A DNA stretch of 64,000 nt from Brevinematales bacterium. GTDB lineage: Bacteria; Spirochaetota; Brevinematia; Brevinematales; Thermospiraceae. The stretch spans positions 124,001-188,000 of the forward strand of contig JAOADA010000003.1 in assembly GCA_026417555.1 (NCBI GenBank), written 5' to 3'. The position numbers were made by a program, and so were the translations under genes. Under the pieces are notes generated by a model. It saw only the letters and a list, made by a program, of their open reading frames with translations. It was not told the DNA's origin and did not search any database. Position 1 is the first letter of the stretch, and each line of letters starts with the position of its first letter. This document shows, in pieces, positions 1-64,000 of the stretch.

Positions 1-101
1 AAAGGAAAAGCAAAAACAAGAAAGACACCTGCTACAAAAAATACCACCTTCACTTGAAGACTCACCCGCGGCCAAACAAATGCTTTTTGTCTTCTTCTCA
101 T
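1..101 (-). CDS. N-terminus of a membrane-anchored protein, cut by window edge
   Basis: An open frame starts with ATG at 101 on the minus strand and runs off the left edge after 33 codons. It begins MRRRQKAF and then has a hydrophobic stretch (about residues 17-33, rich in V, F, L and A), which looks like a positively charged cytoplasmic start followed by a signal anchor. A weak purine-rich ribosome site (AAGGGTAAG) lies about 10 nt upstream. It follows the CNBD gene in the same direction with about 50 nt between them, so it may belong to the same operon. The visible part does not reveal a family. Confidence 0.45.
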   Translation of the reverse strand, partial: MRRRQKAFVWPRVSLQVKVVFFVAGVFLVFAFP

Positions 102-150
102 ACTCTTTTATCTTACCCTTTTTGTCCTAAAAAAGCAAATCCTTTCCCTC

Positions 151-669
151 TCATTTTCGCTTGCTCACCACAATAGAAAGCGCTGTTGTCAGTTTCAAGA
201 TATTCTGATTGAGAGTACGGATACGTTCACACAACACCCCCGCAATGGCCCGCAAAAGCTTATACCCGAGGGTATGGTTCTCATCACAAAGACGATAAAA
301 GTCCTTCTGAAATACCTCATAAAGATCCACATCGGTCATAGCCTTGACGGTAGCAGAACGGGGAGCTCCCGTCAAAAGTGACATCTCCCCAAAAAAAGGC
401 ATCTTCGTCTCATCATAGGTCGCAATTGATTTTTCTGCCTCGAGCCACTCCTCCCCTGCTCGTCGCAACGTGATCTGGCTCGTCACCTGTACCACCCCCT
501 TTCTAAACAAAAAAAGCGACGTCCCTTCTTCCCCTTCACTCACAATCACCTCTCCCTTCTTATATCGCCTCTCATGGAGAAGAGAAGCCACCACAACCCT
601 TTCTTGTTCCGTGAGTTCCGAAAACAAAGAAAGGGTAGACAAAAATTCTTCCCGTTCTCTTCCCTTCAT
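151..669 (-). CDS. Stand-alone cyclic-nucleotide-binding domain protein
   Basis: This 172-residue protein is a single Crp/FNR-type cyclic-nucleotide-binding fold. The N-terminal helices (1-35) are followed by the beta-roll (KKGEVIVSEGEEG) and a recognisable phosphate-binding cassette, FGEMSLLTGAPRSATV at about 92-107, including the Glu and Arg that usually contact the ribose and phosphate. A C-helix follows (about 130-170). There is no helix-turn-helix domain, so it is not a CRP-type regulator. The start has a strong AAGGGGGG site. It lies 9 nt downstream of a K+ channel gene, which suggests, as an inference, that it senses cAMP or cGMP for that channel or acts as a separate sensor. Confidence 0.85.
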   Translation of the reverse strand: MKGREREEFLSTLSLFSELTEQERVVVASLLHERRYKKGEVIVSEGEEGTSLFLFRKGVVQVTSQITLRRAGEEWLEAEKSIATYDETKMPFFGEMSLLTGAPRSATVKAMTDVDLYEVFQKDFYRLCDENHTLGYKLLRAIAGVLCERIRTLNQNILKLTTALSIVVSKRK

Positions 670-678
670 AGCCCCCCC

Positions 679-1845
679 TTACCGTATAACAAACGCATAG
701 GCATCATCTCGAGAGATCACATAATCATCCGGCGGATTGATTTTGACATGATACTTTACCCCCTCCTCTCCTACTTCATCAGCAAGTTTTGAACGAATAA
801 ATTCATCAATCGCATCATTTCCAGAAAGCATGTCCTCAATACTCAGCTCCTTTTCCGTACGATACAGCCCTACAACCATGAGCTTCTCCCTCTCTCGAAG
901 AGCAAGAAAATACTCTCGAAAGCTCTTCCCCACAAAACGAGAATCAACAGGAATAATCAAAAGACGAGGATTCTCATAGCTCGCCACAAGATCCTGAAAA
1001 AAAAGGGGCATAGCAGGAGAAACCATGGACGCTGAGAGAAGCGCCGGACTGAATATCCCATTGAATACCACATGCTCTACCCCCGCCCTTTTCAAAGCAC
1101 TTGCTTTTTCTATCTTGATTGCCTCTGCACTCACCGCAAGATCTGGATTCAAAGCCTTCAGGCTCAGGGTCGCCATAATCGTCCGCTCATCCGCATCATC
1201 CAGGGATCTATGATGAAAGTTGTCCGCCAGAATAAAGGCATGCGTGGCATTCTCCACATGAGCACGTTTCAAGACACTCTCCTTGGTATAGTCACCAAAC
1301 ACAAACTTCATCACAAAGTGCGGAAATTTGTTCTTCACCTCAAGAAACTCATCCTCCGTCATGTCATTGACTAAAACGACACACAAATGCCGCTGTTGGG
1401 TGAACTCCGGCAAAACCGAAAGAAGCTTCTCCAAATAGCTATTCACCCCAAGAATAAGGATATGATTCTTCACCCTCACCACTGATAACCCTCTCCTTTC
1501 TTTGAGTTTCTTATCTATCAAAAAGGACACAATCTGTCCACTTAAGATAGCATAAAATGCCACACCAAACACTATCACCACCACTCCTATCACACGCCCT
1601 CCTACAGTCTTCGGAACAATATCTCCATATCCAACCGTAGGAATAGTCACAATAAGCCACCACAAGGCATCCCCCAGCGTGCGAAAGAGGGTATTTCCTC
1701 CTCTCCATTCCACCCACCATACCAACGGTACAAGCCCCATCAAACACAGGAAAAGACCAAACACCAATCTATTGCTTGGTTCTGAAAACCAGGCAACAAA
1801 TCTTTTCCAGAGAAATATCTCTTTTCGTGGCTTTTGTTCTTTCAT
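679..1845 (-). CDS. Two-TM potassium channel with RCK (TrkA-N/C) domain
   Basis: A 388-residue inner-membrane K+ channel. The first transmembrane helix is at about 28-46. A pore helix and a canonical selectivity filter TVGYGD lie at about 70-75, and a second helix (VVVIVFGVAFYAILSGQIV) follows. The cytoplasmic part is an RCK module: a Rossmann-like TrkA-N domain starting near residue 128 (ILILGVNSYLEKLL) and a TrkA-C-like C-terminus (about 290-388). No cyclic-nucleotide domain is fused to it, unlike the cyclic-nucleotide-gated channel SthK of Spirochaeta thermophila. The next gene encodes a free CNBD. Its start overlaps the upstream PilZ-type gene by 4 nt (ATGA), showing translational coupling. 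Confidence 0.9.
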   Translation of the reverse strand: MKEQKPRKEIFLWKRFVAWFSEPSNRLVFGLFLCLMGLVPLVWWVEWRGGNTLFRTLGDALWWLIVTIPTVGYGDIVPKTVGGRVIGVVVIVFGVAFYAILSGQIVSFLIDKKLKERRGLSVVRVKNHILILGVNSYLEKLLSVLPEFTQQRHLCVVLVNDMTEDEFLEVKNKFPHFVMKFVFGDYTKESVLKRAHVENATHAFILADNFHHRSLDDADERTIMATLSLKALNPDLAVSAEAIKIEKASALKRAGVEHVVFNGIFSPALLSASMVSPAMPLFFQDLVASYENPRLLIIPVDSRFVGKSFREYFLALREREKLMVVGLYRTEKELSIEDMLSGNDAIDEFIRSKLADEVGEEGVKYHVKINPPDDYVISRDDAYAFVIR

Positions 1846-3059
1846 TCACCCTTCTCACTCTCTTTGATAATCTTGGAGAGTATCTGCCGTCCTTCTTCTT
1901 CCAATCCAAGAAACTCCATGGCCATAGTCACCCCTGCATTTTCGCCAGGGATATAATTTGTCCGAATCACCCTTGCCCTTACGTCAAGCTCTCCGTCCTT
2001 GTATTGGATCCCCAGTCTCAGAATAGTATTTTCCTTGATGGTATGCATCAAATACATATTTTTATTGACCACAGAAATCCCCCCCAAGGAAATATCCACA
2101 ACCTCAAGATACTCCTCCTTGTTTTCTGGTGAGGTGGCATAGGACTTCACCAATACTTCTCCGATAATATCTGCCAAACTGCGGATATAAAAAACATCAT
2201 AGATACTGAGTTCTTTCTTGCCCCCATCTCTTGGAACAGTAATTTCAATGGCCCCCACTACCTTATCCCCAATAAGAATTGGCAAAAGTAAATAGGAAAG
2301 AATGCCCCGACTCACGTAGGTCTGTCGGATTTTGTCCAGAATATCTGGTGCCATTTTTTTCTTTATCATCTCAAAGTACTTCTCATACCCAATCACCCCA
2401 AACTTTTCCCCTATATGAAGGTAGTTGGGGATATTATCTGTATCAGCAATCCAAAAAGGCTTTTTGTAGGTATAGACCACCCTTTCCAGGGGAGAAATTT
2501 GGTCAAGATTTTTGAAGATATTGATCTTGAATTGGGAACTAAAGCGCTTTATCTCCTCCCCCACCATCGAAAGAATCTTCTTGAGATCGGGATTGTCCTC
2601 TTTCAAAGCAAGATAAATAACCCGCAAGTTTTCCGGAAGCTCCGAGATATTCACCTGGATACTCTCCTGCGGTTTGGTTTCTATTTTTTTTATACACACC
2701 TTCAGAATCTCAGAATCTTTCAGACTGTGGCGACTAAACCGTCTCACAGGATGATACCATACATTCGCTGGAAGAAGTACCTCTATTGAACGAAGTTGAA
2801 AATTGTAGAGCCTCACCGTCGTAGGAGAGGAGTAGTAAAAATTTTTATTGTATTCAAAAGAAAGAATAACGTTTTGTATAGGAAGAACAGCAGGTTCTTT
2901 GTCAAAAAAGAAATTCACCATATTCATATCCACACGTGTCACAAAACCGGTGAGATGAAACTTGGTTTTTTTCTCCTGAAGAGTAACCCCAAGACGTTTG
3001 ATCCTTGCATGGTTATAGAGGTTAATAATTTCGTTCTTTTGAGATATTTCTTTATCCAT
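1842..3059 (-). CDS. PilZ-like c-di-GMP effector candidate (DUF1577-like)
   Basis: A cytoplasmic protein of about 405 residues. The N-terminal third resembles the YcgR-type flagellar brake fold (strand-rich, with RRFSRH at about 105, similar to the RxxxR motif of PilZ proteins). The middle (about 210-315) looks like a GAF domain (ILSYLLLPILIGDKVVGAIEI). The C-terminus has a PilZ-like segment with DISLGGISVV at about 325 and a closing VTMAMEFLGL strand. This order resembles the spirochaetal DUF1577 family, recalled from knowledge rather than searched. I chose ATG at 3059 because GGAG sits 6 nt upstream; an ATG at 3071 has no ribosome site. It overlaps the K+ channel gene by 4 nt. A role in c-di-GMP control of motility is inferred. 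Confidence 0.65.
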   Translation of the reverse strand: MDKEISQKNEIINLYNHARIKRLGVTLQEKKTKFHLTGFVTRVDMNMVNFFFDKEPAVLPIQNVILSFEYNKNFYYSSPTTVRLYNFQLRSIEVLLPANVWYHPVRRFSRHSLKDSEILKVCIKKIETKPQESIQVNISELPENLRVIYLALKEDNPDLKKILSMVGEEIKRFSSQFKINIFKNLDQISPLERVVYTYKKPFWIADTDNIPNYLHIGEKFGVIGYEKYFEMIKKKMAPDILDKIRQTYVSRGILSYLLLPILIGDKVVGAIEITVPRDGGKKELSIYDVFYIRSLADIIGEVLVKSYATSPENKEEYLEVVDISLGGISVVNKNMYLMHTIKENTILRLGIQYKDGELDVRARVIRTNYIPGENAGVTMAMEFLGLEEEGRQILSKIIKESEKGE

Positions 3060-3086
3060 AACTTTCTCCATTGGTATATGGACTTG

Positions 3087-4076
3087 TCATTGAAATCTCC
3101 ATATGTGGACGTCTCCTTGTCTTGTCCCCACGAAAATTTTCTTGCTCACCGGATCATACTGAAGGGCCATCACATCGGAACCCACATTTTCCATTCCCAC
3201 AATCTTTTCCTGGCGCCAGTCCCAAAAGAGGATCATATCATCCTCACCTCCACTCACAAGGTAGGTATCATCCAAAAACGTTACCACGAGCACGGCTCCA
3301 ACATGCCCTCGAAGCGCTTTCAGGGGCGTCGCACTCATCTCATCCCAGAGAAAGATCACCCCTTCACCTCCCCCTGAGGCAAATATTTTTCCACCGGGGG
3401 CCACTGAAACATACTCCACAGGCAAAAGATGCTCTTTCGTTGTATATATCGGCACAAGTTCAGGAAAAGTAAACACCGAAATAGAACCATCTTCCCCTCC
3501 CGCCACTATCACCCGTTTCTGAGGGTCATAGGCCACACTCCATATCTCACGAGAAGAAATTTTTCTCTCCTTCACAAGAGACAGATCTGGGAGCCTCCAC
3601 AAACGAACAAAACCGTCTGATCCCCCACTTACTACCATGTCTTCTGCCTTTTTTATAGTCTGAATACCCCCATGGTGCCCCTTTTTTTTCGCAAGAATCC
3701 TCTTCTCTCTCATGTCCCAAAGAACAAGGGTATCATAGGCTCCATACACCACATAACGATCATCCGAAGAAAAAGCAAGTGGCATCCCCCAAATCTGACT
3801 ATAGGTTTCCTGTATTTCTCCTACTTGTTGCCAATTTTTCGTTTGCCATAGTCTCACGGTACGGTCAGCACTCCCCGTGGCAAGGTACGTGCCGTCTGAG
3901 GAAAATACCCCATAAAACACATAACTCTTATGAGCCACAAAATTCGTTTCCTTTACAAAAGGAATCCTCTCCGTAAATCGAAATTCACTTGTCTGTCTCA
4001 CAACCTTGGCACACGTGAAAAGAAAAAGTATTCCTCCCAGAATCAGGAAAGAGACTACCCACGCTTTTTGTTTCAC
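3087..4076 (-). CDS. Membrane-anchored WD40 repeat protein
   Basis: A protein of about 329 residues with an N-terminal hydrophobic anchor (AWVVSFLILGGILFLFTCA) followed by six to seven WD40-type repeats. Typical repeat ends are DRTVRLWQ, DGFVRLWR, GVIFLWDE, DDMILFWDW and GDVHIWRF, giving a beta-propeller. The anchor ends in FTC, so it could be a lipoprotein or a signal anchor. I chose the GTG at 4076 because GAGGAGG lies 5 nt upstream. An upstream ATG at 4118 falls inside the flaA terminator hairpin and is rejected. The protein probably serves as an envelope interaction scaffold; its partner is unknown. Confidence 0.8.
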   Translation of the reverse strand: MKQKAWVVSFLILGGILFLFTCAKVVRQTSEFRFTERIPFVKETNFVAHKSYVFYGVFSSDGTYLATGSADRTVRLWQTKNWQQVGEIQETYSQIWGMPLAFSSDDRYVVYGAYDTLVLWDMREKRILAKKKGHHGGIQTIKKAEDMVVSGGSDGFVRLWRLPDLSLVKERKISSREIWSVAYDPQKRVIVAGGEDGSISVFTFPELVPIYTTKEHLLPVEYVSVAPGGKIFASGGGEGVIFLWDEMSATPLKALRGHVGAVLVVTFLDDTYLVSGGEDDMILFWDWRQEKIVGMENVGSDVMALQYDPVSKKIFVGTRQGDVHIWRFQ

Positions 4077-4099
4077 CCCCACCTCCTCGTCAAAAAAAG

Positions 4100-4129
4100 G
4101 AAAAAAGGGCTGCCCCACCGGACAGCCCC
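4100..4129 (-). terminator. Rho-independent terminator after flaA
   Basis: On the minus strand GGGCTGTCC and GGGCAGCCC form a stem with a 4-nt loop and are followed by TTTTTT, just after the flaA stop codon. The WD40 gene starts 24 nt further on, so downstream expression needs read-through or an internal promoter. Confidence 0.85.
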
Positions 4130-4134
4130 ATCGT

Positions 4135-4866
4135 TTACCAGTTGTCTATCATGTCATCCGCATTGAGATTGAGTTCAGAGTAGAGATCTACATCCGCCGT
4201 CAAATAGTCAAAATAAATATAGAACGGTCTCCCAATCATATCTTCTGGTTCAAAATCGATGCGGAATCCCAAGAAAGTCACCCCCCGTTCTTCTGATACC
4301 TTGTAGTTTTCCTGCTCAATAGTATCAGGAATATTTACTGTCATCTGTTTCCAACCAACCCAGATGAGCCTATCTCCACGCAGGTATTTAACTCTGTCAA
4401 GGTAATCGCGAAGAACCACACTCAACACGTGACGATAGTTTCTCCCCACCACCCAGACTTTGAGATTTTTGGTAATCCCTCGGATCTTGGCTGGTTTTGC
4501 TGGAGTCACAGAAAGCCACGACCAGTCTCTTTTCATAAACGAAACCTTTACACCAAGTACATACTTATTTTTGTCAGATTTGAGGGCTGCGGGAGATCCT
4601 TCGCGACGAATAGCCGAAGCATACCCATAGTCCCGAGGAATAAAGGCCGACCATTCTCCTGCCGCCTCAAAATCATCAATAAGAAGTGTCTGCAAGAGTT
4701 CTGTCGCAACTGTCCTATCTGCCGACTCCCCCGCATTGGTATTGATGATGGGAAACTCTCCCAACCTAAGATTTCCACCCGTATTCTGCACCTGTTGGGC
4801 AAAAAGCACACTCGTGAGTACCACACTGACCACTATCAAAACGCTGATTCCTGCTACTCTCTTCAT
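4135..4866 (-). CDS. flaA: Flagellar filament outer-layer (sheath) protein FlaA
   Basis: A 243-residue secreted protein with an N-terminal signal peptide (MKRVAGISVLIVVSVVLTSVLFAQQ). It matches the spirochaetal FlaA family: LLIDDFEAAGEWSAF near the mature N-terminus, KNLKVWVVGRNYRHVLSVVLRDY in the middle, the GDRLIWVGWKQM block, and YIYFDYLTADVDLY near the end. FlaA coats the periplasmic flagellar filament core and influences its stiffness. The start at 4866 has GGAG 7 nt upstream; a longer frame upstream reads through the flanking gene and is not used. It lies 19 nt downstream of a paralogous flaA gene, and a strong terminator follows, so the pair forms one transcript end. Confidence 0.93.
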   Translation of the reverse strand: MKRVAGISVLIVVSVVLTSVLFAQQVQNTGGNLRLGEFPIINTNAGESADRTVATELLQTLLIDDFEAAGEWSAFIPRDYGYASAIRREGSPAALKSDKNKYVLGVKVSFMKRDWSWLSVTPAKPAKIRGITKNLKVWVVGRNYRHVLSVVLRDYLDRVKYLRGDRLIWVGWKQMTVNIPDTIEQENYKVSEERGVTFLGFRIDFEPEDMIGRPFYIYFDYLTADVDLYSELNLNADDMIDNW

Positions 4867-4885
4867 AGTCTTCTCCTTTGGCTTA

Positions 4886-5686
4886 TTACCATCTATTGTT
4901 GGCCAGATCGTCACCATTGAAGCGCTCAAGATAGACGTCTGTCTGAACCTGGAGATAATCAAAGTAGACATAGAATTGGTCTACCCTCTCCTCAGGATGG
5001 CTCCAGAGCTTGATCATCTCAAGCTTAAGGGGTTTCAAAAACGGCACATGATTCTGAGCCTGGGGAACATAGCCTGGCACACTGGTTCTGAGATTTTTCC
5101 ATCCTACGTACTTGATATCCCCTGCCGGAACCCTATGCAAAAAGCCCTTGTAATCCCTCAGATAAAACTCAAGCCAGTAATTATAGTTTCCACCCCACAC
5201 CCACATATCAAGGGTTTTGACCACCCCTACCAGGGTAACGTTGGTCTCTTTTACTTCCCCCTTATTCGAGGGTTTTCCATTGGCATCAACGCCAGCACGA
5301 GCAACATGATACGGGAGAATCTCAACATAGTTATATCCCTTGCGTACATATTGTGCCTTGACACCAAACACCCATTTCTGTCTTTGCTCCATCTCCTCGG
5401 GAATACCCAGAGGCTTGCCCTGAAAATAGTCAGAATTGCATGCCTCTGGATCTACAGGGCTTTGCGGATCCATGATGTTTGAGGGTTTTGCAAAACGAGA
5501 AAAACGCGCCTTCCACACAAGATTATTGGTCTGGTCTTTCTCATCACCAAAATCACTAATCAGAAATGTCTGCAAATTAACGGTTTCCCTATCTCTCTCC
5601 GAGAAACCCCAGCCAAAAAGTGAGGTTGTATACCCACACAAGAGGATCAGACATGCTATCACTAACCACGTCCCTTTGTATCTCAT
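4886..5686 (-). CDS. flaA: Flagellar filament outer-layer protein FlaA (paralog)
   Basis: A 266-residue paralog of the next gene, also exported (signal MRYKGTWLVIACLILLCGYTTSLFG). Shared FlaA features are FLISDFGDEKDQTNN near the start, KTLDMWVWGGNYNYWLEFYLRDY, DIKYVGWKNL and FYVYFDYLQVQTDVY, with the same terminal pattern (DDLANNRW against DDMIDNW in the neighbour). It is longer because of an insert at about 70-125, which includes a lone Cys. The start has AAGGAG 7 nt upstream. Two FlaA paralogs in tandem are known in Leptospira (FlaA1/FlaA2), where both are sheath components; which one this corresponds to cannot be told from the sequence alone. Confidence 0.93.
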   Translation of the reverse strand: MRYKGTWLVIACLILLCGYTTSLFGWGFSERDRETVNLQTFLISDFGDEKDQTNNLVWKARFSRFAKPSNIMDPQSPVDPEACNSDYFQGKPLGIPEEMEQRQKWVFGVKAQYVRKGYNYVEILPYHVARAGVDANGKPSNKGEVKETNVTLVGVVKTLDMWVWGGNYNYWLEFYLRDYKGFLHRVPAGDIKYVGWKNLRTSVPGYVPQAQNHVPFLKPLKLEMIKLWSHPEERVDQFYVYFDYLQVQTDVYLERFNGDDLANNRW

Positions 5687-5702
5687 AAACCTCTCCTTAC
5701 GT

Positions 5703-6065
5703 TTATTTCTCTAATATCGTATCAATCTTATTTTCGGCATTTACCAGCACAATCTTTGGGGAAAATGAAAAAATTTTTTCTTTTTCTATTTGTCCGAACG
5801 CAGCAATAATCACCCTATCACCCACTCGATTAAGATGTGCCCCGGCCCCATTGATACAGATCACCCCACTTCCCCTCTCTCCCTTCAGGGCATACGTGAT
5901 CAGTCGAGAACCATTTGTGATATTCCATACATGAACCTGTTCATAGGGAAAGATATCCGCGGCCTCCATGAGTTCCTCATCTATGGTGATACTTCCTACA
6001 TAATCAATATTTGTTTCCGTCACGACCGCTCGATGGATTTTGGACTTCAGTACTGTCAACACCAT
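5703..6065 (-). CDS. panD: Aspartate 1-decarboxylase proenzyme (PanD)
   Basis: A protein of about 120 residues that decarboxylates L-aspartate to beta-alanine for pantothenate and CoA synthesis. The family pattern is clear: [16 protein letters not shown] at the start, YVGSITID at about 22-29 (the Gly-Ser self-cleavage site that makes the pyruvoyl group), NGAGAHL and [10 protein letters not shown]. The ATG at 6065 aligns with the usual PanD N-terminus. A GTG at 6077 would add four residues; neither start has a strong ribosome site. It sits 16 nt upstream of flaA and directly downstream of a lipoprotein gene, an unexpected place for a vitamin gene. Confidence 0.92.
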
Positions 6066-6080
6066 ATCCTCATACACTCT

Positions 6081-6794
6081 CTATTCCAGTTTGAGATAGA
6101 AATCTGTGTTTCTCCCCCAATAGCGAGACTCTGTTTTGAGTACCTTACCTCCTCCATCCTTGATAACATAGGTGAGATAAATATTGTAATTCCCTTTGGG
6201 GAGAAAATTCCCATGGATGGTAATGCCATTCCAGTAGCGGGTGTATTGGGCTTGCTGATTGATCACCTCAATCCCACGCACTCTCCCAATAAGATGGCTA
6301 CTCTGGACCTTGCCGGTTTTATAAGGCACCGCATAAAGATAAAAGTCCACCGTCTTGCCCTGCTGGGTAAATACCCACGAAGAGATCTTGATATATCGTC
6401 GTGGGGAAAGTGTTTGTCCCTTTTTGTCTGTTCCTATCTTCATGTAACTCCCTACCTTGGAGACCATCGTGGGCTTTGTCACTGGATGCGTAGGGGATTT
6501 TTTTTGTTGAGGCACCTCAATGGCCTTATCCTCAAGAGCAGGAATCTCTGGAAGCGGAGATTCTCCTGCGGTTTGGGCTACCTTTTGATTCGTTGCCACA
6601 AGGACAGGCTCAATCGTCTGAAGGAAAGTCTCATTGGTCAAATTCGCCGTCGTGTTGGTTTGAGAAAGCACCTCATCCTTTAAAAGATTGGCATTTCTCG
6701 TTATATCTTCTTCTACCACAGCCTTCTCTCGTTGACAAGCAGCGATTGCCAAGAAAATCACTGCAAAAACGATACAGAGAATCTTTTTTTTCAT
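6081..6794 (-). CDS. Lipoprotein of unknown function
   Basis: A protein of about 237 residues starting MKKKILCIVFAVIFLAIAAC, a lipoprotein signal with the cleavage Cys at about 19-20. A low-complexity linker (about 20-110, rich in N, T, Q, E and P) leads to a C-terminal beta-rich domain of about 115 residues. That domain includes WVFTQQGKTVDFYLYAVPY, the segment HGNFLPKGNYNIYLTYVIKDGG, and YWGRNTDFYLKLE at the end. The C-terminal domain looks Ig-like, but I do not recognise a named family. The start at 6794 has AGGAGG 4 nt upstream; an ATG one codon earlier would be too close. It precedes panD by 15 nt and follows the DUF1015 gene by 13 nt, so the genes are probably co-transcribed. Confidence 0.72.
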   Translation of the reverse strand: MKKKILCIVFAVIFLAIAACQREKAVVEEDITRNANLLKDEVLSQTNTTANLTNETFLQTIEPVLVATNQKVAQTAGESPLPEIPALEDKAIEVPQQKKSPTHPVTKPTMVSKVGSYMKIGTDKKGQTLSPRRYIKISSWVFTQQGKTVDFYLYAVPYKTGKVQSSHLIGRVRGIEVINQQAQYTRYWNGITIHGNFLPKGNYNIYLTYVIKDGGGKVLKTESRYWGRNTDFYLKLE

Positions 6795-6807
6795 CATACC
6801 TCCTCGT

Positions 6808-8070
6808 TTACCACGAATACTTAAAAGAATACAGCACCACACCACTGGGGACCTTGGGATAAAAGTCAAAGGAACGAGGTGAAAAAGTCTGATTGGGATT
6901 CAAAGCAAGAAAATCCCTTAATCCTATCGTCTGAAGCAAAAAGGCCACCTGATAGTGTTTGTTTTTGACCCTCTCAAAAGCACGGTTATCCTGACTCTCA
7001 TAATGAATATCAGGATAGCGAGGAGTAAGCCCCAATATCCCCTGAATCACTTGCGTGTCGACCACAGACGGACAAAACCCCTGACCACCTACAGCAAGAA
7101 AGTATTTGCTTGAAGCCTGAGCCACAGCCACACCAAACGCCACCACCCCTTTGGAAGCATACTCATTCAAAAGAATCCGCAATTTCTTCCTCGCAGCCTT
7201 TTCCGTAAGCGCATCCTGAAAAGGAATCGCCGCCAGTTTAAACCCATTTCCTATCGCTTTCAAAGCATCCTGGGCTGAGATGGGCATGGTTTTTACCAGC
7301 CGATTCCATGGCTGAATGGCAAAACCTTCCTCTGCCATATTGACAATCGACACAAGCACATAATTCCACGGTTCTGTCCCTGTGTAGGCAGAACCCTTGG
7401 CCATCTTCTGCTCTTGATAGTAACGAAGTGCCCCTTTGAAGCGATGGTGTCCATCAAGAAGATAGAGTTTTTCCTTTTCCAGAGCACTTGCCACATACTC
7501 CACTAACGAAGACTCAGCCACTTGATAGAGACGATGCTCTTCCCCTGTTTGTTCCTGGAAAGAGAAAAGAGGCGTCTGAGAAAGGCTCCGAGATACCAAA
7601 TCCTTCACCTGAAGAGAAGAATTGTGATACCCTATCAGGAGAGGTTCAAGATGACATTGAGAGGCTATTACCCTCTGATAACAGTCCTCTACATAATCAT
7701 CTATGGTATTCTCATAAAAATGAAGACGACGAGAAAGTTCCTCTAAAGATACCAAAGCAAAAAGAGAAAATCGACGCATCATTGTTCCTTGGTGAACAAA
7801 GGGTTGCTCATAAGCATAAAGAGACGATACCTTGTCAAATACCACCACATCGCGAATAAACCATCCAAAAAGCTTATGCTTCGCTGTGGTATAACTCTCC
7901 TTGTCACCGGGAAGAGTTCGGATAACATGAGAGTAATGGTAGGGGTTCTTCTGAAGCTGCCCTAATTCTACCGCATCGAGTTCATCAAAAGGCTGAGAGA
8001 GACATTCATCAATCCGGGCAATTTTCTGTGAATTGTAAAAGCCAGCCTTGAAAGGTTGCAGCCAGGCCAT
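6808..8070 (-). CDS. DUF1015 family protein
   Basis: A 420-residue soluble protein of the DUF1015 family. Family marks are PFDELDAVE in place of the usual PYDVV-like start, the conserved block NPYHYSHVIRTLPG, and the central YLLDGHHRFKGAL motif near residue 210. Homologs are often found near serine-biosynthesis genes and are sometimes called SpoIIE-like in old annotations, but their reaction is unknown. A ribosome site AGGGG lies 7 nt before the ATG. About 99 nt without a gene separate it from the upstream amidohydrolase gene; I see no convincing promoter there, only AT-rich DNA. Confidence 0.85.
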   Translation of the reverse strand: MAWLQPFKAGFYNSQKIARIDECLSQPFDELDAVELGQLQKNPYHYSHVIRTLPGDKESYTTAKHKLFGWFIRDVVVFDKVSSLYAYEQPFVHQGTMMRRFSLFALVSLEELSRRLHFYENTIDDYVEDCYQRVIASQCHLEPLLIGYHNSSLQVKDLVSRSLSQTPLFSFQEQTGEEHRLYQVAESSLVEYVASALEKEKLYLLDGHHRFKGALRYYQEQKMAKGSAYTGTEPWNYVLVSIVNMAEEGFAIQPWNRLVKTMPISAQDALKAIGNGFKLAAIPFQDALTEKAARKKLRILLNEYASKGVVAFGVAVAQASSKYFLAVGGQGFCPSVVDTQVIQGILGLTPRYPDIHYESQDNRAFERVKNKHYQVAFLLQTIGLRDFLALNPNQTFSPRSFDFYPKVPSGVVLYSFKYSW

Positions 8071-8169
8071 ATATCACCCCTTGCTTGTGTTTCGACTTAT
8101 CCTTGTATTTATCGGCTATATAGGGTATAAAATTAAAAGGTTTTTCAAAAATTCTCTTTTTCCAAAAAC

Positions 8170-8967
8170 TCAGATATCCAAAAGCCACAAGGCATTTTTG
8201 GAGAAGATGAGTTCCTCATTGAGTTTTCCGAGATCAAGAGAGCAAATCTTATCTCTCATCTGGGCAGGCCTTACCCACGGAAAATCACTCCCAAAAAGCA
8301 CACGATACGGCTCATGGGCAAGGATCATCTCCTTAAAAAGGGTATTGGGGAGTTCCAAACAGAAAGAGGTATCAAGATAAAGTGAGGGAAGCCCTATGAG
8401 GTGATTAGCAACCTCTTCCCACTGTCGATATCCCCCCATATGGGCGAGAATGACCCGAAGCCCACGTACTTTGAGGACTTCTTTCAACCGTTTTGGGGTA
8501 GCATGGGTTTCTGCAAAAGCCACATCACTTCCCGCATGCAGAAGAAGCAAAAAATTATACCTTGCACAGAGCTCATAAAACATCGCAAGACGAGGATCAT
8601 CAGGATAAAAATGCTGATACTCGGGATGGATTTTTATCCCCCGTATCCCGTGCTTGGCCAAAAAATCCATCTCTTCTTCAAGACTTCCCACCTGAGGAAA
8701 ATCCGGATGGTACGTAGCAAAGCAATGTACCCGACTCTGTTTTTGGTTCCATTCCACCATTTTCCGATTGATGGAGATCACCTGATCTGGCTTGGTTGCC
8801 ACAGGAAGATTGACCGCCATGGCAACCCCATCCTCGTCCATGAAACGAACAAGACTCGCATATGTCCCGTCTCCGTAAAGGGTATGACCACTCGACTCAC
8901 TCATCACTTTCATAGCTTTGGGAGCCACACTCTCAGGATAGAAATGAGTATGAAAATCAATAAGCAT
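8170..8967 (-). CDS. Amidohydrolase family protein (Amidohydro_2 type)
   Basis: A 265-residue metal-dependent hydrolase with a TIM-barrel pattern. Metal ligands are visible as HTHFYP at residues 6-11, a His in GIKIHP at about 117, a His in LLLHAG at about 142, AHMGG at about 176, and the catalytic Asp in FGSDFPW at about 224. This set fits the Amidohydro_2 (ACMSD/decarboxylase-like) group better than TatD. The substrate is unknown. Its ATG overlaps the alr stop by 1 nt (TAATG), so it is translationally coupled to alr. A peptidoglycan-linked or housekeeping role is only inferred from that context. Confidence 0.82.
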   Translation of the reverse strand: MLIDFHTHFYPESVAPKAMKVMSESSGHTLYGDGTYASLVRFMDEDGVAMAVNLPVATKPDQVISINRKMVEWNQKQSRVHCFATYHPDFPQVGSLEEEMDFLAKHGIRGIKIHPEYQHFYPDDPRLAMFYELCARYNFLLLLHAGSDVAFAETHATPKRLKEVLKVRGLRVILAHMGGYRQWEEVANHLIGLPSLYLDTSFCLELPNTLFKEMILAHEPYRVLFGSDFPWVRPAQMRDKICSLDLGKLNEELIFSKNALWLLDI

Positions 8968-10082
8968 TATGCCCCCTTATACACACGGGGAACACGCTTC
9001 GATACCCCACACATCACCTCATAGGGGATACGTCCACTCTTCGCAGCAAATTCACCAATGGGAAGAGAGTGTCCAAATATTTCCACCTCTGTTCCCTCTT
9101 GAAGAGTCCCAGGAGATTCCCCCAGACTTACCATCATGTAATCCATACATACACGCCCAACCTGAGGATAACGTTTTCCCTCTATCACTACTTCGTACTT
9201 TCCCGATCCAAGGGTGGGTACCCCATCTGCATACCCTACAGGAAGGACGGCAATGGCTTCCCTTTCCCTCTGAACGGTATATTGTCTGAGATAACTCACC
9301 GTTTCCCCCCTGCGAAGTCTCTTAATCTGAACAATTCTGGTCTTGAAAACCATAAGGGGCAAAAGCTCTTTTGAGGTAGAGGATACTCCATAGAGAGAAA
9401 GTCCCGGCCTCACATGGGTAAAAGGATCTTTATACGAGGAAGGAACATTCCATAGAGCCTCGCTATTGGCAATATGCAAGAAGAAAGCATCTCTTCGATA
9501 GGGGGGTAGGTACTCTCTCACCTCAACACACCTTCGAATCTGCTCCTCAGAGAATTCCCTATCTACATCTGCTGAAGGAAAGTGCGAAAACATCCCTTCT
9601 ACCCGAAGACCTTCCCATCCCGCTATTTCCTCCAGGATTGCTTTCGCCTCATCATACCTGATTCCTAAACGCCCCATACCCGTATCGATTTTCACATGAA
9701 CACGAAGACTTTTCCCAAACATTTTTGCCTTCTCATTCAGAAGCCTCGCATACGAATCAGAAATCACTGTAGATACCAAATCGTGGACAAGAAGTTCTTT
9801 CATCCCCCGCTCTTCAACAGGCCCAAGAATCAAAATATCCGAGGTTATTCCATGTTCTCGCAGTTCTATCGCCTCATCTAACGTCGCCACAGCAAAGAAG
9901 TTCACATTTTCCTTTTCCAAGAACTTGGCAATCTCTACGGCTCCATGACCATAGGCATCGGCTTTGACAACCGCCATGACGGATTTGCCGCCGATATGCT
10001 CTCGAATACGAGAAAGGTTGTGTCGAAGAAAAGAGAGGTTCACCTCCACCCACGTAGAACGAAAGGAATCTGTCACAAACAT
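8967..10082 (-). CDS. alr: Alanine racemase
   Basis: A protein of about 371 residues that interconverts L- and D-alanine for peptidoglycan. The PLP-binding lysine lies in VVKADAYGHGA, and the catalytic tyrosine region PGLSLYGVS is present. The C-terminal domain carries GETVSYLRQY, ALPVGYADG and QVGRVCMDYMMV, all Alr signatures. I chose ATG at 10082 (GAGG 7 nt upstream), giving MFVTDSFRSTWVEV; an ATG at 10100 would add six residues. It is the first gene of the long minus-strand run to 1, behind a promoter at 10111-10139. Confidence 0.95.
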   Translation of the reverse strand: MFVTDSFRSTWVEVNLSFLRHNLSRIREHIGGKSVMAVVKADAYGHGAVEIAKFLEKENVNFFAVATLDEAIELREHGITSDILILGPVEERGMKELLVHDLVSTVISDSYARLLNEKAKMFGKSLRVHVKIDTGMGRLGIRYDEAKAILEEIAGWEGLRVEGMFSHFPSADVDREFSEEQIRRCVEVREYLPPYRRDAFFLHIANSEALWNVPSSYKDPFTHVRPGLSLYGVSSTSKELLPLMVFKTRIVQIKRLRRGETVSYLRQYTVQREREAIAVLPVGYADGVPTLGSGKYEVVIEGKRYPQVGRVCMDYMMVSLGESPGTLQEGTEVEIFGHSLPIGEFAAKSGRIPYEVMCGVSKRVPRVYKGA

Positions 10083-10110
10083 TGTCTTTCCTCTTGTCAT
10101 GTTTCCCTAT

Positions 10111-10139
10111 ATTATGGCACAAACAAGGTTTTTTTTCAA
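10111..10139 (-). promoter_or_regulatory. Predicted vegetative promoter for alr
   Basis: On the minus strand TTGAAA (10139-10134) and CATAAT (10116-10111) are separated by 17 nt. The predicted transcript would start a few bases before the alr ribosome site. It lies just downstream of the terminator of the preceding lipoprotein gene. Confidence 0.55.
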
Positions 10140-10141
10140 AC

Positions 10142-10172
10142 AAAAAAGCCACCCCAACGGGTGGCTTTTCTT
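10142..10172 (-). terminator. Rho-independent terminator of lipoprotein gene
   Basis: AAAAGCCACCC, a short CAAC loop and GGGTGGCTTTT form a strong symmetrical hairpin with T-rich flanks. It lies just downstream of the lipoprotein gene ending at 10185 and just upstream of the alr promoter. Confidence 0.9.
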
Positions 10173-10184
10173 CATGGGCAACGG

Positions 10185-10868
10185 CTATTCTCCCTGAGCA
10201 ACCTGACTCTCGTACTGGTTGATACTCTCAAGAACCTTTCGGGCTTTGTTCTGAAGATCTTTGTTCACAGGTTTGGGTTGTTTTTCCCACGCATCCTTAC
10301 GAGCCTTCTCGAAAATAGCATAGGGCATCGCATACTGCTTGTAGTAGATGTAATAGGTTTTGGACTCACCACCCTGGACCTCCTGAACATACTCCCAGTA
10401 ATCAGCCACATTCATAGCCCCCGAGATGTTGACGTTCTTGGAAACAGCAGCAATAGTTTCTTCAAAGTAGGTTTCAAGTGCTTTGTCCGAATCAGGGTCA
10501 AGCATACCGGCACGAGCAAGAGCAAACTCACGAGTGGCAACTTGCTTGATGGCTTCAGTCAGTTTGGCAATCTTCTCTGCCTCAGCAAGACGAGCGGCAT
10601 TGTCTTTGCGAACAGCCTGAGCAGAAACTGTGAGGTATATAGTTTTCACCCCTTCCTCATCCTTGCCAATATACCATCGCTTGTTTACCCACTTTGGCTT
10701 GGGCTCTTCGCTTGCCTGAATCGTATACACCTTGATCCTCAACGCTTCAGCATCAGGAGAGGTTTGTTGAGGCTGTTGAGGAGCAGGCTGGGGCTTTTTG
10801 CCACCACAACTTGCCACCATCACAACTCCCATGGCTACCATCATGAGAAACCACACAGATCTTTTCAT
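10185..10868 (-). CDS. Lipoprotein with LPP20-like features
   Basis: A 227-residue lipoprotein with signal MKRSVWFLMMVAMGVVMVASC (lipobox VASC). A Pro/Gln linker follows at about 24-40. The folded part has WVNKRWYIGKDEEGVKTIYLTV, then an alpha-helical stretch rich in Ala, Lys and Glu with RLAEAEKIAKLTEAIKQVA, which resembles the LPP20/FlgT-N pattern of a conserved repeat of Ala-rich helix after a strand. A later block, YYIYYKQYAMPYAIFEKARKDAW, is also typical of these envelope proteins. It lies 44 nt downstream of a second lipoprotein with related features. The family call is by eye. Confidence 0.6.
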   Translation of the reverse strand: MKRSVWFLMMVAMGVVMVASCGGKKPQPAPQQPQQTSPDAEALRIKVYTIQASEEPKPKWVNKRWYIGKDEEGVKTIYLTVSAQAVRKDNAARLAEAEKIAKLTEAIKQVATREFALARAGMLDPDSDKALETYFEETIAAVSKNVNISGAMNVADYWEYVQEVQGGESKTYYIYYKQYAMPYAIFEKARKDAWEKQPKPVNKDLQNKARKVLESINQYESQVAQGE

Positions 10869-10912
10869 AAGATCCTCCTTTTGTATATTTTTCTTTTATC
10901 TTTTTTCCATGC

Positions 10913-12187
10913 TTACTGCATGGTAAAAATCAGTTCGTTTCCTCGCAGAGTCGAGAGATCAAGAGCCTCAAAGCCTGGTTTCGTGGTTACCCCATCAAAG
11001 ATAATCTCCATCAATTCATTGGGGTTTCCTTGAAACTGAACCTCGTACTCTGCTGTCCTATCGTTTTTGGAGTAGAGGGTTTGCTTCACACTTTTCACCC
11101 TCTCCAGTTTGGAAACTGTTGAGGCAAACGAGGTCGCATCACGAGCCGAGCCAACCTCAATCAGTCTCACCGTATAAAATCTACCACCACTCACGTACTT
11201 TTTCAAGGTAGTGAGGAGTTCAGTTGTCACTTTTTTTGCACCATCCCGCATACTGGCAGTGATAGAAGCCTCAAGAGAAGGGGAATCGTATTCTTGCCCA
11301 CCCTTTTGGATACTTGCTATCACCCGTGCCCCTGTACGAACATAGAGCTTGAGGTCAAGAATCACATGGGCTGTTGTTCCCTGACGATAGGTCACCGTGG
11401 GGGTAACTTCACCATAGAGCTCAGCATACACCTGTTGTGCCAAAAGAAGCCCCAGACCCACATTTCCACGGGCCTCCTCCTGGAGAAGATTTTTCTCCTG
11501 GGCAATCTTTTCTGCTGACTCAAGATCAAACACCTGAATCCCATTTTGGAGAAGTTCCTGGTTAAGAAGTTGCACCGCCCTCCTGGCATATTTTTCGGCA
11601 TCAGCATCAGAACTTTTCTTGAGGGCCGAAGGATTGTAGTAAATCAAGATGCTTAAGCCAGAAATATCTACCGAAGAGAGATCTGGCTCTGGTTCCGATG
11701 TCTTTCGTTCTTCTTTCATCTCCGGAGCTGCCACGGGCGACGATGGTTGTGTCACACTCCCTCCACCAAGAAATCCAGCCGCTTGAAGGTCTTCTCGGAG
11801 TTTCTTCGTAGCAATAGTGGCTCGCAAAGCAAGAATGAGATCACCATTGTCATCCCGTTTGGTTGAGGTCCATTCTTTCTGGAGAATGTAGGGGGAAAAC
11901 TGCGCCTCAGTATTCAGAAACTGGCCATCAATTGCATTCTTTTGAGAACTATAAGACTTCTCTCCCAGAATAGTCACAAGAGCCTTTCGCATCACATCTT
12001 GATACGCCATCTTCCGACTCGCGGCAAACTCAGAGGCCTTGCCGACCCCCTCAAAGGTCATTTTTTCTGGAAAACTCTGTACTGGTACCTGTGGAGAAGA
12101 TGGTTCCTCCACCCTTGCCTCTGGGGGACGAGGAGCCCCACAAGAAGCAAGAAACAAAACGATAAGTAACCATCGAAACCATTTCAT
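10913..12187 (-). CDS. Lipoprotein with FlgT/CsgG-like middle domain
   Basis: A 424-residue lipoprotein (signal MKWFRWLLIVLFLASC). After a Pro-rich linker, MTFEGVGKASEFAASRKMAYQDVMRKAL (about 43-70) looks like the LPP20-type FlgT N-terminal domain. Residues about 180-320 look like a FlgT-M/CsgG-type nucleoside-like fold, with LSILIYYNPSALKK, NVGLGLLLAQQVYAELYG and VILDLKLYVRTGARVIA. The C-terminal 90 residues (FYTVRLIEVG... to EFQVQF-like strands) form a further beta-alpha domain. FlgT in Vibrio builds the H-ring of the flagellar motor; whether this protein is a flagellar, secretion or stress factor is not shown. It has a promoter of its own at 12220-12248. Confidence 0.55.
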   Translation of the reverse strand: MKWFRWLLIVLFLASCGAPRPPEARVEEPSSPQVPVQSFPEKMTFEGVGKASEFAASRKMAYQDVMRKALVTILGEKSYSSQKNAIDGQFLNTEAQFSPYILQKEWTSTKRDDNGDLILALRATIATKKLREDLQAAGFLGGGSVTQPSSPVAAPEMKEERKTSEPEPDLSSVDISGLSILIYYNPSALKKSSDADAEKYARRAVQLLNQELLQNGIQVFDLESAEKIAQEKNLLQEEARGNVGLGLLLAQQVYAELYGEVTPTVTYRQGTTAHVILDLKLYVRTGARVIASIQKGGQEYDSPSLEASITASMRDGAKKVTTELLTTLKKYVSGGRFYTVRLIEVGSARDATSFASTVSKLERVKSVKQTLYSKNDRTAEYEVQFQGNPNELMEIIFDGVTTKPGFEALDLSTLRGNELIFTMQ

Positions 12188-12219
12188 AGTGTACTCCTTT
12201 TTCTCCTTTTTCCAGAAAT

Positions 12220-12248
12220 ATACTACACCCAGTTGAATTTTTTTTCAA
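12220..12248 (-). promoter_or_regulatory. Predicted promoter for the lipoprotein pair
   Basis: TTGAAA (12248-12243) and TAGTAT (12225-12220) lie 17 nt apart on the minus strand, about 35 nt before the start codon at 12187. The -10 box is a weak match, so confidence is moderate. Confidence 0.45.
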
Positions 12249-12270
12249 GAAAAACCCCTCTCAAAACATA

Positions 12271-12300
12271 AAAAAACGGGCTGCTTGAGCAGCCCGTTTG
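12271..12300 (-). terminator. Rho-independent terminator of CBM48-like lipoprotein gene
   Basis: AACGGGCTGCT and AGCAGCCCGTT form a perfect stem with a 4-nt loop, followed on the minus strand by a run of T, just after the lipoprotein gene ending at 12320. Confidence 0.92.
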
Positions 12301-12319
12301 TCTTCTTCAAAAAGAACGC

Positions 12320-12742
12320 TTATTCAACGTCAATATAGGCGTTCTTCCCACCGAAGCCATCATCCATGAAACCTGTGGGTTTGGGTTCCATCTGGTCAAT
12401 AACCTCGGACTGATCCTGGAAGATCCACTGGCCATCGGCAGTATACTTGTAGATGTAGCGACCAGGAGCAAACTCAACGGTGATAGCCCAAGAACCATCT
12501 GACTTCTTTTCCATAGCATAGTTAGGATCAGAAGGATTCCATCCATTGAAGTCACCAACAAGGTTCATCACCCCATACTCTTCTCCAGGAAGAGGCTTGT
12601 AAGAGAACGTAATCTTCCCAGCTTTCACCTTGCCACCGGTACCTTTCGAAGCCTTGGCAGCTCCACTTCCGCTTCCACCACAAGCCACAAGCATAGAAGC
12701 CACAAAAAGCACTGCCAGAGTAGCCAGAACAGTCTTCTTCAT
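12320..12742 (-). CDS. Small lipoprotein with CBM48/AMPK-type glycan-binding fold
   Basis: A 140-residue lipoprotein with signal MKKTVLATLAVLFVASMLVAC. After a Gly/Ser/Lys linker, residues about 40-140 match the E-set glycogen-binding (CBM48/AMPK beta) pattern: VNLVGDFNGW-like FNGWNP, then KKSDGSWAITVEFAPGRYIYKY with the classical W and Y at the ligand face, and WIFQDQ. The glycan, if any, is unknown; such domains bind alpha-glucans in known members. The start at 12742 is preceded by GGAGGTAAGG; 54 upstream codons of the same frame are not used because they precede the promoter. It stands alone between its own promoter and terminator. Confidence 0.75.
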   Translation of the reverse strand: MKKTVLATLAVLFVASMLVACGGSGSGAAKASKGTGGKVKAGKITFSYKPLPGEEYGVMNLVGDFNGWNPSDPNYAMEKKSDGSWAITVEFAPGRYIYKYTADGQWIFQDQSEVIDQMEPKPTGFMDDGFGGKNAYIDVE

Positions 12743-12777
12743 AGACCTTACCTCCATTCTATGATTTTGTTTCCTAT

Positions 12778-12805
12778 ATGATAGCATATTTCTCAAAAAA
12801 ATCAA
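12778..12805 (-). promoter_or_regulatory. Predicted promoter for the CBM48-like lipoprotein
   Basis: TTGATT (12805-12800) and TATCAT (12783-12778) lie 16 nt apart on the minus strand, followed by the gene start at 12742. Confidence 0.55.
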
Positions 12806-12950
12806 GTATTTTTCGAAAATTTTTTTGCTCGTTTGCACTGAGAGTACCCTTGTGTTCCGTATATTTTGCAAAAGGTATTCCTTTTTCCTTTTCTGTCTTG
12901 ACATACCACAGGATCATAAATCGTCACACGCATGCTTTGTCATCTCTTTT

Positions 12951-12979
12951 TTGCCATATCAAATTGTTTGTGATATAAT
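12951..12979 (+). promoter_or_regulatory. Predicted strong promoter for the ABC-2 exporter operon
   Basis: TTGCCA (12951-12956), 17 nt, TATAAT (12974-12979). The -10 is preceded directly by TGA, which fits an extended -10. The first start codon follows at 12999 with an AAAGGAG ribosome site. Confidence 0.8.
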
Positions 12980-12998
12980 AACAGCAAAGGAGAACACT

Positions 12999-13910
12999 AT
13001 GCCTGAAATGGCCATCCTGGTCGAGGGTGTAAACAAGTACTACAAAAACTTTCAAGCCCTAAAAAATGTCTCGTTCTCGGTCCAGAAAGGGGAATGCTAT
13101 GGTCTTCTCGGTCCCAATGGGGCTGGAAAAACTACCATGATGAAGATCCTCTATGGGCGTGTCTTTCACTCTCCCTCTCAGGGAAAAATTTCCATCTTTG
13201 GGCTCGATCCCCACAAACAATCCCTTGAGATTAGGTTCCTCACGGGGATTGTTCCCCAAGACGATAACCTCGACTATGAGCTCTCTGTGGAGGAAAACCT
13301 GGCTATCTACAGTCGATACTATGGCCTTGCCAGAAAGTACGCACTTTCCCGGATAGAAGAACTCCTGGATTTCATGGACCTTTCCGACAAACGCAAGGCA
13401 AACATTCGAGAACTCTCAGGGGGAATGAAACGACGGCTCATTATTGCACGCGCTCTTCTCCACTCTCCCAAACTCCTGATCCTGGACGAACCTACTACAG
13501 GGCTGGATCCCCAGGTGAGACACCATATCTGGGACAAACTTCGCATCCTTTTACGAGAGGGGGTCACCATCCTTCTTACTACCCATTATATGGATGAGGC
13601 ATTTCAGATAGCGGATAGGCTCATGATCCTTCATGAGGGAGAAAAAATAGCCGAGGGGAAACCCTCTGAACTCATCCAATCCCATATAGAGCCGTATGTT
13701 TATGAAATACCCCAAAAAAAGGCCAGTTCGTGCCAACCATCAGGGTATGTACGAATAGAGAAATCTGGAGAAATGATCCGCTACTATGCCCATGACATCA
13801 CCGTTCTCCAGCATCTTGCTGAATGCGTTCCCCCAGGAACAGGGTTTATCCGCCAGGCAAATCTCGAAGATGTGTTTTTAAAACTGACAGGGAGAGAACT
13901 CCATGAATAA
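12999..13910 (+). CDS. ABC-2 type exporter, ATP-binding subunit
   Basis: A 303-residue ATPase of the NodI/DrrA (ABC-2) type. Walker A is GPNGAGKTT, the Q-loop is GIVPQDDNLD, the signature is LSGGMKRRL, Walker B is LLILDEPTTGLD and the H-loop is LLTTHYMDEA. After the ATPase core (about 1-215) a C-terminal region of about 85 residues shows the NodI-like extension. The next gene encodes its membrane partner and overlaps by 8 nt. It may export a polysaccharide, lipid or drug; the following outer-membrane gene suggests envelope transport, which is inference. The start at 12999 was chosen because it follows the promoter and has AAAGGAG. Confidence 0.93.
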   Translation: MPEMAILVEGVNKYYKNFQALKNVSFSVQKGECYGLLGPNGAGKTTMMKILYGRVFHSPSQGKISIFGLDPHKQSLEIRFLTGIVPQDDNLDYELSVEENLAIYSRYYGLARKYALSRIEELLDFMDLSDKRKANIRELSGGMKRRLIIARALLHSPKLLILDEPTTGLDPQVRHHIWDKLRILLREGVTILLTTHYMDEAFQIADRLMILHEGEKIAEGKPSELIQSHIEPYVYEIPQKKASSCQPSGYVRIEKSGEMIRYYAHDITVLQHLAECVPPGTGFIRQANLEDVFLKLTGRELHE

Positions 13911-14673
13911 ACTCCCCCATCCTTTCATCCGTATTTTCAGCGTCTGGTACAGACATTTTCGTGTGTATACAAGTAACCTTCTCAGCAATGGTTTTCCCCC
14001 TTTTTTTGAACCCCTCATTTTTCTTGCTGGAATAGGACTTGGTTTAGGGCAAGTTATCCGAGAAATGGATGGCATCCCCTATCTTGACTTTCTGGCAAGT
14101 GGTCTTTGCATCTCCACCGCCATGATGACCGCGTCGTATGAGTGTACCTTTGGAAGTTTTATCAGGCTCGAGTACGAAAAGATCTATGATGGTATCCTTG
14201 CCGCTCCTCTCTCTCTTTCTGAGATGGTAATAGGAGAGATTCTCTGGGCAGGAAGCAAGGGGTTTTTCTTTTCTTTGGCAGTAGTCTCCGTGGTTTCTCT
14301 TTTTGGGATTCTTCGAACACCGTGGGTGCTTTTTATCCCTTTTGTGGGATTTCTCACAGGGCTTATGTTTGCCTCTCTGAGCCTGTTTGTGACCTCGTTT
14401 GTCAAAAATATTGACCATTTTAGTTTTTATATGACGGGCTTCTTGTCACCGATGTTTTTCTTCTCTGGAATTGTGTTTCCCACCTCGAGTCTTCCTTCTT
14501 GGCTTATCCCTATTACTGAGATCCTTCCTCTCACCCACGCTGTCCGCCTGGCTCGGGCCATCCTTTTCCACAGATACGAATGGCTTTTTGGGGATATCCT
14601 TTTCTTGGGAGTCGGGATCCTTATCTTTACCATCTTGAGCATCCAAGGACTAGCCAAACGCATGATTCAATAA
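13903..14673 (+). CDS. ABC-2 type exporter, membrane permease
   Basis: A 256-residue integral membrane protein with six hydrophobic helices and the NodJ-type pattern: FFEPLIFLAGIGLGLG early, YLDFLASGLCISTAMMTASYE, and GFLSPMFFFSGIVFPTSSLPSW before the last helices, matching the ABC-2 permease signature. It pairs with the ATPase whose gene overlaps by 8 nt. Its substrate is unknown. The ORF ends 12 nt before the outer-membrane gene, so all four genes from 12999 to 17438 may be one operon. Confidence 0.9.
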   Translation: MNKLPHPFIRIFSVWYRHFRVYTSNLLSNGFPPFFEPLIFLAGIGLGLGQVIREMDGIPYLDFLASGLCISTAMMTASYECTFGSFIRLEYEKIYDGILAAPLSLSEMVIGEILWAGSKGFFFSLAVVSVVSLFGILRTPWVLFIPFVGFLTGLMFASLSLFVTSFVKNIDHFSFYMTGFLSPMFFFSGIVFPTSSLPSWLIPITEILPLTHAVRLARAILFHRYEWLFGDILFLGVGILIFTILSIQGLAKRMIQ

Positions 14674-14685
14674 AAGGAGCATGGT

Positions 14686-15864
14686 ATGAAAAAATTTTTC
14701 CCTCTTTTCCTACTTTTTCTCTTTGTTGAGCATGGATTCGGGGTAACGATTGAGAGGATCATCATTAAGGGAAACAGTGAAACCGAGGCACAAACCATCC
14801 TTTTCTTCTTCCAGGAATATGAAGAAGGCAAAACATTTTCAGAGGAGGAACTCTCGCAAGCATTGAGTAATTGGGTGCGTCGACTGGAGAGAACAGGCTG
14901 GTTTCGTAACATCCGAGTAAGCACTGAGTTTGTAGGAGAAAATCGTGTGGCTGTTTCCCTTGAACTCAACGAGCGTTTCTTTTATACTGCCCAACTCTTT
15001 GACCATGCCGTGGGCTTTGGCAAACAAAACCTGTGGGGCAAAGGCAAGGAGATCTTTTTTGAAGTAGGACCAATCCAAAAAAAGATCACTCTCACTGATC
15101 ACATGTATAACTTCTGGCCTTTCTTCTACCAGGTTTCTCTGGGAACTACAGAAGAAGATCTTGTCGAATACGCAGAAGATTTCTACAGGACACTCCCGAC
15201 TTTGAGGCAGAAAGGAGACGCCAAAGTAGGATGGTATCTTCGTCCTGATCATACCTTGAGTATAGGGGTATCCGGACAAATTATCATGCAAACCAACCAA
15301 ATGCCCTTAGAAAGTGTTTCCTATGCCTCACTCGGGTATTTGATAGACACTCGTCGTGGGTATCCCGCCTTTTCCTCTGGATGGCACTGGGAGAATTTCC
15401 TCCGTGTGTTTCTCCCTACTATGGCATGCTCCTGGGAATCAACCGCTTCCTTTCATTATCCCCTCGGAAAAACTTGGCAAATAGGCACCAAATGGCATCA
15501 TGGTATATCGTATGGCAATCTCCCTACCTCAAGCCAGTATCTTCTCCGTTCCATCAACGGCCTCCATACGCTCTCTCAAGAGAAAGGTCTTCTTGGCAAC
15601 CATTGTTGGGATATCCATGCGGAGATCCGCTGGAAGTTCTGGGATGTCATCCCGTTTTTGATCTTTGACATTCAGTTGGAAGGGGTAGGGTTTGGAGAGG
15701 CAGGAGAAGCCTGGACAGACTGGAACGAAGTAGGGAAACATCTTTTCCTTGTTTACGGGTTGGGACTTCGGATCTATGTGGATAGGTTTGCTATCAGAAC
15801 AGAGGCTGGAATAGACCAACAAGGAGAAACCGCTGTTTTGAGTTCCTTTGAACTTCCCTTTTGA
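14686..15864 (+). CDS. Omp85-like outer-membrane protein with one POTRA domain
   Basis: A 392-residue exported protein (signal MKKFFPLFLLFLFVEHGFG). Residues about 20-96 form one POTRA-like domain (IERIIIKGNSETEAQTILFFF, then RRLERTGWFRNIRVSTEFV and VAVSLELNER). The rest is strand-rich with alternating aromatic residues. It ends in a segment like the last Omp85 strands (YGLGLRIYVDRFAIRTEAGID and a terminal SFELPF with Phe at the C-terminus). Typical BamA has five POTRAs and about 800 residues, so this is a short member, closer to a TamA-like or patatin-linked barrel in size. It lies 12 nt downstream of the ABC-2 permease gene, suggesting an inner/outer-membrane export path, which is inference. 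Confidence 0.75.
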   Translation: MKKFFPLFLLFLFVEHGFGVTIERIIIKGNSETEAQTILFFFQEYEEGKTFSEEELSQALSNWVRRLERTGWFRNIRVSTEFVGENRVAVSLELNERFFYTAQLFDHAVGFGKQNLWGKGKEIFFEVGPIQKKITLTDHMYNFWPFFYQVSLGTTEEDLVEYAEDFYRTLPTLRQKGDAKVGWYLRPDHTLSIGVSGQIIMQTNQMPLESVSYASLGYLIDTRRGYPAFSSGWHWENFLRVFLPTMACSWESTASFHYPLGKTWQIGTKWHHGISYGNLPTSSQYLLRSINGLHTLSQEKGLLGNHCWDIHAEIRWKFWDVIPFLIFDIQLEGVGFGEAGEAWTDWNEVGKHLFLVYGLGLRIYVDRFAIRTEAGIDQQGETAVLSSFELPF

Positions 15865-15923
15865 GCGAATTGAAACGTAGAAAAAGTAAAGAAAAGCCCA
15901 AAATGCATAATGAAGGGGGGTCT

Positions 15924-17438
15924 ATGAAATCTTCCCCGGAAAACCTAGGGGAGATACTTTTTCCCGCCCTCTTTAATCCGCTTCCTTTAGGTATTGTGAT
16001 TGTCGATGAAAAGTACTCTCTTCTTTATGCCAATCCCTATGTGTACACTATCCTCGGCCTGGAGGTTGGTGCTCCTCTTCCTTCATTGTTTTCACTGTTT
16101 CCATCTTTGCCTCATTTGGATGTCTCGTGTCACACACCTCCTTCTTTCTTACGAACAGACCTCATCACCCCAGTCAAAAGCCACGTACCCATCATCCTCA
16201 CCACCTACCCTCTGTCTCTTCCTCACCAAAACATGAAAGGCTATATTCTCGCTTTTCTTGACCAAATGAGTACCTTTCAGATCCAAACCCTTTTCGAAGA
16301 GGTTTCTCATCTTTCCACCACACTGCAAGAAGAACGAGCCACTTTTGAACATCTCTTAAACCGCCTCCAGAGTGGGATCCTCTGGGGAAATACTACTCGT
16401 ATCTGGTATGCCAATACTCGAGCAAAAGATCTCCTTGGCCCTCTCTTCTCCCCAGAGATAGGTATTGTCGATCTCTTTGCGGACAATGAGAAACTGATGC
16501 ACTACCTCAATCGCAAGGTGACTTTGTCCAATCTCGAGATGGAACTCTCACTTGTTACCAGGCCCCTCCCCTGTCTCGTCAATATTTCTTATCTCCCAAT
16601 GAAAGACGAACCCGGTTGGATCATTGAGATTCTGGACATAGAAGAAAAAAAGAAGATTGAAAATTCTATTATGGACATGGCTCAAATCTTCATCAGAGAG
16701 AGAAACGAACTCAGGGAAAGCCAACGTATGATCAGCCGAGAACTTCACCTGGCAAGAGAGATCCAGTTTTCTCTTCTCCCCCACAAAGAGTACCCCTCCC
16801 TTGCCTACCTCTACCAACCCATGGAAGAGATAGGGGGAGATTTTCTGGATATTTTTGAACTGGATGACTCCCATATAGGGATTTTTATCAGTGATGTGTG
16901 TGGGCATGGAATAGCAGCCTCTCTGCTTACGGTCATGCTCAAACAAAAACTCGGAGAGCTCAAGTCCTTTGCCTTCCATCCTGATCATTTTCTGACGGCC
17001 CTCAACCGTACCCTCTTTCACCAATTACGTGGGTACTTCCTCACTGCTCTCTATGCAGTTTACAACACAAAAGAAGGTCTTCTTTCCCTGGCTAATGCCG
17101 GCCATCCCTATCCCTTTCTCTATACCCAAAGACACTTTGCCACGCTAGCCACCAAGCGTAGCCAACCAATAGGTATCCATCCTTCTACCCAATACGAAAC
17201 CTCAACAAGAGTTGTCCGCCCCGGCGATAGGATATTGTTTTATACCGATGGTCTTTTGGAAACAGAAAACCACCAAGGAGAGAGTTTTGAGGAAAAAAGG
17301 CTGGGTGAATTCCTTGAACACAATGCTTCCAAAGCCCCCTATGCCCTTCTCCAGGGTCTGCTTGATGACCTGCGAACTTTTCATGGAGAGAGAAATCTCC
17401 CGGACGATATCGCTCTCATCTGTCTCGATATCAGCTAA
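15924..17438 (+). CDS. PP2C (SpoIIE/RsbU-type) phosphatase with PAS-like domains
   Basis: A 504-residue cytoplasmic Ser/Thr phosphatase. Residues about 1-240 contain two PAS-like regions (NPLPLGIVIVDEKYSLLYANPY near 15; GILWGNTTRIWYANTRAKDLLG near 150). A coiled linker (about 245-275) leads to the SpoIIE catalytic domain from REIQFSLLP at about 283. Metal-site motifs are EEIGGDFLD, SDVCGHG, NAGHPYPFL, GDRILFYTDGLLE and the final DDIALICL, all intact. The ATG at 15924 has AAGGGGGG upstream; 21 earlier codons of the same frame are discarded. Such enzymes usually dephosphorylate an anti-sigma-antagonist (STAS) protein; no STAS gene is in the window. Confidence 0.9.
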   Translation: MKSSPENLGEILFPALFNPLPLGIVIVDEKYSLLYANPYVYTILGLEVGAPLPSLFSLFPSLPHLDVSCHTPPSFLRTDLITPVKSHVPIILTTYPLSLPHQNMKGYILAFLDQMSTFQIQTLFEEVSHLSTTLQEERATFEHLLNRLQSGILWGNTTRIWYANTRAKDLLGPLFSPEIGIVDLFADNEKLMHYLNRKVTLSNLEMELSLVTRPLPCLVNISYLPMKDEPGWIIEILDIEEKKKIENSIMDMAQIFIRERNELRESQRMISRELHLAREIQFSLLPHKEYPSLAYLYQPMEEIGGDFLDIFELDDSHIGIFISDVCGHGIAASLLTVMLKQKLGELKSFAFHPDHFLTALNRTLFHQLRGYFLTALYAVYNTKEGLLSLANAGHPYPFLYTQRHFATLATKRSQPIGIHPSTQYETSTRVVRPGDRILFYTDGLLETENHQGESFEEKRLGEFLEHNASKAPYALLQGLLDDLRTFHGERNLPDDIALICLDIS

Positions 17439-17593
17439 ACTACCACATCAATCACACGTCCTTTGCCATCCTCGAGAGAAGGTCGGGAAATCTCCATCAC
17501 AGCCGACGAAACCTCATGACGAGTTTGCATGATCTCATAGAGCATCCCGTCCAATTTCCCAAGAACTGTGAAAGCCTGTACACGTTCTATCAC
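17435..17593 (-). CDS. Small hypothetical protein (52 residues)
   Basis: A short frame on the minus strand starts with GTG at 17593, with AAGAGG about 8 nt upstream. It ends 4 nt inside the convergent phosphatase gene. The product is MIERVQAFTVLGKLDGMLYE at the start and ends KGRVIDVVV, with a plausible helix (residues 1-32) followed by a short strand. Codon use reads like a gene (many GAG, CTC, GTG codons). It is downstream of the GAF gene in the same direction with an 86-nt gap. I do not recognise a family, and a TAG lies just before the frame, so the start cannot be earlier. Confidence 0.45.
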   Translation of the reverse strand: MIERVQAFTVLGKLDGMLYEIMQTRHEVSSAVMEISRPSLEDGKGRVIDVVV

Positions 17594-17679
17594 TCGTTTT
17601 TCCTCTTCCTTTTGCTAAGAAATATCGGCACAAAAACAAAAAAATCAAACTCAGGCTCTCTTCTCTTATGGAGTAAAGA

Positions 17680-18471
17680 TCAAATATCTTTTTCTTCCTC
17701 AAGAAGACAACACAGCCTATAAGAAGCTATCATAAGAAAATGACACACCATTTCAAGTTCCCCCTGGGTAAAAACAGCAGCATTTTCCTTTTCTGTGAGA
17801 TTGATGACCCCAAAAGCCTGATGCTGATAGTTCACCAAGGGAATAATAAGAAACGAGTGCGACGCATACCCTACCCTATTGGGACGAGCAATCTCCGGAT
17901 GCGTTTCAATCTCGGTGACAAAAAGCCTCTTTTGTTTCTGATACATCCGAAAGGCAAGATCTTCGAGAGCCAGTTTCTGCCCCACTTTTGCCTCAGGAAG
18001 ACCCATAGACTTCACAAGGACGAGATCATCCATCCTTTTCACAAAGACAGAAATACGTCTTGCCCCACAGAGGACAAAACATCCTTCAATCACAGAGGTC
18101 GCCCATTCCGTAGTCGTCATAGCCCGAAGAGGTCGTAAAAAAAGCTCAAGGCGTCTAATTTCCTGTTCATCGGTAGCGAGAGACTGAACCTGAAAATCTT
18201 TCCTATCCAACAAAAGAGAAAGCCTTTTGACCTCTTTCGCAAGATCTTGAGTAGAAGCATGAGGATTCTTTTCCACAGCCCACATCCACATAACCACCAC
18301 ACCAGAAGCCACAAGAAAAAAGGTAAACAGCCACACCTCTACTGTAAAATGAGCATAAGACATCATCTCGTTTCGAGGTAACGCCTGATAAAGACCAGAA
18401 AGCCTGTATACCCACACACCAACAAGAGCAACTATCACCAGACTCAGAAGAAAATCTACAATCTTTCTCAT
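17680..18471 (-). CDS. Membrane-anchored GAF domain protein
   Basis: A 263-residue protein with two transmembrane helices (about 7-25 and 45-66) and a coiled-coil linker (about 75-115). A C-terminal GAF domain follows (about 118-258): MTTTEWATSVIEGCFVLCGARRISVFVKR, then SHSFLIIPLVNYQHQAFGVINLTEKEN, typical of GAF. No output domain follows, so it likely passes a signal to a partner or merely senses a ligand. It lies 18 nt downstream of a TPR protein gene and both may share a promoter at 20777-20805. Ligand is unknown. Confidence 0.85.
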   Translation of the reverse strand: MRKIVDFLLSLVIVALVGVWVYRLSGLYQALPRNEMMSYAHFTVEVWLFTFFLVASGVVVMWMWAVEKNPHASTQDLAKEVKRLSLLLDRKDFQVQSLATDEQEIRRLELFLRPLRAMTTTEWATSVIEGCFVLCGARRISVFVKRMDDLVLVKSMGLPEAKVGQKLALEDLAFRMYQKQKRLFVTEIETHPEIARPNRVGYASHSFLIIPLVNYQHQAFGVINLTEKENAAVFTQGELEMVCHFLMIASYRLCCLLEEEKDI

Positions 18472-18489
18472 CTTGTGCTCCTTTCTTGT

Positions 18490-20211
18490 TTAATTGAGCA
18501 GAAAACTTGTCACATCCTCACACGGAAGGTATTGAATCTTGGGATTGGTTTCCAACCAGCGAATAGCTTCTGGAGAAAGGGGGGACGTAGAAACCATCAC
18601 TACGCGCTCCACCCCAAACTCCTTTGCCGAGGCCAAAAGGTTGGTGAGATAGATTGATCCTATAGGTTCTGTCCATCGCCTCAAGCAAAAAAGTACTCGA
18701 GAGCGTTTATCGGTTTTTTCCTCACAGAGAAGATCAAAACCTTTCCCCTCTCCATAGGCATTGGCATCAACTTTAACCACCTGACTCAAGATGCGAAACC
18801 CCATATCCGCCGCCAATTCTCGTGCCACCATCGTAAAAGAGGGAAAATCTATAGAAAGAAGCGCGCTACAAGGATTGTCTGGTTGGACCCCCAGGGCTTC
18901 ATATTTTCCCTGTTTGGCACTCACCCGAGAAGAAACCGTCTCTCCTTTCTTTCTCACAACATCTTTGGGAACAAGATACTTCTCTAGAATAGGAACAGGG
19001 TCAAAGGTAACAGATACCCGTGGCCGAAAATTCATCCACAGTTCCTCTTTTGTAAGAAAACTTGCAAGCCATTGCTGATACACGGTGTCTAATTTCACCA
19101 AAGCCTCTTTAGCTTCATTCTCAAGACGAGCATAGTCCAGGGTTTGTCTCATAGAAACGCCCATATAGGTTTCTTTTTCCTGTTCTTTTTTCCATTTGTC
19201 CAGGGTAGAAAGGAGTTTATACAGGTAGCTCTGATTTTGCTTTGATTCCATGGTGGTACCACCATCGCTGTTGGCCTCTGCTATCTCTTTTTGAAAATTC
19301 ATCCTGAGCTCATCCAGGGCATTGTCATAGTAGCCCTGTTTTACCCGCAGCATGATCAATGCCATCGAAAGCTCGCGTTGTCTATTTCCACTATCATCAG
19401 CATACGTCATCACCATATTTTTCAATTGATCCCAAAGTTGTTTGGCCACGTCATAGTTTTTTGCATGAAGATAGCACACAAAGAGAAGCTTTACCCCAAA
19501 ATACATCATACTCATCGCCGGAGAAAGGTTACTATTGAGGGCTATTTCCATAACTTCCCGGGCTCGTTGATATGCCGCGGTCCTGAAGTACGCATAACTC
19601 AAAAGAAACAAAAATTCCAGATCCCTCCCCAACGGCTTGTCCAAAGCCTCCAACATAGGAAGGGCCTGTTCAACCCTATCCGTCATCAAGAGACAAAAGG
19701 CATATTGCTTAAGAAAGGGGGCTTCATCCTTAAGAAAGGCTGCTCCTTTTTCATAAAAATTTAACGCCCGAAAATAAGCCTTTTGAGAAAAAAGAATATC
19801 CGCAATCTCCCGGATCACATCCTTCGCCGACGGTATGATCTGATAGGCCTGCAAGAGATAATCCAAAGCATCGTTATCCCGACCAAGTCTTCGATAGAGC
19901 ATCCCCACGCGTCTATACAATTCAAAGAGGGTAAATAGCTTTGATTCCTTGCCTATCTCTATGAGTTTGACATAGTACCCTATGGCTTCAGGAAGAAGTC
20001 CTTTTTCTTCGTTAATATTCCCCAAATGCCAAAGAGCATCAATATTGTCTGGGTCCTGGCGCAAGGCATCCATAAAGATAGAGAGGGCTGTGTCCAGATC
20101 CCCACTCTCCACAGCCCTCTGTGCTTTCTTGCTCTTTCCCTCTTGCATGGTGGCATAGAGAAAATAGGCAGTCAAACCAGCCAAAATAACTGCCACCAAA
20201 AACCATCCCAT
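18490..20211 (-). CDS. TPR protein with degenerate Mrr-like nuclease-fold domain
   Basis: A 573-residue protein with an N-terminal membrane helix (MGWFLVAVILAGLTAYFLYA), then about six TPR-type helix pairs (about 30-260). It continues with helical segments (about 260-400) and a C-terminal domain (about 460-573) that resembles the Mrr/restriction-endonuclease fold: GFRILSQVVKVDANAYGEGKGFDLL, then RVLFCLRRWTEPI, and ASAKEFGVERVVMVSTSPLSPEAIRWL. In active Mrr enzymes the second block has a Q/ExK motif; here it reads CLR, so the catalytic Lys and acidic/Gln positions are replaced. It is probably a protein-binding scaffold rather than a nuclease. It lies 18 nt downstream of another TPR gene. Confidence 0.7.
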   Translation of the reverse strand: MGWFLVAVILAGLTAYFLYATMQEGKSKKAQRAVESGDLDTALSIFMDALRQDPDNIDALWHLGNINEEKGLLPEAIGYYVKLIEIGKESKLFTLFELYRRVGMLYRRLGRDNDALDYLLQAYQIIPSAKDVIREIADILFSQKAYFRALNFYEKGAAFLKDEAPFLKQYAFCLLMTDRVEQALPMLEALDKPLGRDLEFLFLLSYAYFRTAAYQRAREVMEIALNSNLSPAMSMMYFGVKLLFVCYLHAKNYDVAKQLWDQLKNMVMTYADDSGNRQRELSMALIMLRVKQGYYDNALDELRMNFQKEIAEANSDGGTTMESKQNQSYLYKLLSTLDKWKKEQEKETYMGVSMRQTLDYARLENEAKEALVKLDTVYQQWLASFLTKEELWMNFRPRVSVTFDPVPILEKYLVPKDVVRKKGETVSSRVSAKQGKYEALGVQPDNPCSALLSIDFPSFTMVARELAADMGFRILSQVVKVDANAYGEGKGFDLLCEEKTDKRSRVLFCLRRWTEPIGSIYLTNLLASAKEFGVERVVMVSTSPLSPEAIRWLETNPKIQYLPCEDVTSFLLN

Positions 20212-20229
20212 GAGGTCCCTCGTTTATGA

Positions 20230-20739
20230 TTAGAGGTTTCTCAGTCGACTATCCAATTCTTGTTCGGGAAGTCCTGCCTCTTTGGCCATAAAGGCATACT
20301 CCTTGGCCTTGTCCTTCTGACCAAGCGCAAGATACGCAAGCGCTACCTGTTCGTAAATACGAGCATCTCTTTTCGCATCAAGGGCCATGAGATAAAGATT
20401 GATACGGGTCTGGATATTTTTTGCTTTCTGTGCTTCAGCAACAAAAGAAGCAAAGGTTTTCTCTGCATCATAGGTGAGAGAAACCTTAAAATGCTGGGAG
20501 AGAAGAGCTCTTGCTTCAGCAGCTGCCTCTCCCATCGGATAAAGTTTATGGGCATAGAGAAAACAATTTTTGGCTTTGGAGTACTTTTTTACCTGAAGAT
20601 ACGCTTTGCCTGTCTGAAGCCAATCCTGTGCCAACGTTTTCCTCGCGTCAGGTGAGTACAGAGAATAATCCTGAGCAAAAACAAGTGAGAACGCAACCAT
20701 ACCCAACAGAACCAACCCATGCCATCGACTTATTTTCAT
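20230..20739 (-). CDS. Exported TPR protein
   Basis: A 169-residue exported protein with signal peptide MKISRWHGLVLLGMVAFSLVFA. Helical repeats of TPR type follow: DWLQTGKAYLQVKKYSKAKNCFLYAHKLYP and QVALAYLALGQKDKAKEYAFMAKEAG. No lipobox is present, so it is probably periplasmic. The start at 20739 has GGAGGG 5 nt upstream; the longer frame to 20805 is not used because it would include the promoter. It is the first gene of a minus-strand run that continues through the TPR/Mrr-like and GAF proteins. Its function is unknown beyond a protein-binding role. Confidence 0.8.
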   Translation of the reverse strand: MKISRWHGLVLLGMVAFSLVFAQDYSLYSPDARKTLAQDWLQTGKAYLQVKKYSKAKNCFLYAHKLYPMGEAAAEARALLSQHFKVSLTYDAEKTFASFVAEAQKAKNIQTRINLYLMALDAKRDARIYEQVALAYLALGQKDKAKEYAFMAKEAGLPEQELDSRLRNL

Positions 20740-20776
20740 ACTATCCCTCCTCGTCATGCGGTACTTTTCCTCTATG

Positions 20777-20805
20777 ATTATAACAGAAGAAAAAAAGAAA
20801 ATCAA
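20777..20805 (-). promoter_or_regulatory. Predicted promoter for the TPR-GAF operon
   Basis: TTGATT (20805-20800), 17 nt, TATAAT (20782-20777) on the minus strand, about 38 nt upstream of the start at 20739. It is back-to-back with the promoter of the divergent gene at 20880. Confidence 0.75.
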
Positions 20806-20824
20806 GGCTTTAGCAGAGATTTCT

Positions 20825-20853
20825 TTGACTTTTTGTCGCTTTGAAGATATAAT
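20825..20853 (+). promoter_or_regulatory. Predicted promoter for the FecR-like/barrel gene
   Basis: TTGACT (20825-20830), 17 nt, TATAAT (20848-20853). The start codon follows at 20880 after an AGGAGG-like ribosome site. It diverges from the TPR-GAF promoter; the two -35 boxes are only 19 nt apart. Confidence 0.8.
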
Positions 20854-20879
20854 GTTAAGGAAAAAAAGAGGAGGCTGGT

Positions 20880-22430
20880 ATGAAACGATGGTTTTTTTTA
20901 TTATTTTTTATCCTCTTTGGTTCATTTGCCTTTGCTGGTTCTCTCTCTCTGACAGTCCTCTCCTACGTCGGAAGTCTCGAATACGCAAGCATGGAATTGG
21001 GCCCTTGGAAAAAACTTGATATCGATGAGACTATCCCGGAAAAGGGATATCTCAGACTGACATCAGCCAACGATAGTGCAGAACTTCTTCGAAGCGATGG
21101 GGTACTCGTCCGTTTGGTAGGCAAGACCATGGTCTCCGTAGAAAGCCTTTTCCAAGCCCCAAAACCAAAACAAGGTCTTTCTGGTCTTTTGAGAAAGAAA
21201 CGCCCCCTCATAGAAATCAAGAATGAAGTGGCTGTGGCTGCTGTCCGTGGAAGTGTGCAGAGTGGTAGAGACGAAAACCCAAAAGACTCCACAACTAACC
21301 AAAAAATCATCCAGAACTCCTGTTTCTCAGTGGGCATAGGGGGGCTGAGCACCTTCGATCGGAGTGGTGTCCTCATAAAAGGAGGCTATTCCAACGATTC
21401 TTGGCAGATAGCCATCCGCTTGCCCATCCTCTGGAACACCAACGGCCTCATCGATACCCAATGGAAAAGTGCTGATGGATGGTTTGCCCTCGTAGAAACT
21501 CTCACCATAGGAAAAGAAACAGAGTTTTTCTTCCTTTCCTGGGGAGAAAAAGAGATCACCCTTGGGGAAGGTTTTCTCTTTGAAAGGAGATTTTATCGTT
21601 ATCATCCTTCGCGTTTCTCAGAGAATTTCCTTTTTGCTCAGATAAATTTTGGAGATGTGGGGATACGTGGTCTTGTAGATAGGCCAGCGGATCCCGATCT
21701 TTGGGCTGTAGAAGCTTTCATCCGACCCTTCTGGGGAACCGAAACAACCATGGAAAAGTTCATCATCAAAGGGTTTGTTGTCAATGAGCGCGATGCTCTT
21801 TCTCCCTTTTTCCCAGGAGATTTCCAGACTACCAATGGGAGTGTGGCTTATGTGACAGGGTATGGGCTATCCGCATCTGTTCCCCTTCTTTCTCAAAAAT
21901 TGTGGTATCTCTCAATAAACGGGGAGATTGATGGACTTAACGAAAAAGGTGGCATGATGGTTGGGGTATCAGGTGGCCATGAGGAATGGTTTTCTCTCAC
22001 GGCAACTCTTGGTCGAGGAGAATCTGGATATCTCCCCTGGTATTTTGATACCCTATCACGGTACACCCGTCCCATTTCTTCCTTCCTTCTCTCTCAGACA
22101 ACACACCCCTCCCTCGCCTGGAGCATAGGAGGAACCATCGGGACAGAAAATTCCATCCAACTCGGATGGAACCTCAAACATCGAGGAGAGAAGGAGTGGA
22201 TGTTTCAATCGGGGATAACATCTGGCAACAAAGTTTCTCCCTTCTCTCTTTTTGTGGGCTCCTCCACAACCTGGACAGAAAACACTCCAGCCTTTGACCC
22301 AGAACGTACCCTCACCCTCGTTCGCTTTGGTCTCTCCCTGGGAAACGTAAAGCTCTCCACGGAGTATGCCCAGGCCCTCAGCACATGGGAAAAAGGAAGT
22401 TTCTCCATCATGGGAGAAGTGCGTTTCTGA
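20880..22430 (+). CDS. FecR-like domain fused to outer-membrane beta-barrel
   Basis: A 516-residue exported protein with signal MKRWFFLLFFILFGSFAFAG. Residues about 21-125 look like a FecR-type domain: a charged start (VLSYVGSLEYASMELGPWKKLDIDETIP), AELLRSDGVLVRLVG and IEIKNEVAVAAVRGSV, as seen in FecR proteins of spirochaetes. The remainder (about 140-516) has many amphipathic strands with aromatic girdles and ends in GEVRF with a C-terminal Phe, as in outer-membrane proteins. A Cys at about 142 precedes the barrel. The fusion is unusual, as FecR is normally a separate sensor. It stands alone between its promoter and a strong terminator. Confidence 0.65.
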   Translation: MKRWFFLLFFILFGSFAFAGSLSLTVLSYVGSLEYASMELGPWKKLDIDETIPEKGYLRLTSANDSAELLRSDGVLVRLVGKTMVSVESLFQAPKPKQGLSGLLRKKRPLIEIKNEVAVAAVRGSVQSGRDENPKDSTTNQKIIQNSCFSVGIGGLSTFDRSGVLIKGGYSNDSWQIAIRLPILWNTNGLIDTQWKSADGWFALVETLTIGKETEFFFLSWGEKEITLGEGFLFERRFYRYHPSRFSENFLFAQINFGDVGIRGLVDRPADPDLWAVEAFIRPFWGTETTMEKFIIKGFVVNERDALSPFFPGDFQTTNGSVAYVTGYGLSASVPLLSQKLWYLSINGEIDGLNEKGGMMVGVSGGHEEWFSLTATLGRGESGYLPWYFDTLSRYTRPISSFLLSQTTHPSLAWSIGGTIGTENSIQLGWNLKHRGEKEWMFQSGITSGNKVSPFSLFVGSSTTWTENTPAFDPERTLTLVRFGLSLGNVKLSTEYAQALSTWEKGSFSIMGEVRF

Positions 22431-22459
22431 TGAAGTGTCAAAATGCTTTTGATTGTAAT

Positions 22460-22497
22460 GGCCTCCCCCTTATCGAGGGTGGAGGCCTTGTTGTTTT
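22460..22497 (+). terminator. Rho-independent terminator of FecR-like/barrel gene
   Basis: GGCCTCCCCCT and AGGGTGGAGGCC form a stem with a short loop (one mismatch), followed by TTGTTGTTTTT. It is 30 nt after the stop codon at 22430. Confidence 0.88.
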
Positions 22498-22505
22498 TCC
22501 TCTTC

Positions 22506-22527
22506 TATAGCACGATTATAGCACGAT
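22506..22527. repeat. Two tandem 11-bp copies of TATAGCACGAT
   Basis: TATAGCACGAT occurs twice without a gap between the barrel gene terminator and mtgA. It is only two units, so it may be chance slippage. No other element is seen in 22498-22638. Confidence 0.7.
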
Positions 22528-22638
22528 TCAAAAAGCTGTTCTTTCGTACCCTACAACAGAAGAATCACTTTTTTCAAAAAAAAAATCGTTTTTGACTTTA
22601 GAATTCATGAAAAGAGGGCTTTTTCTTTGAAAAAACCA

Positions 22639-23331
22639 TCATTCTCCAAACACTGCTTTGAGATACGCATACCTTTGGTAGAGGATTTTCAAATGCCCAA
22701 AATCATACGGCCCATATTTCACGGGACTTGAGAGAATCACCAGGAGCCTCATTTTCTGATCTTTTGAAAGCATCCATACCGGCACCCTATAGTGATAAAA
22801 ACTTCCCTGCTGAATTCCAAAAATCCCTGGTCCCCACTCCGCTGTGTTGAGATACAGTTCAAGAATACGTTTTTTTGGCAGAATTATCTCCATCTCAAGG
22901 GCGATAAGAAGCTCAAGATACTTGCGCAGATAGCTTTTCCCAGGCCAGAGAAAGAGTGTTCTGGCAAGTTGTTGCGTGATGGTACTCCCCCCATAAAAAG
23001 GTTTTCTGAGTTTCATATTCCTTTCAAAGGCTCTTCTCATAGCCTGCCACTCTACCCCATGATGGCGATAAAACCCATCATCCTCAAGAGCCACTACCAT
23101 TGTCCTGATATCCATGGGAATCTCACTGAACTTGAGAAAAACAAGAGGATAGATCCTTTGTCCACTCACCCACTGACGATACAGCATAATTCCAGTGACA
23201 GGAGGGTTGACAAAACGCACAAACACAAGCAAAAAGAACACCACCCCAAGAAAAAAAAGGTGAAGCAAAAGAAAAAGTTGAAAAACTTTTTTCCCAAGAG
23301 AAAACCAGAAAGAGGATTCGCTCTGTGTCAT
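22639..23331 (-). CDS. mtgA: Monofunctional peptidoglycan glycosyltransferase
   Basis: A 230-residue membrane enzyme that polymerises lipid II into glycan chains. One transmembrane helix is at about 17-37. The GT51 motifs are in order: VALEDDGFYRHHGVEW (catalytic Glu), GGSTITQQLARTLFLWPGKSYLRK, and KRILELYLNTAEWGPGIFGI. There is no transpeptidase domain, and the length is that of MtgA rather than a class A PBP. It overlaps polA by 4 nt and is transcribed with it from the promoter at 26045-26073. Confidence 0.94.
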   Translation of the reverse strand: MTQSESSFWFSLGKKVFQLFLLLHLFFLGVVFFLLVFVRFVNPPVTGIMLYRQWVSGQRIYPLVFLKFSEIPMDIRTMVVALEDDGFYRHHGVEWQAMRRAFERNMKLRKPFYGGSTITQQLARTLFLWPGKSYLRKYLELLIALEMEIILPKKRILELYLNTAEWGPGIFGIQQGSFYHYRVPVWMLSKDQKMRLLVILSSPVKYGPYDFGHLKILYQRYAYLKAVFGE

Positions 23332-26024
23332 GATTTTGCCTCACTCCAATTGTTCCCAATACCAATATCTACCTTGAGAGGGACACGAAGGGAAAGCGCC
23401 CCCTCCATCTCATGACGAACAAGGAAGATGAGTCTTTCTCTTTCTTGATCAGGAAACTCAAAAACAAGCTCATCGTGAATCTGAAGAAGAAGCCTTGCCT
23501 TCAATCCCTCCCTTTCAAGCGCCTCATCTACCCGAACCATGGCAATTTTGATAAGATCGGCAGCGCTCCCCTGAATCTTGCTATTGATAGCCATGCGCTC
23601 CGAAGCATCAAGTCCACCCTTCGGGTTTCTCTTGCGTCCCTTGAGCTCCGGAAAACGGCGAAACCTTCCGGCTATCGTTCTCACCATTCCCGTGTCATAT
23701 GCTTCTTGAAGAGTCTCTTCGATGAAACCTCGCACCCCAGGAAAAGAGGCAAAATACGACTCAATAAACTGCTTGGCTTCATTCACAGGGATACCCAATT
23801 GCTGAGAAAGCCCATAGGCCTGAAGCCCATAGATAATACCAAAATTCACTGATTTTGCTTTGCGCCGCATCTCTTCTGTCACCGCGGTTTCCTCAATCCC
23901 AAAAATAAGGGCTGCCGTATGGGTATGGACATCCTGATCCTCTTGAAAAGCCCTCACCATAGCCTCATCTCGAGAAAAATGGGCAAGAATCCTTAATTCA
24001 ACCTGGGAATAATCCGCACTCAAAAGAAGCCACCCCTTTTCAGGGACAAAGGCCTGACGAATAGCCCGACCCCACTCATCTCGAATAGGAATATTCTGAA
24101 GATTAGGATCACTCGAGGAGAGACGTCCCGTTGCTGTAATTGTCTGATTGAAATGGGTATGCACCCTTCCCGTAACTGGATTCACAAGCCCAGGAAGAGC
24201 CTCGACATAGGTAGAAAGAAGCTTGGCAAAGGTACGATACTCCACAATCGCTGCTGGAAGAGGATGAATCTGCGAGAGAGTAGTGAGCACCTCTTCATCT
24301 GTAGAGAATTTTCCCTTTTCTGTTTTCTTCACAGGGGCAAGGCCTAGTTCTTCAAACAAGACCCTTGACAATTGTTGAGAAGATTGAATATTGAAGGGAT
24401 GTCCTGCCAAATGATAGATCCTCTGTTCAAGATCTGCCATTTTCTCCCGAAAAACCCTCGCAAGAGAAGCAAAATAGTCGCGCTCTATCCGGATACCCCT
24501 ATACTCCATCTTGGCCAAAACTGGAATGAGCGGAATCTCAATATCATAGAGCACATGAGAAAGGGCGTTTTTTTCTATCTCTGGTTGAATAAAACGATAA
24601 AGCCGCATAGTGGCATCCACGTCGCTTCCCGCATAGGCAATCAATTTTTCCGCAGAAACATTCAAAATATCCTGGTTTTTTGTCTCAAACAGTTGTCCAT
24701 ATTCCATCTTCTCGAGACCTAAATACTCTCTACAAAGACTCTCAAGATTAAAATGGCTCCGAGTAGAAGAAAGGAGATACGCCCCCATCATAGTATCAAA
24801 GCGTATTCCTCGCAACGTGATCCCGCGGTGAAAAAACATCGTATACTCAAACTTGATGTTCTGTCCAATCTTCGCAATGCCCTCATCCTCAAGAAGAGGT
24901 TTGAGCCTCGCTACCATTTCTTCTTCACCCCACGGCTGTCCCATCATATAGGCAAGAGGCACAACAGACGCTTCTCCCTCTTTGAGACAAAAGGCCACCG
25001 TCGCTATCCGAGCCGTATACGGGTCCAGAGAGGTAGTCTCTATATCAAGAACTACTTCTTTAGCTGTTGCTATCTGCTGGAGCAGAACCTCAAGCTCCTC
25101 CCTTGTCACCACAGCCTTGTATTGTCCCTCAAGGCGAGAAGAAACCCCAAAAGAGGAAACCTCATCACCCTTCAGTTCCCTGAGAAGAGAGGGAAGCTGG
25201 TACTCCACCAAAAGCCTCTCAGCCTCACTGGTCAAACGAGGTACAGAGAGAGAAAGCACCTCGGAACCAAGGGAGACATCACGTTTAAGGATAGCCAATC
25301 TCTTGGAGAGAAAGGCCATTTCCCTTCCCTCCTCAAGTCGAGAACGCATAGCAGGGGTGAGTGTCTCTAGATGCGCATAAATAGCCTCAAGAGAACCAAA
25401 GCGACGAAGAAGTTCTACCGCTCCTTTCTCTCCTATCCCTTTCACTCCAGGAATATTGTCCACCGTATCTCCTACCATAGCAAGATAATCCGGGATTTGT
25501 TCGGGATAGACTCCAATCTCTTCCAAAACTTTGTTTCTGTCAAGAAGATGGATACCCTCAATACCCTTTTGAGGACGAAGAGCAAAGACATTTTCTCCTA
25601 CCAACTGGAGAAGATCCTTGTCAGAAGAAACGATATACACAGGATGGGAAATTCGATACCTTTCTGCAAGAGTAGCCAAAATATCATCTGCCTCATAATT
25701 CTCTTCTTCAATCACACGAATACCCAAGGCTTTGAGGACCTCTATTACCCAAGGGATCTGGGCTTTCAGATCTGGTGGTGTTTGTTGACGCTGTGCCTTG
25801 TATGCCGGGTAAAGCTTGGAGCGAAATGTCTCCCTTGAGACATCAAAGGCCACCACCATACCCTCTGGCTGGTGAAGTTTCCAGGCCTGCAAAAGCATCC
25901 GCAGGGTCCCATACAGGGCTGACACATTCTGATTTTTCTTGTTGATAAGGGGATTTCGAATGAAAGCAAAAAAAGACCGATAGACCAGCCCACTTCCATC
26001 AACAAGAAGAATAGGTTTTTCCAT
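23328..26024 (-). CDS. polA: DNA polymerase I
   Basis: An 898-residue replication and repair polymerase with all three classical domains. The 5'-3' exonuclease domain (about 1-290) contains EENYEADDILATLA and VGDTVDNIPGVKGIGEKGA. The 3'-5' exonuclease domain (about 315-490) keeps its acidic residues (VVLDIETTSLD, GQNIKFEYT, YAGSDVDATM), so proofreading is probably active. The polymerase domain (about 510-898) contains LSADYSQVELRILAH, RRKAKSVNFGIIYG and LLQIHDELVFEF. The start has GGAGAGG upstream. It overlaps mtgA by 4 nt. Confidence 0.97.
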   Translation of the reverse strand: MEKPILLVDGSGLVYRSFFAFIRNPLINKKNQNVSALYGTLRMLLQAWKLHQPEGMVVAFDVSRETFRSKLYPAYKAQRQQTPPDLKAQIPWVIEVLKALGIRVIEEENYEADDILATLAERYRISHPVYIVSSDKDLLQLVGENVFALRPQKGIEGIHLLDRNKVLEEIGVYPEQIPDYLAMVGDTVDNIPGVKGIGEKGAVELLRRFGSLEAIYAHLETLTPAMRSRLEEGREMAFLSKRLAILKRDVSLGSEVLSLSVPRLTSEAERLLVEYQLPSLLRELKGDEVSSFGVSSRLEGQYKAVVTREELEVLLQQIATAKEVVLDIETTSLDPYTARIATVAFCLKEGEASVVPLAYMMGQPWGEEEMVARLKPLLEDEGIAKIGQNIKFEYTMFFHRGITLRGIRFDTMMGAYLLSSTRSHFNLESLCREYLGLEKMEYGQLFETKNQDILNVSAEKLIAYAGSDVDATMRLYRFIQPEIEKNALSHVLYDIEIPLIPVLAKMEYRGIRIERDYFASLARVFREKMADLEQRIYHLAGHPFNIQSSQQLSRVLFEELGLAPVKKTEKGKFSTDEEVLTTLSQIHPLPAAIVEYRTFAKLLSTYVEALPGLVNPVTGRVHTHFNQTITATGRLSSSDPNLQNIPIRDEWGRAIRQAFVPEKGWLLLSADYSQVELRILAHFSRDEAMVRAFQEDQDVHTHTAALIFGIEETAVTEEMRRKAKSVNFGIIYGLQAYGLSQQLGIPVNEAKQFIESYFASFPGVRGFIEETLQEAYDTGMVRTIAGRFRRFPELKGRKRNPKGGLDASERMAINSKIQGSAADLIKIAMVRVDEALEREGLKARLLLQIHDELVFEFPDQERERLIFLVRHEMEGALSLRVPLKVDIGIGNNWSEAKS

Positions 26025-26044
26025 AGCCTCTCCTTTGAGGGTTT

Positions 26045-26073
26045 ATTATAACCTAAAGAAAAGCTCCTCGCAA
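26045..26073 (-). promoter_or_regulatory. Predicted promoter for polA-mtgA
   Basis: TTGCGA (26073-26068), 17 nt, TATAAT (26050-26045) on the minus strand, about 20 nt upstream of the polA ATG. Confidence 0.7.
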
Positions 26074-26126
26074 GTTTCCCCACAATGAAAATACAAACAC
26101 AAAACCCATGCGTTTTCTCCAAGAAT

Positions 26127-26155
26127 TTGACAAAAATCCAAAAAACTGGTATACT
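26127..26155 (+). promoter_or_regulatory. Predicted strong promoter for rpoZ-miaA
   Basis: A perfect TTGACA (26127-26132), 17 nt, and TATACT (26150-26155). The first start codon is at 26190 after AAGGAGGAG. Confidence 0.85.
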
Positions 26156-26189
26156 ATTATTCTGTCTACACGTATCCTAAGGAGGAGAT

Positions 26190-26417
26190 ATGGGTATCGA
26201 TATTAAGAAGTTACTTGCTTTCGAGGGAAACAAATATGAGGCCTGTGTTGCCATGATGAAGTACGCCAAATACCTTGCTCAGAAAAACGAAAACTCCCTC
26301 GAAATCCCCATCTCCAAACACCGCAAAGAGAAGGTTACTGTAGTCGCTATCAATGATTTTCTCAATGGAAATTTTACCTACGAATGTGAGCCCAACGCCT
26401 CCAAAGACGAAAGGTAG
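26190..26417 (+). CDS. rpoZ: RNA polymerase omega subunit-like protein
   Basis: A 75-residue protein that resembles the RNA polymerase omega subunit: MGIDIKKLLAFEGNKYEACVAMMKYAKYLAQ fits the omega N-terminal helix pattern (Asn-Lys-Tyr, then a conserved Ala-Arg/Lys helix). A stretch matching the second region (KEKVTVVAINDFLNGNFTY) follows. Omega assists assembly of the core enzyme. Omega proteins diverge strongly, and this call rests on the short N-terminal helix pattern and size only. It overlaps miaA by 1 nt, so the two are translationally coupled. Confidence 0.6.
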   Translation: MGIDIKKLLAFEGNKYEACVAMMKYAKYLAQKNENSLEIPISKHRKEKVTVVAINDFLNGNFTYECEPNASKDER

Positions 26418-27364
26418 TGTCAAACGGATTTGTCATTGCTATTGTGGGGCCTACCGCCTCGGGAAAGAGTGAGATTGGCTTTGAGCTTGCCACAGCAGTA
26501 GATGGTGAGATTGTGTCTTGCGATTCTGTACAAATCTACCGAGGTCTTGATATTGGTTCAGCGAAGCCTCCTCACACGTACCGAGAACGTATCCCGCATC
26601 ATTGTCTCGATCTCTACGATCCCAACGTTCGGGTGAGTGCCGGCCTCTACAAACAGCACGCCGAAACCGCCATCAAAGATATATGGAAACGAGGGAAAGT
26701 GCCTATCGTCGTAGGGGGAACAGGGCTCTACTTCAATGCCCTGTATTATGGCCTCTTTGAGGGTCCACCTGCTCACCCTGAACGTCGAGCCTTTTACCAG
26801 AGCCTTTCCCACGAGGAACTCCTTCACCGGGCAAAAACCATCGATCCAGAGTGGTGCTTAAAAAACCAAACCCAAGACCCCAGAAGGCTCATCCGTGTCC
26901 TCGAGGTTTATGATCTCACAGGCCAAAAACTCTCCACCCTTCACAAACGTAACAAGCGACTGAAAGTAGAATGGTATATACTCGCTCCTCAATGGACACG
27001 GGAAATCCTTTACGAACGTATCAACACCCGTGTCCTCAGCATGATAGAACAAGGACTTGTTGAAGAAACCGCTCGTCTCCGCGCTCAGTGGGGGAAAGAT
27101 GCCTACGCCCTCCAGTCTCTGGGATACAAAGAAGCGGGTCTCTACCTCGATGGCATATACGACAAAAACACTATGATAGCCACTATCCAACAAGAAACAC
27201 GCCGGTATGCGAAACGTCAACTCACGTGGTTTCGAAAAAACAAAGCCATCTTATGGTTTGATCCTGCAATCACATCATCCATAATAGAACACACCAAACG
27301 ATGGGTACTCACTCACAACAGAGAAGGAGAAATAGACTACGAAGAAGGTTCTCCCTGGCCCTGA
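26417..27364 (+). CDS. miaA: tRNA dimethylallyltransferase
   Basis: A 315-residue enzyme that adds a dimethylallyl group to A37 of tRNAs reading UNN codons. The P-loop is AIVGPTASGKSEIG. The DMAPP/tRNA-binding motifs are CDSVQIYRGLDIGSAKP, VVGGTGLYFNAL and the QDPRRLIRVLEVY block near 155-170, followed by the Zn-independent C-terminal region with TRRYAKRQLTWFR. Translation starts with GTG at 26417, directly coupled to the upstream small gene. Its end overlaps the convergent aminotransferase-like gene by 28 nt. Confidence 0.96.
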   Translation: MSNGFVIAIVGPTASGKSEIGFELATAVDGEIVSCDSVQIYRGLDIGSAKPPHTYRERIPHHCLDLYDPNVRVSAGLYKQHAETAIKDIWKRGKVPIVVGGTGLYFNALYYGLFEGPPAHPERRAFYQSLSHEELLHRAKTIDPEWCLKNQTQDPRRLIRVLEVYDLTGQKLSTLHKRNKRLKVEWYILAPQWTREILYERINTRVLSMIEQGLVEETARLRAQWGKDAYALQSLGYKEAGLYLDGIYDKNTMIATIQQETRRYAKRQLTWFRKNKAILWFDPAITSSIIEHTKRWVLTHNREGEIDYEEGSPWP

Positions 27365-28257
27365 AGGGCACGAACCAATCTTTTTACCTCGTGCTCTCCA
27401 TGCGCCAATGAGAAAAAACCCACCTTTTGTGTAAAAATTCCCTGAGAGAGAAGGTGCGAAGGATCTTTTCCCTCTGGAAGAACAAATATCCCCCCCTTTT
27501 GATGGATCCATGAAGGCAACACAGGCCATTCCACCTGCTTCTCCCGGCGCAGAAATACCTCCAGCGTCGTTTGCATAGCGACACCGATGATTGTCCGAAG
27601 AGGAGCCACCACAGGTAGCTGGGATTGCCTTGACACAAGCATGGCCCCCCCAGCTCCATTGCCAAGAACCCCCCCCACAATGACAATCTCCCACCCTTCA
27701 TGAAGAGACAACCCACTCGACAGTCTCCCAAAACATCCATTTTCTACCAAAATAGGCATGCCCTCTGAAGGAAAAGCCTCTTCCTCTAGCATGCTATTCA
27801 CCGACTCAAAAAAAACCACCTCCCCTTTCTTCTGTCCTTGTGGTAACCGTACACTCCAGGTCCGGTTCACCCACGAAGAAAACCCCACCCACTCCTGAAG
27901 AAACAAAAAAGCCTCCCCCACACTCTCAAAAAAACGAAGGGATTTTGCCTTTATCCCCTCTTTTTCAAGCCACTCCCATGCCCGTTTTTCAAGACGATAA
28001 TGAGCAAGAGAAAGTGTTGCCCCATAGAACACTCGATTCAGATGGTTTTTCACCCGCTGAAAAACCTCTGGCTTATATCCAAGAATAACCTCACCATTCT
28101 GAAGAAAGAAATCGATATATTTATACCCCTCTATATCATAAAGAAAAGGCCCCCGTGCCCTCCTCACCACAAAAGGTGCCTTTTCATAGGCAGAAAGCCG
28201 AGAAACAAGAACCACTGACTGACGAGGGTGCCACTCCCCTCGAGGATAATCTGACAT
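27337..28257 (-). CDS. Degenerate class-III aminotransferase-like protein
   Basis: A 306-residue protein whose N-terminus resembles glutamate-1-semialdehyde aminomutase/class III transaminases: APFVVRRARGPFLYDIEGYKYIDFFLQNGEVILGYKPEVFQ. True enzymes run to about 430 residues and carry a PLP-binding Lys in a segment like LGKxxGGGLPxGA. Here the matching segment reads VGGVLGNGAGGAML, with Gly at the Lys position, and the Asp-Glu motif before it is missing. About 120 residues of the family length are absent. It is therefore probably inactive as a transaminase, perhaps a structural or binding protein, and still an intact frame. It follows a barrel-protein gene in the minus run and overlaps miaA. 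Confidence 0.6.
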   Translation of the reverse strand: MSDYPRGEWHPRQSVVLVSRLSAYEKAPFVVRRARGPFLYDIEGYKYIDFFLQNGEVILGYKPEVFQRVKNHLNRVFYGATLSLAHYRLEKRAWEWLEKEGIKAKSLRFFESVGEAFLFLQEWVGFSSWVNRTWSVRLPQGQKKGEVVFFESVNSMLEEEAFPSEGMPILVENGCFGRLSSGLSLHEGWEIVIVGGVLGNGAGGAMLVSRQSQLPVVAPLRTIIGVAMQTTLEVFLRREKQVEWPVLPSWIHQKGGIFVLPEGKDPSHLLSQGIFTQKVGFFSLAHGEHEVKRLVRALQGQGEPSS

Positions 28258-28270
28258 ACCCTCCCCTTTT

Positions 28271-28858
28271 TTAAAACGATACCCCTACTGCTATCCCTGG
28301 ATTGAGATAAAACGGGGGAAGCACAGGATCAAAAGAAGCAAAACGTATCACGGAAACCTCAGGAATCACTATCCATGACCCCCAGCGTATCCACAGTCCA
28401 GCCGATAACCTCCACCTGACATGTTCCTCCCAGGAAAATTTTCGCCACCCTGTGGAGAAAGAGGCTTTTACTGGTCGTGCAAGAGTTACATCAAACACTA
28501 GTCCAGGCTCAACGGTCATGAGCCATTCTTTCTGATCAAGGTTATAGGCATAACCACCCTCGAAAGAAAAATCCAACCGGAACCAATGATTTACCCCCCC
28601 TAACACACGATAGGTTATCCCCGGAACACACCCCAACCGCCACGAACGAACTCCCACCGTCCATCGCTCTGTTATTCCATAACGGAACCCTATCTCGGCC
28701 ACATTCCACACAGAAAACTGATCCACATACAAAAACTCATTCACACCAACAAAAAGCTGTTTTTCTCCTCGGAGCACCTCACTCACGGGAGAAAAAACCA
28801 ACATTCCCCATCCAGCCACACCCCACACAATCCCTATCACAACAAAAAGATGGCGCAT
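28271..28858 (-). CDS. Outer-membrane beta-barrel protein
   Basis: A 195-residue exported protein with signal MRHLFVVIGIVWGVAGWGMLVFS. Alternating hydrophobic/polar strands are seen throughout (FLYVDQFSVWNVAEIGFRYGI, RLDFSFEGGYAYNL, ASFSTGWRKFSW) and the sequence ends in GIAVGVSF with a C-terminal Phe, the pattern of a small barrel. There are about eight strands. The start at 28858 has GAGGAAG upstream; ATG at 28903 is 15 codons earlier and lies inside murE. It follows murE by 16 nt. Confidence 0.7.
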   Translation of the reverse strand: MRHLFVVIGIVWGVAGWGMLVFSPVSEVLRGEKQLFVGVNEFLYVDQFSVWNVAEIGFRYGITERWTVGVRSWRLGCVPGITYRVLGGVNHWFRLDFSFEGGYAYNLDQKEWLMTVEPGLVFDVTLARPVKASFSTGWRKFSWEEHVRWRLSAGLWIRWGSWIVIPEVSVIRFASFDPVLPPFYLNPGIAVGVSF

Positions 28859-28874
28859 TCTCTTCCTCGTTTCT

Positions 28875-30389
28875 CTAAACAATTGAAATACCATGACGAG
28901 CAAACCACTCTTCGACTACTTCCCTATCACTAAAGTGGTGTTTTTCTCTCCCGATAATTTGATAATCTTCATGTCCTTTCCCAGCAATTAAGACAATATC
29001 CCCTGGTTTCGCCTTCTCAAGGGCAAGAAAAATAGCTTTTTTCCTGTCTGGTTCAACCTGATAAGAACGCGTCACCGACTTGATCCCCTTTTCAATATCC
29101 TGAAGAATAGCCAACGGATCTTCAGTACGAGGATTGTCCGATGTCAAAATAGTGTAATCCGCCAATCTCCCCGATATTTCTCCCATAAGAGGCCGTTTAG
29201 ACTTATCACGGTCTCCCCCCGCTCCAAAAACACTGATGAGCTTCCCCCCTTGAGCCAATGTCCCACGAAGCGTGACAAGTACCTTCTCAAGGGCATCTGG
29301 CTTGTGGGCATAATCAATCACAGCGATAATACCCCCACCCTCTACTGGTTCTACCCTCCCCCGCACCGTAATATGAGCCAATGACTGAGCAATAGCCCGA
29401 AGGTGAAGCCTCCACTGGGCAAGAATAGCAAAAGCCATGGTGAAATTGTAGACATTTGTCATTCCAATCATACGAATGGATATGGGAATATCCTTGATCA
29501 CAAAACGGCTCCCCGAAGGGGAAAGCTCTATATCCTTTGCCAGGAAATCTGCTTCCTCATCCCGCGTAGAAATAGCATAGATTTGCATCTCAGGAAATCT
29601 CAGGGCATGCTTGAGCACATCAAGAGCCCTTTCCATATCCTGATTGTAGATAAAGATCTTTTTCGGTTTCACAGAGCGATTCAAGAGATCAATACAAGAC
29701 AGTTTTGCAGCAAAATACGCTTCCATCGTTTTATGGAAATCGAGATGATCCTGAGAAAAATTGGTGAAACACATAACATCAAAATCTATCCCCTCTAACC
29801 TCCCTAACGCCAAGGCATGGGAAGAAACCTCCATCACCACATATTCCACCCTTTTCTCCACCATGTCGGCAAAGAAACGCTGCAGCATCAAAGCATCAGG
29901 AGTAGTATTTGGAGCAGGATAGACCTCATCATTGATACGATACTCTATTGTTCCAACAAGTCCTGCCGAGAATCCCATTTTCCGGAGGGCAGCATACGTC
30001 ACAAAGGCCGTCGTACTTTTGCCAGAGGTTCCTGTGATCCCACAGACAATCATCTTCCGAGAAGGATAATCATAAAAGCGGGCAGCAATTCTTCCAAGGT
30101 TTCGTCTGATATCCGGAATACCGACAAAAAAGGCCTCTGGATACTGCTTTCTCCACTCCTCAACCCGATTTTCTTCTACTAAAAACAAACGGCATCCCCT
30201 CTCATAGGCATCCGGAATATAGGGATGAGCATCTTCAATATAACCAGAAGCTGCTATAAAAAGGGTATCAGGGGTAACCTTCCGAGAGTCATTCTCAATA
30301 GCCAGGATATCCTTCATGGCAAGATCTTTGTAAATAGTTTCAAAGACATCCCGTCCCAAGACATCACGAAGAAGCAAATTCAGTACCAT
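28875..30389 (-). CDS. murE: UDP-MurNAc-tripeptide ligase
   Basis: A 504-residue cytoplasmic ligase that adds the third stem-peptide residue to UDP-MurNAc-Ala-Glu. The P-loop is CGITGTSGKSTTAF. NTTPDALMLQ, VVMEVSSHALALGRL and FTNFSQDHLDFHKTMEAYF are diagnostic. The substrate-selecting motif reads TSDNPRTEDP, the DNPR form usual in meso-diaminopimelate enzymes; spirochaetes are often reported to use ornithine, and related DPR motifs exist in others, so the residue added cannot be decided from this motif. Its gene is preceded by a small lipoprotein gene (17 nt) and followed by a barrel gene. Confidence 0.95.
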   Translation of the reverse strand: MVLNLLLRDVLGRDVFETIYKDLAMKDILAIENDSRKVTPDTLFIAASGYIEDAHPYIPDAYERGCRLFLVEENRVEEWRKQYPEAFFVGIPDIRRNLGRIAARFYDYPSRKMIVCGITGTSGKSTTAFVTYAALRKMGFSAGLVGTIEYRINDEVYPAPNTTPDALMLQRFFADMVEKRVEYVVMEVSSHALALGRLEGIDFDVMCFTNFSQDHLDFHKTMEAYFAAKLSCIDLLNRSVKPKKIFIYNQDMERALDVLKHALRFPEMQIYAISTRDEEADFLAKDIELSPSGSRFVIKDIPISIRMIGMTNVYNFTMAFAILAQWRLHLRAIAQSLAHITVRGRVEPVEGGGIIAVIDYAHKPDALEKVLVTLRGTLAQGGKLISVFGAGGDRDKSKRPLMGEISGRLADYTILTSDNPRTEDPLAILQDIEKGIKSVTRSYQVEPDRKKAIFLALEKAKPGDIVLIAGKGHEDYQIIGREKHHFSDREVVEEWFARHGISIV

Positions 30390-30406
30390 GATTACCCCCT
30401 TTCTCT

Positions 30407-30811
30407 TTATCGACCCTCAAAGGTGATCACCGTCTTCTTAGTTGACCCCTTGAGGGCAAGTTCAAGCTTCAGGTGCTCAGCATTCTCCACCCAATCAGCA
30501 TTGGCATTAAATTTAAGAAGAGCTTTCCCTTGCGGAAGAACAAGCCGGCGAACCATTTTGACCTGATCACTACTCACGGTAAACAGCATCGCCACTCCCT
30601 CTGCGGGTGATTCATACTGAAGGGCATAATCATAGGTCCCACCCTGACCCACAAGATAGAGTGTTGCCACCTGAATCTCTCCCTTCTGGACAATCGTGTA
30701 TTCAAGGACCTGTCCATCCACCTGTGGGAATGACACCTCACTTTTTGTGGGAGAAGAAGCACAACCGACCAAAAATACCACTACAAAAAACAGAAACCTA
30801 CCTCGAGACAT
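30407..30811 (-). CDS. Small lipoprotein of unknown function
   Basis: A 134-residue lipoprotein (signal MSRGRFLFFVVVFLVGC). The mature part is strand-rich: DGQVLEYTIVQKGEIQVATLYLVGQGG, MVRRLVLPQGKALLKFNANADW and HLKLELALKGSTKKTVITFEG. No family is recognised. The start at 30811 has GGAGG 6 nt upstream; the upstream 15 codons of the frame are ignored. It is the first gene after the promoter at 30882-30910 and precedes murE by 17 nt. Confidence 0.78.
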   Translation of the reverse strand: MSRGRFLFFVVVFLVGCASSPTKSEVSFPQVDGQVLEYTIVQKGEIQVATLYLVGQGGTYDYALQYESPAEGVAMLFTVSSDQVKMVRRLVLPQGKALLKFNANADWVENAEHLKLELALKGSTKKTVITFEGR

Positions 30812-30881
30812 ACCCTGCCTCCTTATGATGGTATGATTTCCCCCGTGTCCCCTCATCAGAGTTCAGAATATTATAGAAAAT

Positions 30882-30910
30882 ATTATAGAAGAGAGAAGAA
30901 AATAATGCAA
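30882..30910 (-). promoter_or_regulatory. Predicted promoter for lipoprotein-murE operon
   Basis: TTGCAT (30910-30905), 17 nt, TATAAT (30887-30882) on the minus strand. A second TATAAT lies 14 nt downstream within an ATATTATAGAA direct repeat (30868-30890), so a second start is possible. It lies just after the terminator of the upstream NHL gene. Confidence 0.75.
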
Positions 30911-30942
30911 ACGAAAAGGGCTCTCCCTCTAAAGAGAACCCC
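30911..30942 (-). terminator. Terminator of the NHL lipoprotein gene
   Basis: GGGTTCTC and GAGAGCCC form a stem (one G-U pair) followed by TTTTCG on the minus strand, just after the gene ending at 30953. The tail is short, so it is a moderate prediction. Confidence 0.65.
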
Positions 30943-30952
30943 ATCTCATCCC

Positions 30953-32077
30953 CTACTCCGTTCGAAATACCCGAATCCCCCCATTCTCTGATAGGTAAAG
31001 CCGTCCATACCCATCGAAACATAAATTAACAGGATCTTGAAGAAAATTATAACTATCTCGATTCGTAATATAAAGAAGATCTCCGTTGGTTGTGTATACA
31101 TACATATGATCACTCGTACTCCCCCAATCCAAAATATATACCTTTCCATTTGTTATCAAGGAGACATCTGAACTCACCATGGTGGGATGATCCCAAGACG
31201 TAATCAAGGTACCAGAAAGGTTGTAGACCCTCATATGGGGGGAAGATAAAAGAGACACATACACCTTATCTCCTGCCACCCTCACATTGCGCGGTTCCGC
31301 TCCCCCGGTAAGAATATGAAAGAGAAATACGCCATTGGTGGTAAAGACGCTAATACGTTTGTTTTTCTCATCTGCCACATAGATATTTGTACCATCAGAA
31401 GCAATCCCTGCACAACGAGTAAATTGGCCATTTCCACTCCCAGAAGATCCCCAGCTAAAGAGAAAGGTATGGTTCGTGTCATATACAAGAACTTTATCCC
31501 CATAATAATCTGTCACATAGAAACGCCCGTCCACATAGACAATGTAATGGAGGAAACTCCCTGACCCAAAATCAAAAAGAAGATCACCATTCGTGGAATA
31601 CACTTTGACCATATTCCCCAGCACAGCATATATCTTTCCTTGGTGATATAAAATTCCCCGGACTTGTCCTCCACTATTCCATCGCCCTTCATACACCAGA
31701 GAAGTCGCCGAAGAAAAAAGAGGAAGAACGATATTCGTTTGCTTTTGATAGGTAACATCACCCTTTTTTAGAGCGAGTACCAAGGTGAGTCTATTGGTAG
31801 TCGTAGAGAAAGCAAACATGGAATGAGAGAGAGGATACCACACCCCGTCGTTTGTCTTCCAAAACAATGTTCCATCTTCGAAAGACCCCTGGAGAGTATT
31901 AGTAACATAATAGTAAGAGGCCGGCATGATTCCCGGCCACACATCAAAATTTGCATAATATGAAACCGAGAGTGAAAGGACACCTTTTTTCTCAACTCTC
32001 CTTTTTTCCTCAACAATACCCGAACTACATCCCACCCAAACCAACACACACATCGCTAATCCCATGAATTTCTTCAT
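30953..32077 (-). CDS. Lipoprotein with NHL-type beta-propeller
   Basis: A 374-residue lipoprotein (signal MKKFMGLAMCVLVWVGC). Residues about 130-370 carry repeated strands of six-bladed NHL type: VRGILYHQGKIYAVLGNMVKVYSTNGDLLFDFGSG, then ASDGTNIYVADEKNKRISVFTTNGVFLF, and so on, ending DGYGRLYLSENGGIRVF. An N-terminal segment (about 30-125) is less regular. It probably binds another envelope molecule; the target is unknown. It is the last gene of the OmpA-methyltransferase-NHL run and is followed by a terminator. Confidence 0.82.
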   Translation of the reverse strand: MKKFMGLAMCVLVWVGCSSGIVEEKRRVEKKGVLSLSVSYYANFDVWPGIMPASYYYVTNTLQGSFEDGTLFWKTNDGVWYPLSHSMFAFSTTTNRLTLVLALKKGDVTYQKQTNIVLPLFSSATSLVYEGRWNSGGQVRGILYHQGKIYAVLGNMVKVYSTNGDLLFDFGSGSFLHYIVYVDGRFYVTDYYGDKVLVYDTNHTFLFSWGSSGSGNGQFTRCAGIASDGTNIYVADEKNKRISVFTTNGVFLFHILTGGAEPRNVRVAGDKVYVSLLSSPHMRVYNLSGTLITSWDHPTMVSSDVSLITNGKVYILDWGSTSDHMYVYTTNGDLLYITNRDSYNFLQDPVNLCFDGYGRLYLSENGGIRVFRTE

Positions 32078-32102
32078 TGGTTCCCTCCCGACATTTTCTT
32101 TA

Positions 32103-32747
32103 TTATTTAGAGCATAAAAATACTATCTGAGGTGCAAGAAAAGTCTTCCAAACGGGAAGAAAAGAATAGAGTGTTCCACTTCCTTCTTCCTTGAGAATGT
32201 GAAATCCCGCTCTCTTTAAAAGTTCTCTCATTGTCTTGAGTGTATAAAAATGCAAATGATCTTCACATAACACCCCCGTGGGAGTATAGTTAAAATTTCC
32301 AAATAAAAGCTGAAACCGAAAAGGAAATTGAGCAATATTAGGAAGAGAAATAATACATATCCCTCCTGGTTTGAGAATACGATACAATTCCTTTGTTACT
32401 TCCTTATCCCTTTTACAATGTTCTATAACATCAGCCGCCACAACAATATCTATACTTTCTGAATCCAAGGGAAGAGGCAGTATATCCAAATCATGCTGAT
32501 ATACTTTTTTATACACCTTCGCAGCTTGTTCTGCCAAAGAAACATCATACTCAATTCCTATAAGGTATTTATGAAATGAGGAAGGCACCAGTTTTCCTAC
32601 CATCCCATCTGCACATCCCACATCAAGAAGACACATACCTTCCCGAAAGTATATTTGCAACATCCGTTGGATAAGAGCATGAGAGCGACGGGAATATTTC
32701 AAATTCACTTGAGCATATTTGTGTCCTGAGTATTCCATGTTACTCAT
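32103..32747 (-). CDS. SAM-dependent methyltransferase (class I)
   Basis: A 214-residue methyltransferase of the Methyltransf_11/23 type. The SAM site is LLDVGCADGMVGKLV (motif I), the acidic loop follows at IGIEYDVSLAE, and VVAADVIEHCKRDKEVTKELYRILKPGGICIISLPN covers motifs IV-VI. The C-terminus (LYSFLPVWKTFLAPQIVFLC) is hydrophobic and may be membrane-associated. Substrate is unknown; enzymes with this tail sometimes methylate lipids or O-antigen. It overlaps the OmpA gene by 8 nt. Confidence 0.88.
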   Translation of the reverse strand: MSNMEYSGHKYAQVNLKYSRRSHALIQRMLQIYFREGMCLLDVGCADGMVGKLVPSSFHKYLIGIEYDVSLAEQAAKVYKKVYQHDLDILPLPLDSESIDIVVAADVIEHCKRDKEVTKELYRILKPGGICIISLPNIAQFPFRFQLLFGNFNYTPTGVLCEDHLHFYTLKTMRELLKRAGFHILKEEGSGTLYSFLPVWKTFLAPQIVFLCSK

Positions 32748-33801
32748 CGTTTTTTCCCTCCAGAAATTCTATTTCCACTCGTCTATTCTGCGCTCGGGCT
32801 GCTTCATCTTTTCCCTTCACTCGAGGACGAGATTTTCCATATCCCTTCCATTTGAGTCGTGTTGATGGTATCCCTTTGTTCATAAAAAATTCAGCAATAG
32901 CCTTTGCCCGTTTTTGCGAGAGTTCAAGATTGTATTCTTCTCCCCCAACATCATCTGTATGTCCAGAAATTACTAGAGAATAATTAGTGTTTTGAACCAA
33001 GAAACTATAAATTTCTTCCAAAATTGGCACACACTCTACGGGAACAGCATACTCATTCACCGCATACCCAATATTTGTCAAAATAAGGGTCTTCTTGGAG
33101 GAATCAAAAAACGTTTGAGATAGATTCGTAAACCTTTCTTCCAGACGTTGATCAACACCTGATTGTTCTGCTACCACCATATCTCTTTGAGAGGTTTCGT
33201 TTGCCCTTTTTGGAGAAGAAAAAGAAAACTTTCCTCCCACCCCCAGCGAAAGATAAGGCCCCCACATAATCATATCCCGATAATGGTACCCCACTGTTAC
33301 CACAAGGGCCCACGAGGGACGAAAATACCAATATCCCATCACACCGCTTTTCACTCCCAGAGAAAAAGAAGAAGACAAAAAAACCTCGGTGGAAGATGAT
33401 TGCGCTAGAGTCTCCCCCAAAAAGACCATCTCAGTGATTTCTGTCTCTAACGAAGTCCCCCAAAGCCACGTGGCCAGAGGAGCCAAACCCACTTTCACCT
33501 CAAAGGGAAAACGAGAAAAAAGAGAGTACATTAAAGGCATGCCAACAGAAAAAAGAAAAACAGAAGAAGGTCCTCCTCCTACCCATCCCCCTTCCACTGC
33601 TCCTCCCACCTTCAAAGAAGACCACCATCCATTCTGAAAAGGAAGCGAGGAAACACCCCAAACTCCTCCCACAACACCACTTGCTTTTTGAAAGATCATA
33701 CCATCACAGAAAACCGCCATCTCAAAAGAGTCGAGTGCTTCAAGATTTCCTACCAAAAACACCAGAAAAACCAAAGAAAAAAACCTTGTCTTCTTTATCA
33801 T
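32740..33801 (-). CDS. OmpA-like outer-membrane protein
   Basis: A 353-residue protein with signal MIKKTRFFSLVFLVFLVGNLEA, a barrel-like N-terminal region (about 23-200, many aromatic strands, with FWG/GGKFSF-like ends) and a C-terminal OmpA domain (about 240-353). The OmpA domain shows LVISGHTDDVGGEEYNLELSQKRAKAIAEFF and KWKGYGKSRPRVKGKDEAARAQNRRVEIEF, the peptidoglycan-binding signature. The start at 33801 follows AGGG; a start at 33819 would lie in the promoter leader. It is the first gene after promoter 33828-33856. Confidence 0.9.
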   Translation of the reverse strand: MIKKTRFFSLVFLVFLVGNLEALDSFEMAVFCDGMIFQKASGVVGGVWGVSSLPFQNGWWSSLKVGGAVEGGWVGGGPSSVFLFSVGMPLMYSLFSRFPFEVKVGLAPLATWLWGTSLETEITEMVFLGETLAQSSSTEVFLSSSFSLGVKSGVMGYWYFRPSWALVVTVGYHYRDMIMWGPYLSLGVGGKFSFSSPKRANETSQRDMVVAEQSGVDQRLEERFTNLSQTFFDSSKKTLILTNIGYAVNEYAVPVECVPILEEIYSFLVQNTNYSLVISGHTDDVGGEEYNLELSQKRAKAIAEFFMNKGIPSTRLKWKGYGKSRPRVKGKDEAARAQNRRVEIEFLEGKNDE

Positions 33802-33827
33802 TATTATCCCTACACCCATTTTTTGGT

Positions 33828-33856
33828 ATTATAATGAAAAAATACTATTTTGTCAA
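33828..33856 (-). promoter_or_regulatory. Consensus promoter for the OmpA-methyltransferase-NHL run
   Basis: A perfect TTGACA (33856-33851), 17 nt, and a perfect TATAAT (33833-33828) on the minus strand. It is the best promoter match of the window besides 51342-51370. Confidence 0.88.
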
Positions 33857-33918
33857 GATTTTTCAGCATGTCATAGGCCCCTTCACCCTCTCAAAGAAGG
33901 CAAAAACACCTCTTGTCG

Positions 33919-34683
33919 TTATAACATCTCCTGTCTTTCCACTCCACGATGAGGAGGAGGAGAAGCAGGAAACCACACTGGTCCCACCACCTGATTGGTC
34001 CCTACTTCCCACACCCCATCCTGAATGATCACATAGTAATACGGCCCACCAACAGGGGGAATATCCTCGTACATCGTCCCCTTTACCCGAGCAAGGGGAA
34101 GCATCCTCCGAAGAACTCCCAGTTGGGGAATACTGTTTACCCTATACACAGCAAACTCATGTCCCTCATATCCCTCAAAAAACCAGGAAAGCACTACTTT
34201 CTCCTGCAAAAGTACCCCTTTTACCTGAAAAGTGAGAGAAACCCCTTTTTGAATTTCTTGTTCTTGTGTGCCATTGGAAGACAAAACCTCTTTTTTTTCT
34301 TTGAAATTATAGGCTATCAGATTAGCATTCAACGCCGGCATGATATCCTCTTCTGTATATTTCTCCTTGGAGGGAAGAATAGCCACATAAGGATACCCCA
34401 AAGAAGAAAACTTCCAGAGATACCTATACAGATTCTGCTGTTTTTGGCCTACAAGAAAAACCTTTTCTCCTTTGGAAGATTGTTGGAGAACCTCTAAAGA
34501 TACAATAGGCTTTCCTGAACCAAACACGACAAACTCCCCTTTCTCCACATTGGCAAGCCACGAGAGAAGAATCTCCCCATTGGTTTGAACCAAAGAAATA
34601 CTTGTTGTATAACTTTCTTCTCCGTATAATAAAAGAGTGCAGAATGCCCAAAAAACGCCGATAAACAAAATAGAGTACTTCAT
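33919..34683 (-). CDS. Exported protein with FnIII/Ig-like domains
   Basis: A 254-residue exported protein starting MKYSILFIGVFWAFCTLLLYGEE (signal). The mature part has two strand-rich segments that look FnIII- or Ig-like: ISLVQTNGEILLSWLANVEKGEF and VVLSWFFEGYEGHEFAVYRVN, each with a Trp-containing strand and a Tyr later on. No family is certain. The frame extends 73 codons upstream, but that region lies inside dgt on the other strand and is not supported. The ATG at 34683 has only a weak ribosome site. It diverges from dgt with 48 nt between starts. Confidence 0.6.
   Translation of the reverse strand: MKYSILFIGVFWAFCTLLLYGEESYTTSISLVQTNGEILLSWLANVEKGEFVVFGSGKPIVSLEVLQQSSKGEKVFLVGQKQQNLYRYLWKFSSLGYPYVAILPSKEKYTEEDIMPALNANLIAYNFKEKKEVLSSNGTQEQEIQKGVSLTFQVKGVLLQEKVVLSWFFEGYEGHEFAVYRVNSIPQLGVLRRMLPLARVKGTMYEDIPPVGGPYYYVIIQDGVWEVGTNQVVGPVWFPASPPPHRGVERQEML
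34602..34630 (+). promoter_or_regulatory. Predicted promoter for the dgt-phosphatase operon
   Basis: TTGTTG (34602-34607), 17 nt, TATAAT (34625-34630). It lies inside the coding region of the divergent FnIII-like gene, giving a leader of about 95 nt before dgt. Confidence 0.5.
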
Positions 34684-34731
34684 GAGAAGAATATCGAATA
34701 CCCCAAGCACAAAACTTAAATGGAAGAGCCT

Positions 34732-35772
34732 ATGAGAGAACTCCAAGAAAAATTCGAAGACGAATACTTTTCCCCTTACGGAACCAAAAGCAGTCAAAGC
34801 CGCGGAAGGAAAATTCCCGAACCCCAAGATGATATAAGAACAGAGTTCATGCGGGATCGGGACCGCATCATCCATAGCGAATCCTTTCGAAGACTCAAAC
34901 ACAAAACTCAGGTCTTCCTCTCACCGGCAAGTGATACCTTTCGCACCCGACTCACCCACACCCTCGAGGTTTCTCAGATAGCCCGTACCATTGCTCGTGC
35001 CCTTCGAGTGAATGAAGATCTCACAGAGGCCATTGCTCTTGGACACGATGTGGGACACACCCCATTTGGACACGCTGGAGAACGTATTATTCAGCGGTAC
35101 CTTGACCCTCATTTTAAACATGCCTCTCACAGCGTCCGTGTTCTCAATACCATAGAAAAAAACGGTCAAGGTCTCAATTTAACCCCTGAGGTATTAGACG
35201 GTATTGCTAAACATTCCAAGACAGGACAACAACCTATCCTCTGGTCAGAAAAAGACAAGCCCCTCACCATCGAAGGTCAAATTGTTCGCCTCGCCGACAT
35301 CATTGCTTATGTGAACCACGACCTTCAGGACGCTCTCGCATCAGGACTTCTTGAAGAAAAGGATATTCCTCATGATATTCTAAAAATTCTGGGAGAAAGT
35401 CACTCAGCCAGAATCAACACCCTCGTACGAGATGTCATCGCTCATTCCCAGGACAGTCCCGAAATCCGCACCAGTGAACCTATCCTCACTGCCCTCCACA
35501 CTCTCCGTGCCTTTCTCTTTGAGAGCGTCTACACCCACGAAGAACTCCAAAAAGAGATGAAAAAGGCTGAAAATATTCTCCTTGCCCTCTTGGAAGACTT
35601 TGAAAAACGCCTAGATAAAGGAGAACCTCTTCCTTCTCCTGTCCATATCCCCCTCTCAACAAACAAAAAACAAACTCTCATTGATTGTCTGGCTTTCATG
35701 ACAGACACAGAGGCCATGCGAATATTTTACCAGACTTACATTCCCAAATCCTTTAGCTGGGGGACGCGATGA
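34732..35772 (+). CDS. dgt: Deoxyguanosinetriphosphate triphosphohydrolase-like protein
   Basis: A protein of about 346 residues of the HD superfamily. The family start RDRDRIIHSESFRRLKHKTQVF is followed by the HD metal motif: RLTHTLEVSQIAR (His), then GHDVGHTPFGHAGE (His-Asp). RLADIIAYVNHDLQDAL is the later conserved region. The enzyme class removes triphosphate from dNTPs and controls the dNTP pool. Two start codons are possible (34720 and 34732); I favour 34732 because GGAAGAG precedes it. It overlaps the phosphatase gene by 4 nt and is the first of four coupled genes. Confidence 0.93.
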   Translation: MRELQEKFEDEYFSPYGTKSSQSRGRKIPEPQDDIRTEFMRDRDRIIHSESFRRLKHKTQVFLSPASDTFRTRLTHTLEVSQIARTIARALRVNEDLTEAIALGHDVGHTPFGHAGERIIQRYLDPHFKHASHSVRVLNTIEKNGQGLNLTPEVLDGIAKHSKTGQQPILWSEKDKPLTIEGQIVRLADIIAYVNHDLQDALASGLLEEKDIPHDILKILGESHSARINTLVRDVIAHSQDSPEIRTSEPILTALHTLRAFLFESVYTHEELQKEMKKAENILLALLEDFEKRLDKGEPLPSPVHIPLSTNKKQTLIDCLAFMTDTEAMRIFYQTYIPKSFSWGTR

Positions 35773-37859
35773 TGTGGCTCAATCTCTTCTTCGCCATCGT
35801 TTCCACCTTTCTCATCCTCTTTCTTTTGGATTACATCAAAAACGTTTACAAGACGGAAGTGCTTCTTGAGCAACTTTTTGATCAATTTCTTCGTCTGGAA
35901 GCCCGGGCCACCTACGCTGAACAAGAAATGTACGAATACCTTGGAGGGCGACTTGGCAAGGCCTTTTTCACCCAAAACTGTCTTGTCTATGTCCGAGCCA
36001 AAGAAAAATTCTTTCTCAAATATCAAGCCATGCCTCATCCTTTGTGGCCTAAACTTCTTCGTCGTAATCTTGCCCTCCAAGAGGACCCCGCTATCCTTGG
36101 TCGAGATATCACAAAAGGCATCCTCAGCGAAGGCTTTTACACTGCCTATTTTCGAAAAAAAGCCTTCCGCACCCTGATCATTCCCGTCAAAAACACCAAT
36201 GGCAAGGTCATTGGTGTACTCATCTTCTTTTATTTCTCCCTGATTGCCTACCTTCGTGCTCTCAAATACCTCAAGCTCAATGCCTCAAAACTCCATGATT
36301 TTCTCAAACACCTCTTCATCATCATGCGCGAATACGCCATGGATTTTAAAAATATCACCATCAACCAAATCAAAGACTATGCTATTCTCATTACAGACCC
36401 CAATACTCACATCCTCTACGCCAATAATGGAGCCCTTTTTCTCCTTGGAATACCCAGTGAAAACCTCCTCAAGGGAAAATCCTTCCTCTCTTTCATCCAT
36501 AACGACTCCATTGATCAGTTTCAGATTCTCTTGCAAAATCTTCAGACCATGGGAGAAACCAAAGGCCATCTCGATCTAAACGTTCGTTCTCATGAGGAAC
36601 GCCAAACGATCCACACACAAGCCTACCTCAAGGCTATCTCCCTGGAAGATGAGTTTATGGGAATGTACATTCTTCTCCACGATATTACCAACGAAGAGAT
36701 CCTGCTCCAAAACATGAAACGCCTCTCCGCTATTGCCAACAGTCTTTTCAGCCATTCTGATGACGCCATCTTTCAAGTGTCTGGAGACAACCGAATCATC
36801 CGCAGTAACTCCAAAGCCCAATTGCTGTGCGATCAAGATATGCCTCTCCAGGGACAATTCTTCGGTCATCTTTTTCCCTCTCCCCTTCAAAAAAAGCTCA
36901 ACCAACTCTTGGATGAAACCAAAACCACACGCTCTTTCAAAGAGCACACAGAGATTCAATTCAAAAATCGATGGTACAATGTGCGCACCTTCCCCGTTTT
37001 CGTGGAAGATTCATACGATAGTAGTATTATCACTTTTGTTGATATTACAGACATCAAACTTCATGAAGAAAAACTCACTGCAATTACAAGGCAGATGCTT
37101 GATGATCTCAACGCTGCTAAGACACTCCAGTATGAACTTCTTCCAGAGACAACTCCCCTTTCCGAGATTGTATATTATCAGCATCTCTTTCAACCTTGTG
37201 AAGAATTGGGAGGAGATTTTTACTATATTGAAGAAGTCTCTATCGAAGGAAAACCCTACCATCTCATTGTAGTCGCTGACGTGGCTGGACATGGGATCTC
37301 CGCTGCCATGCTCACGGTCTTGGTGAAGGATGTGTACACCGCTTTTCGAAAGTCCCTCGTCTCCCAAGAAACCATTCTTCCCAACCGTTTCCTTGATATG
37401 CTCAATGAGAGGCTCTCAAGCCTTGAAATGTCTACTATGCCTTTTGTCGCTGTCTATATGGGCATCCTGGATATCGAGACCAGAGAGTTTTTCTATTCGA
37501 GTGGGGGTATCCCCTTTGCTATACGTCTCAATTCCAACCATGAGATCAGTTTCTTGGGCATCGAAAAATCTCCTCCTACCGGTTTTCAAAGTGGTTTTTC
37601 CTACCGGTATGACAAGGTCACCCTTCACAAAGATGATCGTGTCATTATCTACACGGATGGTATCGAAGAACTCCTTTCGTTCTACAACACCTATTTGAAT
37701 AACATCATTATGGAAAATCGACACTCTTCGATAACCACTTTCAAGGATATCCTCACCCAGAAGATTGAAGATTTCTATACCCAGCATCATCACACCCGTT
37801 ACAGACAAGACGATGTCACAGTTGTCCTTTTTCAGATACTTCAAGAGAGAGGAGAATAA
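35769..37859 (+). CDS. Membrane-anchored PP2C (SpoIIE-type) phosphatase with PAS domains
   Basis: A 696-residue phosphatase. An N-terminal transmembrane helix (about 3-22) is followed by a short sensory region (about 30-170, with a second hydrophobic stretch near VIGVLIFFYFSLIAYL at about 140). PAS-type domains lie at about 190-310 and 320-430 (DYAILITDPNTHILYANNGALFLLGI; DDAIFQVSGDNRIIRSNSKAQ). A coiled linker leads to the PP2C domain from TLQYELLPETTPL at about 455. Catalytic motifs are CEELGGDFYYIE, VVADVAGHG, SSGGIPFAI, DRVIIYTDGIEE and RQDDVTVVLF. It overlaps dgt by 4 nt and the next gene by 1 nt. Its partner switch protein is not seen here. Confidence 0.9.
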   Translation: MMWLNLFFAIVSTFLILFLLDYIKNVYKTEVLLEQLFDQFLRLEARATYAEQEMYEYLGGRLGKAFFTQNCLVYVRAKEKFFLKYQAMPHPLWPKLLRRNLALQEDPAILGRDITKGILSEGFYTAYFRKKAFRTLIIPVKNTNGKVIGVLIFFYFSLIAYLRALKYLKLNASKLHDFLKHLFIIMREYAMDFKNITINQIKDYAILITDPNTHILYANNGALFLLGIPSENLLKGKSFLSFIHNDSIDQFQILLQNLQTMGETKGHLDLNVRSHEERQTIHTQAYLKAISLEDEFMGMYILLHDITNEEILLQNMKRLSAIANSLFSHSDDAIFQVSGDNRIIRSNSKAQLLCDQDMPLQGQFFGHLFPSPLQKKLNQLLDETKTTRSFKEHTEIQFKNRWYNVRTFPVFVEDSYDSSIITFVDITDIKLHEEKLTAITRQMLDDLNAAKTLQYELLPETTPLSEIVYYQHLFQPCEELGGDFYYIEEVSIEGKPYHLIVVADVAGHGISAAMLTVLVKDVYTAFRKSLVSQETILPNRFLDMLNERLSSLEMSTMPFVAVYMGILDIETREFFYSSGGIPFAIRLNSNHEISFLGIEKSPPTGFQSGFSYRYDKVTLHKDDRVIIYTDGIEELLSFYNTYLNNIIMENRHSSITTFKDILTQKIEDFYTQHHHTRYRQDDVTVVLFQILQERGE

Positions 37860-38332
37860 TGATGAAAACACGCCTGTCCCCTTCCCCACCCAAACACACC
37901 ATCGAAGAATTTTTGAAAAAAACAAAAGAACTCATCAAGCAATGCCAGAAATACAAAACACTTACTCCCGTGTTAACTCTTTCCGAAGAGACTCGCCAAG
38001 AAATTGTCTCCACCGCTTTTCTGCTTGCGGATGAATGGAGTGATTTTTTTCTGAGTCTCATCCTCAGCAAAAAAATAGAAGATCTCCTCACCCTGGAGGA
38101 TATTCTGTTAGAAAGTGCCAATCGAGAGGTTGTCGAAGCCATCAAGAATCTCCTTGAGGATTCTCTCAAACAAAAACCTGAGTCGAATCTGAGGCTCTAC
38201 AAACTCCGCCGAATCTATTACTCCCTCTCCACCTATTACAGTGAAGAAGACCCCATGATTGGGTATGAAATCCCTCTCTACAAACCAAAACTCTCTACAA
38301 AATGGGTTTTCTCCCTTGAGGACCTCACATGA
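37859..38332 (+). CDS. Hypothetical protein coupled to phosphatase
   Basis: A 157-residue soluble protein. Its N-terminal half is helical and charged (TIEEFLKKTKELIKQCQKYKTL, then ETRQEIVSTAFLLADEWSDFFLSLILSKKIEDLL). The C-terminus has RLYKLRRIYYSLSTYYSEEDPMIGYEIP. No family is recognised. It starts 1 nt inside the phosphatase stop (TAATG) and overlaps the TtcA-like gene by 4 nt, so all are made together. A role as a partner of the phosphatase or the TtcA-like protein is possible. Confidence 0.75.
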   Translation: MMKTRLSPSPPKHTIEEFLKKTKELIKQCQKYKTLTPVLTLSEETRQEIVSTAFLLADEWSDFFLSLILSKKIEDLLTLEDILLESANREVVEAIKNLLEDSLKQKPESNLRLYKLRRIYYSLSTYYSEEDPMIGYEIPLYKPKLSTKWVFSLEDLT

Positions 38333-39057
38333 AAGAACATAACCTTCTCAAGATCGTAGGACAAGCAATCCAGGACTACCACATGATTGGGGAGGGAGAT
38401 ACCCTCTGGGTAGGAATCTCTGGAGCCCCTAAAAGTTTCGTTGCCCTTCTCTTCCTTCACAAAAGACTGTCGTATATCCCTCTATCCTACACCCTCAAAC
38501 CTCTCCATATTCTCACCCCCACAGAAAACCCTTCAGCCATTGAGGCATGGTACGAACCTCTTCGCAAACGCTTCTCCCTTCCTCCTCTTCTTCTCATTCC
38601 CCTTCCTCCCGAGGGAATATCTCTCTTTGCCCACCATCCCAGACAAGCTATTCTCCAGACGCTCTTCCATCATTGTGGACCAGGGAAACTTGTCCTTGGA
38701 GATAGCCTCGACGACATCGTGCTTTCTGCCCTCTGCGCCCTTATATATCATCGTCGATGGTCGCCCCTTCTCCCCCACTATCCCCTCTGTCATTTCCCCA
38801 TGTCGATTCTTCGTCCCCTTGCCTATCTCTCTCACCGTCACATCTCGACCTATATCCACGAATACCATATCCCCACCCTGTACCATTCCCATCCTTTGTC
38901 CAAGGGAAAAGAAAACCTTCATTCTCTCCTTGAAGATCTTCGCCCCCTTCTTCCCACCCCTCTTCACCAGGTCTTTGCTGCCTTTCGAAACCCTAAAAGA
39001 GAGTACTTCCTCAATCCCTTGCATGAAACCCCCTCTCCCCGGGACATCTCTTCCTAA
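38329..39057 (+). CDS. TtcA-like protein with degenerate PP-loop
   Basis: A 242-residue protein with the layout of the tRNA 2-thiocytidine synthetase TtcA: GDTLWVGISGAPKSFVALLFL matches the PP-loop block, LVLGDSLDDIVLSAL the later DD block, and ILRPLAYLSHRHISTYIHEY the RPL...Y block before the cysteine region. In active TtcA the PP-loop reads SGGKDS and an IPCxxC motif follows; here they read SGAPKS and IPTLYHSHP, so both the ATP-loop Gly-Asp and the Cys are missing. It is probably not an active thiolase. It ends with a disordered Pro/Ser tail. It is coupled to its upstream neighbours. Confidence 0.7.
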   Translation: MKEHNLLKIVGQAIQDYHMIGEGDTLWVGISGAPKSFVALLFLHKRLSYIPLSYTLKPLHILTPTENPSAIEAWYEPLRKRFSLPPLLLIPLPPEGISLFAHHPRQAILQTLFHHCGPGKLVLGDSLDDIVLSALCALIYHRRWSPLLPHYPLCHFPMSILRPLAYLSHRHISTYIHEYHIPTLYHSHPLSKGKENLHSLLEDLRPLLPTPLHQVFAAFRNPKREYFLNPLHETPSPRDISS

Positions 39058-39094
39058 GAGATCCCTAAAATCCCCCTTTCTTGGAGGATCTCTT
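39056..39094 (+). other. Stem-loop after the TtcA-like gene
   Basis: AAGAGATCC (39056-39064) and GGATCTCTT (39086-39094) are perfect 9-bp arms around a 21-nt loop, starting in the stop codon. It lacks a clear T tail, so it may only be a weak terminator or processing site. Confidence 0.4.
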
Positions 39095-39139
39095 CCTACG
39101 TATTTCCCACTCTATTCGCTCACACACACCCATCTGTAG

Positions 39140-39213
39140 TTTTGTATATTTTTGTAGACAAAAAATTCTTTTGTATTTTTTTGTATACAAAACGCATACT
39201 TATGTATACAAAA
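39140..39213. promoter_or_regulatory. Phased TTTTGTA/TACAAAA operator-like sites
   Basis: Five TTTTGTA-type half-sites occur, starting at about 39140, 39150, 39169, 39179 and 39200 (the last is TTATGTA). They are 10, 19, 10 and 21 nt apart, so near one face of the helix. The site at 39179-39192 is the perfect 14-bp palindrome TTTTGTATACAAAA. The site at 39149-39164 is TTTTTGT-AG-ACAAAAA. They lie about 90-165 bp upstream of the sigma-54 GC box at 39304, the usual place for an activator (enhancer) binding region. Confidence 0.65.
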
Positions 39214-39289
39214 GTTTACACAGGGTTTTCTATAAAAATAAACGTTGTCTCATTTCTTTATTTCAAAATAAAATAGAAGGATATACTTT

Positions 39290-39307
39290 TTGGCACACTT
39301 CTTGCTT
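39290..39307 (+). promoter_or_regulatory. Sigma-54-type -24/-12 promoter
   Basis: TTGGCAC (39290-39296), 5 nt, TTGCTT (39302-39307). The GG at 39292-39293 and GC at 39304-39305 are separated by exactly 10 nt, the defining sigma-54 spacing. It drives the sigma factor gene at 39329 with a leader of about 10-15 nt, which is predicted to include the GGAGG ribosome site. No vegetative -10/-35 pair with proper spacing was seen nearby. Confidence 0.8.
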
Positions 39308-39328
39308 AAGTAAAAGCGGAGGTAGCCT

Positions 39329-40126
39329 ATGAAAGAATACCGTATACTCCATCAATATCTCAAAGAAATAGGGCGTTTTCCTCTTCTCTCAGCCGAAGAG
39401 GAAAAAGATCTTGCCAAACGAGTTCTCGAGGGGGACACTCAGGCTAAGAAAAAGCTTATCGAAAGCAACTTGAGACTGGTTGTCAAGATTGCCATAGAAA
39501 TGCATCAAGGGAGAATGCCCCTCATGGATATCATCCAAAATGGCAATCTTGGACTTATCCGAGCGGTAGAGAAGTTTGACTACAGGAGAAACATCCGTTT
39601 CTCAAGCTATGCTGCCTACTGGATCAAACAAAGTATCCTTCGTCATTTTCAGGAGGATGGTCATCTGGAAAACATCTCTGCCCGTCTTCAAGAGAAGAAA
39701 CGCCAAATCCGACGTTTCATTGAGAGTTTTTTTGTTCAAGAAAGCCGTCTTCCTTCTGCCCAAGAACTCTCCCAGGCCATGTCGCTTTCCCTTTTTGAAG
39801 CCGCTCAAGAGCTCAAGGCCTATCAGCCACAGATATGTGAAAAACCCCCCTCCTTGCTTGAGGATATCCCCGACACAACCCATATTGAAAGCCTCATCTG
39901 TGACCAGTGTCTTTCTGAAGATCTTGAAAACACCCTCCAAACCCTTGATGAAGAATCCAGAAAGCTTCTTCAGTGGCGCTATGGCTTTGAAGGGGAAGAA
40001 TGTGCCACGCTTTCGGAAATTGCTGAAAAACTTCATATAACTGCAGAAGGAGTACGTCAGAGAGAAAACCGTCTTCTTGCTCTCCTCCGTGACAAAAATC
40101 CCTCTCTCAAATACTACCTTGCCTAA
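39329..40126 (+). CDS. RpoS-like alternative sigma factor of the sigma-70 family
   Basis: A 265-residue sigma factor of group 2 type. Region 1.2/2.1 is visible (YLKEIGRFPLLSAEEEKDLAKRVLEGD, NLRLVVKIAIEM). Regions 2.3-2.4 are MDIIQNGNLGLIRAVEKFDYRRNIRFSSYAAYWIKQSI, typical of -10 recognition. Region 3 is short and region 4 is RKLLQWRYGFEGEECATLSEIAEKLHITAEGVRQRENRLLALL. Length is close to Borrelia RpoS, whose gene also has a sigma-54 promoter, and shorter than RpoD. The start has GGAGG at the right distance. A strong terminator follows, so it is a single-gene unit. Which genes it controls is not visible. Confidence 0.85.
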   Translation: MKEYRILHQYLKEIGRFPLLSAEEEKDLAKRVLEGDTQAKKKLIESNLRLVVKIAIEMHQGRMPLMDIIQNGNLGLIRAVEKFDYRRNIRFSSYAAYWIKQSILRHFQEDGHLENISARLQEKKRQIRRFIESFFVQESRLPSAQELSQAMSLSLFEAAQELKAYQPQICEKPPSLLEDIPDTTHIESLICDQCLSEDLENTLQTLDEESRKLLQWRYGFEGEECATLSEIAEKLHITAEGVRQRENRLLALLRDKNPSLKYYLA

Positions 40127-40158
40127 CCCTCTCTTTTCCTTTTTCCTTTCCATCACCT

Positions 40159-40207
40159 ACACGGGTCATCCTCCCTCGTTCGTCGGTGACCCGTGTATTT
40201 TTCTTTT
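40159..40207 (+). terminator. Rho-independent terminator of the sigma factor gene
   Basis: ACACGGGTCA (40159-40168) and TGACCCGTGT (40187-40196) are perfect arms with an 18-nt loop, followed by ATTTTTCTTTT. Confidence 0.9.
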
Positions 40208-40271
40208 CCTCCCTCACTGAGGGCTGACTTCACGGTCATACGCCTTCTCTCCTATGAGATCTCTCTTTTTT

Positions 40272-40299
40272 TTGACATCACCATTCTTTCCTTTATAAT
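40272..40299 (+). promoter_or_regulatory. Predicted promoter for the amylase gene
   Basis: A perfect TTGACA (40272-40277), 16 nt, and a perfect TATAAT (40294-40299). AAGGAG and the ATG follow at 40332. Confidence 0.85.
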
Positions 40300-40331
40300 A
40301 TATATTCTCGATATCTTTTTAAGGAGTTTTT

Positions 40332-41873
40332 ATGAAACGTATCTCTTTTTTTATGGCATTTCTGGTGATCTTTCTTCTCAGTAACACGGTTTTTTCCCGT
40401 CCCTGGTGGAAAGACGCGGTATTTTATGAGATCTTTGTGCGAAGCTTTTCTGATTCTGATGGGGATGGGATTGGAGATTTTCAGGGTATTATCAACAAAC
40501 TTGACTATCTCACTAACTTGGGAATAGATGCCATCTGGCTTATGCCTATCAATCCTTCTCCCTCTTATCACGGCTATGACGTGATAGATTACACCTCTGT
40601 CAATCCTCAATACGGAACCATGCAGGATTTTGAGAAGTTGCTCGAAGAAGCCCACAAACGAGGGGTAAGAGTCATCATTGATCTTGTCCTCAACCATACC
40701 TCATCAACCCACCCATGGTTTATCAGTTCCTCGAAGAGAGAGGCAGGGTATGATGATTTTTATATCTGGCGGAAAGACATCACTGAATCAGGATGGGGTC
40801 GTCCCTGGGGGGGAGGAAGCAAATGGGATGTCTGGATACGAAATAGCACACGGGGAGAATACTATTATGCCGCCTTTTGGAGTGGCATGCCAGACCTCAA
40901 CCACCGAAGTCAAAGAGTGAAAGACGAGGTGTATAAGTTTACCCGTTTCTGGCTTGAAAAGGGAGTGGATGGGTTTAGGTTAGATGCCATCCGTTATCTC
41001 ATAGAAACAGGCCCAGGATCAGGGCAAGCTGACACAGAAGAAACCCTTGCCTGGTTTAGGGATTTTCACCACTACGTGAAAAGCATCAATTCCAATGCCG
41101 TCCTCGTAGGAGAGGTATGGACAGACAATCGTCGGGTTTCTCGCTATTATGCAACAAATGGCCTCATGGATCTGTGTTTTGACTTTGATAGGGCGTCTGC
41201 ATTTCTCTCAAGTGATAAAGACAACATCATACGTGTCTATATGAACAACAAACGCTACCCTGCTCCAGCGGATTTCTATGCCCCCTTTTTGGCTAACCAC
41301 GACCATTACCGGGCTATGAACCAACTCCAACACGATGAAAAACTCGCCAGACTCGCTGCCGTTTGTCTCCTCACAGCCACAGGCACGCCGTTTATCTATT
41401 ATGGTGAGGAGATTGGCCTTTCTCAACCAGATATGGGAGATGATAAATACAAACGCATGCCTCTCCCCTGGAATAACGACAAGAAACGAAATTATGGCTT
41501 CACAACGGGAAAACCATGGTTTTCCATGCCAACCGTGAAAAGTCATGTGAATATCGAGTCCCAGCTCAAGAATCGAAACTCTCTTCTCTCTCTCTATCGT
41601 TCCCTCATCTCTCTCCGTCGAGAAAACAGGGAATTTCGCTCAGAGGATTTGGAGCTTGTCCCAACCGAAAACCCTTATCTTTTGGCATACAAGCGAACAG
41701 ATGGGAAAGAGATTTCTTGGGTAATAGTCAACTTTTCCACAGATAAAGAAGAGCTCTCTTTTGGAGAGCTTGAGAACAAGCGCGTCAAAAACCTACTCAC
41801 AGGAAGAACCCTCGTCATTAAAAAGGGGATGAAGATCTCTGGACTTGATTTTCTCATCCTCAAAGAAATCTAA
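40332..41873 (+). CDS. Secreted GH13 alpha-amylase family glycosidase
   Basis: A 513-residue exported glycosidase (signal MKRISFFMAFLVIFLLSNTVFS). The catalytic TIM barrel shows all GH13 regions: DLVLNHTS (region I), GFRLDAIRY (region II, nucleophile Asp), VLVGEVW (region III, acid Glu) and FLANHDH (region IV). An N-terminal Ca2+-site-like DSDGDGIGDFQGI is present. A C-terminal beta domain follows (about 430-513). The layout resembles alpha-glucosidase or maltodextrin-acting members rather than starch-binding amylases; no extra carbohydrate-binding module is seen. It is a monocistronic unit between a consensus promoter and a terminator. Confidence 0.92.
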   Translation: MKRISFFMAFLVIFLLSNTVFSRPWWKDAVFYEIFVRSFSDSDGDGIGDFQGIINKLDYLTNLGIDAIWLMPINPSPSYHGYDVIDYTSVNPQYGTMQDFEKLLEEAHKRGVRVIIDLVLNHTSSTHPWFISSSKREAGYDDFYIWRKDITESGWGRPWGGGSKWDVWIRNSTRGEYYYAAFWSGMPDLNHRSQRVKDEVYKFTRFWLEKGVDGFRLDAIRYLIETGPGSGQADTEETLAWFRDFHHYVKSINSNAVLVGEVWTDNRRVSRYYATNGLMDLCFDFDRASAFLSSDKDNIIRVYMNNKRYPAPADFYAPFLANHDHYRAMNQLQHDEKLARLAAVCLLTATGTPFIYYGEEIGLSQPDMGDDKYKRMPLPWNNDKKRNYGFTTGKPWFSMPTVKSHVNIESQLKNRNSLLSLYRSLISLRRENREFRSEDLELVPTENPYLLAYKRTDGKEISWVIVNFSTDKEELSFGELENKRVKNLLTGRTLVIKKGMKISGLDFLILKEI

Positions 41874-41886
41874 CCAATACCGTGAT

Positions 41887-41925
41887 CCCCATGACCTTTG
41901 CCTGAGGCATAGGTCATGGGGTTTT
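41887..41925 (+). terminator. Rho-independent terminator after amylase gene
   Basis: CCCCATGACC and GGTCATGGGG form a perfect 10-bp stem, followed by TTTTG. It also flanks the region upstream of the antiporter gene, where no clear -35 box was found. Confidence 0.92.
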
Positions 41926-41986
41926 GTGACATAATGACAACAAGACAAACTTCTCGCCATCTCATGAAGAAGAGAGGAGGTATCCC

Positions 41987-43216
41987 ATGCTCAACATCTT
42001 AGTTATTCTTATCATCGTGGGAGGATGGATGGGTGGAAGGTTTTTTCGCTTCTTGAAACTTCCTGCCCCTATCGGAATGCTCTGCTGGGGAATCCTTCTT
42101 GGCACACTCATCCGTTCTGGATGGGCTTCTTTTCTTCTTGCGGGTGAGGGACTGGATATCCTTAAGAAGACAGAACCCTTCCTCAAATCCCTTGCTCTCG
42201 TGATCATTCTTCTTCGGGGAGGACTGGGTATCCAAAGAGAGGCTCTTCATCGCCATGGATGGAGCGCTTTTTTTCTGTCGTGGGTACCCGCTGTGTTTGA
42301 AATGGTGGGGCTTTTGTTTCTGCTCCATAGTCTCCTGGGGTTTTCTTGGCCCATGGCATTTCTTACCTCATGTATTCTCTCAGCGGTTTCACTTGCTGTT
42401 GTGGTTCCTTCCATGCTTGAACTCAAACACGCTGGTATAGGCAAGAAAAAAGACATACCCACCATGATCCTCGCAGCTACTTCACTTGATAATGTTGTTG
42501 CCGTAACCCTTTTTTCCCTTGCCCTTTCGATGGCACGAGGGGTCACAACGGGAATTTTTAGCATGGCTTGGATTCTTCCTTGGAGTGTGGGACTCGGAGG
42601 ACTTCTTGGGCTTTTGGTGGGATGGGTTCTCTCCTCATATCTTGAAAAACGCTACACCAACATCCGGGCTACAGAAAAATCCTTGCTTATCCTCATGATG
42701 GCTCTCATGAGCATGCAGGTGGGAGATACGCTTCATGCTTCTGCTTTAGTAACCGTGGTAATGATAGGATTTATCCTCTTGGAACGCGCCCCTCGCGTGG
42801 CTCATGAGGTTGCGAGAAAACTCAATACCCTCTGGGTGGCCTCTGAGATAGTCCTCTTTGTACTCGTAGGCATGGCTGTGGATCCGTCTCAGATATTTCG
42901 CCTCGGAATAGTGGGCATAGTGATCATTATGGGAGGGTTGATTTTCCGTTCAATGGGGGTCCTTGTCGCTACCGCCAAAACCTCTTGCCATTGGAAGGAA
43001 AGGCTTTTCTGTATCATCTCTTTTCTTCCCAAGGCTACGGTACAAGCAGCCCTGGGAAGTGTTCCGCTTGCCTATGGTCTGCCGGGGGGGGATACTATCC
43101 TCGCTCTCGCTGTCACTGCCATTCTGGTCACCTCTCCGTTAGGAGCCTTTCTCATAGAACGTTTCTCAAGGCCACTCTTGGATGTTGACCTCAGATCTTT
43201 GAAGGAGTCTCTCTGA
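41987..43216 (+). CDS. CPA1-type Na+/H+ antiporter
   Basis: A 409-residue inner-membrane protein with 12 or so hydrophobic segments matching the Na_H_Exchanger pattern: LKLPAPIGMLCWGILLGT (helix 2), LALVIILLRGGLGI, SAVSLAVVVPSMLELK, AATSLDNVVAVTLFSLALS (with the Asp expected at the ion site) and FLPKATVQAALGSVPLA. It exchanges Na+ (or K+) for protons. The C-terminus is short with no RCK domain. It overlaps folK by 1 nt (TGATG), so they are coupled. The ATG follows AGGAGG. Confidence 0.9.
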   Translation: MLNILVILIIVGGWMGGRFFRFLKLPAPIGMLCWGILLGTLIRSGWASFLLAGEGLDILKKTEPFLKSLALVIILLRGGLGIQREALHRHGWSAFFLSWVPAVFEMVGLLFLLHSLLGFSWPMAFLTSCILSAVSLAVVVPSMLELKHAGIGKKKDIPTMILAATSLDNVVAVTLFSLALSMARGVTTGIFSMAWILPWSVGLGGLLGLLVGWVLSSYLEKRYTNIRATEKSLLILMMALMSMQVGDTLHASALVTVVMIGFILLERAPRVAHEVARKLNTLWVASEIVLFVLVGMAVDPSQIFRLGIVGIVIIMGGLIFRSMGVLVATAKTSCHWKERLFCIISFLPKATVQAALGSVPLAYGLPGGDTILALAVTAILVTSPLGAFLIERFSRPLLDVDLRSLKESL

Positions 43217-43701
43217 TGGCTGTGGCCTTTATTGGGATTGGTACCAACCTTGGAAACAAAAAGCAATCCCTTCGATATACCCTCGCCAGGCTTTCTTCGC
43301 TGGGGAGAAATCTCTCCTGTTCTCATGTCTACCGAACAAAACCATACGGTGAGCTCAACCAACCAAACTTTCTCAATATGGCCGTACGAATGACCACAGA
43401 GCTTCCCCCACACGAGCTGCTCACCCAGCTTCTCCGTATTGAAGAAGAACTTGGTCGAAAACGTACCGTTAAATGGGGACCCAGAACAATTGACCTCGAT
43501 CTGCTTTTTTATGACGATCTTGTCCTCTCAACAGAGACACTTGTCCTCCCCCACCCTGATCTTCACAATCGAGTATTTGTATTACAGCCCTTGATGGATA
43601 TTGATCCAGATTTTGTGCATCCCCTTTTACACAAAACTATCAGAGAGCTTTGGGAATCTCTCACTCAAGAAGATTATCAGAGGCAAGAAAAAGCACCTTG
43701 A
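43216..43701 (+). CDS. folK: 2-amino-4-hydroxy-6-hydroxymethyldihydropteridine diphosphokinase
   Basis: A 161-residue enzyme that pyrophosphorylates the pterin alcohol for folate synthesis. Motifs are FIGIGTNLGNK, the YRTKPYGELNQPNFLNMAV block, IEEELGRKRTVKWGPRTIDLDLLFYDD and LPHPDLHNRVFVLQPLMDI. No FolB domain is fused. It is coupled to the antiporter gene by a 1-nt overlap, which is an unrelated pairing. Its end overlaps the convergent patatin gene by 41 nt. Confidence 0.95.
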   Translation: MAVAFIGIGTNLGNKKQSLRYTLARLSSLGRNLSCSHVYRTKPYGELNQPNFLNMAVRMTTELPPHELLTQLLRIEEELGRKRTVKWGPRTIDLDLLFYDDLVLSTETLVLPHPDLHNRVFVLQPLMDIDPDFVHPLLHKTIRELWESLTQEDYQRQEKAP

Positions 43702-44854
43702 GCACAAGAAGAGGGAGGTGGGTATGCTTTCCCTTGATAAGGTCTGTGAGAAAAGACACCGCTGAGGATTTCCCAGACCAGGCGTACACATGCTTTTTCA
43801 CACTTTTCTCCCAATCGTTCCACTCGTAAAGAAAGAGCCGAGGAAGACTCAAAGTATACGCGGCATACTCCATGAGAGCCTCAGGAAGCGAGGGGAGAAA
43901 GGCATACTCATCAGGAAGATGACGACGCACCTCTTTCTCCCAACTATCTGGCTGAAAACGAAGTTGTTCCTTGTGAAAAATGTGAGCAAGATGTTTATGA
44001 AGAGATGGTTTCTGAAAGAGTTTCTCCAGTCTGGCAAGGGCTTTGGGATTGAGACGATAAAAGTACCGTTTCCCTCGAACAACACCAAATGTCTGAAGTG
44101 TATCATAATATCCAAGTCTTATCCACTTCTGGAGAATCTCTGGAACAAAATCAAACTCTCCTCCAAAGGTCAGGGTATTCTTGATATACACTGTTTCTGT
44201 TCCACTGATGTCAGGAGGACGGTTGTTCCCAATACCAGAATTGTCCACCACAATGATCCTTCGATACCCTCGCTGTTTAGCCAGTTCATGGGGAACATTG
44301 TTGTATAGCCCCCCATCGATAAAATTTGTCCCCCCAATTCTCGGGCTTTTAAAGCCAGGGAAAGCGGCACTTGCCAAAAGATACTCCACCCACGTTCCAG
44401 GTTGTGTCTCTGAAAGAAACACCTTAAGAGGGGAAAAATCACTCAACCTCACACTGAGAAGCCCTATATCGAGACCACTCCGACGAAGTTTTGGTTCATC
44501 GAGATAAGCCTCTATCAACTGACGAAGAGGCTGGGTATCCAATCCCCCCTCTTTGAGGGTAAGTCGCACAAAATTCTGGAGTATCGAAAGGTTTTGCTTG
44601 GTCAAAACAAAGCGCCCATCTTTGAGGAGTTCAGGAGGAAGGGTAAGCACCTGATTGAGAGAAAGGTTTGACCACAACTGTTCTGCCCGAAAATAGTCTC
44701 CTTGACCAATGAGACAGGCATTAATAGCCCCTACTGACGTACCAAAAATAGCCTCAATACGCAGACCTATCTCCCGGAGAGCTTTCCATACTCCAATATG
44801 GTACGCCCCCTTGGCCCCACCACCCCCGAGGACAAGGGCATAGCCCTTTGCCAT
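43661..44854 (-). CDS. Patatin-like phospholipase
   Basis: A 397-residue lipid acyl hydrolase. The oxyanion loop is LGGGGAKGAYHIGV, the nucleophile is in IFGTSVGAINA and the Asp of the catalytic dyad is in FIDGGLYNNVP, all intact. The C-terminal 130 residues (about 260-397) are family-variable, with PDSWEKEVRRHLPDEYAF. No signal peptide is seen, so it is cytoplasmic or injected. It lies 16 nt downstream of guaA and is the last gene of the lysS-acn-guaA run. Its end overlaps folK. Confidence 0.9.
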   Translation of the reverse strand: MAKGYALVLGGGGAKGAYHIGVWKALREIGLRIEAIFGTSVGAINACLIGQGDYFRAEQLWSNLSLNQVLTLPPELLKDGRFVLTKQNLSILQNFVRLTLKEGGLDTQPLRQLIEAYLDEPKLRRSGLDIGLLSVRLSDFSPLKVFLSETQPGTWVEYLLASAAFPGFKSPRIGGTNFIDGGLYNNVPHELAKQRGYRRIIVVDNSGIGNNRPPDISGTETVYIKNTLTFGGEFDFVPEILQKWIRLGYYDTLQTFGVVRGKRYFYRLNPKALARLEKLFQKPSLHKHLAHIFHKEQLRFQPDSWEKEVRRHLPDEYAFLPSLPEALMEYAAYTLSLPRLFLYEWNDWEKSVKKHVYAWSGKSSAVSFLTDLIKGKHTHLPLLVLKVLFLASDNLLE

Positions 44855-44870
44855 ACCTCCTCCTTGTCGG

Positions 44871-46406
44871 TTACTCCCATTCTATGGTCGCTGGTGGTTT
44901 TGAGGTAATATCATAAACCACCCTATTGATACCCGGAATCTCTCGTACAATCCGGTTGGCAACCCTCTCCAAAACCTCAAGGGGAAGTCTCCCCCACTCT
45001 GCCGTCATACCATCAGAACTCGTCACACTACGCAGGGCAATCACATGACCATACGACCTTTCGTCTCCCATCACTCCCACACTTCGCACCGGAAGAAAAA
45101 CAGCAAATGCCTGCCACACCTTGTCATAAAAACCAGTGGCTCGAAGTTCAGAGAGGAAAATATGGTCTGCCTTGCGAACAATCTCCAGTTTCTCTGGGGT
45201 GATCTCTCCCAAAATACGCACGGCCAAACCCGGCCCAGGAAAGGGATGTCTCCCCAGAATATCCTCGGGGATCCCCAGAATTCGCGCCACCTCTCGTACC
45301 TCATCCTTGAAGAGAAACTTAAACGGTTCTATAATCTTGCCCTGTTTTTCTAATTCCTCTACTTCTTTCACTCGGTTATGGTGGGTCTTGATAGTCTGAG
45401 ATGGTCCCTTTACCGCATTGGATTCAATCACATCTGGATACAATGTCCCCTGAATAAGAAAATCAAAATCATGAAGCCCATGATAAAAAACATCTACAAA
45501 GACTTTTCCGATGATTTTTCTTTTTTGTTCTGGGTCTGTCACCCCCTGCAAGGCAGAGAGAAAACGATCTGTGGCATCAATATACTCCACCGTGAGCCCA
45601 AGTCTCTCCCTCAGATTGTACAAAACCTCTTCTGCCTCACGGTAACGGAGAAGTCCATTATTGACAAAGATCGCTTTGACATCCTTTCCAAGGGCTCGAT
45701 GGGCAAGTACGGCAAGCGTGGTAGAATCTACCCCACCACTTACCCCAAGCACCACCCGTTTTCCCTGGCATCGTGTCTGAAGATCCCGGATGGTACTTTC
45801 TACAAAGTTTTCCATAGTCCAGTTCATCGAGGCTTTGGCAATCAGCTTGACAAAATTCGCCAGAAGGATACGTCCATCCTCGGTATGTGCTACTTCAGGA
45901 TGAAATTGTACACAGTAAATAGGTTTGGTAGCATGTTCAATCGACGTGATAGCACCATCCTGGCTCTTGGCCACAATCTCAAATCCCTCAGGAATACCCA
46001 AAACAGAATCACCATGACTCATCCAGAGAATAGAATTATCTCTCACTCCCTGAAAAAGGAGACTCTCCTTTTTGATGAGATCAAGAAAAGCCTTCCCATA
46101 TTCTCTATGGAGACTTTTTTCCACTCGTCCCCCCAACAGATGAGCCGTTAGTTGCATCCCATAGCAGATCCCCAAAAGAGGAATACCGAGGTCATAAATA
46201 TCTTTCGCTATGAGAGGAGCCTGAGGATCAGAAACGCTCGAAGGCCCACCCGAGAGAATAATTCCAGCCGGCTCCATGGCTCGGAGTTCCTCAATACTTA
46301 AGGTGTATGGATAGATTTCAGAGAAGACTCCTAGTTCACGAATACGCCGAGCAATCAACTGGGTATACTGAGAACCAAAGTCGAGGATAACAATACTCCC
46401 TCTCAT
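44871..46406 (-). CDS. guaA: GMP synthase (glutamine-hydrolysing)
   Basis: A 511-residue enzyme that aminates XMP to GMP. The glutaminase triad region is GICYGMQLTAHLLGGRV (Cys) and YCVQFHPEVAHTEDG (His, Glu). The ATP-pyrophosphatase domain carries VVLGVSGGVDSTTLAVLAH, and the C-terminal dimerisation domain contains HNRVKEVEELEKQGKIIEPFKFLFKDEVREV and ITSKPPATIEWE. The start overlaps the aconitase stop by 4 nt (ATGA). It is the third gene behind the lysS promoter. Confidence 0.97.
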   Translation of the reverse strand: MRGSIVILDFGSQYTQLIARRIRELGVFSEIYPYTLSIEELRAMEPAGIILSGGPSSVSDPQAPLIAKDIYDLGIPLLGICYGMQLTAHLLGGRVEKSLHREYGKAFLDLIKKESLLFQGVRDNSILWMSHGDSVLGIPEGFEIVAKSQDGAITSIEHATKPIYCVQFHPEVAHTEDGRILLANFVKLIAKASMNWTMENFVESTIRDLQTRCQGKRVVLGVSGGVDSTTLAVLAHRALGKDVKAIFVNNGLLRYREAEEVLYNLRERLGLTVEYIDATDRFLSALQGVTDPEQKRKIIGKVFVDVFYHGLHDFDFLIQGTLYPDVIESNAVKGPSQTIKTHHNRVKEVEELEKQGKIIEPFKFLFKDEVREVARILGIPEDILGRHPFPGPGLAVRILGEITPEKLEIVRKADHIFLSELRATGFYDKVWQAFAVFLPVRSVGVMGDERSYGHVIALRSVTSSDGMTAEWGRLPLEVLERVANRIVREIPGINRVVYDITSKPPATIEWE

Positions 46407-48670
46407 AGTTCGTCTCCCAACTGAGTCAGACGATTCAAGGCACTCCCCGCCTTAAACCAGCCAATCTGGTTTTCGCTGTAGGTGTGCTGGCAGAGAATCA
46501 CCTCACTTGTCCCATCCCTATGATGCACTACCACCTCAAGGTGCTTGCCAGGCTGAAGCTTCGTTGCAGGAATATCGAGGATGTCATCCTCTTGAATCTT
46601 TTCATAATCATTTTCATTCACAAAGGTGAGGGCAAGAAGCCCCTGTTTTTTGAGATTTGTTTCATGGATACGGGCAAAACTTCGTGCAATAACCGCCACA
46701 CCCCCCAAATAGCGTGGTTCCATAGCCGCATGCTCCCGGCTAGAGCCCTCTCCATAATTTCTATCACCGATAATCACCCAGGGAATGTGGTTGGCTTTGT
46801 ATGCCCTCGCTACCTCAGCGGGGGTCTCGAAAACACCTGTGAGATGATTCTTGACCTTGCCTATTTCACCTGTAAAAGCATTGGTAGCCCCAAGAAGAAG
46901 ATTATTCGAGATATTGTCAAGATGTCCCCGATACTTGAGCCACGGTCCCGCCATAGAGATATGGTCAGTGGTACATTTGCCAGAAACCTTCATCAATACA
47001 TAACACCCCTGAAAATCCCCTCCATGCCAGGGAGGAAACCGATCAAGAAGTTGCAAACGATCACTTGAAGGAGAGACGATAATACGCACACTTTTTGGAT
47101 CCTCTGCTGGCGGAAGAAGTCCAAGAGACACCTCACGAGAAAAAGCCTCTGGAAGCTCCTTTCCCTGGGGAGAAGGAAGAACCACCTCTCGCCCATCTGA
47201 AAGCCGAATGGTATCCTTTCGAGGATCAAAATCCAATCTCCCAGCGAGACTCACAGCCACAACCATCTCTGGGCTTGCCACAAAGGCATGGGTATGGGGA
47301 TTCCCATCAGCACGTTTGGCAAAGTTTCTATTAAAAGTAGTTACAATCGTATTTCTTGTCTGAGGGGGCATATCATACCGATCCCACATCCCAATACAGG
47401 GCCCACACGTATTGGAAAGAATGATGGCCCCAGCCTGCGTAAAAACATCAAGGATACCATCCTTCTCAAGGGTTGCGCGAATCTGTTCTGATCCAGGACT
47501 GAGATACAACTTGGCCTTGGGTTTGATTCCCAGCGCAAGAGCTTGACGTAAAAGAAATGCCGCCCGTGAGAGATCCTCGTAACTAGAATTTGTACAACTC
47601 CCAATGAGCCCTGCGCTCACTTCACGAGGATAGTTTTCCTTTTCTATTGCTTCCGCCATCGTTGAAATAGGATGAGCAAGATCCGGAGTAAAAGGACCAT
47701 TGAGATGGGGCTCAAGCGAGGAAAGATCGATCTCAATTACCTGATCATAAAAAACATGAGGATTTTTCTCCACTTCTTCATCCATACGAAGATGCTCAGC
47801 AAGAGTATCAGCCATGGCAGCCACCTCATGCCGGTTGGTTTTTCGAAGATATTCTGCCATCTTCTCATCATAAGGAAAAAGCGATGAGGTTGCCCCAAGC
47901 TCCGCTCCCATATTGCATATCGTGGCTTTGCCAGTCGCCGAGAGAGTCCGAGCCCCAGGACCAAAATACTCTATCACACACCCTGTCCCCCCCTTCACGG
48001 TGAGTTTACCAAGAAGCGCCAAAATCACATCCTTGGGGGCGGTCCACCCCTGAAGGCTTCCCGTCAGTTTCACTCCAATAATCTTTGGCCACTTCAGCTC
48101 CCAGGGTATCCCTACCATCACATCAACGGCATCTGAGCCGCCTACCCCAATCCCCATCATTCCGAGTCCACCCGCATTCGGGGTATGAGAGTCCGTTCCT
48201 ATCATCATCCCCCCAGGAAAGGCATAGTTCTCTAGTACAATCTGGTGGATGATCCCAGCCCCCGGTTCCCAAAAGTGGATATGATAACGAAGAGCCATAG
48301 AACGGAGAAAATCATAAACCTCCTGGTTTTCCACAAGGGCTCGTTTGAGATCTACTTCGGCCCCATCTCGTGCCTCAACAAGATGGTCGCAATGGATAGA
48401 GGCTGGCACCACAGTCGTTTCCCGATCAGCATGGATAAACTGCAAAAGGGCCATCTGAGCGGTAGCATCCTGCATGGCCACCCTATCAGGCTGAAACTCG
48501 GCATAGGATTTTCCCCTCTCGTAGGGTTTTATCTCCCTGTGATCAAAGAGATGGGTATAGAGGATCTTTTCTGTCAGGGTGAGAGGACGTCCCAAAACTT
48601 CCCTTGCTTTTTGTATAGCCTTTGGATAACGATCATAACAACGCATGATGATTTCTTTGTGATATACCAT
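46403..48670 (-). CDS. acn: Aconitate hydratase
   Basis: A 755-residue enzyme of the citrate cycle converting citrate to isocitrate. The 4Fe-4S cluster cysteines are in GLIGSCTNSSYED and in LSNTCGPCIGM. Other aconitase motifs are IGTDSHTPNAGGLGMMGIGVGG and GDRNYGEGSSREHAAMEPRYLGG. Its length is like the mitochondrial/AcnA type. The first ATG is at 48670; a second start (MRCYDRYPKA at 48646) is possible. It is 13 nt downstream of lysS and overlaps guaA by 4 nt. Confidence 0.95.
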   Translation of the reverse strand: MVYHKEIIMRCYDRYPKAIQKAREVLGRPLTLTEKILYTHLFDHREIKPYERGKSYAEFQPDRVAMQDATAQMALLQFIHADRETTVVPASIHCDHLVEARDGAEVDLKRALVENQEVYDFLRSMALRYHIHFWEPGAGIIHQIVLENYAFPGGMMIGTDSHTPNAGGLGMMGIGVGGSDAVDVMVGIPWELKWPKIIGVKLTGSLQGWTAPKDVILALLGKLTVKGGTGCVIEYFGPGARTLSATGKATICNMGAELGATSSLFPYDEKMAEYLRKTNRHEVAAMADTLAEHLRMDEEVEKNPHVFYDQVIEIDLSSLEPHLNGPFTPDLAHPISTMAEAIEKENYPREVSAGLIGSCTNSSYEDLSRAAFLLRQALALGIKPKAKLYLSPGSEQIRATLEKDGILDVFTQAGAIILSNTCGPCIGMWDRYDMPPQTRNTIVTTFNRNFAKRADGNPHTHAFVASPEMVVAVSLAGRLDFDPRKDTIRLSDGREVVLPSPQGKELPEAFSREVSLGLLPPAEDPKSVRIIVSPSSDRLQLLDRFPPWHGGDFQGCYVLMKVSGKCTTDHISMAGPWLKYRGHLDNISNNLLLGATNAFTGEIGKVKNHLTGVFETPAEVARAYKANHIPWVIIGDRNYGEGSSREHAAMEPRYLGGVAVIARSFARIHETNLKKQGLLALTFVNENDYEKIQEDDILDIPATKLQPGKHLEVVVHHRDGTSEVILCQHTYSENQIGWFKAGSALNRLTQLGDEL

Positions 48671-48683
48671 GGTTCTCTCCTTG

Positions 48684-50168
48684 TTAGTCTTTGGTGATAG
48701 GCTTCATCGTAGGAAACAGGATAGTGTCACGGATAGAGTTCGTATCAATAAAAATCATAGCCAGACGATCTATCCCAATACCCATCCCCCCCGTCGGAGG
48801 CATCCCATACTCAAGAGCAACCACATAATCCTCATCCATATACATAGCCTCATCATCCCCCTGGCTTTTTCGTTTCACCTGTTCAAGAAAACGTTGCTTC
48901 TGCACAAAGGGATCATTCAGCTCGGAAAAGGCATTCCCAAGTTCTCTCCCAAAGGCGTAAGGCTCAAAACGCTCAACAAATTCCGGATCATCCTCTTTGT
49001 ATTTCGCTAGGGGAGAGATCTCCGCAGGATACTCGTAGATAATCACGGGATCAACAAGATTGGGCTCTACCTTCTCCTCAAAAATAAGATTGAGAATCTC
49101 CCATTTGCCCATGTAATCATCTATCTCTTCAATCCCAACTTTCTTGGCCACCTTCACAGCCTCTTCCCGATTGGTAACAAAAGAGACGTCTATCCCTGCA
49201 TACTCCTTCAACGCATCCACGTAGCGAATCTTTCGCCAATTCCCAAAATCTACTTCTTGACCCTGATAGGTAAAACGTGAACTCCCCTTGAGATAGACAG
49301 CCAACTCCTTCATCAGCGTCTCAAAAATCTCCATCATTGTCGAATAGTCCGCATAGGCCTGATAAAGCTCAAGCATGGTAAACTCTGGGTTATGCCGGGT
49401 ATCAATTCCCTCATTACGAAAGTTTCGGTTGAGTTCAAAAACCCTATCAAATCCTCCCACTATCAGTCGTTTCAAAAAAAGCTCCGGAGCTATCCGAAGA
49501 TACAAATCCATATCAAGGGCATTGTGATGGGTGATAAAGGGCCTAGCCGATGCGCCCCCAGGAATCACCTGCATCATGGGGGTTTCAACCTCAAGAAATC
49601 CCCTGTTTTCAAGAAAACGCCGGATGTACTGGATCATCCTAAAACGTATCATAAAGTCCTGTTTGACCTTTTCATTCACAATGAGGTCAAGATACCGCTG
49701 ACGATAGCGAACCTCAACATCAGTAAGCCCGTGAAACTTCTCAGGAAGCCCAAGGAGTGCCTTGGCCAAAAGCAAGAAGTTTTTCACAAGAATAGTAATC
49801 TCACCCTTGTGGGTACGAAATACCTCACCTTCTACCCCAACAATATCCCCGACATCCAGAAGTTTGAAACGTTCAAAAAGATCGTCTCCAAGAACATCTT
49901 TCCGACCATAGATCTGGATAGCTCCCTCCGGATCACGTAACGTAGCAAAGATAGCCTTGCCAAAATCCCTGAGAAGCATGATACGTCCTGCGACTTTGAC
50001 GGAGAATGCCTTCTCTCCCCCATCAACAAAACGCTTTTTTATATCCTCTGAGAAGTCTTGTCTCTCATATCGGTTGGGATAGGGATTGACTCCCATCTGT
50101 TTCCATGTCTCAAGCTTCAAAAGTCTACTCTGTCTCTCATCGCTTAAGGGAGTAGGGTGTGTACTCAT
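48684..50168 (-). CDS. lysS: Lysyl-tRNA synthetase (class II)
   Basis: A 494-residue tRNA synthetase. It contains the N-terminal OB-fold (VKVAGRIMLLRDFGKAIFATLRD), motif 1 region around FLEVETPMMQVIPGGA, motif 2 FELNRNFRNEGIDTRHNPEFTMLE, and motif 3 GMPPTGGMGIGIDRLAM. The start at 50168 has AAGGAG 6 nt upstream; the extra upstream frame to 50249 includes the promoter region and is not used. It is the first gene of the lysS-acn-guaA-patatin run, driven by the promoter at 50200-50228. Confidence 0.97.
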   Translation of the reverse strand: MSTHPTPLSDERQSRLLKLETWKQMGVNPYPNRYERQDFSEDIKKRFVDGGEKAFSVKVAGRIMLLRDFGKAIFATLRDPEGAIQIYGRKDVLGDDLFERFKLLDVGDIVGVEGEVFRTHKGEITILVKNFLLLAKALLGLPEKFHGLTDVEVRYRQRYLDLIVNEKVKQDFMIRFRMIQYIRRFLENRGFLEVETPMMQVIPGGASARPFITHHNALDMDLYLRIAPELFLKRLIVGGFDRVFELNRNFRNEGIDTRHNPEFTMLELYQAYADYSTMMEIFETLMKELAVYLKGSSRFTYQGQEVDFGNWRKIRYVDALKEYAGIDVSFVTNREEAVKVAKKVGIEEIDDYMGKWEILNLIFEEKVEPNLVDPVIIYEYPAEISPLAKYKEDDPEFVERFEPYAFGRELGNAFSELNDPFVQKQRFLEQVKRKSQGDDEAMYMDEDYVVALEYGMPPTGGMGIGIDRLAMIFIDTNSIRDTILFPTMKPITKD

Positions 50169-50199
50169 GACAATCTCCTTGTACCTGGGACTGGTATGT

Positions 50200-50228
50200 A
50201 TTATAAGGCAAGCGGGGGAAATTGGCAA
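50200..50228 (-). promoter_or_regulatory. Predicted promoter for lysS-acn-guaA-patatin
   Basis: TTGCCA (50228-50223), 17 nt, TATAAT (50205-50200) on the minus strand, about 32 nt before the lysS ATG. Confidence 0.8.
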
Positions 50229-50286
50229 TTTCTCCAAGGTTTTCCTCAATAAAGAAGCTTTGCAAGACGCTCAGAGAAAAATATGC

Positions 50287-51318
50287 TTATAATGACGTGA
50301 ACTCCTCTTTCTCCGTGCACACGTGATTTCTGCCCCTTTCTTTGGCCCGATACAACGCTCTATCAACTCGAGCAAGAAGAGTCTCGTAGGTATCCCCTAC
50401 TCTATAACTGGCCACTCCAAAACTCGCTGTTTTATATCCCACCAAAGGAAAAGGATGTCCCTCTACACACTGACGCAAACGCTCTGCTAGCACCCATCCC
50501 CCTTGCATCTCTGTTTCCGGACAAAACACTAAAAACTCCTCTCCCCCCCATCGACCACAGAGGTCTGTATTTCGCTTTGTTTCCAGGAGAATACGAGCAA
50601 ACTCCTGAAGAACCTTGTCCCCCACCAAATGCCCAAAGGTATCATTTACTTCCTTGAAATGATCAATATCGAGAAGAACCAAAGAAAAAGGACGTGTATA
50701 CCTTTCGGATCGTTTCAACTCCGTAACAATCACCTCCTCAAGATGCCGCCGGTTGGCCAATTGTGTCAAGGAATCTGTCACCACAAGATTGCTCAACTCT
50801 TGATTCGCCTTTACCAAGGCTTCAGTCCTTTCGTCAACGAGACGCTCTAACACCTTGTTTCTGTCTTCTATTTCCTTGACTGGAAAGGCCTCAGTATCCC
50901 CGTGTACCGAGGTAGGAAGAGAGATATGCATGTGATCACAATACCAGTGACCGTTCTCTTTTCGCCATACCATACTCAACCGAAAATTGTTGAGTTTGAC
51001 ATATTCCTGAAGGATAACTACTCTCATATCCAAAACACAAACAACCACCCCCACTGTCTCAGATAAAGGCTGAACATGAAGATAATGGATCTCATACGAG
51101 ATAGATTCAGAAACATCAGTAATATCCTGACGATAGAGATCTATCATTTCTTTTTTCGTAAAACCCATCTCATGAAACCCTGTCCCCACTCCAGAAAACT
51201 CAGGACTAAAGAAATGGCTCACCCCTTCCAGATCTCTTTTGTGAAGATACACCTCTAAATACGCAAAAAAAGCCTCTTTTATCTCTTCACGAATACATTC
51301 CCACACACATCCCTCCAC
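50287..51318 (-). CDS. Diguanylate cyclase with SnoaL-like sensor
   Basis: A 343-residue c-di-GMP synthase. The N-terminal part (about 1-145) looks like a SnoaL/NTF2-type fold (EAFFAYLEVYLHKRDLEGVSHFF, then RLSMVWRKENGHWYCDHMHIS). A short coiled linker leads to the GGDEF domain (about 185-343). Catalytic GGEEF is intact, DIDHFKEVNDTFGH is present, and the inhibitory RxxD (RNTD) lies five residues upstream of GGEEF. A sensor of a small soluble ligand is likely. Translation starts with GTG at 51318; another GTG at 51306 with GGAGG upstream is equally possible. It has its own consensus promoter. Confidence 0.9.
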   Translation of the reverse strand: MEGCVWECIREEIKEAFFAYLEVYLHKRDLEGVSHFFSPEFSGVGTGFHEMGFTKKEMIDLYRQDITDVSESISYEIHYLHVQPLSETVGVVVCVLDMRVVILQEYVKLNNFRLSMVWRKENGHWYCDHMHISLPTSVHGDTEAFPVKEIEDRNKVLERLVDERTEALVKANQELSNLVVTDSLTQLANRRHLEEVIVTELKRSERYTRPFSLVLLDIDHFKEVNDTFGHLVGDKVLQEFARILLETKRNTDLCGRWGGEEFLVFCPETEMQGGWVLAERLRQCVEGHPFPLVGYKTASFGVASYRVGDTYETLLARVDRALYRAKERGRNHVCTEKEEFTSL

Positions 51319-51341
51319 TTTCCCTCGTTCTTGAGAGCTCT

Positions 51342-51370
51342 ATTATAAGAAAAAACACAAGCAGTGTCAA
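51342..51370 (-). promoter_or_regulatory. Consensus promoter for the diguanylate cyclase
   Basis: A perfect TTGACA (51370-51365), 17 nt, and a perfect TATAAT (51347-51342) on the minus strand, giving a leader of about 15-20 nt. Confidence 0.88.
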
Positions 51371-51426
51371 CCTCACACACTCTAGCACAACAAAAAAATA
51401 TTCCCAGCGCAAAAGGACAGTGTGCC

Positions 51427-52938
51427 TCACATCACCCACAACCTATCAAGCACACGATACTGGAGAGCCTCAGCCACATGTTTTTCCTCAATGGTATCAC
51501 TCCCCTCAAGATCGGCAATGGTTCGAGAGACCTTGAGGATCCTATCGTAAACCCGAATACTGAGCATGAATTTCTCGACCACCATGGCAAGAAACTTTTC
51601 TGTCGCTGAAGAAATCGGACAAAAGGTCTCAATATGGCCGTGATGCATGTGGGCATTATGGCGTATCCCCAACCCTTCAAAACGACGTCGCTGGACCTCC
51701 CTTGCACGGCTCACCCTTTCCCGAACCATCTCAGAAGACTCCTCTGTTCGCCGTTTCTGGATCTCTCCTATAGGAGGACGGGAAACCTGCACTTGGAGAT
51801 CAATTCGATCAAGAAAAGGCCCAGAAAGCCTCTGCAAAAGCAATTGCATCTCCTTTGGGTCCCACTGGTCTATGTCAGCATGGGTTCGAGAGGGATTCAT
51901 CGCTGCTACCAACATAAAGTTCGCGGGAAAAACTACTGATCCCTCAGCCCGAGACACAGTGATCTTTTTCTCCTCCATGGGTTGACGAAGGGCTTGCAGA
52001 ACATGAGCCCGAAACAGTTGAAGCTCATCCAAAAAAAGCACCCCATGATGAGCAAGACTCACCTCCCCAGGCCGTATCCAACGATTTCCTCCCCCGGTGA
52101 TGGAAACATCTGAGGCGGTGTGATGAGGAGAACGAAACGGTCTTCTTGTCATGAGCGGACAATCCTCATCCAAAAGACCAGCCACACTATAGACCATACT
52201 CGTTTCAAGAGCCTCGTCATGAGTGAGATCTGGAAGTATCCCCGGCAGAGCCCGAGCAAGCATGGTCTTGCCCGTTCCTGGTGGTCCCACCATAAGCACA
52301 TGATGCCCACCTGCGGCAGCAATCTCAAGAGCCCGTTTGGCAAGCCCTTGACCACGGATATGCGCCATATCCACCTCGCCCCCAGAAGTGAAGGAAGTCG
52401 TTTTCCTTGGAGGAGAAGACAGAGACGGCTTCTCCCCCTTCACCACATACCCATACGCCTCTGAAAGATTCCCAACCCCAATAATTTCAATCCCTTCTAC
52501 CACACGCATCTCAGAAGCATTGGCTGCGGGACAAAGGATTCTTGTGAATCCCATCTTTGATGCCTGACAGGCAATTGGTAAAGCCCCAGGAATAGGACGA
52601 AGCCTTCCATCAAGAGCCAACTCACCCACTACCAGAAGTGAGGAAAGATCCTTTGGGGGCATGTCCATACAAAGGATAGCCAACGCAATAGGGAGATCAA
52701 AAAGTGTCCCTATCTTTTTGATCCCTGCTGGCGCAAGGTTCACAATAATCCGCTGTCCAGGAAAATGAAAACCAGAATTCTGAATGGCAACCTCAATACG
52801 CCGAACAGACTCTTTCACAGCCTGAGAAGCCATACCAACAATCTCAAACTCCTTCACCTTTGGCTGAATATCCACCTCAATATCAATAGGAATAGCCTCC
52901 ATTCCCAGAAGTGACATACTCTGCATCCGAAGAATCAT
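51427..52938 (-). CDS. comM: YifB/ComM family Mg-chelatase-like AAA+ ATPase
   Basis: A 503-residue protein of the YifB family. The N-terminal ChlI-like domain (IVGMASQAVKESVRRIEVAIQNSGFHFP, NLAPAGIKKIG) is followed by the AAA+ ATPase: Walker A VGPPGTGKTMLARALPGI, the FRSPHHTASD motif, Walker B VLFLDEL, and sensor-type NPSRTHAD and RLSGPFLDRIDL. The C-terminal domain has RVYDRILKVSRTIADLEGS. ComM promotes branch migration during natural transformation in Vibrio; whether this organism is naturally competent is unknown. An ATG at 52926 is an alternative start. Its terminator region was not seen; it ends 109 nt before the diguanylate cyclase gene. Confidence 0.93.
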   Translation of the reverse strand: MILRMQSMSLLGMEAIPIDIEVDIQPKVKEFEIVGMASQAVKESVRRIEVAIQNSGFHFPGQRIIVNLAPAGIKKIGTLFDLPIALAILCMDMPPKDLSSLLVVGELALDGRLRPIPGALPIACQASKMGFTRILCPAANASEMRVVEGIEIIGVGNLSEAYGYVVKGEKPSLSSPPRKTTSFTSGGEVDMAHIRGQGLAKRALEIAAAGGHHVLMVGPPGTGKTMLARALPGILPDLTHDEALETSMVYSVAGLLDEDCPLMTRRPFRSPHHTASDVSITGGGNRWIRPGEVSLAHHGVLFLDELQLFRAHVLQALRQPMEEKKITVSRAEGSVVFPANFMLVAAMNPSRTHADIDQWDPKEMQLLLQRLSGPFLDRIDLQVQVSRPPIGEIQKRRTEESSEMVRERVSRAREVQRRRFEGLGIRHNAHMHHGHIETFCPISSATEKFLAMVVEKFMLSIRVYDRILKVSRTIADLEGSDTIEEKHVAEALQYRVLDRLWVM

Positions 52939-53100
52939 ATCCTCCTCCTAAAATTTTTTTCTCAAAAAAAATATCGAAAAATTTTTGTTTTATTTGTCCT
53001 TTTTTGTTTAATTATACCCACAAAAATAGTCAAGAAAAACAAACAATTTAGATATTTCTTTTCATGACAAGAGATTGAAAAAGTATATTTCCTATGAAAT

Positions 53101-53129
53101 TTGCATTTTCCACAAAAGTATGATATACT
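53101..53129 (+). promoter_or_regulatory. Predicted promoter for the small lipoprotein gene
   Basis: TTGCAT (53101-53106), 17 nt, TATACT (53124-53129) with TGA directly before the -10 (extended -10). The gene starts at 53150 after AAAGGAGG. Confidence 0.75.
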
Positions 53130-53149
53130 ACCCAGAAAGGAGGCATACT

Positions 53150-53578
53150 ATGAAAAAGTATCTCTTTTGGCTTGTTATTCTCTCATTAGTGATGGGGTGT
53201 ACACCCAAGAAAAAAGAATTAGGAGAAGAAAACACTGAATCCAAGCCGGCTGTGGCCACTCAAATTCCTGACTTCATCAAGATCCGCCCAGGAGACAAGA
53301 TTGTTCTCAATTCTCCGCAGGTTTTCTGGGAGGTAACCATTCTTCTCAACTATGAGCAAAAAAAATGGCTTGCCGAAAACACCAACACCAATGAGAATAT
53401 TTCCGATGAAGAAGCCTACCTCTATCTCCAGAACAAGCGAGAAGAATTCTTCCAGAGCCTCGGGATCAGTGAGGATATCTACAATCAATATAGTTTTGAT
53501 CACTACCAAAAGATTCAGGATTTCCTTGAGAAAAACCCTCAGTACAAAGAGGCTTACGAGGCATCGCAGAACCTCTAA
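53150..53578 (+). CDS. Small lipoprotein of unknown function
   Basis: A 142-residue lipoprotein (signal MKKYLFWLVILSLVMGC). The mature part has an acidic/charged linker, KIRPGDKIVLNSPQVFWEVTILLNYEQKKWLAEN, and a helical end (YLYLQNKREEFFQSLGISEDIYNQYSFDHYQKIQDFL). No family is recognised; the C-terminal part resembles helical prolyl-isomerase chaperone linkers only by composition. I chose ATG at 53150 because it follows AAAGGAGG and the promoter; the frame extends 25 codons upstream into the promoter and is not used there. Confidence 0.72.
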   Translation: MKKYLFWLVILSLVMGCTPKKKELGEENTESKPAVATQIPDFIKIRPGDKIVLNSPQVFWEVTILLNYEQKKWLAENTNTNENISDEEAYLYLQNKREEFFQSLGISEDIYNQYSFDHYQKIQDFLEKNPQYKEAYEASQNL

Positions 53579-53675
53579 CGTACGATATGTGACTGTCTCG
53601 ACATTGTTAGTAGAAATCTCATAACACATGAGCGCATGGGGCGTCTTTTTCGAGGGAAAAGGTGATACTTTTTTC

Positions 53676-53888
53676 TCAAGAAAGATCAAAAAGTGTAGGG
53701 TTCATCCCAAAAGAGAATATCTCTTTGAAACCCCTTACCTCGAGAAAGGTGGTATTCTCCCTCTTCAAGAAGTCAGGCAGACGTATCTTTTCAAAAAAGA
53801 GTAATTCATCATACCTCCAATCAAAAAATTTTCCCCTTCGTACATAGGTTTCCTTGGGCCACCACCGTGCATAAAAAAGGCCATCCAC
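53676..53888 (-). pseudogene. Uncertain 70-codon frame, possible gene remnant
   Basis: An open frame of 70 codons (MDGLFYARWW at the start, FSFGMNPTLFDLS at the end) fills much of the gap between the small lipoprotein and htrA. It begins with GTG inside a terminator hairpin, directly after a TAG, and has no ribosome site. No other start in the frame is better. The amino-acid mix is plausible for protein, so it may be a truncated gene remnant, or it may be chance. No family is recognised. The rest of 53579-53675 holds no feature I can support. Confidence 0.25.
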
Positions 53889-53917
53889 CTATCCAAGGGA
53901 TGGCCGATCTTTTTTAT
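53872..53917. terminator. Bidirectional terminator hairpin downstream of htrA
   Basis: GGCCATCC (53879-53886) and GGATGGCC (53898-53905) are perfect arms with an 11-nt loop, with a run of A on the left and T on the right (plus-strand view), so it can end transcripts from both sides. It serves the htrA transcript on the minus strand after the GC-rich hairpins. Confidence 0.85.
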
Positions 53918-53985
53918 CTCCCCCTGGCGGAGGTGCACCAGGGGGGAGGAAGGAGGGCACGCCCCGGGCGTTACCCGGGGACGTG
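53918..53985. other. Two GC-rich hairpins in the htrA 3' region
   Basis: Hairpin A has arms CTCCCCCTGG (53918-53927) and CCAGGGGGGAG (53938-53948), with one extra G. Hairpin B has CCCCGGG (53962-53968) and CCCGGGG (53974-53980), extended by CACG (53958-53961) and CGTG (53982-53985) across one bulged base. They lie between the htrA stop at 54014 and the terminator at 53872-53917, so on the minus strand the transcript would carry three hairpins in a row. GC content here is far above that of the surroundings. It could be a stabilising 3' UTR, a regulatory RNA or part of a repeat family. Confidence 0.6.
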
Positions 53986-54013
53986 TAAGGAGGTTTTATA
54001 GAAAGGGTAGGGG

Positions 54014-55477
54014 TTATCGCTCTATTCCTCTATAGTACACGTAACCGCGTGAGGCTATCACAAAGAGGTAGGTATTTTCTTTGCCGTATTTCTTCACAAA
54101 CTCTCGAAGATCAGAGAGATTTTTGATAGGTTGGTTGTTGATAGCCATCACAACATCCCCAGGATTCATGATCTGAGAGAGAGGGCTCTCATTCTTCACA
54201 TCCTGGAGAATAACACCATAGTCTGCCCCATTTGATTCCAGTTGAGATTTGGAGGCTTCTCCAAACACCCCTCCCAAAAATTCCACCGTACCACTCACGG
54301 AAGGTTCTGAAGAGGGGCCCTGGAGAGAGGCAGTACTTGGCCTCTTGGCGAGGGTGACACGTACAGATTCTCTCTTGCCTTCTCGCAGAATCTCTAAAGT
54401 AATTGTGGAACCAGGCATCTGGCTACCTACCATTTGTTGGACTTCATCCGGTGAAGAAACTGTTTTGCCATTCACCTTGAGAATGATATCCCGTGCTTTC
54501 AAACCAGCTTTCTCCGCAGGGGTTCCCGCTTCCACACGAGCAATCAACACCCCGTTCTCAATCTTGAGAAGTTTTCGAGTAGTATTATCTATCTCCCCAA
54601 GCACCACACCCATATACCCGCGCTCTACAGAGCCCTTGCTGAGAATCTGATTGGCTGAAGCAATCACCGTATTGATAGGAATAGCAAAACTGATCCCTTC
54701 ATACGCCCCTGTTTGGGAACGAATGGCCGTATTAATACCAATAACCTGACCACGAATATTGATCAGAGGTCCCCCAGAATTTCCCGGATTCACTGCCGTA
54801 TCAGTCTGGATAAACCGCTGAAAACCAGTCATCCCCTGACGCCCAACCGCACTCACAATACCCAGGGTATAAGTCCCAGAAAGCCCAAAGGGATTTCCAA
54901 TCGCGATAGCAAAGTCCCCCACTTGCACCGTATCAGAATCACCAATAGCTACCGTTGGGAGATTTTTGGCCTGAATCTTGAGGATAGCAAAATCCAACTC
55001 CTCATCATACCCCACAACCTTGGCCTCAAACTGACGGTTATCAGAAAGAACTACCACTATCTTGGTTGCCCCTTTGATCACATGGTAATTGCTGAAAAGG
55101 TACCCATCTTTACTGACAATAAACCCTGATCCAGCCCCCTGAAGCTTGCGACGAAATTCGCGGGGCTGTTCTCCAAAAAATCTGCGAAAAAAGGGATCAT
55201 TGAAAAACTCAGCATACGGATTCGGGATAACCTCTTCCCCTTCCACGGTAATACTCACCACAGCTGGCATCACGCTTTTGGCAATATTGCGGAGGACGTC
55301 CTGAAGGACAAGAACACTGGAAAAATTCTGGGTATTCTCAACGGTTTCATTTTTATTTTGGTACGTGATGTTCTGTGAAAAGAGATGGCTACACGAAAGT
55401 CCTAAAAGAAATACCACTACGACCGCCGAAACAAGCCACGGCCATCGAGGAGAGGAGATTCTCTTTTGCTCTTTCAT
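54014..55477 (-). CDS. htrA: HtrA/DegP-type periplasmic serine protease
   Basis: A 487-residue exported protease with an N-terminal membrane anchor (WLVSAVVVVFLLGLSCSHLFS; a Cys there might be lipidated). The trypsin-like domain contains the triad His in FSNYHVIKG, Asp in EELDFAILKI and Ser in NPGNSGGPLIN. Two PDZ domains follow (about 280-380, with GYMGVVLGEI; about 395-487, with GVILQDVKNESPL). It degrades or refolds damaged envelope proteins. Its promoter is at 55520-55548 and diverges from murG. A GC-rich hairpin cluster and a terminator follow the gene. Confidence 0.95.
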   Translation of the reverse strand: MKEQKRISSPRWPWLVSAVVVVFLLGLSCSHLFSQNITYQNKNETVENTQNFSSVLVLQDVLRNIAKSVMPAVVSITVEGEEVIPNPYAEFFNDPFFRRFFGEQPREFRRKLQGAGSGFIVSKDGYLFSNYHVIKGATKIVVVLSDNRQFEAKVVGYDEELDFAILKIQAKNLPTVAIGDSDTVQVGDFAIAIGNPFGLSGTYTLGIVSAVGRQGMTGFQRFIQTDTAVNPGNSGGPLINIRGQVIGINTAIRSQTGAYEGISFAIPINTVIASANQILSKGSVERGYMGVVLGEIDNTTRKLLKIENGVLIARVEAGTPAEKAGLKARDIILKVNGKTVSSPDEVQQMVGSQMPGSTITLEILREGKRESVRVTLAKRPSTASLQGPSSEPSVSGTVEFLGGVFGEASKSQLESNGADYGVILQDVKNESPLSQIMNPGDVVMAINNQPIKNLSDLREFVKKYGKENTYLFVIASRGYVYYRGIER

Positions 55478-55519
55478 ATGTACCTCCGTTTTAGTGTTCT
55501 ATTCAAGTAATACACCTAT

Positions 55520-55548
55520 AGTATACATATTTTTTTTCTCTCTGTCAA
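55520..55548 (-). promoter_or_regulatory. Predicted promoter for htrA
   Basis: A perfect TTGACA (55548-55543), 17 nt, TATACT (55525-55520) on the minus strand, about 43 nt before the start. No envelope-stress (RpoE-type) box was recognised. Confidence 0.85.
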
Positions 55549-55566
55549 GTAGTTGGAGAATTTTTT

Positions 55567-55595
55567 TTGCGTTTTTCTTTTTTGTTCCTTACCAT
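55567..55595 (+). promoter_or_regulatory. Weak predicted promoter for murG
   Basis: TTGCGT (55567-55572), 17 nt, TACCAT (55590-55595). The -10 is a poor match; it is given because no other promoter is visible in front of murG. Confidence 0.3.
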
Positions 55596-55621
55596 AACAT
55601 AAAAGACAAAGGAGAAAATTG

Positions 55622-56743
55622 GTGCGTATCATCATCAGTGGTGGAAAGACAGGCGGCCATCTCATCCCAGGAATAGCCCTCTACGAAGAAGCAAGATCTC
55701 GGGGACACGATGTGCTCTATTTTTTAGGACCACATGACAACCGATTTGTTATTACCTCCAGGATTGCCCTCAACGATCAGGAGATTGTCCCGCTTGGTTC
55801 CCTTTCCCGAAAGCTCTCTCTCCAAACCCCTCTCTCTCTTTTAAAGATCCTCGGGGCCTTTGGGAGTACTCTTGGAAAGGTTCGGCGTTTCCATCCAGAT
55901 GTGGTCATAATCACAGGTGGGTATATCTCCAATCCTGTTGCTCTCTCAGCCCTCTTTTTGGGGATCCCGCTCTACATCCTTGAACAAAACACTGTTGCTG
56001 GTATCACCAACCGATGTTTTGCGCCTTTTTCTCAGAGAGTTTTCACTTCCTTTCCTCACACAGAGAAAATCCCAAGGAAAAAAGCTATTTTCACTGGCAA
56101 TCCCTCTCTTTTTGCTACCCCCCTCTCGAGGCCCATGGCTCGAGATTTCTTTTCTCTTCCCCAAACAGGCATTTGCCTTGGGGTTATCGGAGGGAGTCAG
56201 GGGGCCATGATCATCAATGGGGCCATCCTTGATCTCCTCCCTTTTTTTCGTGACCAGGGGATTTCTCTCATCTGGAGTACCGGATCCCATGGTTACACCC
56301 TCATGCAAGAAAACGGTACTCTCCCGCAAATCTCACAAGACTATCCCATGGTGAGGGTTTTCCCTTTTATTGAGCGTATGGACGCCTTTTGGGGGGCGTG
56401 TGATGGGGTCATCGCCAGAAGTGGGGCCACAACCATTGCCGAATGTATCATGGCCTGTTGCCCCGCCCTGTTTATCCCCATCCATCAGTCACCTGACGAC
56501 CACCAGAAGAAAAATGCCCTTGCTCTTGTCCAGGAAGGGGCCGCCGATATTCTCGAAGAGCCAAAAATCCACGAGATCCTTCCGGCAATACAGGCATTTC
56601 TCTCTACGCTTGCCACAAAAAGACACTCTCTTGAAAGGTTGAGAGAAAAATACCAAAGATCTCCCGAAAAAACCATCATGGACATTGTGGAAAAAGAGAG
56701 AAAACACCAGCAAGGAGGTGGCCATGCTTCCTCTGTGGAATGA
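55622..56743 (+). CDS. murG: Lipid II synthase (GlcNAc transferase MurG)
   Basis: A 373-residue peripheral membrane enzyme that adds GlcNAc to lipid I to make lipid II. Motifs are IIISGGKTGGHLIPGIAL (the GGxGGH loop, here with Lys), VVIITGGYISNPVAL, LYILEQNTVAGITNR and ARSGATTIAECIM, all MurG-type. The initiator is GTG at 55622, after AGGAG; a TTG two codons earlier is possible. The gene ends 20 nt inside the next gene, so the two are coupled. It is the first gene of the run to flgJ. Confidence 0.95.
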   Translation: MRIIISGGKTGGHLIPGIALYEEARSRGHDVLYFLGPHDNRFVITSRIALNDQEIVPLGSLSRKLSLQTPLSLLKILGAFGSTLGKVRRFHPDVVIITGGYISNPVALSALFLGIPLYILEQNTVAGITNRCFAPFSQRVFTSFPHTEKIPRKKAIFTGNPSLFATPLSRPMARDFFSLPQTGICLGVIGGSQGAMIINGAILDLLPFFRDQGISLIWSTGSHGYTLMQENGTLPQISQDYPMVRVFPFIERMDAFWGACDGVIARSGATTIAECIMACCPALFIPIHQSPDDHQKKNALALVQEGAADILEEPKIHEILPAIQAFLSTLATKRHSLERLREKYQRSPEKTIMDIVEKERKHQQGGGHASSVE

Positions 56744-58199
56744 GGTCAGCCAAATTCAACAAGGCATCCCGTCGTTTCATCTTCTTATCGACGGGTGCTG
56801 GAAATGTCTCTCGTCAGGACAATTTCAGGAGGTTACCAATCCCGCGACAGGTGAAGTTATTGCCAGAGTCCCCCTGGCCAATCGGCAGGACGTTGAGAAT
56901 GCCATTGTGGCAGCCCACCGCTTTTATCACTCCCTCTCGTTTGATCCCCTCGAAAGGATTGAGATCATGCTCCGAGCGGCGGAGATTCTCAAAACACACA
57001 GAGAAGAGATGGCAAAAACCATCGTCCTTGAATCAGGCAAACCCATCTCTGTAGCCTTTTCAGAAGTAGATGCTACCATTGAAAGGCTCCATCTTGTTCT
57101 TGAAGAGGTGCGTGTTTTATATGGGGAATATCTCCCCGGCGAATGGGTCAAAGACACCAAGGGCAAATTTGCCATTGTCAAACGCCGCCCCCTTGGAGTC
57201 GTCGCTGCCATTGCTCCCTTTAATTACCCCCTTTTCATCGGAGCAGCCAAGATCATCCCTGCCCTCTTAGCAGGAAACACTGTGGTTGTCAAACCTGCAA
57301 GTGATACTCCCCTCTCCCTTATCCTTTTTGTAAGGATTTTAGAAAAGGCAGGGATACCACAAGGAAGCATTCATGTGATCACAGGAAGCGGGAAAGAGGT
57401 GGGAGACATTCTTGTCACACACCCCCTCGTCCGTGCCATCAGTTTCACCGGTTCTACGCAGGTAGGAGAATATATCGCCAGCCGTGCCGGTATGAAACGT
57501 CTCCATCTTGAGCTTGGTGGCAAAGCCGCAGCCCTTGTTTTCCGGAAAGCTGATATCCAGACATGTGCCTCGCTTCTTTGCAAGGGAGCGTTTCGTAACT
57601 CAGGGCAACGATGCGATGCCATCAGCCGTGTCTTGGTAGAAGAAGATATAGCCGATGAACTCATCAGTGCCCTGGAAAGGGAATCCCAACACTATTTTTG
57701 TGGGGATCCTATGGACCCCAAAACCCCTATGGGTACGATCATTAATGAAGGGGCCGCCAAACGGTTGGATGAGCTTCTTGAAGATGCCCGTGCCAAAGGA
57801 GGCCGTTTTATCGTGAGCAAGAAACGTGAGGGATTGTTCTATCCCCCTCATATCCTGGAAATACCCACCCACTGCCGCCTGGCTTGGGAAGAAATTTTCG
57901 GTCCTATTCTTCCCATCATTCGAGTAAAAAACGAAAAAGAAGCCATCGAACTCGCCAACACCTCGGAGTATGGACTTGATAGTTGTGTGTTCACCCAGGA
58001 TATTGATCAGGCTTTTCGGGTAGCAGAAAAACTCCATGACGGAAGCATCACCATTAACGGCATCCCAGCCCATGGGGTAGGACATTTTCCCTTTGGGGGA
58101 AACAAGCGCTCCGGGATAGGGCGAGAGGGCATCAAATACAGCATCGATGAGCTTACAGAACTTCATACTATTATTGTTTCTCTCAAAGAGGGTATATGA
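56724..58199 (+). CDS. gapN: NADP-dependent glyceraldehyde-3-phosphate dehydrogenase-like (GapN) aldehyde dehydrogenase
   Basis: A 491-residue aldehyde dehydrogenase. The family glutamate is in LHLELGGKAAALV and the catalytic Cys in FRNSGQRCDAISRVLVEE, close to the GapN form (GQRCTAVKRV). The later block CRLAWEEIFGPILPIIRV and the end GREGIKYSIDELTELHTIIV also match GapN (non-phosphorylating GAPDH) more than betaine or succinate enzymes. GapN converts glyceraldehyde-3-P directly to 3-phosphoglycerate and makes NADPH. I use ATG at 56724 with AAGGAGG; it overlaps murG by 20 nt and the ABC gene by 4 nt. Confidence 0.7.
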   Translation: MLPLWNEVSQIQQGIPSFHLLIDGCWKCLSSGQFQEVTNPATGEVIARVPLANRQDVENAIVAAHRFYHSLSFDPLERIEIMLRAAEILKTHREEMAKTIVLESGKPISVAFSEVDATIERLHLVLEEVRVLYGEYLPGEWVKDTKGKFAIVKRRPLGVVAAIAPFNYPLFIGAAKIIPALLAGNTVVVKPASDTPLSLILFVRILEKAGIPQGSIHVITGSGKEVGDILVTHPLVRAISFTGSTQVGEYIASRAGMKRLHLELGGKAAALVFRKADIQTCASLLCKGAFRNSGQRCDAISRVLVEEDIADELISALERESQHYFCGDPMDPKTPMGTIINEGAAKRLDELLEDARAKGGRFIVSKKREGLFYPPHILEIPTHCRLAWEEIFGPILPIIRVKNEKEAIELANTSEYGLDSCVFTQDIDQAFRVAEKLHDGSITINGIPAHGVGHFPFGGNKRSGIGREGIKYSIDELTELHTIIVSLKEGI

Positions 58200-58885
58200 G
58201 CAAGAAACACCCCCCTCTTCTCTCCCTTTCTCACGTAGAAAAATCTTTTCGAATCTCCGGCAAACACGTTCCTATCCTCAAAAACATCTCTCTTGATCTT
58301 CAACAAGGGGAGTGGATTGGTCTCATGGGAAACTCAGGAAGTGGAAAAACCACCCTTCTGTCTCTCATTGCGGGTATCATACGCCCAGACCACGGAGAGG
58401 TCTTCTGGAAAGGCAAAAAGCTCTGGTACTTTTTTGACATTTACCCTGCCTTCCTCAGAAACCGAGAGATGGGGTTTATTTTTCAGGATTTTCGGTTGGT
58501 AGAAGAGGAGAGTGTGTGGGAGAATCTCCTCCTCCCCCTTCGGATAAAAGGTTGGTATGGAAAAGAAGAACTTCAGAGAGCCCTCTGGCTTTTGGAGCGG
58601 GTTGGGCTTCAGGACCACCGGTCTCACCCCTCAGGGCTTCTCTCTGGAGGGCAAAAGCAGAGACTTGCCCTTGCTAGAGCGCTTGTTCTTCGACCCTCCC
58701 TGGTACTTGCTGACGAACCCTTTGCCAACCTTGATGAACACACTGCCGAGGAGATGATGGAACTTTTCCTCTCTTTAAGAAAAGAAGAAAACTTCGCCAT
58801 GATTCTCGTCCACCATCGAAAAAAACTCTCCAACTCCTGTGACAAAACCTACCACCTCGAAAACGGGAGGCTCCATCCTGTATGA
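58196..58885 (+). CDS. ABC transporter ATP-binding protein (LolD/FtsE/MacB type)
   Basis: A 229-residue ATPase of the FtsE/LolD/MacB group. Walker A is MGNSGSGKTTLL, the Q-loop is FIFQDFRLV, the signature is LLSGGQKQRLALARAL and Walker B is LVLADEPFANLD. The H-loop reads ILVHHRKK. Its partner permease gene follows with a 4-nt overlap. It may extract lipoproteins or act in division, as LolD and FtsE do. The gene sits between murG/gapN and flgJ, so an envelope role is likely but not proven. Confidence 0.93.
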   Translation: MSKKHPPLLSLSHVEKSFRISGKHVPILKNISLDLQQGEWIGLMGNSGSGKTTLLSLIAGIIRPDHGEVFWKGKKLWYFFDIYPAFLRNREMGFIFQDFRLVEEESVWENLLLPLRIKGWYGKEELQRALWLLERVGLQDHRSHPSGLLSGGQKQRLALARALVLRPSLVLADEPFANLDEHTAEEMMELFLSLRKEENFAMILVHHRKKLSNSCDKTYHLENGRLHPV

Positions 58886-60117
58886 GAAAGATAGTCCTTT
58901 TCGTCAAAGAGTGTATGGCCGAACCCTGGTTTCATCTCATTTTTCTTGTGGTAATGATAGGAAGTCTATGGTTCAGCCTTCTCTTCCTCACGGTAGAAAA
59001 AACCGCCCTTGCCTATCTCCATCACCATTTTGCCACAAAACTCCCCCCAAAGACTATTCGGATCACCCCAAAACCTGCCAAAACCCTCTCCCTCTTTGGG
59101 CTTCAGCTCAAACGTCCGGTGGGAAGCTTTATCGATGACAAGGTTCTACGAAAGATCCAGAATTTACCAGGGGTGGCTCGTGTGTACCCTTTTCTTTCTT
59201 CTCAGGTACCAATGCAGGTCCAGATTTCTCTTTTTGGGATAGGATACCAGAGTGATGTGGTTGCCATTGGTGTCCCATGGGAATTCATCCAGAGTGAAGT
59301 CCCTCCCCCCTATCGCGCTCGTTTTCGAAAATGGAAAGAGGGTGAAAGTATAGGGGCTCTTCTCCCCCTTGCCCTCCTCGATATGTATAACCAAACACTC
59401 GCCACACCCAACCAACTCCCTACAATCACAGAAGATTTTGCCAAAGGACAAAAACTCAGGCTCGTTTTCGGAAAATCTAGCCTCAAAACCGTAGGAACCC
59501 CCATCGTGATAGAAGGAGAACTCGTAGGTTTTAGCCGAAAGATAGGAGAGATTGCCCTCATCCTTCCTTTTTCCGTTGTGCAGCATTATAACCGCCTTTT
59601 TGGCTACACCAATCCAGAGTACAGCTATGTCCTCATAGAGGCAGAGAACCATGAGAGTGTTCCCTCCCTCATCAAGGCCATACAAAAACTTGGTCTTGTG
59701 GTAGCTTCGGAAAGCACGCTCTCAGAGGAAATCGTTTCCCTCAAAAAGGCTCTCCACCTTGTTTTCCGATGGCTTCAAGGACTTGTGTGGGGGTTATGTG
59801 CTATTGCTATCGGCCTCGCCGCCTTCCTTGCGGGACTAAGAAGACAACGGTACTACCATCTCCTCAGGATACTGGGAGAAAGTCGAGTTTTCCTCTTCGG
59901 TATGATAGGTATCAAATATGGCATTCTTGTCTGGGGAGCTTTTTCTCTGGCGACAGTATCGTTTGAGTCTCTGGTGAGACATCTTCCCTTCTCTTTTCCC
60001 GGCCTTCCCCTTGAAATAGCCAAAAAACCAGATATGGTGTTTTTCTACGTAGCTGTAGCCATTGCTCTTTTTCCCTCATTCTCTCTTCTCAGCACACGAC
60101 CAGGAAATAAACTCTGA
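58882..60117 (+). CDS. ABC transporter permease (MacB/FtsX-like, 1+3 TM)
   Basis: A 411-residue membrane protein with one N-terminal helix (FHLIFLVVMIGSLWFSLLFLTV), a large periplasmic domain (about 40-275) and three C-terminal helices (about 290-315, 330-350, 380-400), the topology of MacB and LolC/FtsX permeases. The conserved cytoplasmic link between the last helices is short. It overlaps the ATPase gene by 4 nt. It is probably the partner in a mechanotransmission or lipoprotein-release pump. The following flgJ gene starts 70 nt after its stop. Confidence 0.85.
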   Translation: MRKIVLFVKECMAEPWFHLIFLVVMIGSLWFSLLFLTVEKTALAYLHHHFATKLPPKTIRITPKPAKTLSLFGLQLKRPVGSFIDDKVLRKIQNLPGVARVYPFLSSQVPMQVQISLFGIGYQSDVVAIGVPWEFIQSEVPPPYRARFRKWKEGESIGALLPLALLDMYNQTLATPNQLPTITEDFAKGQKLRLVFGKSSLKTVGTPIVIEGELVGFSRKIGEIALILPFSVVQHYNRLFGYTNPEYSYVLIEAENHESVPSLIKAIQKLGLVVASESTLSEEIVSLKKALHLVFRWLQGLVWGLCAIAIGLAAFLAGLRRQRYYHLLRILGESRVFLFGMIGIKYGILVWGAFSLATVSFESLVRHLPFSFPGLPLEIAKKPDMVFFYVAVAIALFPSFSLLSTRPGNKL

Positions 60118-60187
60118 AACCTTCACCTTTGAGCCAAAAAACTTGAGTGTGTCTTTTTTCTGCCGATACACAAAACAAGGAGGAACT

Positions 60188-60526
60188 ATGACTCTCTCCG
60201 GGAGCGAACGCATTTTTCAAGTAAGTGCAGAAAAGGAACTCCATGATCTCACTACTCTCAAAAAGAAAGCCCAACACCCAGATGAGAAGCGTATGCGAGA
60301 AGTAGCGGCTGAGTTTGAATCTCTTTTTGTCAATGAACTTTTCAAATCCATGCGTCGAACTGTCCCCAAAAGTGACTACCTCAAGGGAGGACTTCGACAG
60401 GATATTTTTGAGGATATGCTCTATCAGGAGTATGCAAGAAAGATCTCTCATAGTGGAGGCTTGGGCCTGGGAGAAATGGTCTACAAGTATCTCCTCTCCA
60501 CCAAAACACAAAAACCATTATCATAA
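60188..60526 (+). CDS. Rod-binding protein (FlgJ N-terminal domain only)
   Basis: A 112-residue protein matching the FlgJ N-terminal rod-binding domain: KRMREVAAEFESLFVNELFKSMRRTVPKSDYLKGG, then RQDIFEDMLYQEYARKISHSGGLGLGEMVYKYL. It helps assemble the flagellar rod. The muramidase domain of the classical enterobacterial FlgJ is absent, as is usual in spirochaetes. The ATG at 60188 has AAGGAGG; earlier codons of the frame lie inside the permease gene and are not used. It is the last gene of the murG run. Confidence 0.88.
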   Translation: MTLSGSERIFQVSAEKELHDLTTLKKKAQHPDEKRMREVAAEFESLFVNELFKSMRRTVPKSDYLKGGLRQDIFEDMLYQEYARKISHSGGLGLGEMVYKYLLSTKTQKPLS

Positions 60527-60551
60527 AAAAACCCCCGCCTCGCGGCGGGGG
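60524..60551 (-). terminator. Rho-independent terminator of the minus-strand lipoprotein gene
   Basis: CCCCCGCC, TCGC and GGCGGGGG (60532-60551) form a perfect stem, followed on the minus strand by TTTTTTT. On the plus strand no T run follows, so it does not clearly end the flgJ transcript. Confidence 0.88.
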
Positions 60552-60556
60552 AACCA

Positions 60557-61066
60557 CTAACGTGCCTTAAAGGTTTGGGAAACCCCAGGAGAACCAGCCC
60601 CCAAAAAGATCATAGTGGTGATATCATTTGGATCACTCTGATTGGTCCCCACAAATACCCAGTTGGTAAACTTCATGGTGTCGCCAGATACCGTATACCA
60701 AACCTTACTCACCCCAACATAGGTAGCTCCTGTCTGGGTATCGTCTTCACTATCAGCAAAGGAGATGGTAGTTGAAGTATATTCCAACAAATTAGTAGAA
60801 TACTCTGCATCAAGCACCTTGTCCTCATAGAATCTTACTACCCACGTCGTTTCAGAAAAGGTATACGTAACAAAATCTTCTGACGAAAAGATCATACTCC
60901 CACCCACAAAATCATAAGAAACCAATTGCCACTCGGTGCCCAAGAAAGGATAGGTTTTTGTGGTTTCCTTTTCCTTTGGGGCCGTTTCCTTTGGGGCTGT
61001 CGTACATCCAACTATCCACATCACCACCACCGCTATCCATACGAACAAATGTGTTTTTGTTTGCAT
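60557..61066 (-). CDS. Small lipoprotein of unknown function
   Basis: A 169-residue lipoprotein (signal MQTKTHLFVWIAVVVMWIVGC). After a charged Lys/Glu/Thr linker (PKETAPKEKETTK) the folded part starts YPFLGTEWQLVSYDF and is strand-rich (VTYTFSETTWVVRFYEDK, GATYVGVSKVWYTVSGDTMKFTNWVFV). The start at 61066 has GGAGG 7 nt upstream; a TTG two codons earlier is possible. No family is recognised, though the fold resembles a calycin/lipocalin-like small barrel. A 52-bp part of its coding region (60926-60977) is duplicated at 61716-61767. Confidence 0.75.
   Translation of the reverse strand: MQTKTHLFVWIAVVVMWIVGCTTAPKETAPKEKETTKTYPFLGTEWQLVSYDFVGGSMIFSSEDFVTYTFSETTWVVRFYEDKVLDAEYSTNLLEYTSTTISFADSEDDTQTGATYVGVSKVWYTVSGDTMKFTNWVFVGTNQSDPNDITTMIFLGAGSPGVSQTFKAR
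60926..60977 (+). repeat. 52-bp direct repeat, copy 1 (inside the lipoprotein gene)
   Basis: The 52 bp in this position are identical to 61716-61767 and in the same orientation, about 790 bp apart. Here they encode the KETTKTYPFLGTEWQ part of the lipoprotein on the minus strand. Identity continues with one mismatch for about 5 bp on the left. Confidence 0.95.
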
Positions 61067-61109
61067 AGGCAAACCTCCTTTCGTGTTATTGTGTTGTTCT
61101 TTCTTAAAT

Positions 61110-61138
61110 ACTTTACTTCCATTTCTTCATTTTTTCAA
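61110..61138 (-). promoter_or_regulatory. Predicted promoter for the lipoprotein gene
   Basis: TTGAAA (61138-61133), 17 nt, TAAAGT (61115-61110) on the minus strand, about 44 nt before the start codon at 61066. The -10 box is weak. Confidence 0.4.
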
Positions 61139-61315
61139 GAACTTGAAAAAATTTCTCAAGAAAGATTTTCCTTCGGGAAACAAGAGACGAATATAGTTTT
61201 GCCAGAAACCAACATGAGCACAAACATATCAAAATGAAAAACCCTTGCCCAAGGTCTTCCCTTTTTAATTTTAAACTTTTATTCCTTTAGAGGGACAATT
61301 TCCCTCTATTCGTTC

Positions 61316-61715
61316 TCACATGATCATACGACCAGCCATCATGAGGAGATACTCAATCGCCTTGAGATAAAATCATATTCTCACTTTGGTAAGCCCAACA
61401 TATCGTAACCTCCCAAAACCAATGTGCCTTTTAAGATGTCCAAAAACTCCCTCTCCACTACCTTATCTTCCCTATCTTCCTGTTTCGCTTTTTCTCCTTC
61501 TCCGTTTACGGTTTCTTCCTCACCGTTTTGGCCACAATAAGACTCACACGCCCCTTCTCCCTCAAAAATGTGCATTCTCTTCCCAACTATACCCCTTATC
61601 CACCACTACAAAACTTTTCCCATGAAGTCGTAACCTTTCCGCAAGTACCTACATCTTCTTCATCTCTGAAATATTCGTCCCTGTTATATCCCTACCAACC
61701 AGAATCACTAACCAC
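61316..61715 (-). mobile_element. Decayed IS5-type transposase remnant
   Basis: Reading the minus strand across several frames gives the C-terminal half of an IS5-family DDE transposase. Fragments in order are GRDITGTNISEMKKM (about 61690-61649), VLAERLRLHGKSFVVVDKGYSWEE (from 61648), TFLREKGRVSLIVAKTVRKKP (61571-61509), RNRKIGKIR and VVER (about 61487-61450), and GHLKRHIGFGRLRYVGLTKV (61441 on), then FYLKAIEYLL to a stop at 61316-61318. At least three frameshifts and two stops break it, so it is a pseudogene. The N-terminal half and the ends of the element are missing. A 7-bp inverted repeat (AGAGGGA/TCCCTCT, 61289-61307) lies beside it. The other part of 61073-61892 holds no gene apart from the repeat copy and promoter listed. 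Confidence 0.8.
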
Positions 61716-61767
61716 TTGCCACTCGGTGCCCAAGAAAGGATAGGTTTTTGTGGTTTCCTTTTCCTTT
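61716..61767 (+). repeat. 52-bp direct repeat, copy 2 (at the IS remnant edge)
   Basis: Identical to 60926-60977. It starts at the point where the transposase remnant ends, suggesting the remnant lies next to a fragment of a second copy of the lipoprotein gene (or that this fragment was copied here). It is followed by unrelated AT-rich DNA leading to thyX. Confidence 0.95.
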
Positions 61768-61892
61768 ATAATAGGAAGAAGAGACTTGCTCTCAAAAAAG
61801 ACGAGATTTCTTCTCTCTCACATACAACCTGGAAAAGAGAAAAAAAATTTTTTTCTCTGTATACTATACTATCCTCTCATGGTGAGGTGCTT

Positions 61893-62540
61893 ATGATAGT
61901 GACGTTACTCCAATATACCCCTGATCCAGAAAAACTCATCGAATATAGTGCCCGCGTATGTTATCTTTCTCAAGAACGGATAACGCCCACCTCTCACAAA
62001 ACGTTTCTCTCTGGTCTTTTGAAGAATGGGCATCTCTCCGTGTTTGAGCACGCCTCTGCTACTTTTTTTATTGAAGGGATAAGTCGGGCATGTAGTCATC
62101 AATTGGTACGTCATAGGCTCGCGAGTTTTTCCCAACAATCTCAACGTTACGTAGAGGAAAAGGGATTTGCCTATGTGACTCCTCCCGAGATAGCACAACA
62201 TCCTGAGGCCTTAGCCTACTATCAGAGTCTTATGTCCACTCTTCAACAAGCATACGAAAAACTTGTTTCTTTAGGTATCAAACGAGAAGATGCCCGTTTC
62301 CTTCTCCCTAACGCCACCCATACCGCTCTCAGTGTCACAGCCAATTTCCGTGAATGGCTCCATATCATCGATATGCGCGTCAGTCCCCATGCCCAGTGGG
62401 AGATTCGAGATCTTCTCATCCTTATTTGGAAAGAGCTGTACACTATTGCTCCTGTGGTCTTTGGGCTCACCTACTTTGAATATTGGAGCAAGGATATCGA
62501 GTACAAAAAAGAAATCTTCTCCCAACGTATAGAGATATGA
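61893..62540 (+). CDS. thyX: Flavin-dependent thymidylate synthase
   Basis: A 215-residue enzyme that methylates dUMP using FAD and methylene-tetrahydrofolate. The ThyX signature RHRLASFSQQSQRY is present (RHR...S), with FEHASATFFIEGISRACSHQLVRHR before it and LPNATHTALSVTANFREWLHIIDMR after it. I use ATG at 61893 with GAGG; a long upstream frame from 61716 only reflects the 52-bp repeat. Its stop overlaps the aminotransferase start by 4 nt. No clear promoter with a -35 box was found; TATACT boxes are at 61860-61870. Confidence 0.96.
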   Translation: MIVTLLQYTPDPEKLIEYSARVCYLSQERITPTSHKTFLSGLLKNGHLSVFEHASATFFIEGISRACSHQLVRHRLASFSQQSQRYVEEKGFAYVTPPEIAQHPEALAYYQSLMSTLQQAYEKLVSLGIKREDARFLLPNATHTALSVTANFREWLHIIDMRVSPHAQWEIRDLLILIWKELYTIAPVVFGLTYFEYWSKDIEYKKEIFSQRIEI

Positions 62541-63712
62541 GACTTTCCAAACGACTTGTTTGGCAAGCTGAGAACAATAGTTGGACAGAAATGCTTGCCA
62601 ATACTCAGATCACCCATGATCTTACCCTCTCCAACCCGACAGAGGCATTTGATCTCTCCGGATATCAGGAGGATATTCTTGCGGCTCTTTCCCACCCTGA
62701 GGCTCTTCTCTACAATCCATCCCCTCTCGGATTGCTCAAAACCCGAGAATTTCTGGCGGAGGTCCTTGAGATTCCCGGGGGTATTTCTCCATGCCAAATC
62801 CTCCTCACCACAAGTACGAGCGAGGCATATAGTCTTCTTTTCAAACTCTTGTGCGATCCCGGCGATGAGGTCCTCGTTCCGGTACCCAGTTATCCCCTCT
62901 TCGAATATCTAGCAAAGCTCGAGAATGTGCGGATTGTTCCTTATAGGCTTGAATATACCCATGGAAAAGGATACGACATAGACTTTTCCTCCATTGAAAA
63001 ATCCATCTCCCCCAAAACAAAAGCGCTTGTCTACGTCCACCCCAATAACCCCACAGGAACAGGGGCTTCACTGCAAGAGATTGCCACACTCAATTCCCTG
63101 ACGACTTCCTCTTCCCTCGCTATCATTGTGGATGAGGTGTTCTCTGATTACTGGGTGAGAAGACCTTCTTCCATTCCCTCATCGTGGTGGGGACTTGTTG
63201 ATGGCCCCCTTTTTGTGCTTGGTGGACTCTCCAAATCTCTTCTTCTCCCTCAGATGAAACTTGCCTGGACACTTTTTCACGCTCCTTCCACAGACCTCCC
63301 CGCTCTCACCAAAGCTATAGAACTTCTTGGAGATACCTACCTTTCTCCTTCCCTTCCTATTCAGCTTGCTCTCCCCTCATGGTGGAAACTCAAACCCGGC
63401 CTCACCTCAATGGTTATCAAACGCCTCAATGAGAATCTCGCGCTTCTCCACTCTCTTCTTGAAAACTCTCCCTGTAGGGTTCAGACCTCTCACGGGGGAT
63501 GGTCTGCTGTGATTGAAATACCCCGAATCCTCTCAGAAGAGGACATCACCCACCATCTGGGGAAAAGGGGCGTCAAAATCTACCCCGGATATTTCTTTGA
63601 CTTTGAAAACGAAGGCCACCTGGTGGTAAGTCTTCTCACCCCCCCTGCCTCTCTGAAATCCGGTATCTCTATCCTTCTTGAGGTCCTCGAAGAAGAAATC
63701 TCCAAAACCTAA
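62537..63712 (+). CDS. Class I/II PLP-dependent aminotransferase
   Basis: A 391-residue aminotransferase of fold type I. YNPSPLGLLKTREFLAE at about 60 and PSYPLFEYLA at about 135 are typical. The Asn-Pro block is YVHPNNPTGTG, the Asp/Tyr region is IIVDEVFSDYW, and the PLP lysine is in LGGLSKSLLLPQMKLAW. Substrate is not decided; related enzymes act on aspartate, alanine, aromatic or histidinol phosphate. Its ATG overlaps the thyX stop by 4 nt. It converges with the aldo/keto reductase gene, 37 nt apart. Confidence 0.9.
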   Translation: MRLSKRLVWQAENNSWTEMLANTQITHDLTLSNPTEAFDLSGYQEDILAALSHPEALLYNPSPLGLLKTREFLAEVLEIPGGISPCQILLTTSTSEAYSLLFKLLCDPGDEVLVPVPSYPLFEYLAKLENVRIVPYRLEYTHGKGYDIDFSSIEKSISPKTKALVYVHPNNPTGTGASLQEIATLNSLTTSSSLAIIVDEVFSDYWVRRPSSIPSSWWGLVDGPLFVLGGLSKSLLLPQMKLAWTLFHAPSTDLPALTKAIELLGDTYLSPSLPIQLALPSWWKLKPGLTSMVIKRLNENLALLHSLLENSPCRVQTSHGGWSAVIEIPRILSEEDITHHLGKRGVKIYPGYFFDFENEGHLVVSLLTPPASLKSGISILLEVLEEEISKT

Positions 63713-63749
63713 AGCCCCCTCACCATTATACCCAATCCCTCGCTTCTTC

Positions 63750-64000
63750 CTAAGATGATTTCTCCTCTCGAGAGAGAAAAAGCTTCTCAACAATAGCCAC
63801 ATTCTGACGAACATGATGGGGTTTTGTCATGCTTACCACACAGGCACTCACTCCTTTTTGGCCCAACACAAAACGAAACGCCTCCTCCACAGAGCTCTGA
63901 ACTTCTCGCCATTTCCCTGTTTTAAAGAGAGGATGGTGTTTTCGTACATCCTTTTGCTGAGACAAGGGGTCAAAGGGTCGTCCAGCCAAAAATCCTTGGG
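63750..64000 (-). CDS. C-terminal part of an aldo/keto reductase, cut by window edge
   Basis: The minus-strand frame from the right edge to a TAG at 63750-63752 encodes the end of an aldo/keto reductase. EEAFRFVLGQKGVSACVVSMTKPHHVRQNV matches the family C-terminal pattern (a core strand followed by a TP.H..EN-like helix). About 83 residues are visible, so the start and catalytic tetrad are outside the window. It converges on the aminotransferase gene. Confidence 0.75.
   Translation of the reverse strand, partial: QGFLAGRPFDPLSQQKDVRKHHPLFKTGKWREVQSSVEEAFRFVLGQKGVSACVVSMTKPHHVRQNVAIVEKLFLSREEKSS

Follow-up and report, generated by a model that had tools for sequence, protein, structure and literature searches.

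The window, that is the whole stretch of 64,000 nucleotides analysed here, carries on its plus strand a gene for a sigma-70 family factor, with a sigma-54 promoter directly in front of it and three palindromic repeats further upstream. The features of this locus are as follows.

39143-39160, no strand: enhancer site 1 (putative), TGTATATTTTTGTAGACA, two mismatches to TGTATAC-N4-GTATACA, with positional equivalents in G002 (L296) and G001 (L298)
39172-39189, no strand: enhancer site 2 (putative), TGTATTTTTTTGTATACA, two mismatches to TGTATAC-N4-GTATACA and an exact match to the core GTAT-N8-ATAC
39203-39220, no strand: enhancer site 3 (putative), TGTATACAAAAGTTTACA, one mismatch to TGTATAC-N4-GTATACA, 88 bp before the -24 element
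39290-39307, plus strand: sigma-54 promoter, with -24 element TTGGCAC, spacer ACTTC and -12 element TTGCTT, conserved before clade A orthologues (clade A is described below)
39317-39328, plus strand: predicted 12-nt 5' leader, with +1 placed at about 39317 from the -24/-12 numbering; it holds GGAGG at 39318-39322
39329-40126, plus strand: gene for a clade A (Borrelia-RpoS-type) sigma-70 family factor of 265 aa, assigned from the ORF, from Pfam, NCBIfam and PDB matches and from trees

Direct reading of the sequence bore out the GG-N10-GC within TTGGCAC-N5-TTGCTT that an earlier note on this DNA had described. The -24 element occupies 39290-39296, the spacer 39297-39301 and the -12 element 39302-39307, and the gap between GG (39292-39293) and GC (39304-39305) is exactly 10 nt. 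All 11 positions of the sigma-54 consensus (TGGCAC-N5-TTGCW, GG at -24 and GC at -12) are matched. On both strands of the 64-kb window, the 39290 promoter is the single exact match to TGGCACN5TTGC; when one mismatch was allowed, 6 matches were obtained against 2.5 expected. In the whole genome TGGCAYN5TTGC was found 16 times versus 5 times for the reversed pattern, so that a lone consensus match is weak proof of a promoter; it is the comparative evidence across loci that places the 39290 promoter far above chance. The distance between the promoter GC and the sigma gene's start codon is 23 nt. Taking GG as -25/-24 and GC as -13/-12, by the sigma-54 convention, the transcript is predicted to start at about 39317, which would give a leader of about 12 nt. 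In the same genome, sigma-54 sites also lie before the genes for glutamine synthetase III, for an ammonium transporter and for an HSP20 protein, and before two alpha-amylase-like genes (L109, L112, L106, L110, L113).

The gene behind the promoter starts with ATG, and Pfam detected sigma-70 regions 1.2, 2 and 4 in its product; together with the GGAGG, this agrees with the 265-residue sigma-70-family gene reported there before. The top PDB matches by sequence were SigA and RpoS chains, and the protein is a group 2-type sigma factor. Its top NCBIfam model was proteobacterial RpoS (TIGR02394), with 170.7 bits against a curated cut-off of 378.7, which rules out that it is a proteobacterial RpoS. 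The description "RpoS-like" is thus right insofar as the protein groups with Borreliaceae RpoS in the tree, and wrong if membership of the proteobacterial family is meant. In the window's order, the IRxP segment that follows region 2.4 (region 3.0) is replaced, as in LENISARLQEKKR; recognition of the extended -10 may therefore differ even from that of other clade A factors. A PAS-SpoIIE phosphatase gene, a possible candidate for a partner-switch regulator, is located at 35769-37859 of the window on the same strand as the sigma gene, from which it is separated by two ORFs and a 270-bp spacer.

When named genomes were scanned with the sigma alignment, nearly all matches were Firmicutes SigA. Homologous sigma genes were gathered from up to 393 genomes of Spirochaetota, with start codons picked by Shine-Dalgarno sequence and ATG, and a tree of 61 proteins was built with IQ-TREE. 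The window subfamily and Borreliaceae RpoS formed a first clade (clade A, support 100/99), inside which Borreliaceae RpoS was nested; a second clade (clade B) was supported at 99/95. Constraining Borreliaceae RpoS to clade B lowered the log-likelihood by 24.7 units, but the AU test did not exclude this topology (p 0.103), so that the placement in clade A is strong but not closed. Region 4.2 provided an independent character in agreement with this placement: clade A, including Borreliaceae, mostly has S-(P/A/S)-E-T, while T-(R/K)-E-R is found in RpoD, E. coli RpoS and clade B. The window protein reads ITAEGVRQRE and the Borreliaceae proteins ISSETVRQIE, both without the two arginines of RpoD TRER. 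The genus also has, in G002 and G001, a second sigma gene, which belongs to clade B and likewise has a sigma-54 promoter (L039, L045); no counterpart of it was found in the assembly of the window organism. These clade B loci share a different repeat, TGTGTCATTTTGATAC in L039 and TGTGTCATTGTGATAC in L045.

Promoter sites were scored against the 11 consensus positions. With at least 9/11 matched, 10-120 nt from the start, a sigma-54 site stands before 82 of the 91 genes of clade A; these represent 32 of its 34 families and include all nine Borreliaceae rows. In clade B such a site was present in 26 of 50 cases. Family f36, whose rpoD maps near 750 kb and whose second sigma factor maps near 810-820 kb, as in B. 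burgdorferi, presumably represents Borreliaceae; the site is present at each of the ten rpoS loci of this family, for example TTGGCAC-AATTT-TTGCAT. For the first 90 sigma loci, 40 sites matching at least 10/11 positions were counted in the 9,709 bp upstream (110 nt before each start), versus 3 in 265,714 bp outside these regions on the same strand and 2 in 275,423 bp of the other strand. The upstream density was thus about 360 times that elsewhere on the strand, and about 100 times when at least 9/11 was required (51 versus 14 sites). None of five spirochaete RpoD loci had a site of at least 9, and one was detected in 1 of 79 non-spirochaete sigma-70 controls, the other match (L201) being itself a Spirochaetales MAG. 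These results indicate that the GG-N10-GC before the ortholog, which had been proposed as a check, is conserved across the phylum and in Borreliaceae.

Among the clade A exceptions, L269 and L283 showed no recognisable promoter, and four genes from genomes that we provisionally call T. denticola-like, as well as L279, had a TAGCA variant at the same position. At the four T. denticola-like loci (L050, L056, L290, L291) the -24 element before the clade A sigma gene is TAGCAC or TAGCAT, not TGGCAC. The RpoN DNA-binding domain of these genomes gave an unusually low score, and the two peculiarities possibly reflect a co-evolved promoter specificity.

Activator-binding sites of sigma-54 promoters are commonly found about 100-150 bp upstream. 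The other two genomes of the genus have three copies of the palindrome in the same layout as in the window, the last one 88-90 bp before the -24 element. Phylum-wide, the core GTAT-N8-ATAC usually begins about 90-120 bp before this element. Of 73 clade A promoters outside Borrelia, 25 have an exact copy of it upstream, where dinucleotide shuffling gave a mean of 0.30 and a maximum of 2, and 45 have one with at most one mismatch (shuffle mean 7.2, maximum 14). Over the 73 loci, the spacing of GTAT and ATAC half-sites showed a peak at 8 only. Because shuffles do not remove all relatedness, we repeated the count with one locus per family, and obtained 9/31 exact copies versus 0.11 expected and 18/31 versus 3.0 with at most one mismatch. 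No enhancer within one mismatch was detected at 28 of the 73 loci, none at the nine Borreliaceae rpoS loci, and no exact copy at spacing 8 before clade B sigma genes. The T. denticola-like genomes have TGTATACAAAAATATACA, a sequence that is also one of the copies in the window's genus; this exact enhancer and the TAGCA variant promoter rule out that these genomes are devoid of the system. When the 393 genomes were scanned for the enhancer combined with a sigma-54 promoter, 36 modules were found, most of them in front of sigma genes, while the reversed pattern gave 2. The enhancers, absent from the earlier note, set the cascade proposed here apart from that of Borrelia.

In the window organism's own genome, the palindrome with at most one mismatch occurs in two places only, before the sigma gene and before lpxC, where a second sigma-54 promoter follows at a distance of 86 bp. 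The lpxC palindrome is 86-88 bp before the -24 element in all three genomes of the genus. In the scan of the 393 genomes the full module preceded lpxC twice, and in seven genomes of five families (L348, L351, L362, L365, L366, L367, L368) it preceded the gene for a multi-pass membrane protein of about 200 aa. This protein had no match in Pfam (six scanned), NCBIfam (three scanned) or PDB; its GDGxASLxGK...GKTxEGS motifs recall CTP-dependent lipid kinases. The presence of the module before both genes suggests an envelope-lipid role for the circuit. Control of the bacterial exterior has been proposed as a general function of sigma-54, Borrelia being named as a case in which it acts through sigma-S (PMC3162934).

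A cascade of this kind depends on rpoN and on NtrC-family activators, for which the earlier note had suggested a search. In the organism's own assembly (2.04 Mb, 98% complete), a single rpoN is present, whose absence the note would have counted as a refutation, and its product has the full set of three domains. The assembly also encodes four sigma-54 activators, each with an intact GAFTGA.

L100:6993-8369 (G000:C22): response regulator, Rrp2 orthologue according to the activator tree
L100:10286-11644, contig 22: NtrX-like response regulator, adjoined by a HAMP/HisKA kinase gene
Near rpoN: receiver-less activator of 363 aa
Divergent from glutamine synthetase III: GAF-domain activator

In a tree of activators from eleven genomes (the organism's own, eight relatives and two Borreliaceae), Borrelia Rrp2 grouped with one protein from each genome, L100:6993-8369 included. 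Type IV pilus-type genes adjoin the latter and no kinase gene is adjacent to it; its identification as PilR-like from these neighbours was ruled out by the tree. Rrp2 is the sole activator group present in all ten genomes compared, including G035, and its members share a well-conserved recognition helix. On account of this co-occurrence, of the conserved helix and of the absence of an NtrX-like protein from G035, the Rrp2 orthologue is likely to be the activator that reads the enhancer. A weak match to the RpoN DNA-binding domain, with two stops, was seen at G002:C8:106676-106993, about 2 kb from the G002 sigma gene, and is perhaps a pseudogene or noise.

The same cascade might nevertheless be driven by another NtrC-family activator, above all the NtrX-like protein, which has an adjacent kinase and is present in 8 of the 10 genomes compared, or the receiver-less 363-aa protein, encoded close to rpoN. 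NtrYX has moreover been tied to envelope genes in Rhodobacter, but no NtrX site was found before lpxC there (PMC7240162). G035 has an exact enhancer, yet none of its four activators is NtrX-like; outside the window's order no member of the receiver-less group was found, and it is the Rrp2-group recognition helix that is conserved, as is the enhancer. We therefore consider such a substitution unlikely, if worth keeping in mind, and retain the Rrp2 orthologue.

The promoter, the enhancer repeats, their conservation, rpoN, the activators and the relationship of the sigma factor can all be read in the sequences, and from them we infer the activity of the promoter, the activator that binds, the signal and the targets of the sigma factor. 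The element TTGGCAC-N5-TTGC (39290-39307) would hold RNA polymerase with RpoN in a closed complex. The three palindromes at 39143-39220 would be bound by a hexamer of an NtrC-family activator, most probably of the Rrp2 orthologue (G000:C22), which would touch the polymerase through DNA looping and open the promoter upon activation of its receiver domain. The sigma factor produced from 39329-40126 would then redirect the polymerase to its own regulon. Borreliaceae would have kept the activator, RpoN, the promoter and the sigma factor, and lost the enhancer.

The RpoN-to-RpoS cascade that had been conjectured for this organism is thus supported by rpoN, the activators, the conservation of the promoter and the grouping with Borreliaceae RpoS. 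The further conjecture that the cascade is older or more widespread than the Borrelia case is likewise supported by the promoter in 32 of 34 clade A families, Borreliaceae included. As the same promoter and enhancer stand before relatives throughout the phylum, the circuit appears to be an old spirochaete one and not a Borrelia invention. We consider it highly probable that a cascade of the RpoN-to-RpoS type is ancestral in Spirochaetota and that its enhancer was lost in Borreliaceae. With less assurance, we also favour a wider proposal, in which an Rrp2-type activator acting on GTAT-N8-ATAC would control RpoS-type sigma factors and envelope-lipid genes (lpxC in this genus, the membrane protein of about 200 aa in five other families) throughout Spirochaetota. 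The Lyme virulence cascade would then be a reduced relic of an envelope-stress circuit, and its loss of the enhancer would account for the action of Borrelia Rrp2 in the absence of a DNA site.

Convergence, in which the promoter is real and clade A factors and Borrelia RpoS gained sigma-54 control independently, would be in line with sigma-54 control of sigma-70-family genes in several phyla (PMC12316311), with the frequent sigma-54 sites of the sister clade B (26/50) and with the AU p of 0.103. However, the promoter stands at the same position in 32 of 34 clade A families, and Borreliaceae RpoS is nested in clade A and has its region 4.2 motif, which makes independent gains quite improbable. 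A chance GG-N10-GC, the gene being driven by a conventional sigma-70 promoter within the AT-rich spacer, is barely conceivable: the genome-wide background is indeed above zero (16 versus 5 reversed), but the site is conserved at the level of genus, order and phylum and stands at a fixed distance from the enhancer, and the comparison of loci, non-spirochaete controls included, rules out a chance origin.

The RpoN-RpoS cascade of Borrelia is treated as a hallmark of that genus, and its enhancer-less activation is recognised as anomalous. Should the cascade be ancestral and as a rule depend on an enhancer, it would have had its original role in free-living spirochaetes, where it probably served envelope homeostasis; the anomaly and the part played in Borrelia virulence would then both be derived states. 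The DNA site read by Rrp2-type activators, missing so far, would also be predicted, and could be tested directly in harmless relatives.

In our literature search, which covered mainly freely accessible papers, the cascade was described in Borrelia only, and neither the enhancer nor the conservation was reported. A 2025 survey of sigma-54 regulons notes in a general way that sigma-70-type genes can be under sigma-54 control (PMC12316311), Borrelia RpoS was assigned in 2019 to a broad position among diverse homologues (PMC6719511), and a 2025 review describes Leptospira as lacking RpoS (PMC12655853). The sigma-54 exterior regulons (PMC3162934) resemble our case in that an envelope gene, here lpxC, is under sigma-54; however, a term search of that text gave no mention of Treponema or LpxC and one of spirochetes, and no report of the enhancer, of the clade or of spirochaete-wide conservation. 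With proteobacterial RpoS (TIGR02394), its best NCBIfam match, the window protein shares the architecture of group 2 sigma-70 factors (regions 1.2, 2 and 4), but E. coli RpoS falls outside clades A and B, and TRER of region 4.2 is replaced in the window protein. Among the closest systems is also Rrp2-RpoN-RpoS of Borrelia burgdorferi: the tree and region 4.2 mark the two sigma factors as orthologous, their sigma-54 promoters have the same form, and the window organism likewise has rpoN and an orthologue of Rrp2. The Borrelia system differs in that the window organism has three palindromic enhancers, where Borreliaceae have none, and four activators versus Rrp2 alone in Borrelia (PMC11109971). 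The GC-to-start distance is 23 nt here versus 57-67 nt in Borreliaceae, predicting a much shorter leader, and in the window's genus, unlike in the Borrelia cascade, lpxC has the same enhancer. The absence of the enhancer from Borreliaceae matches what has been reported for Borrelia, where no specific binding of Rrp2 at rpoS could be demonstrated and a minimal promoter is enough in culture (PMC3037356). The RpoN-RpoS cascade itself is known, and what is apparently new is its enhancer-driven, seemingly ancestral form.
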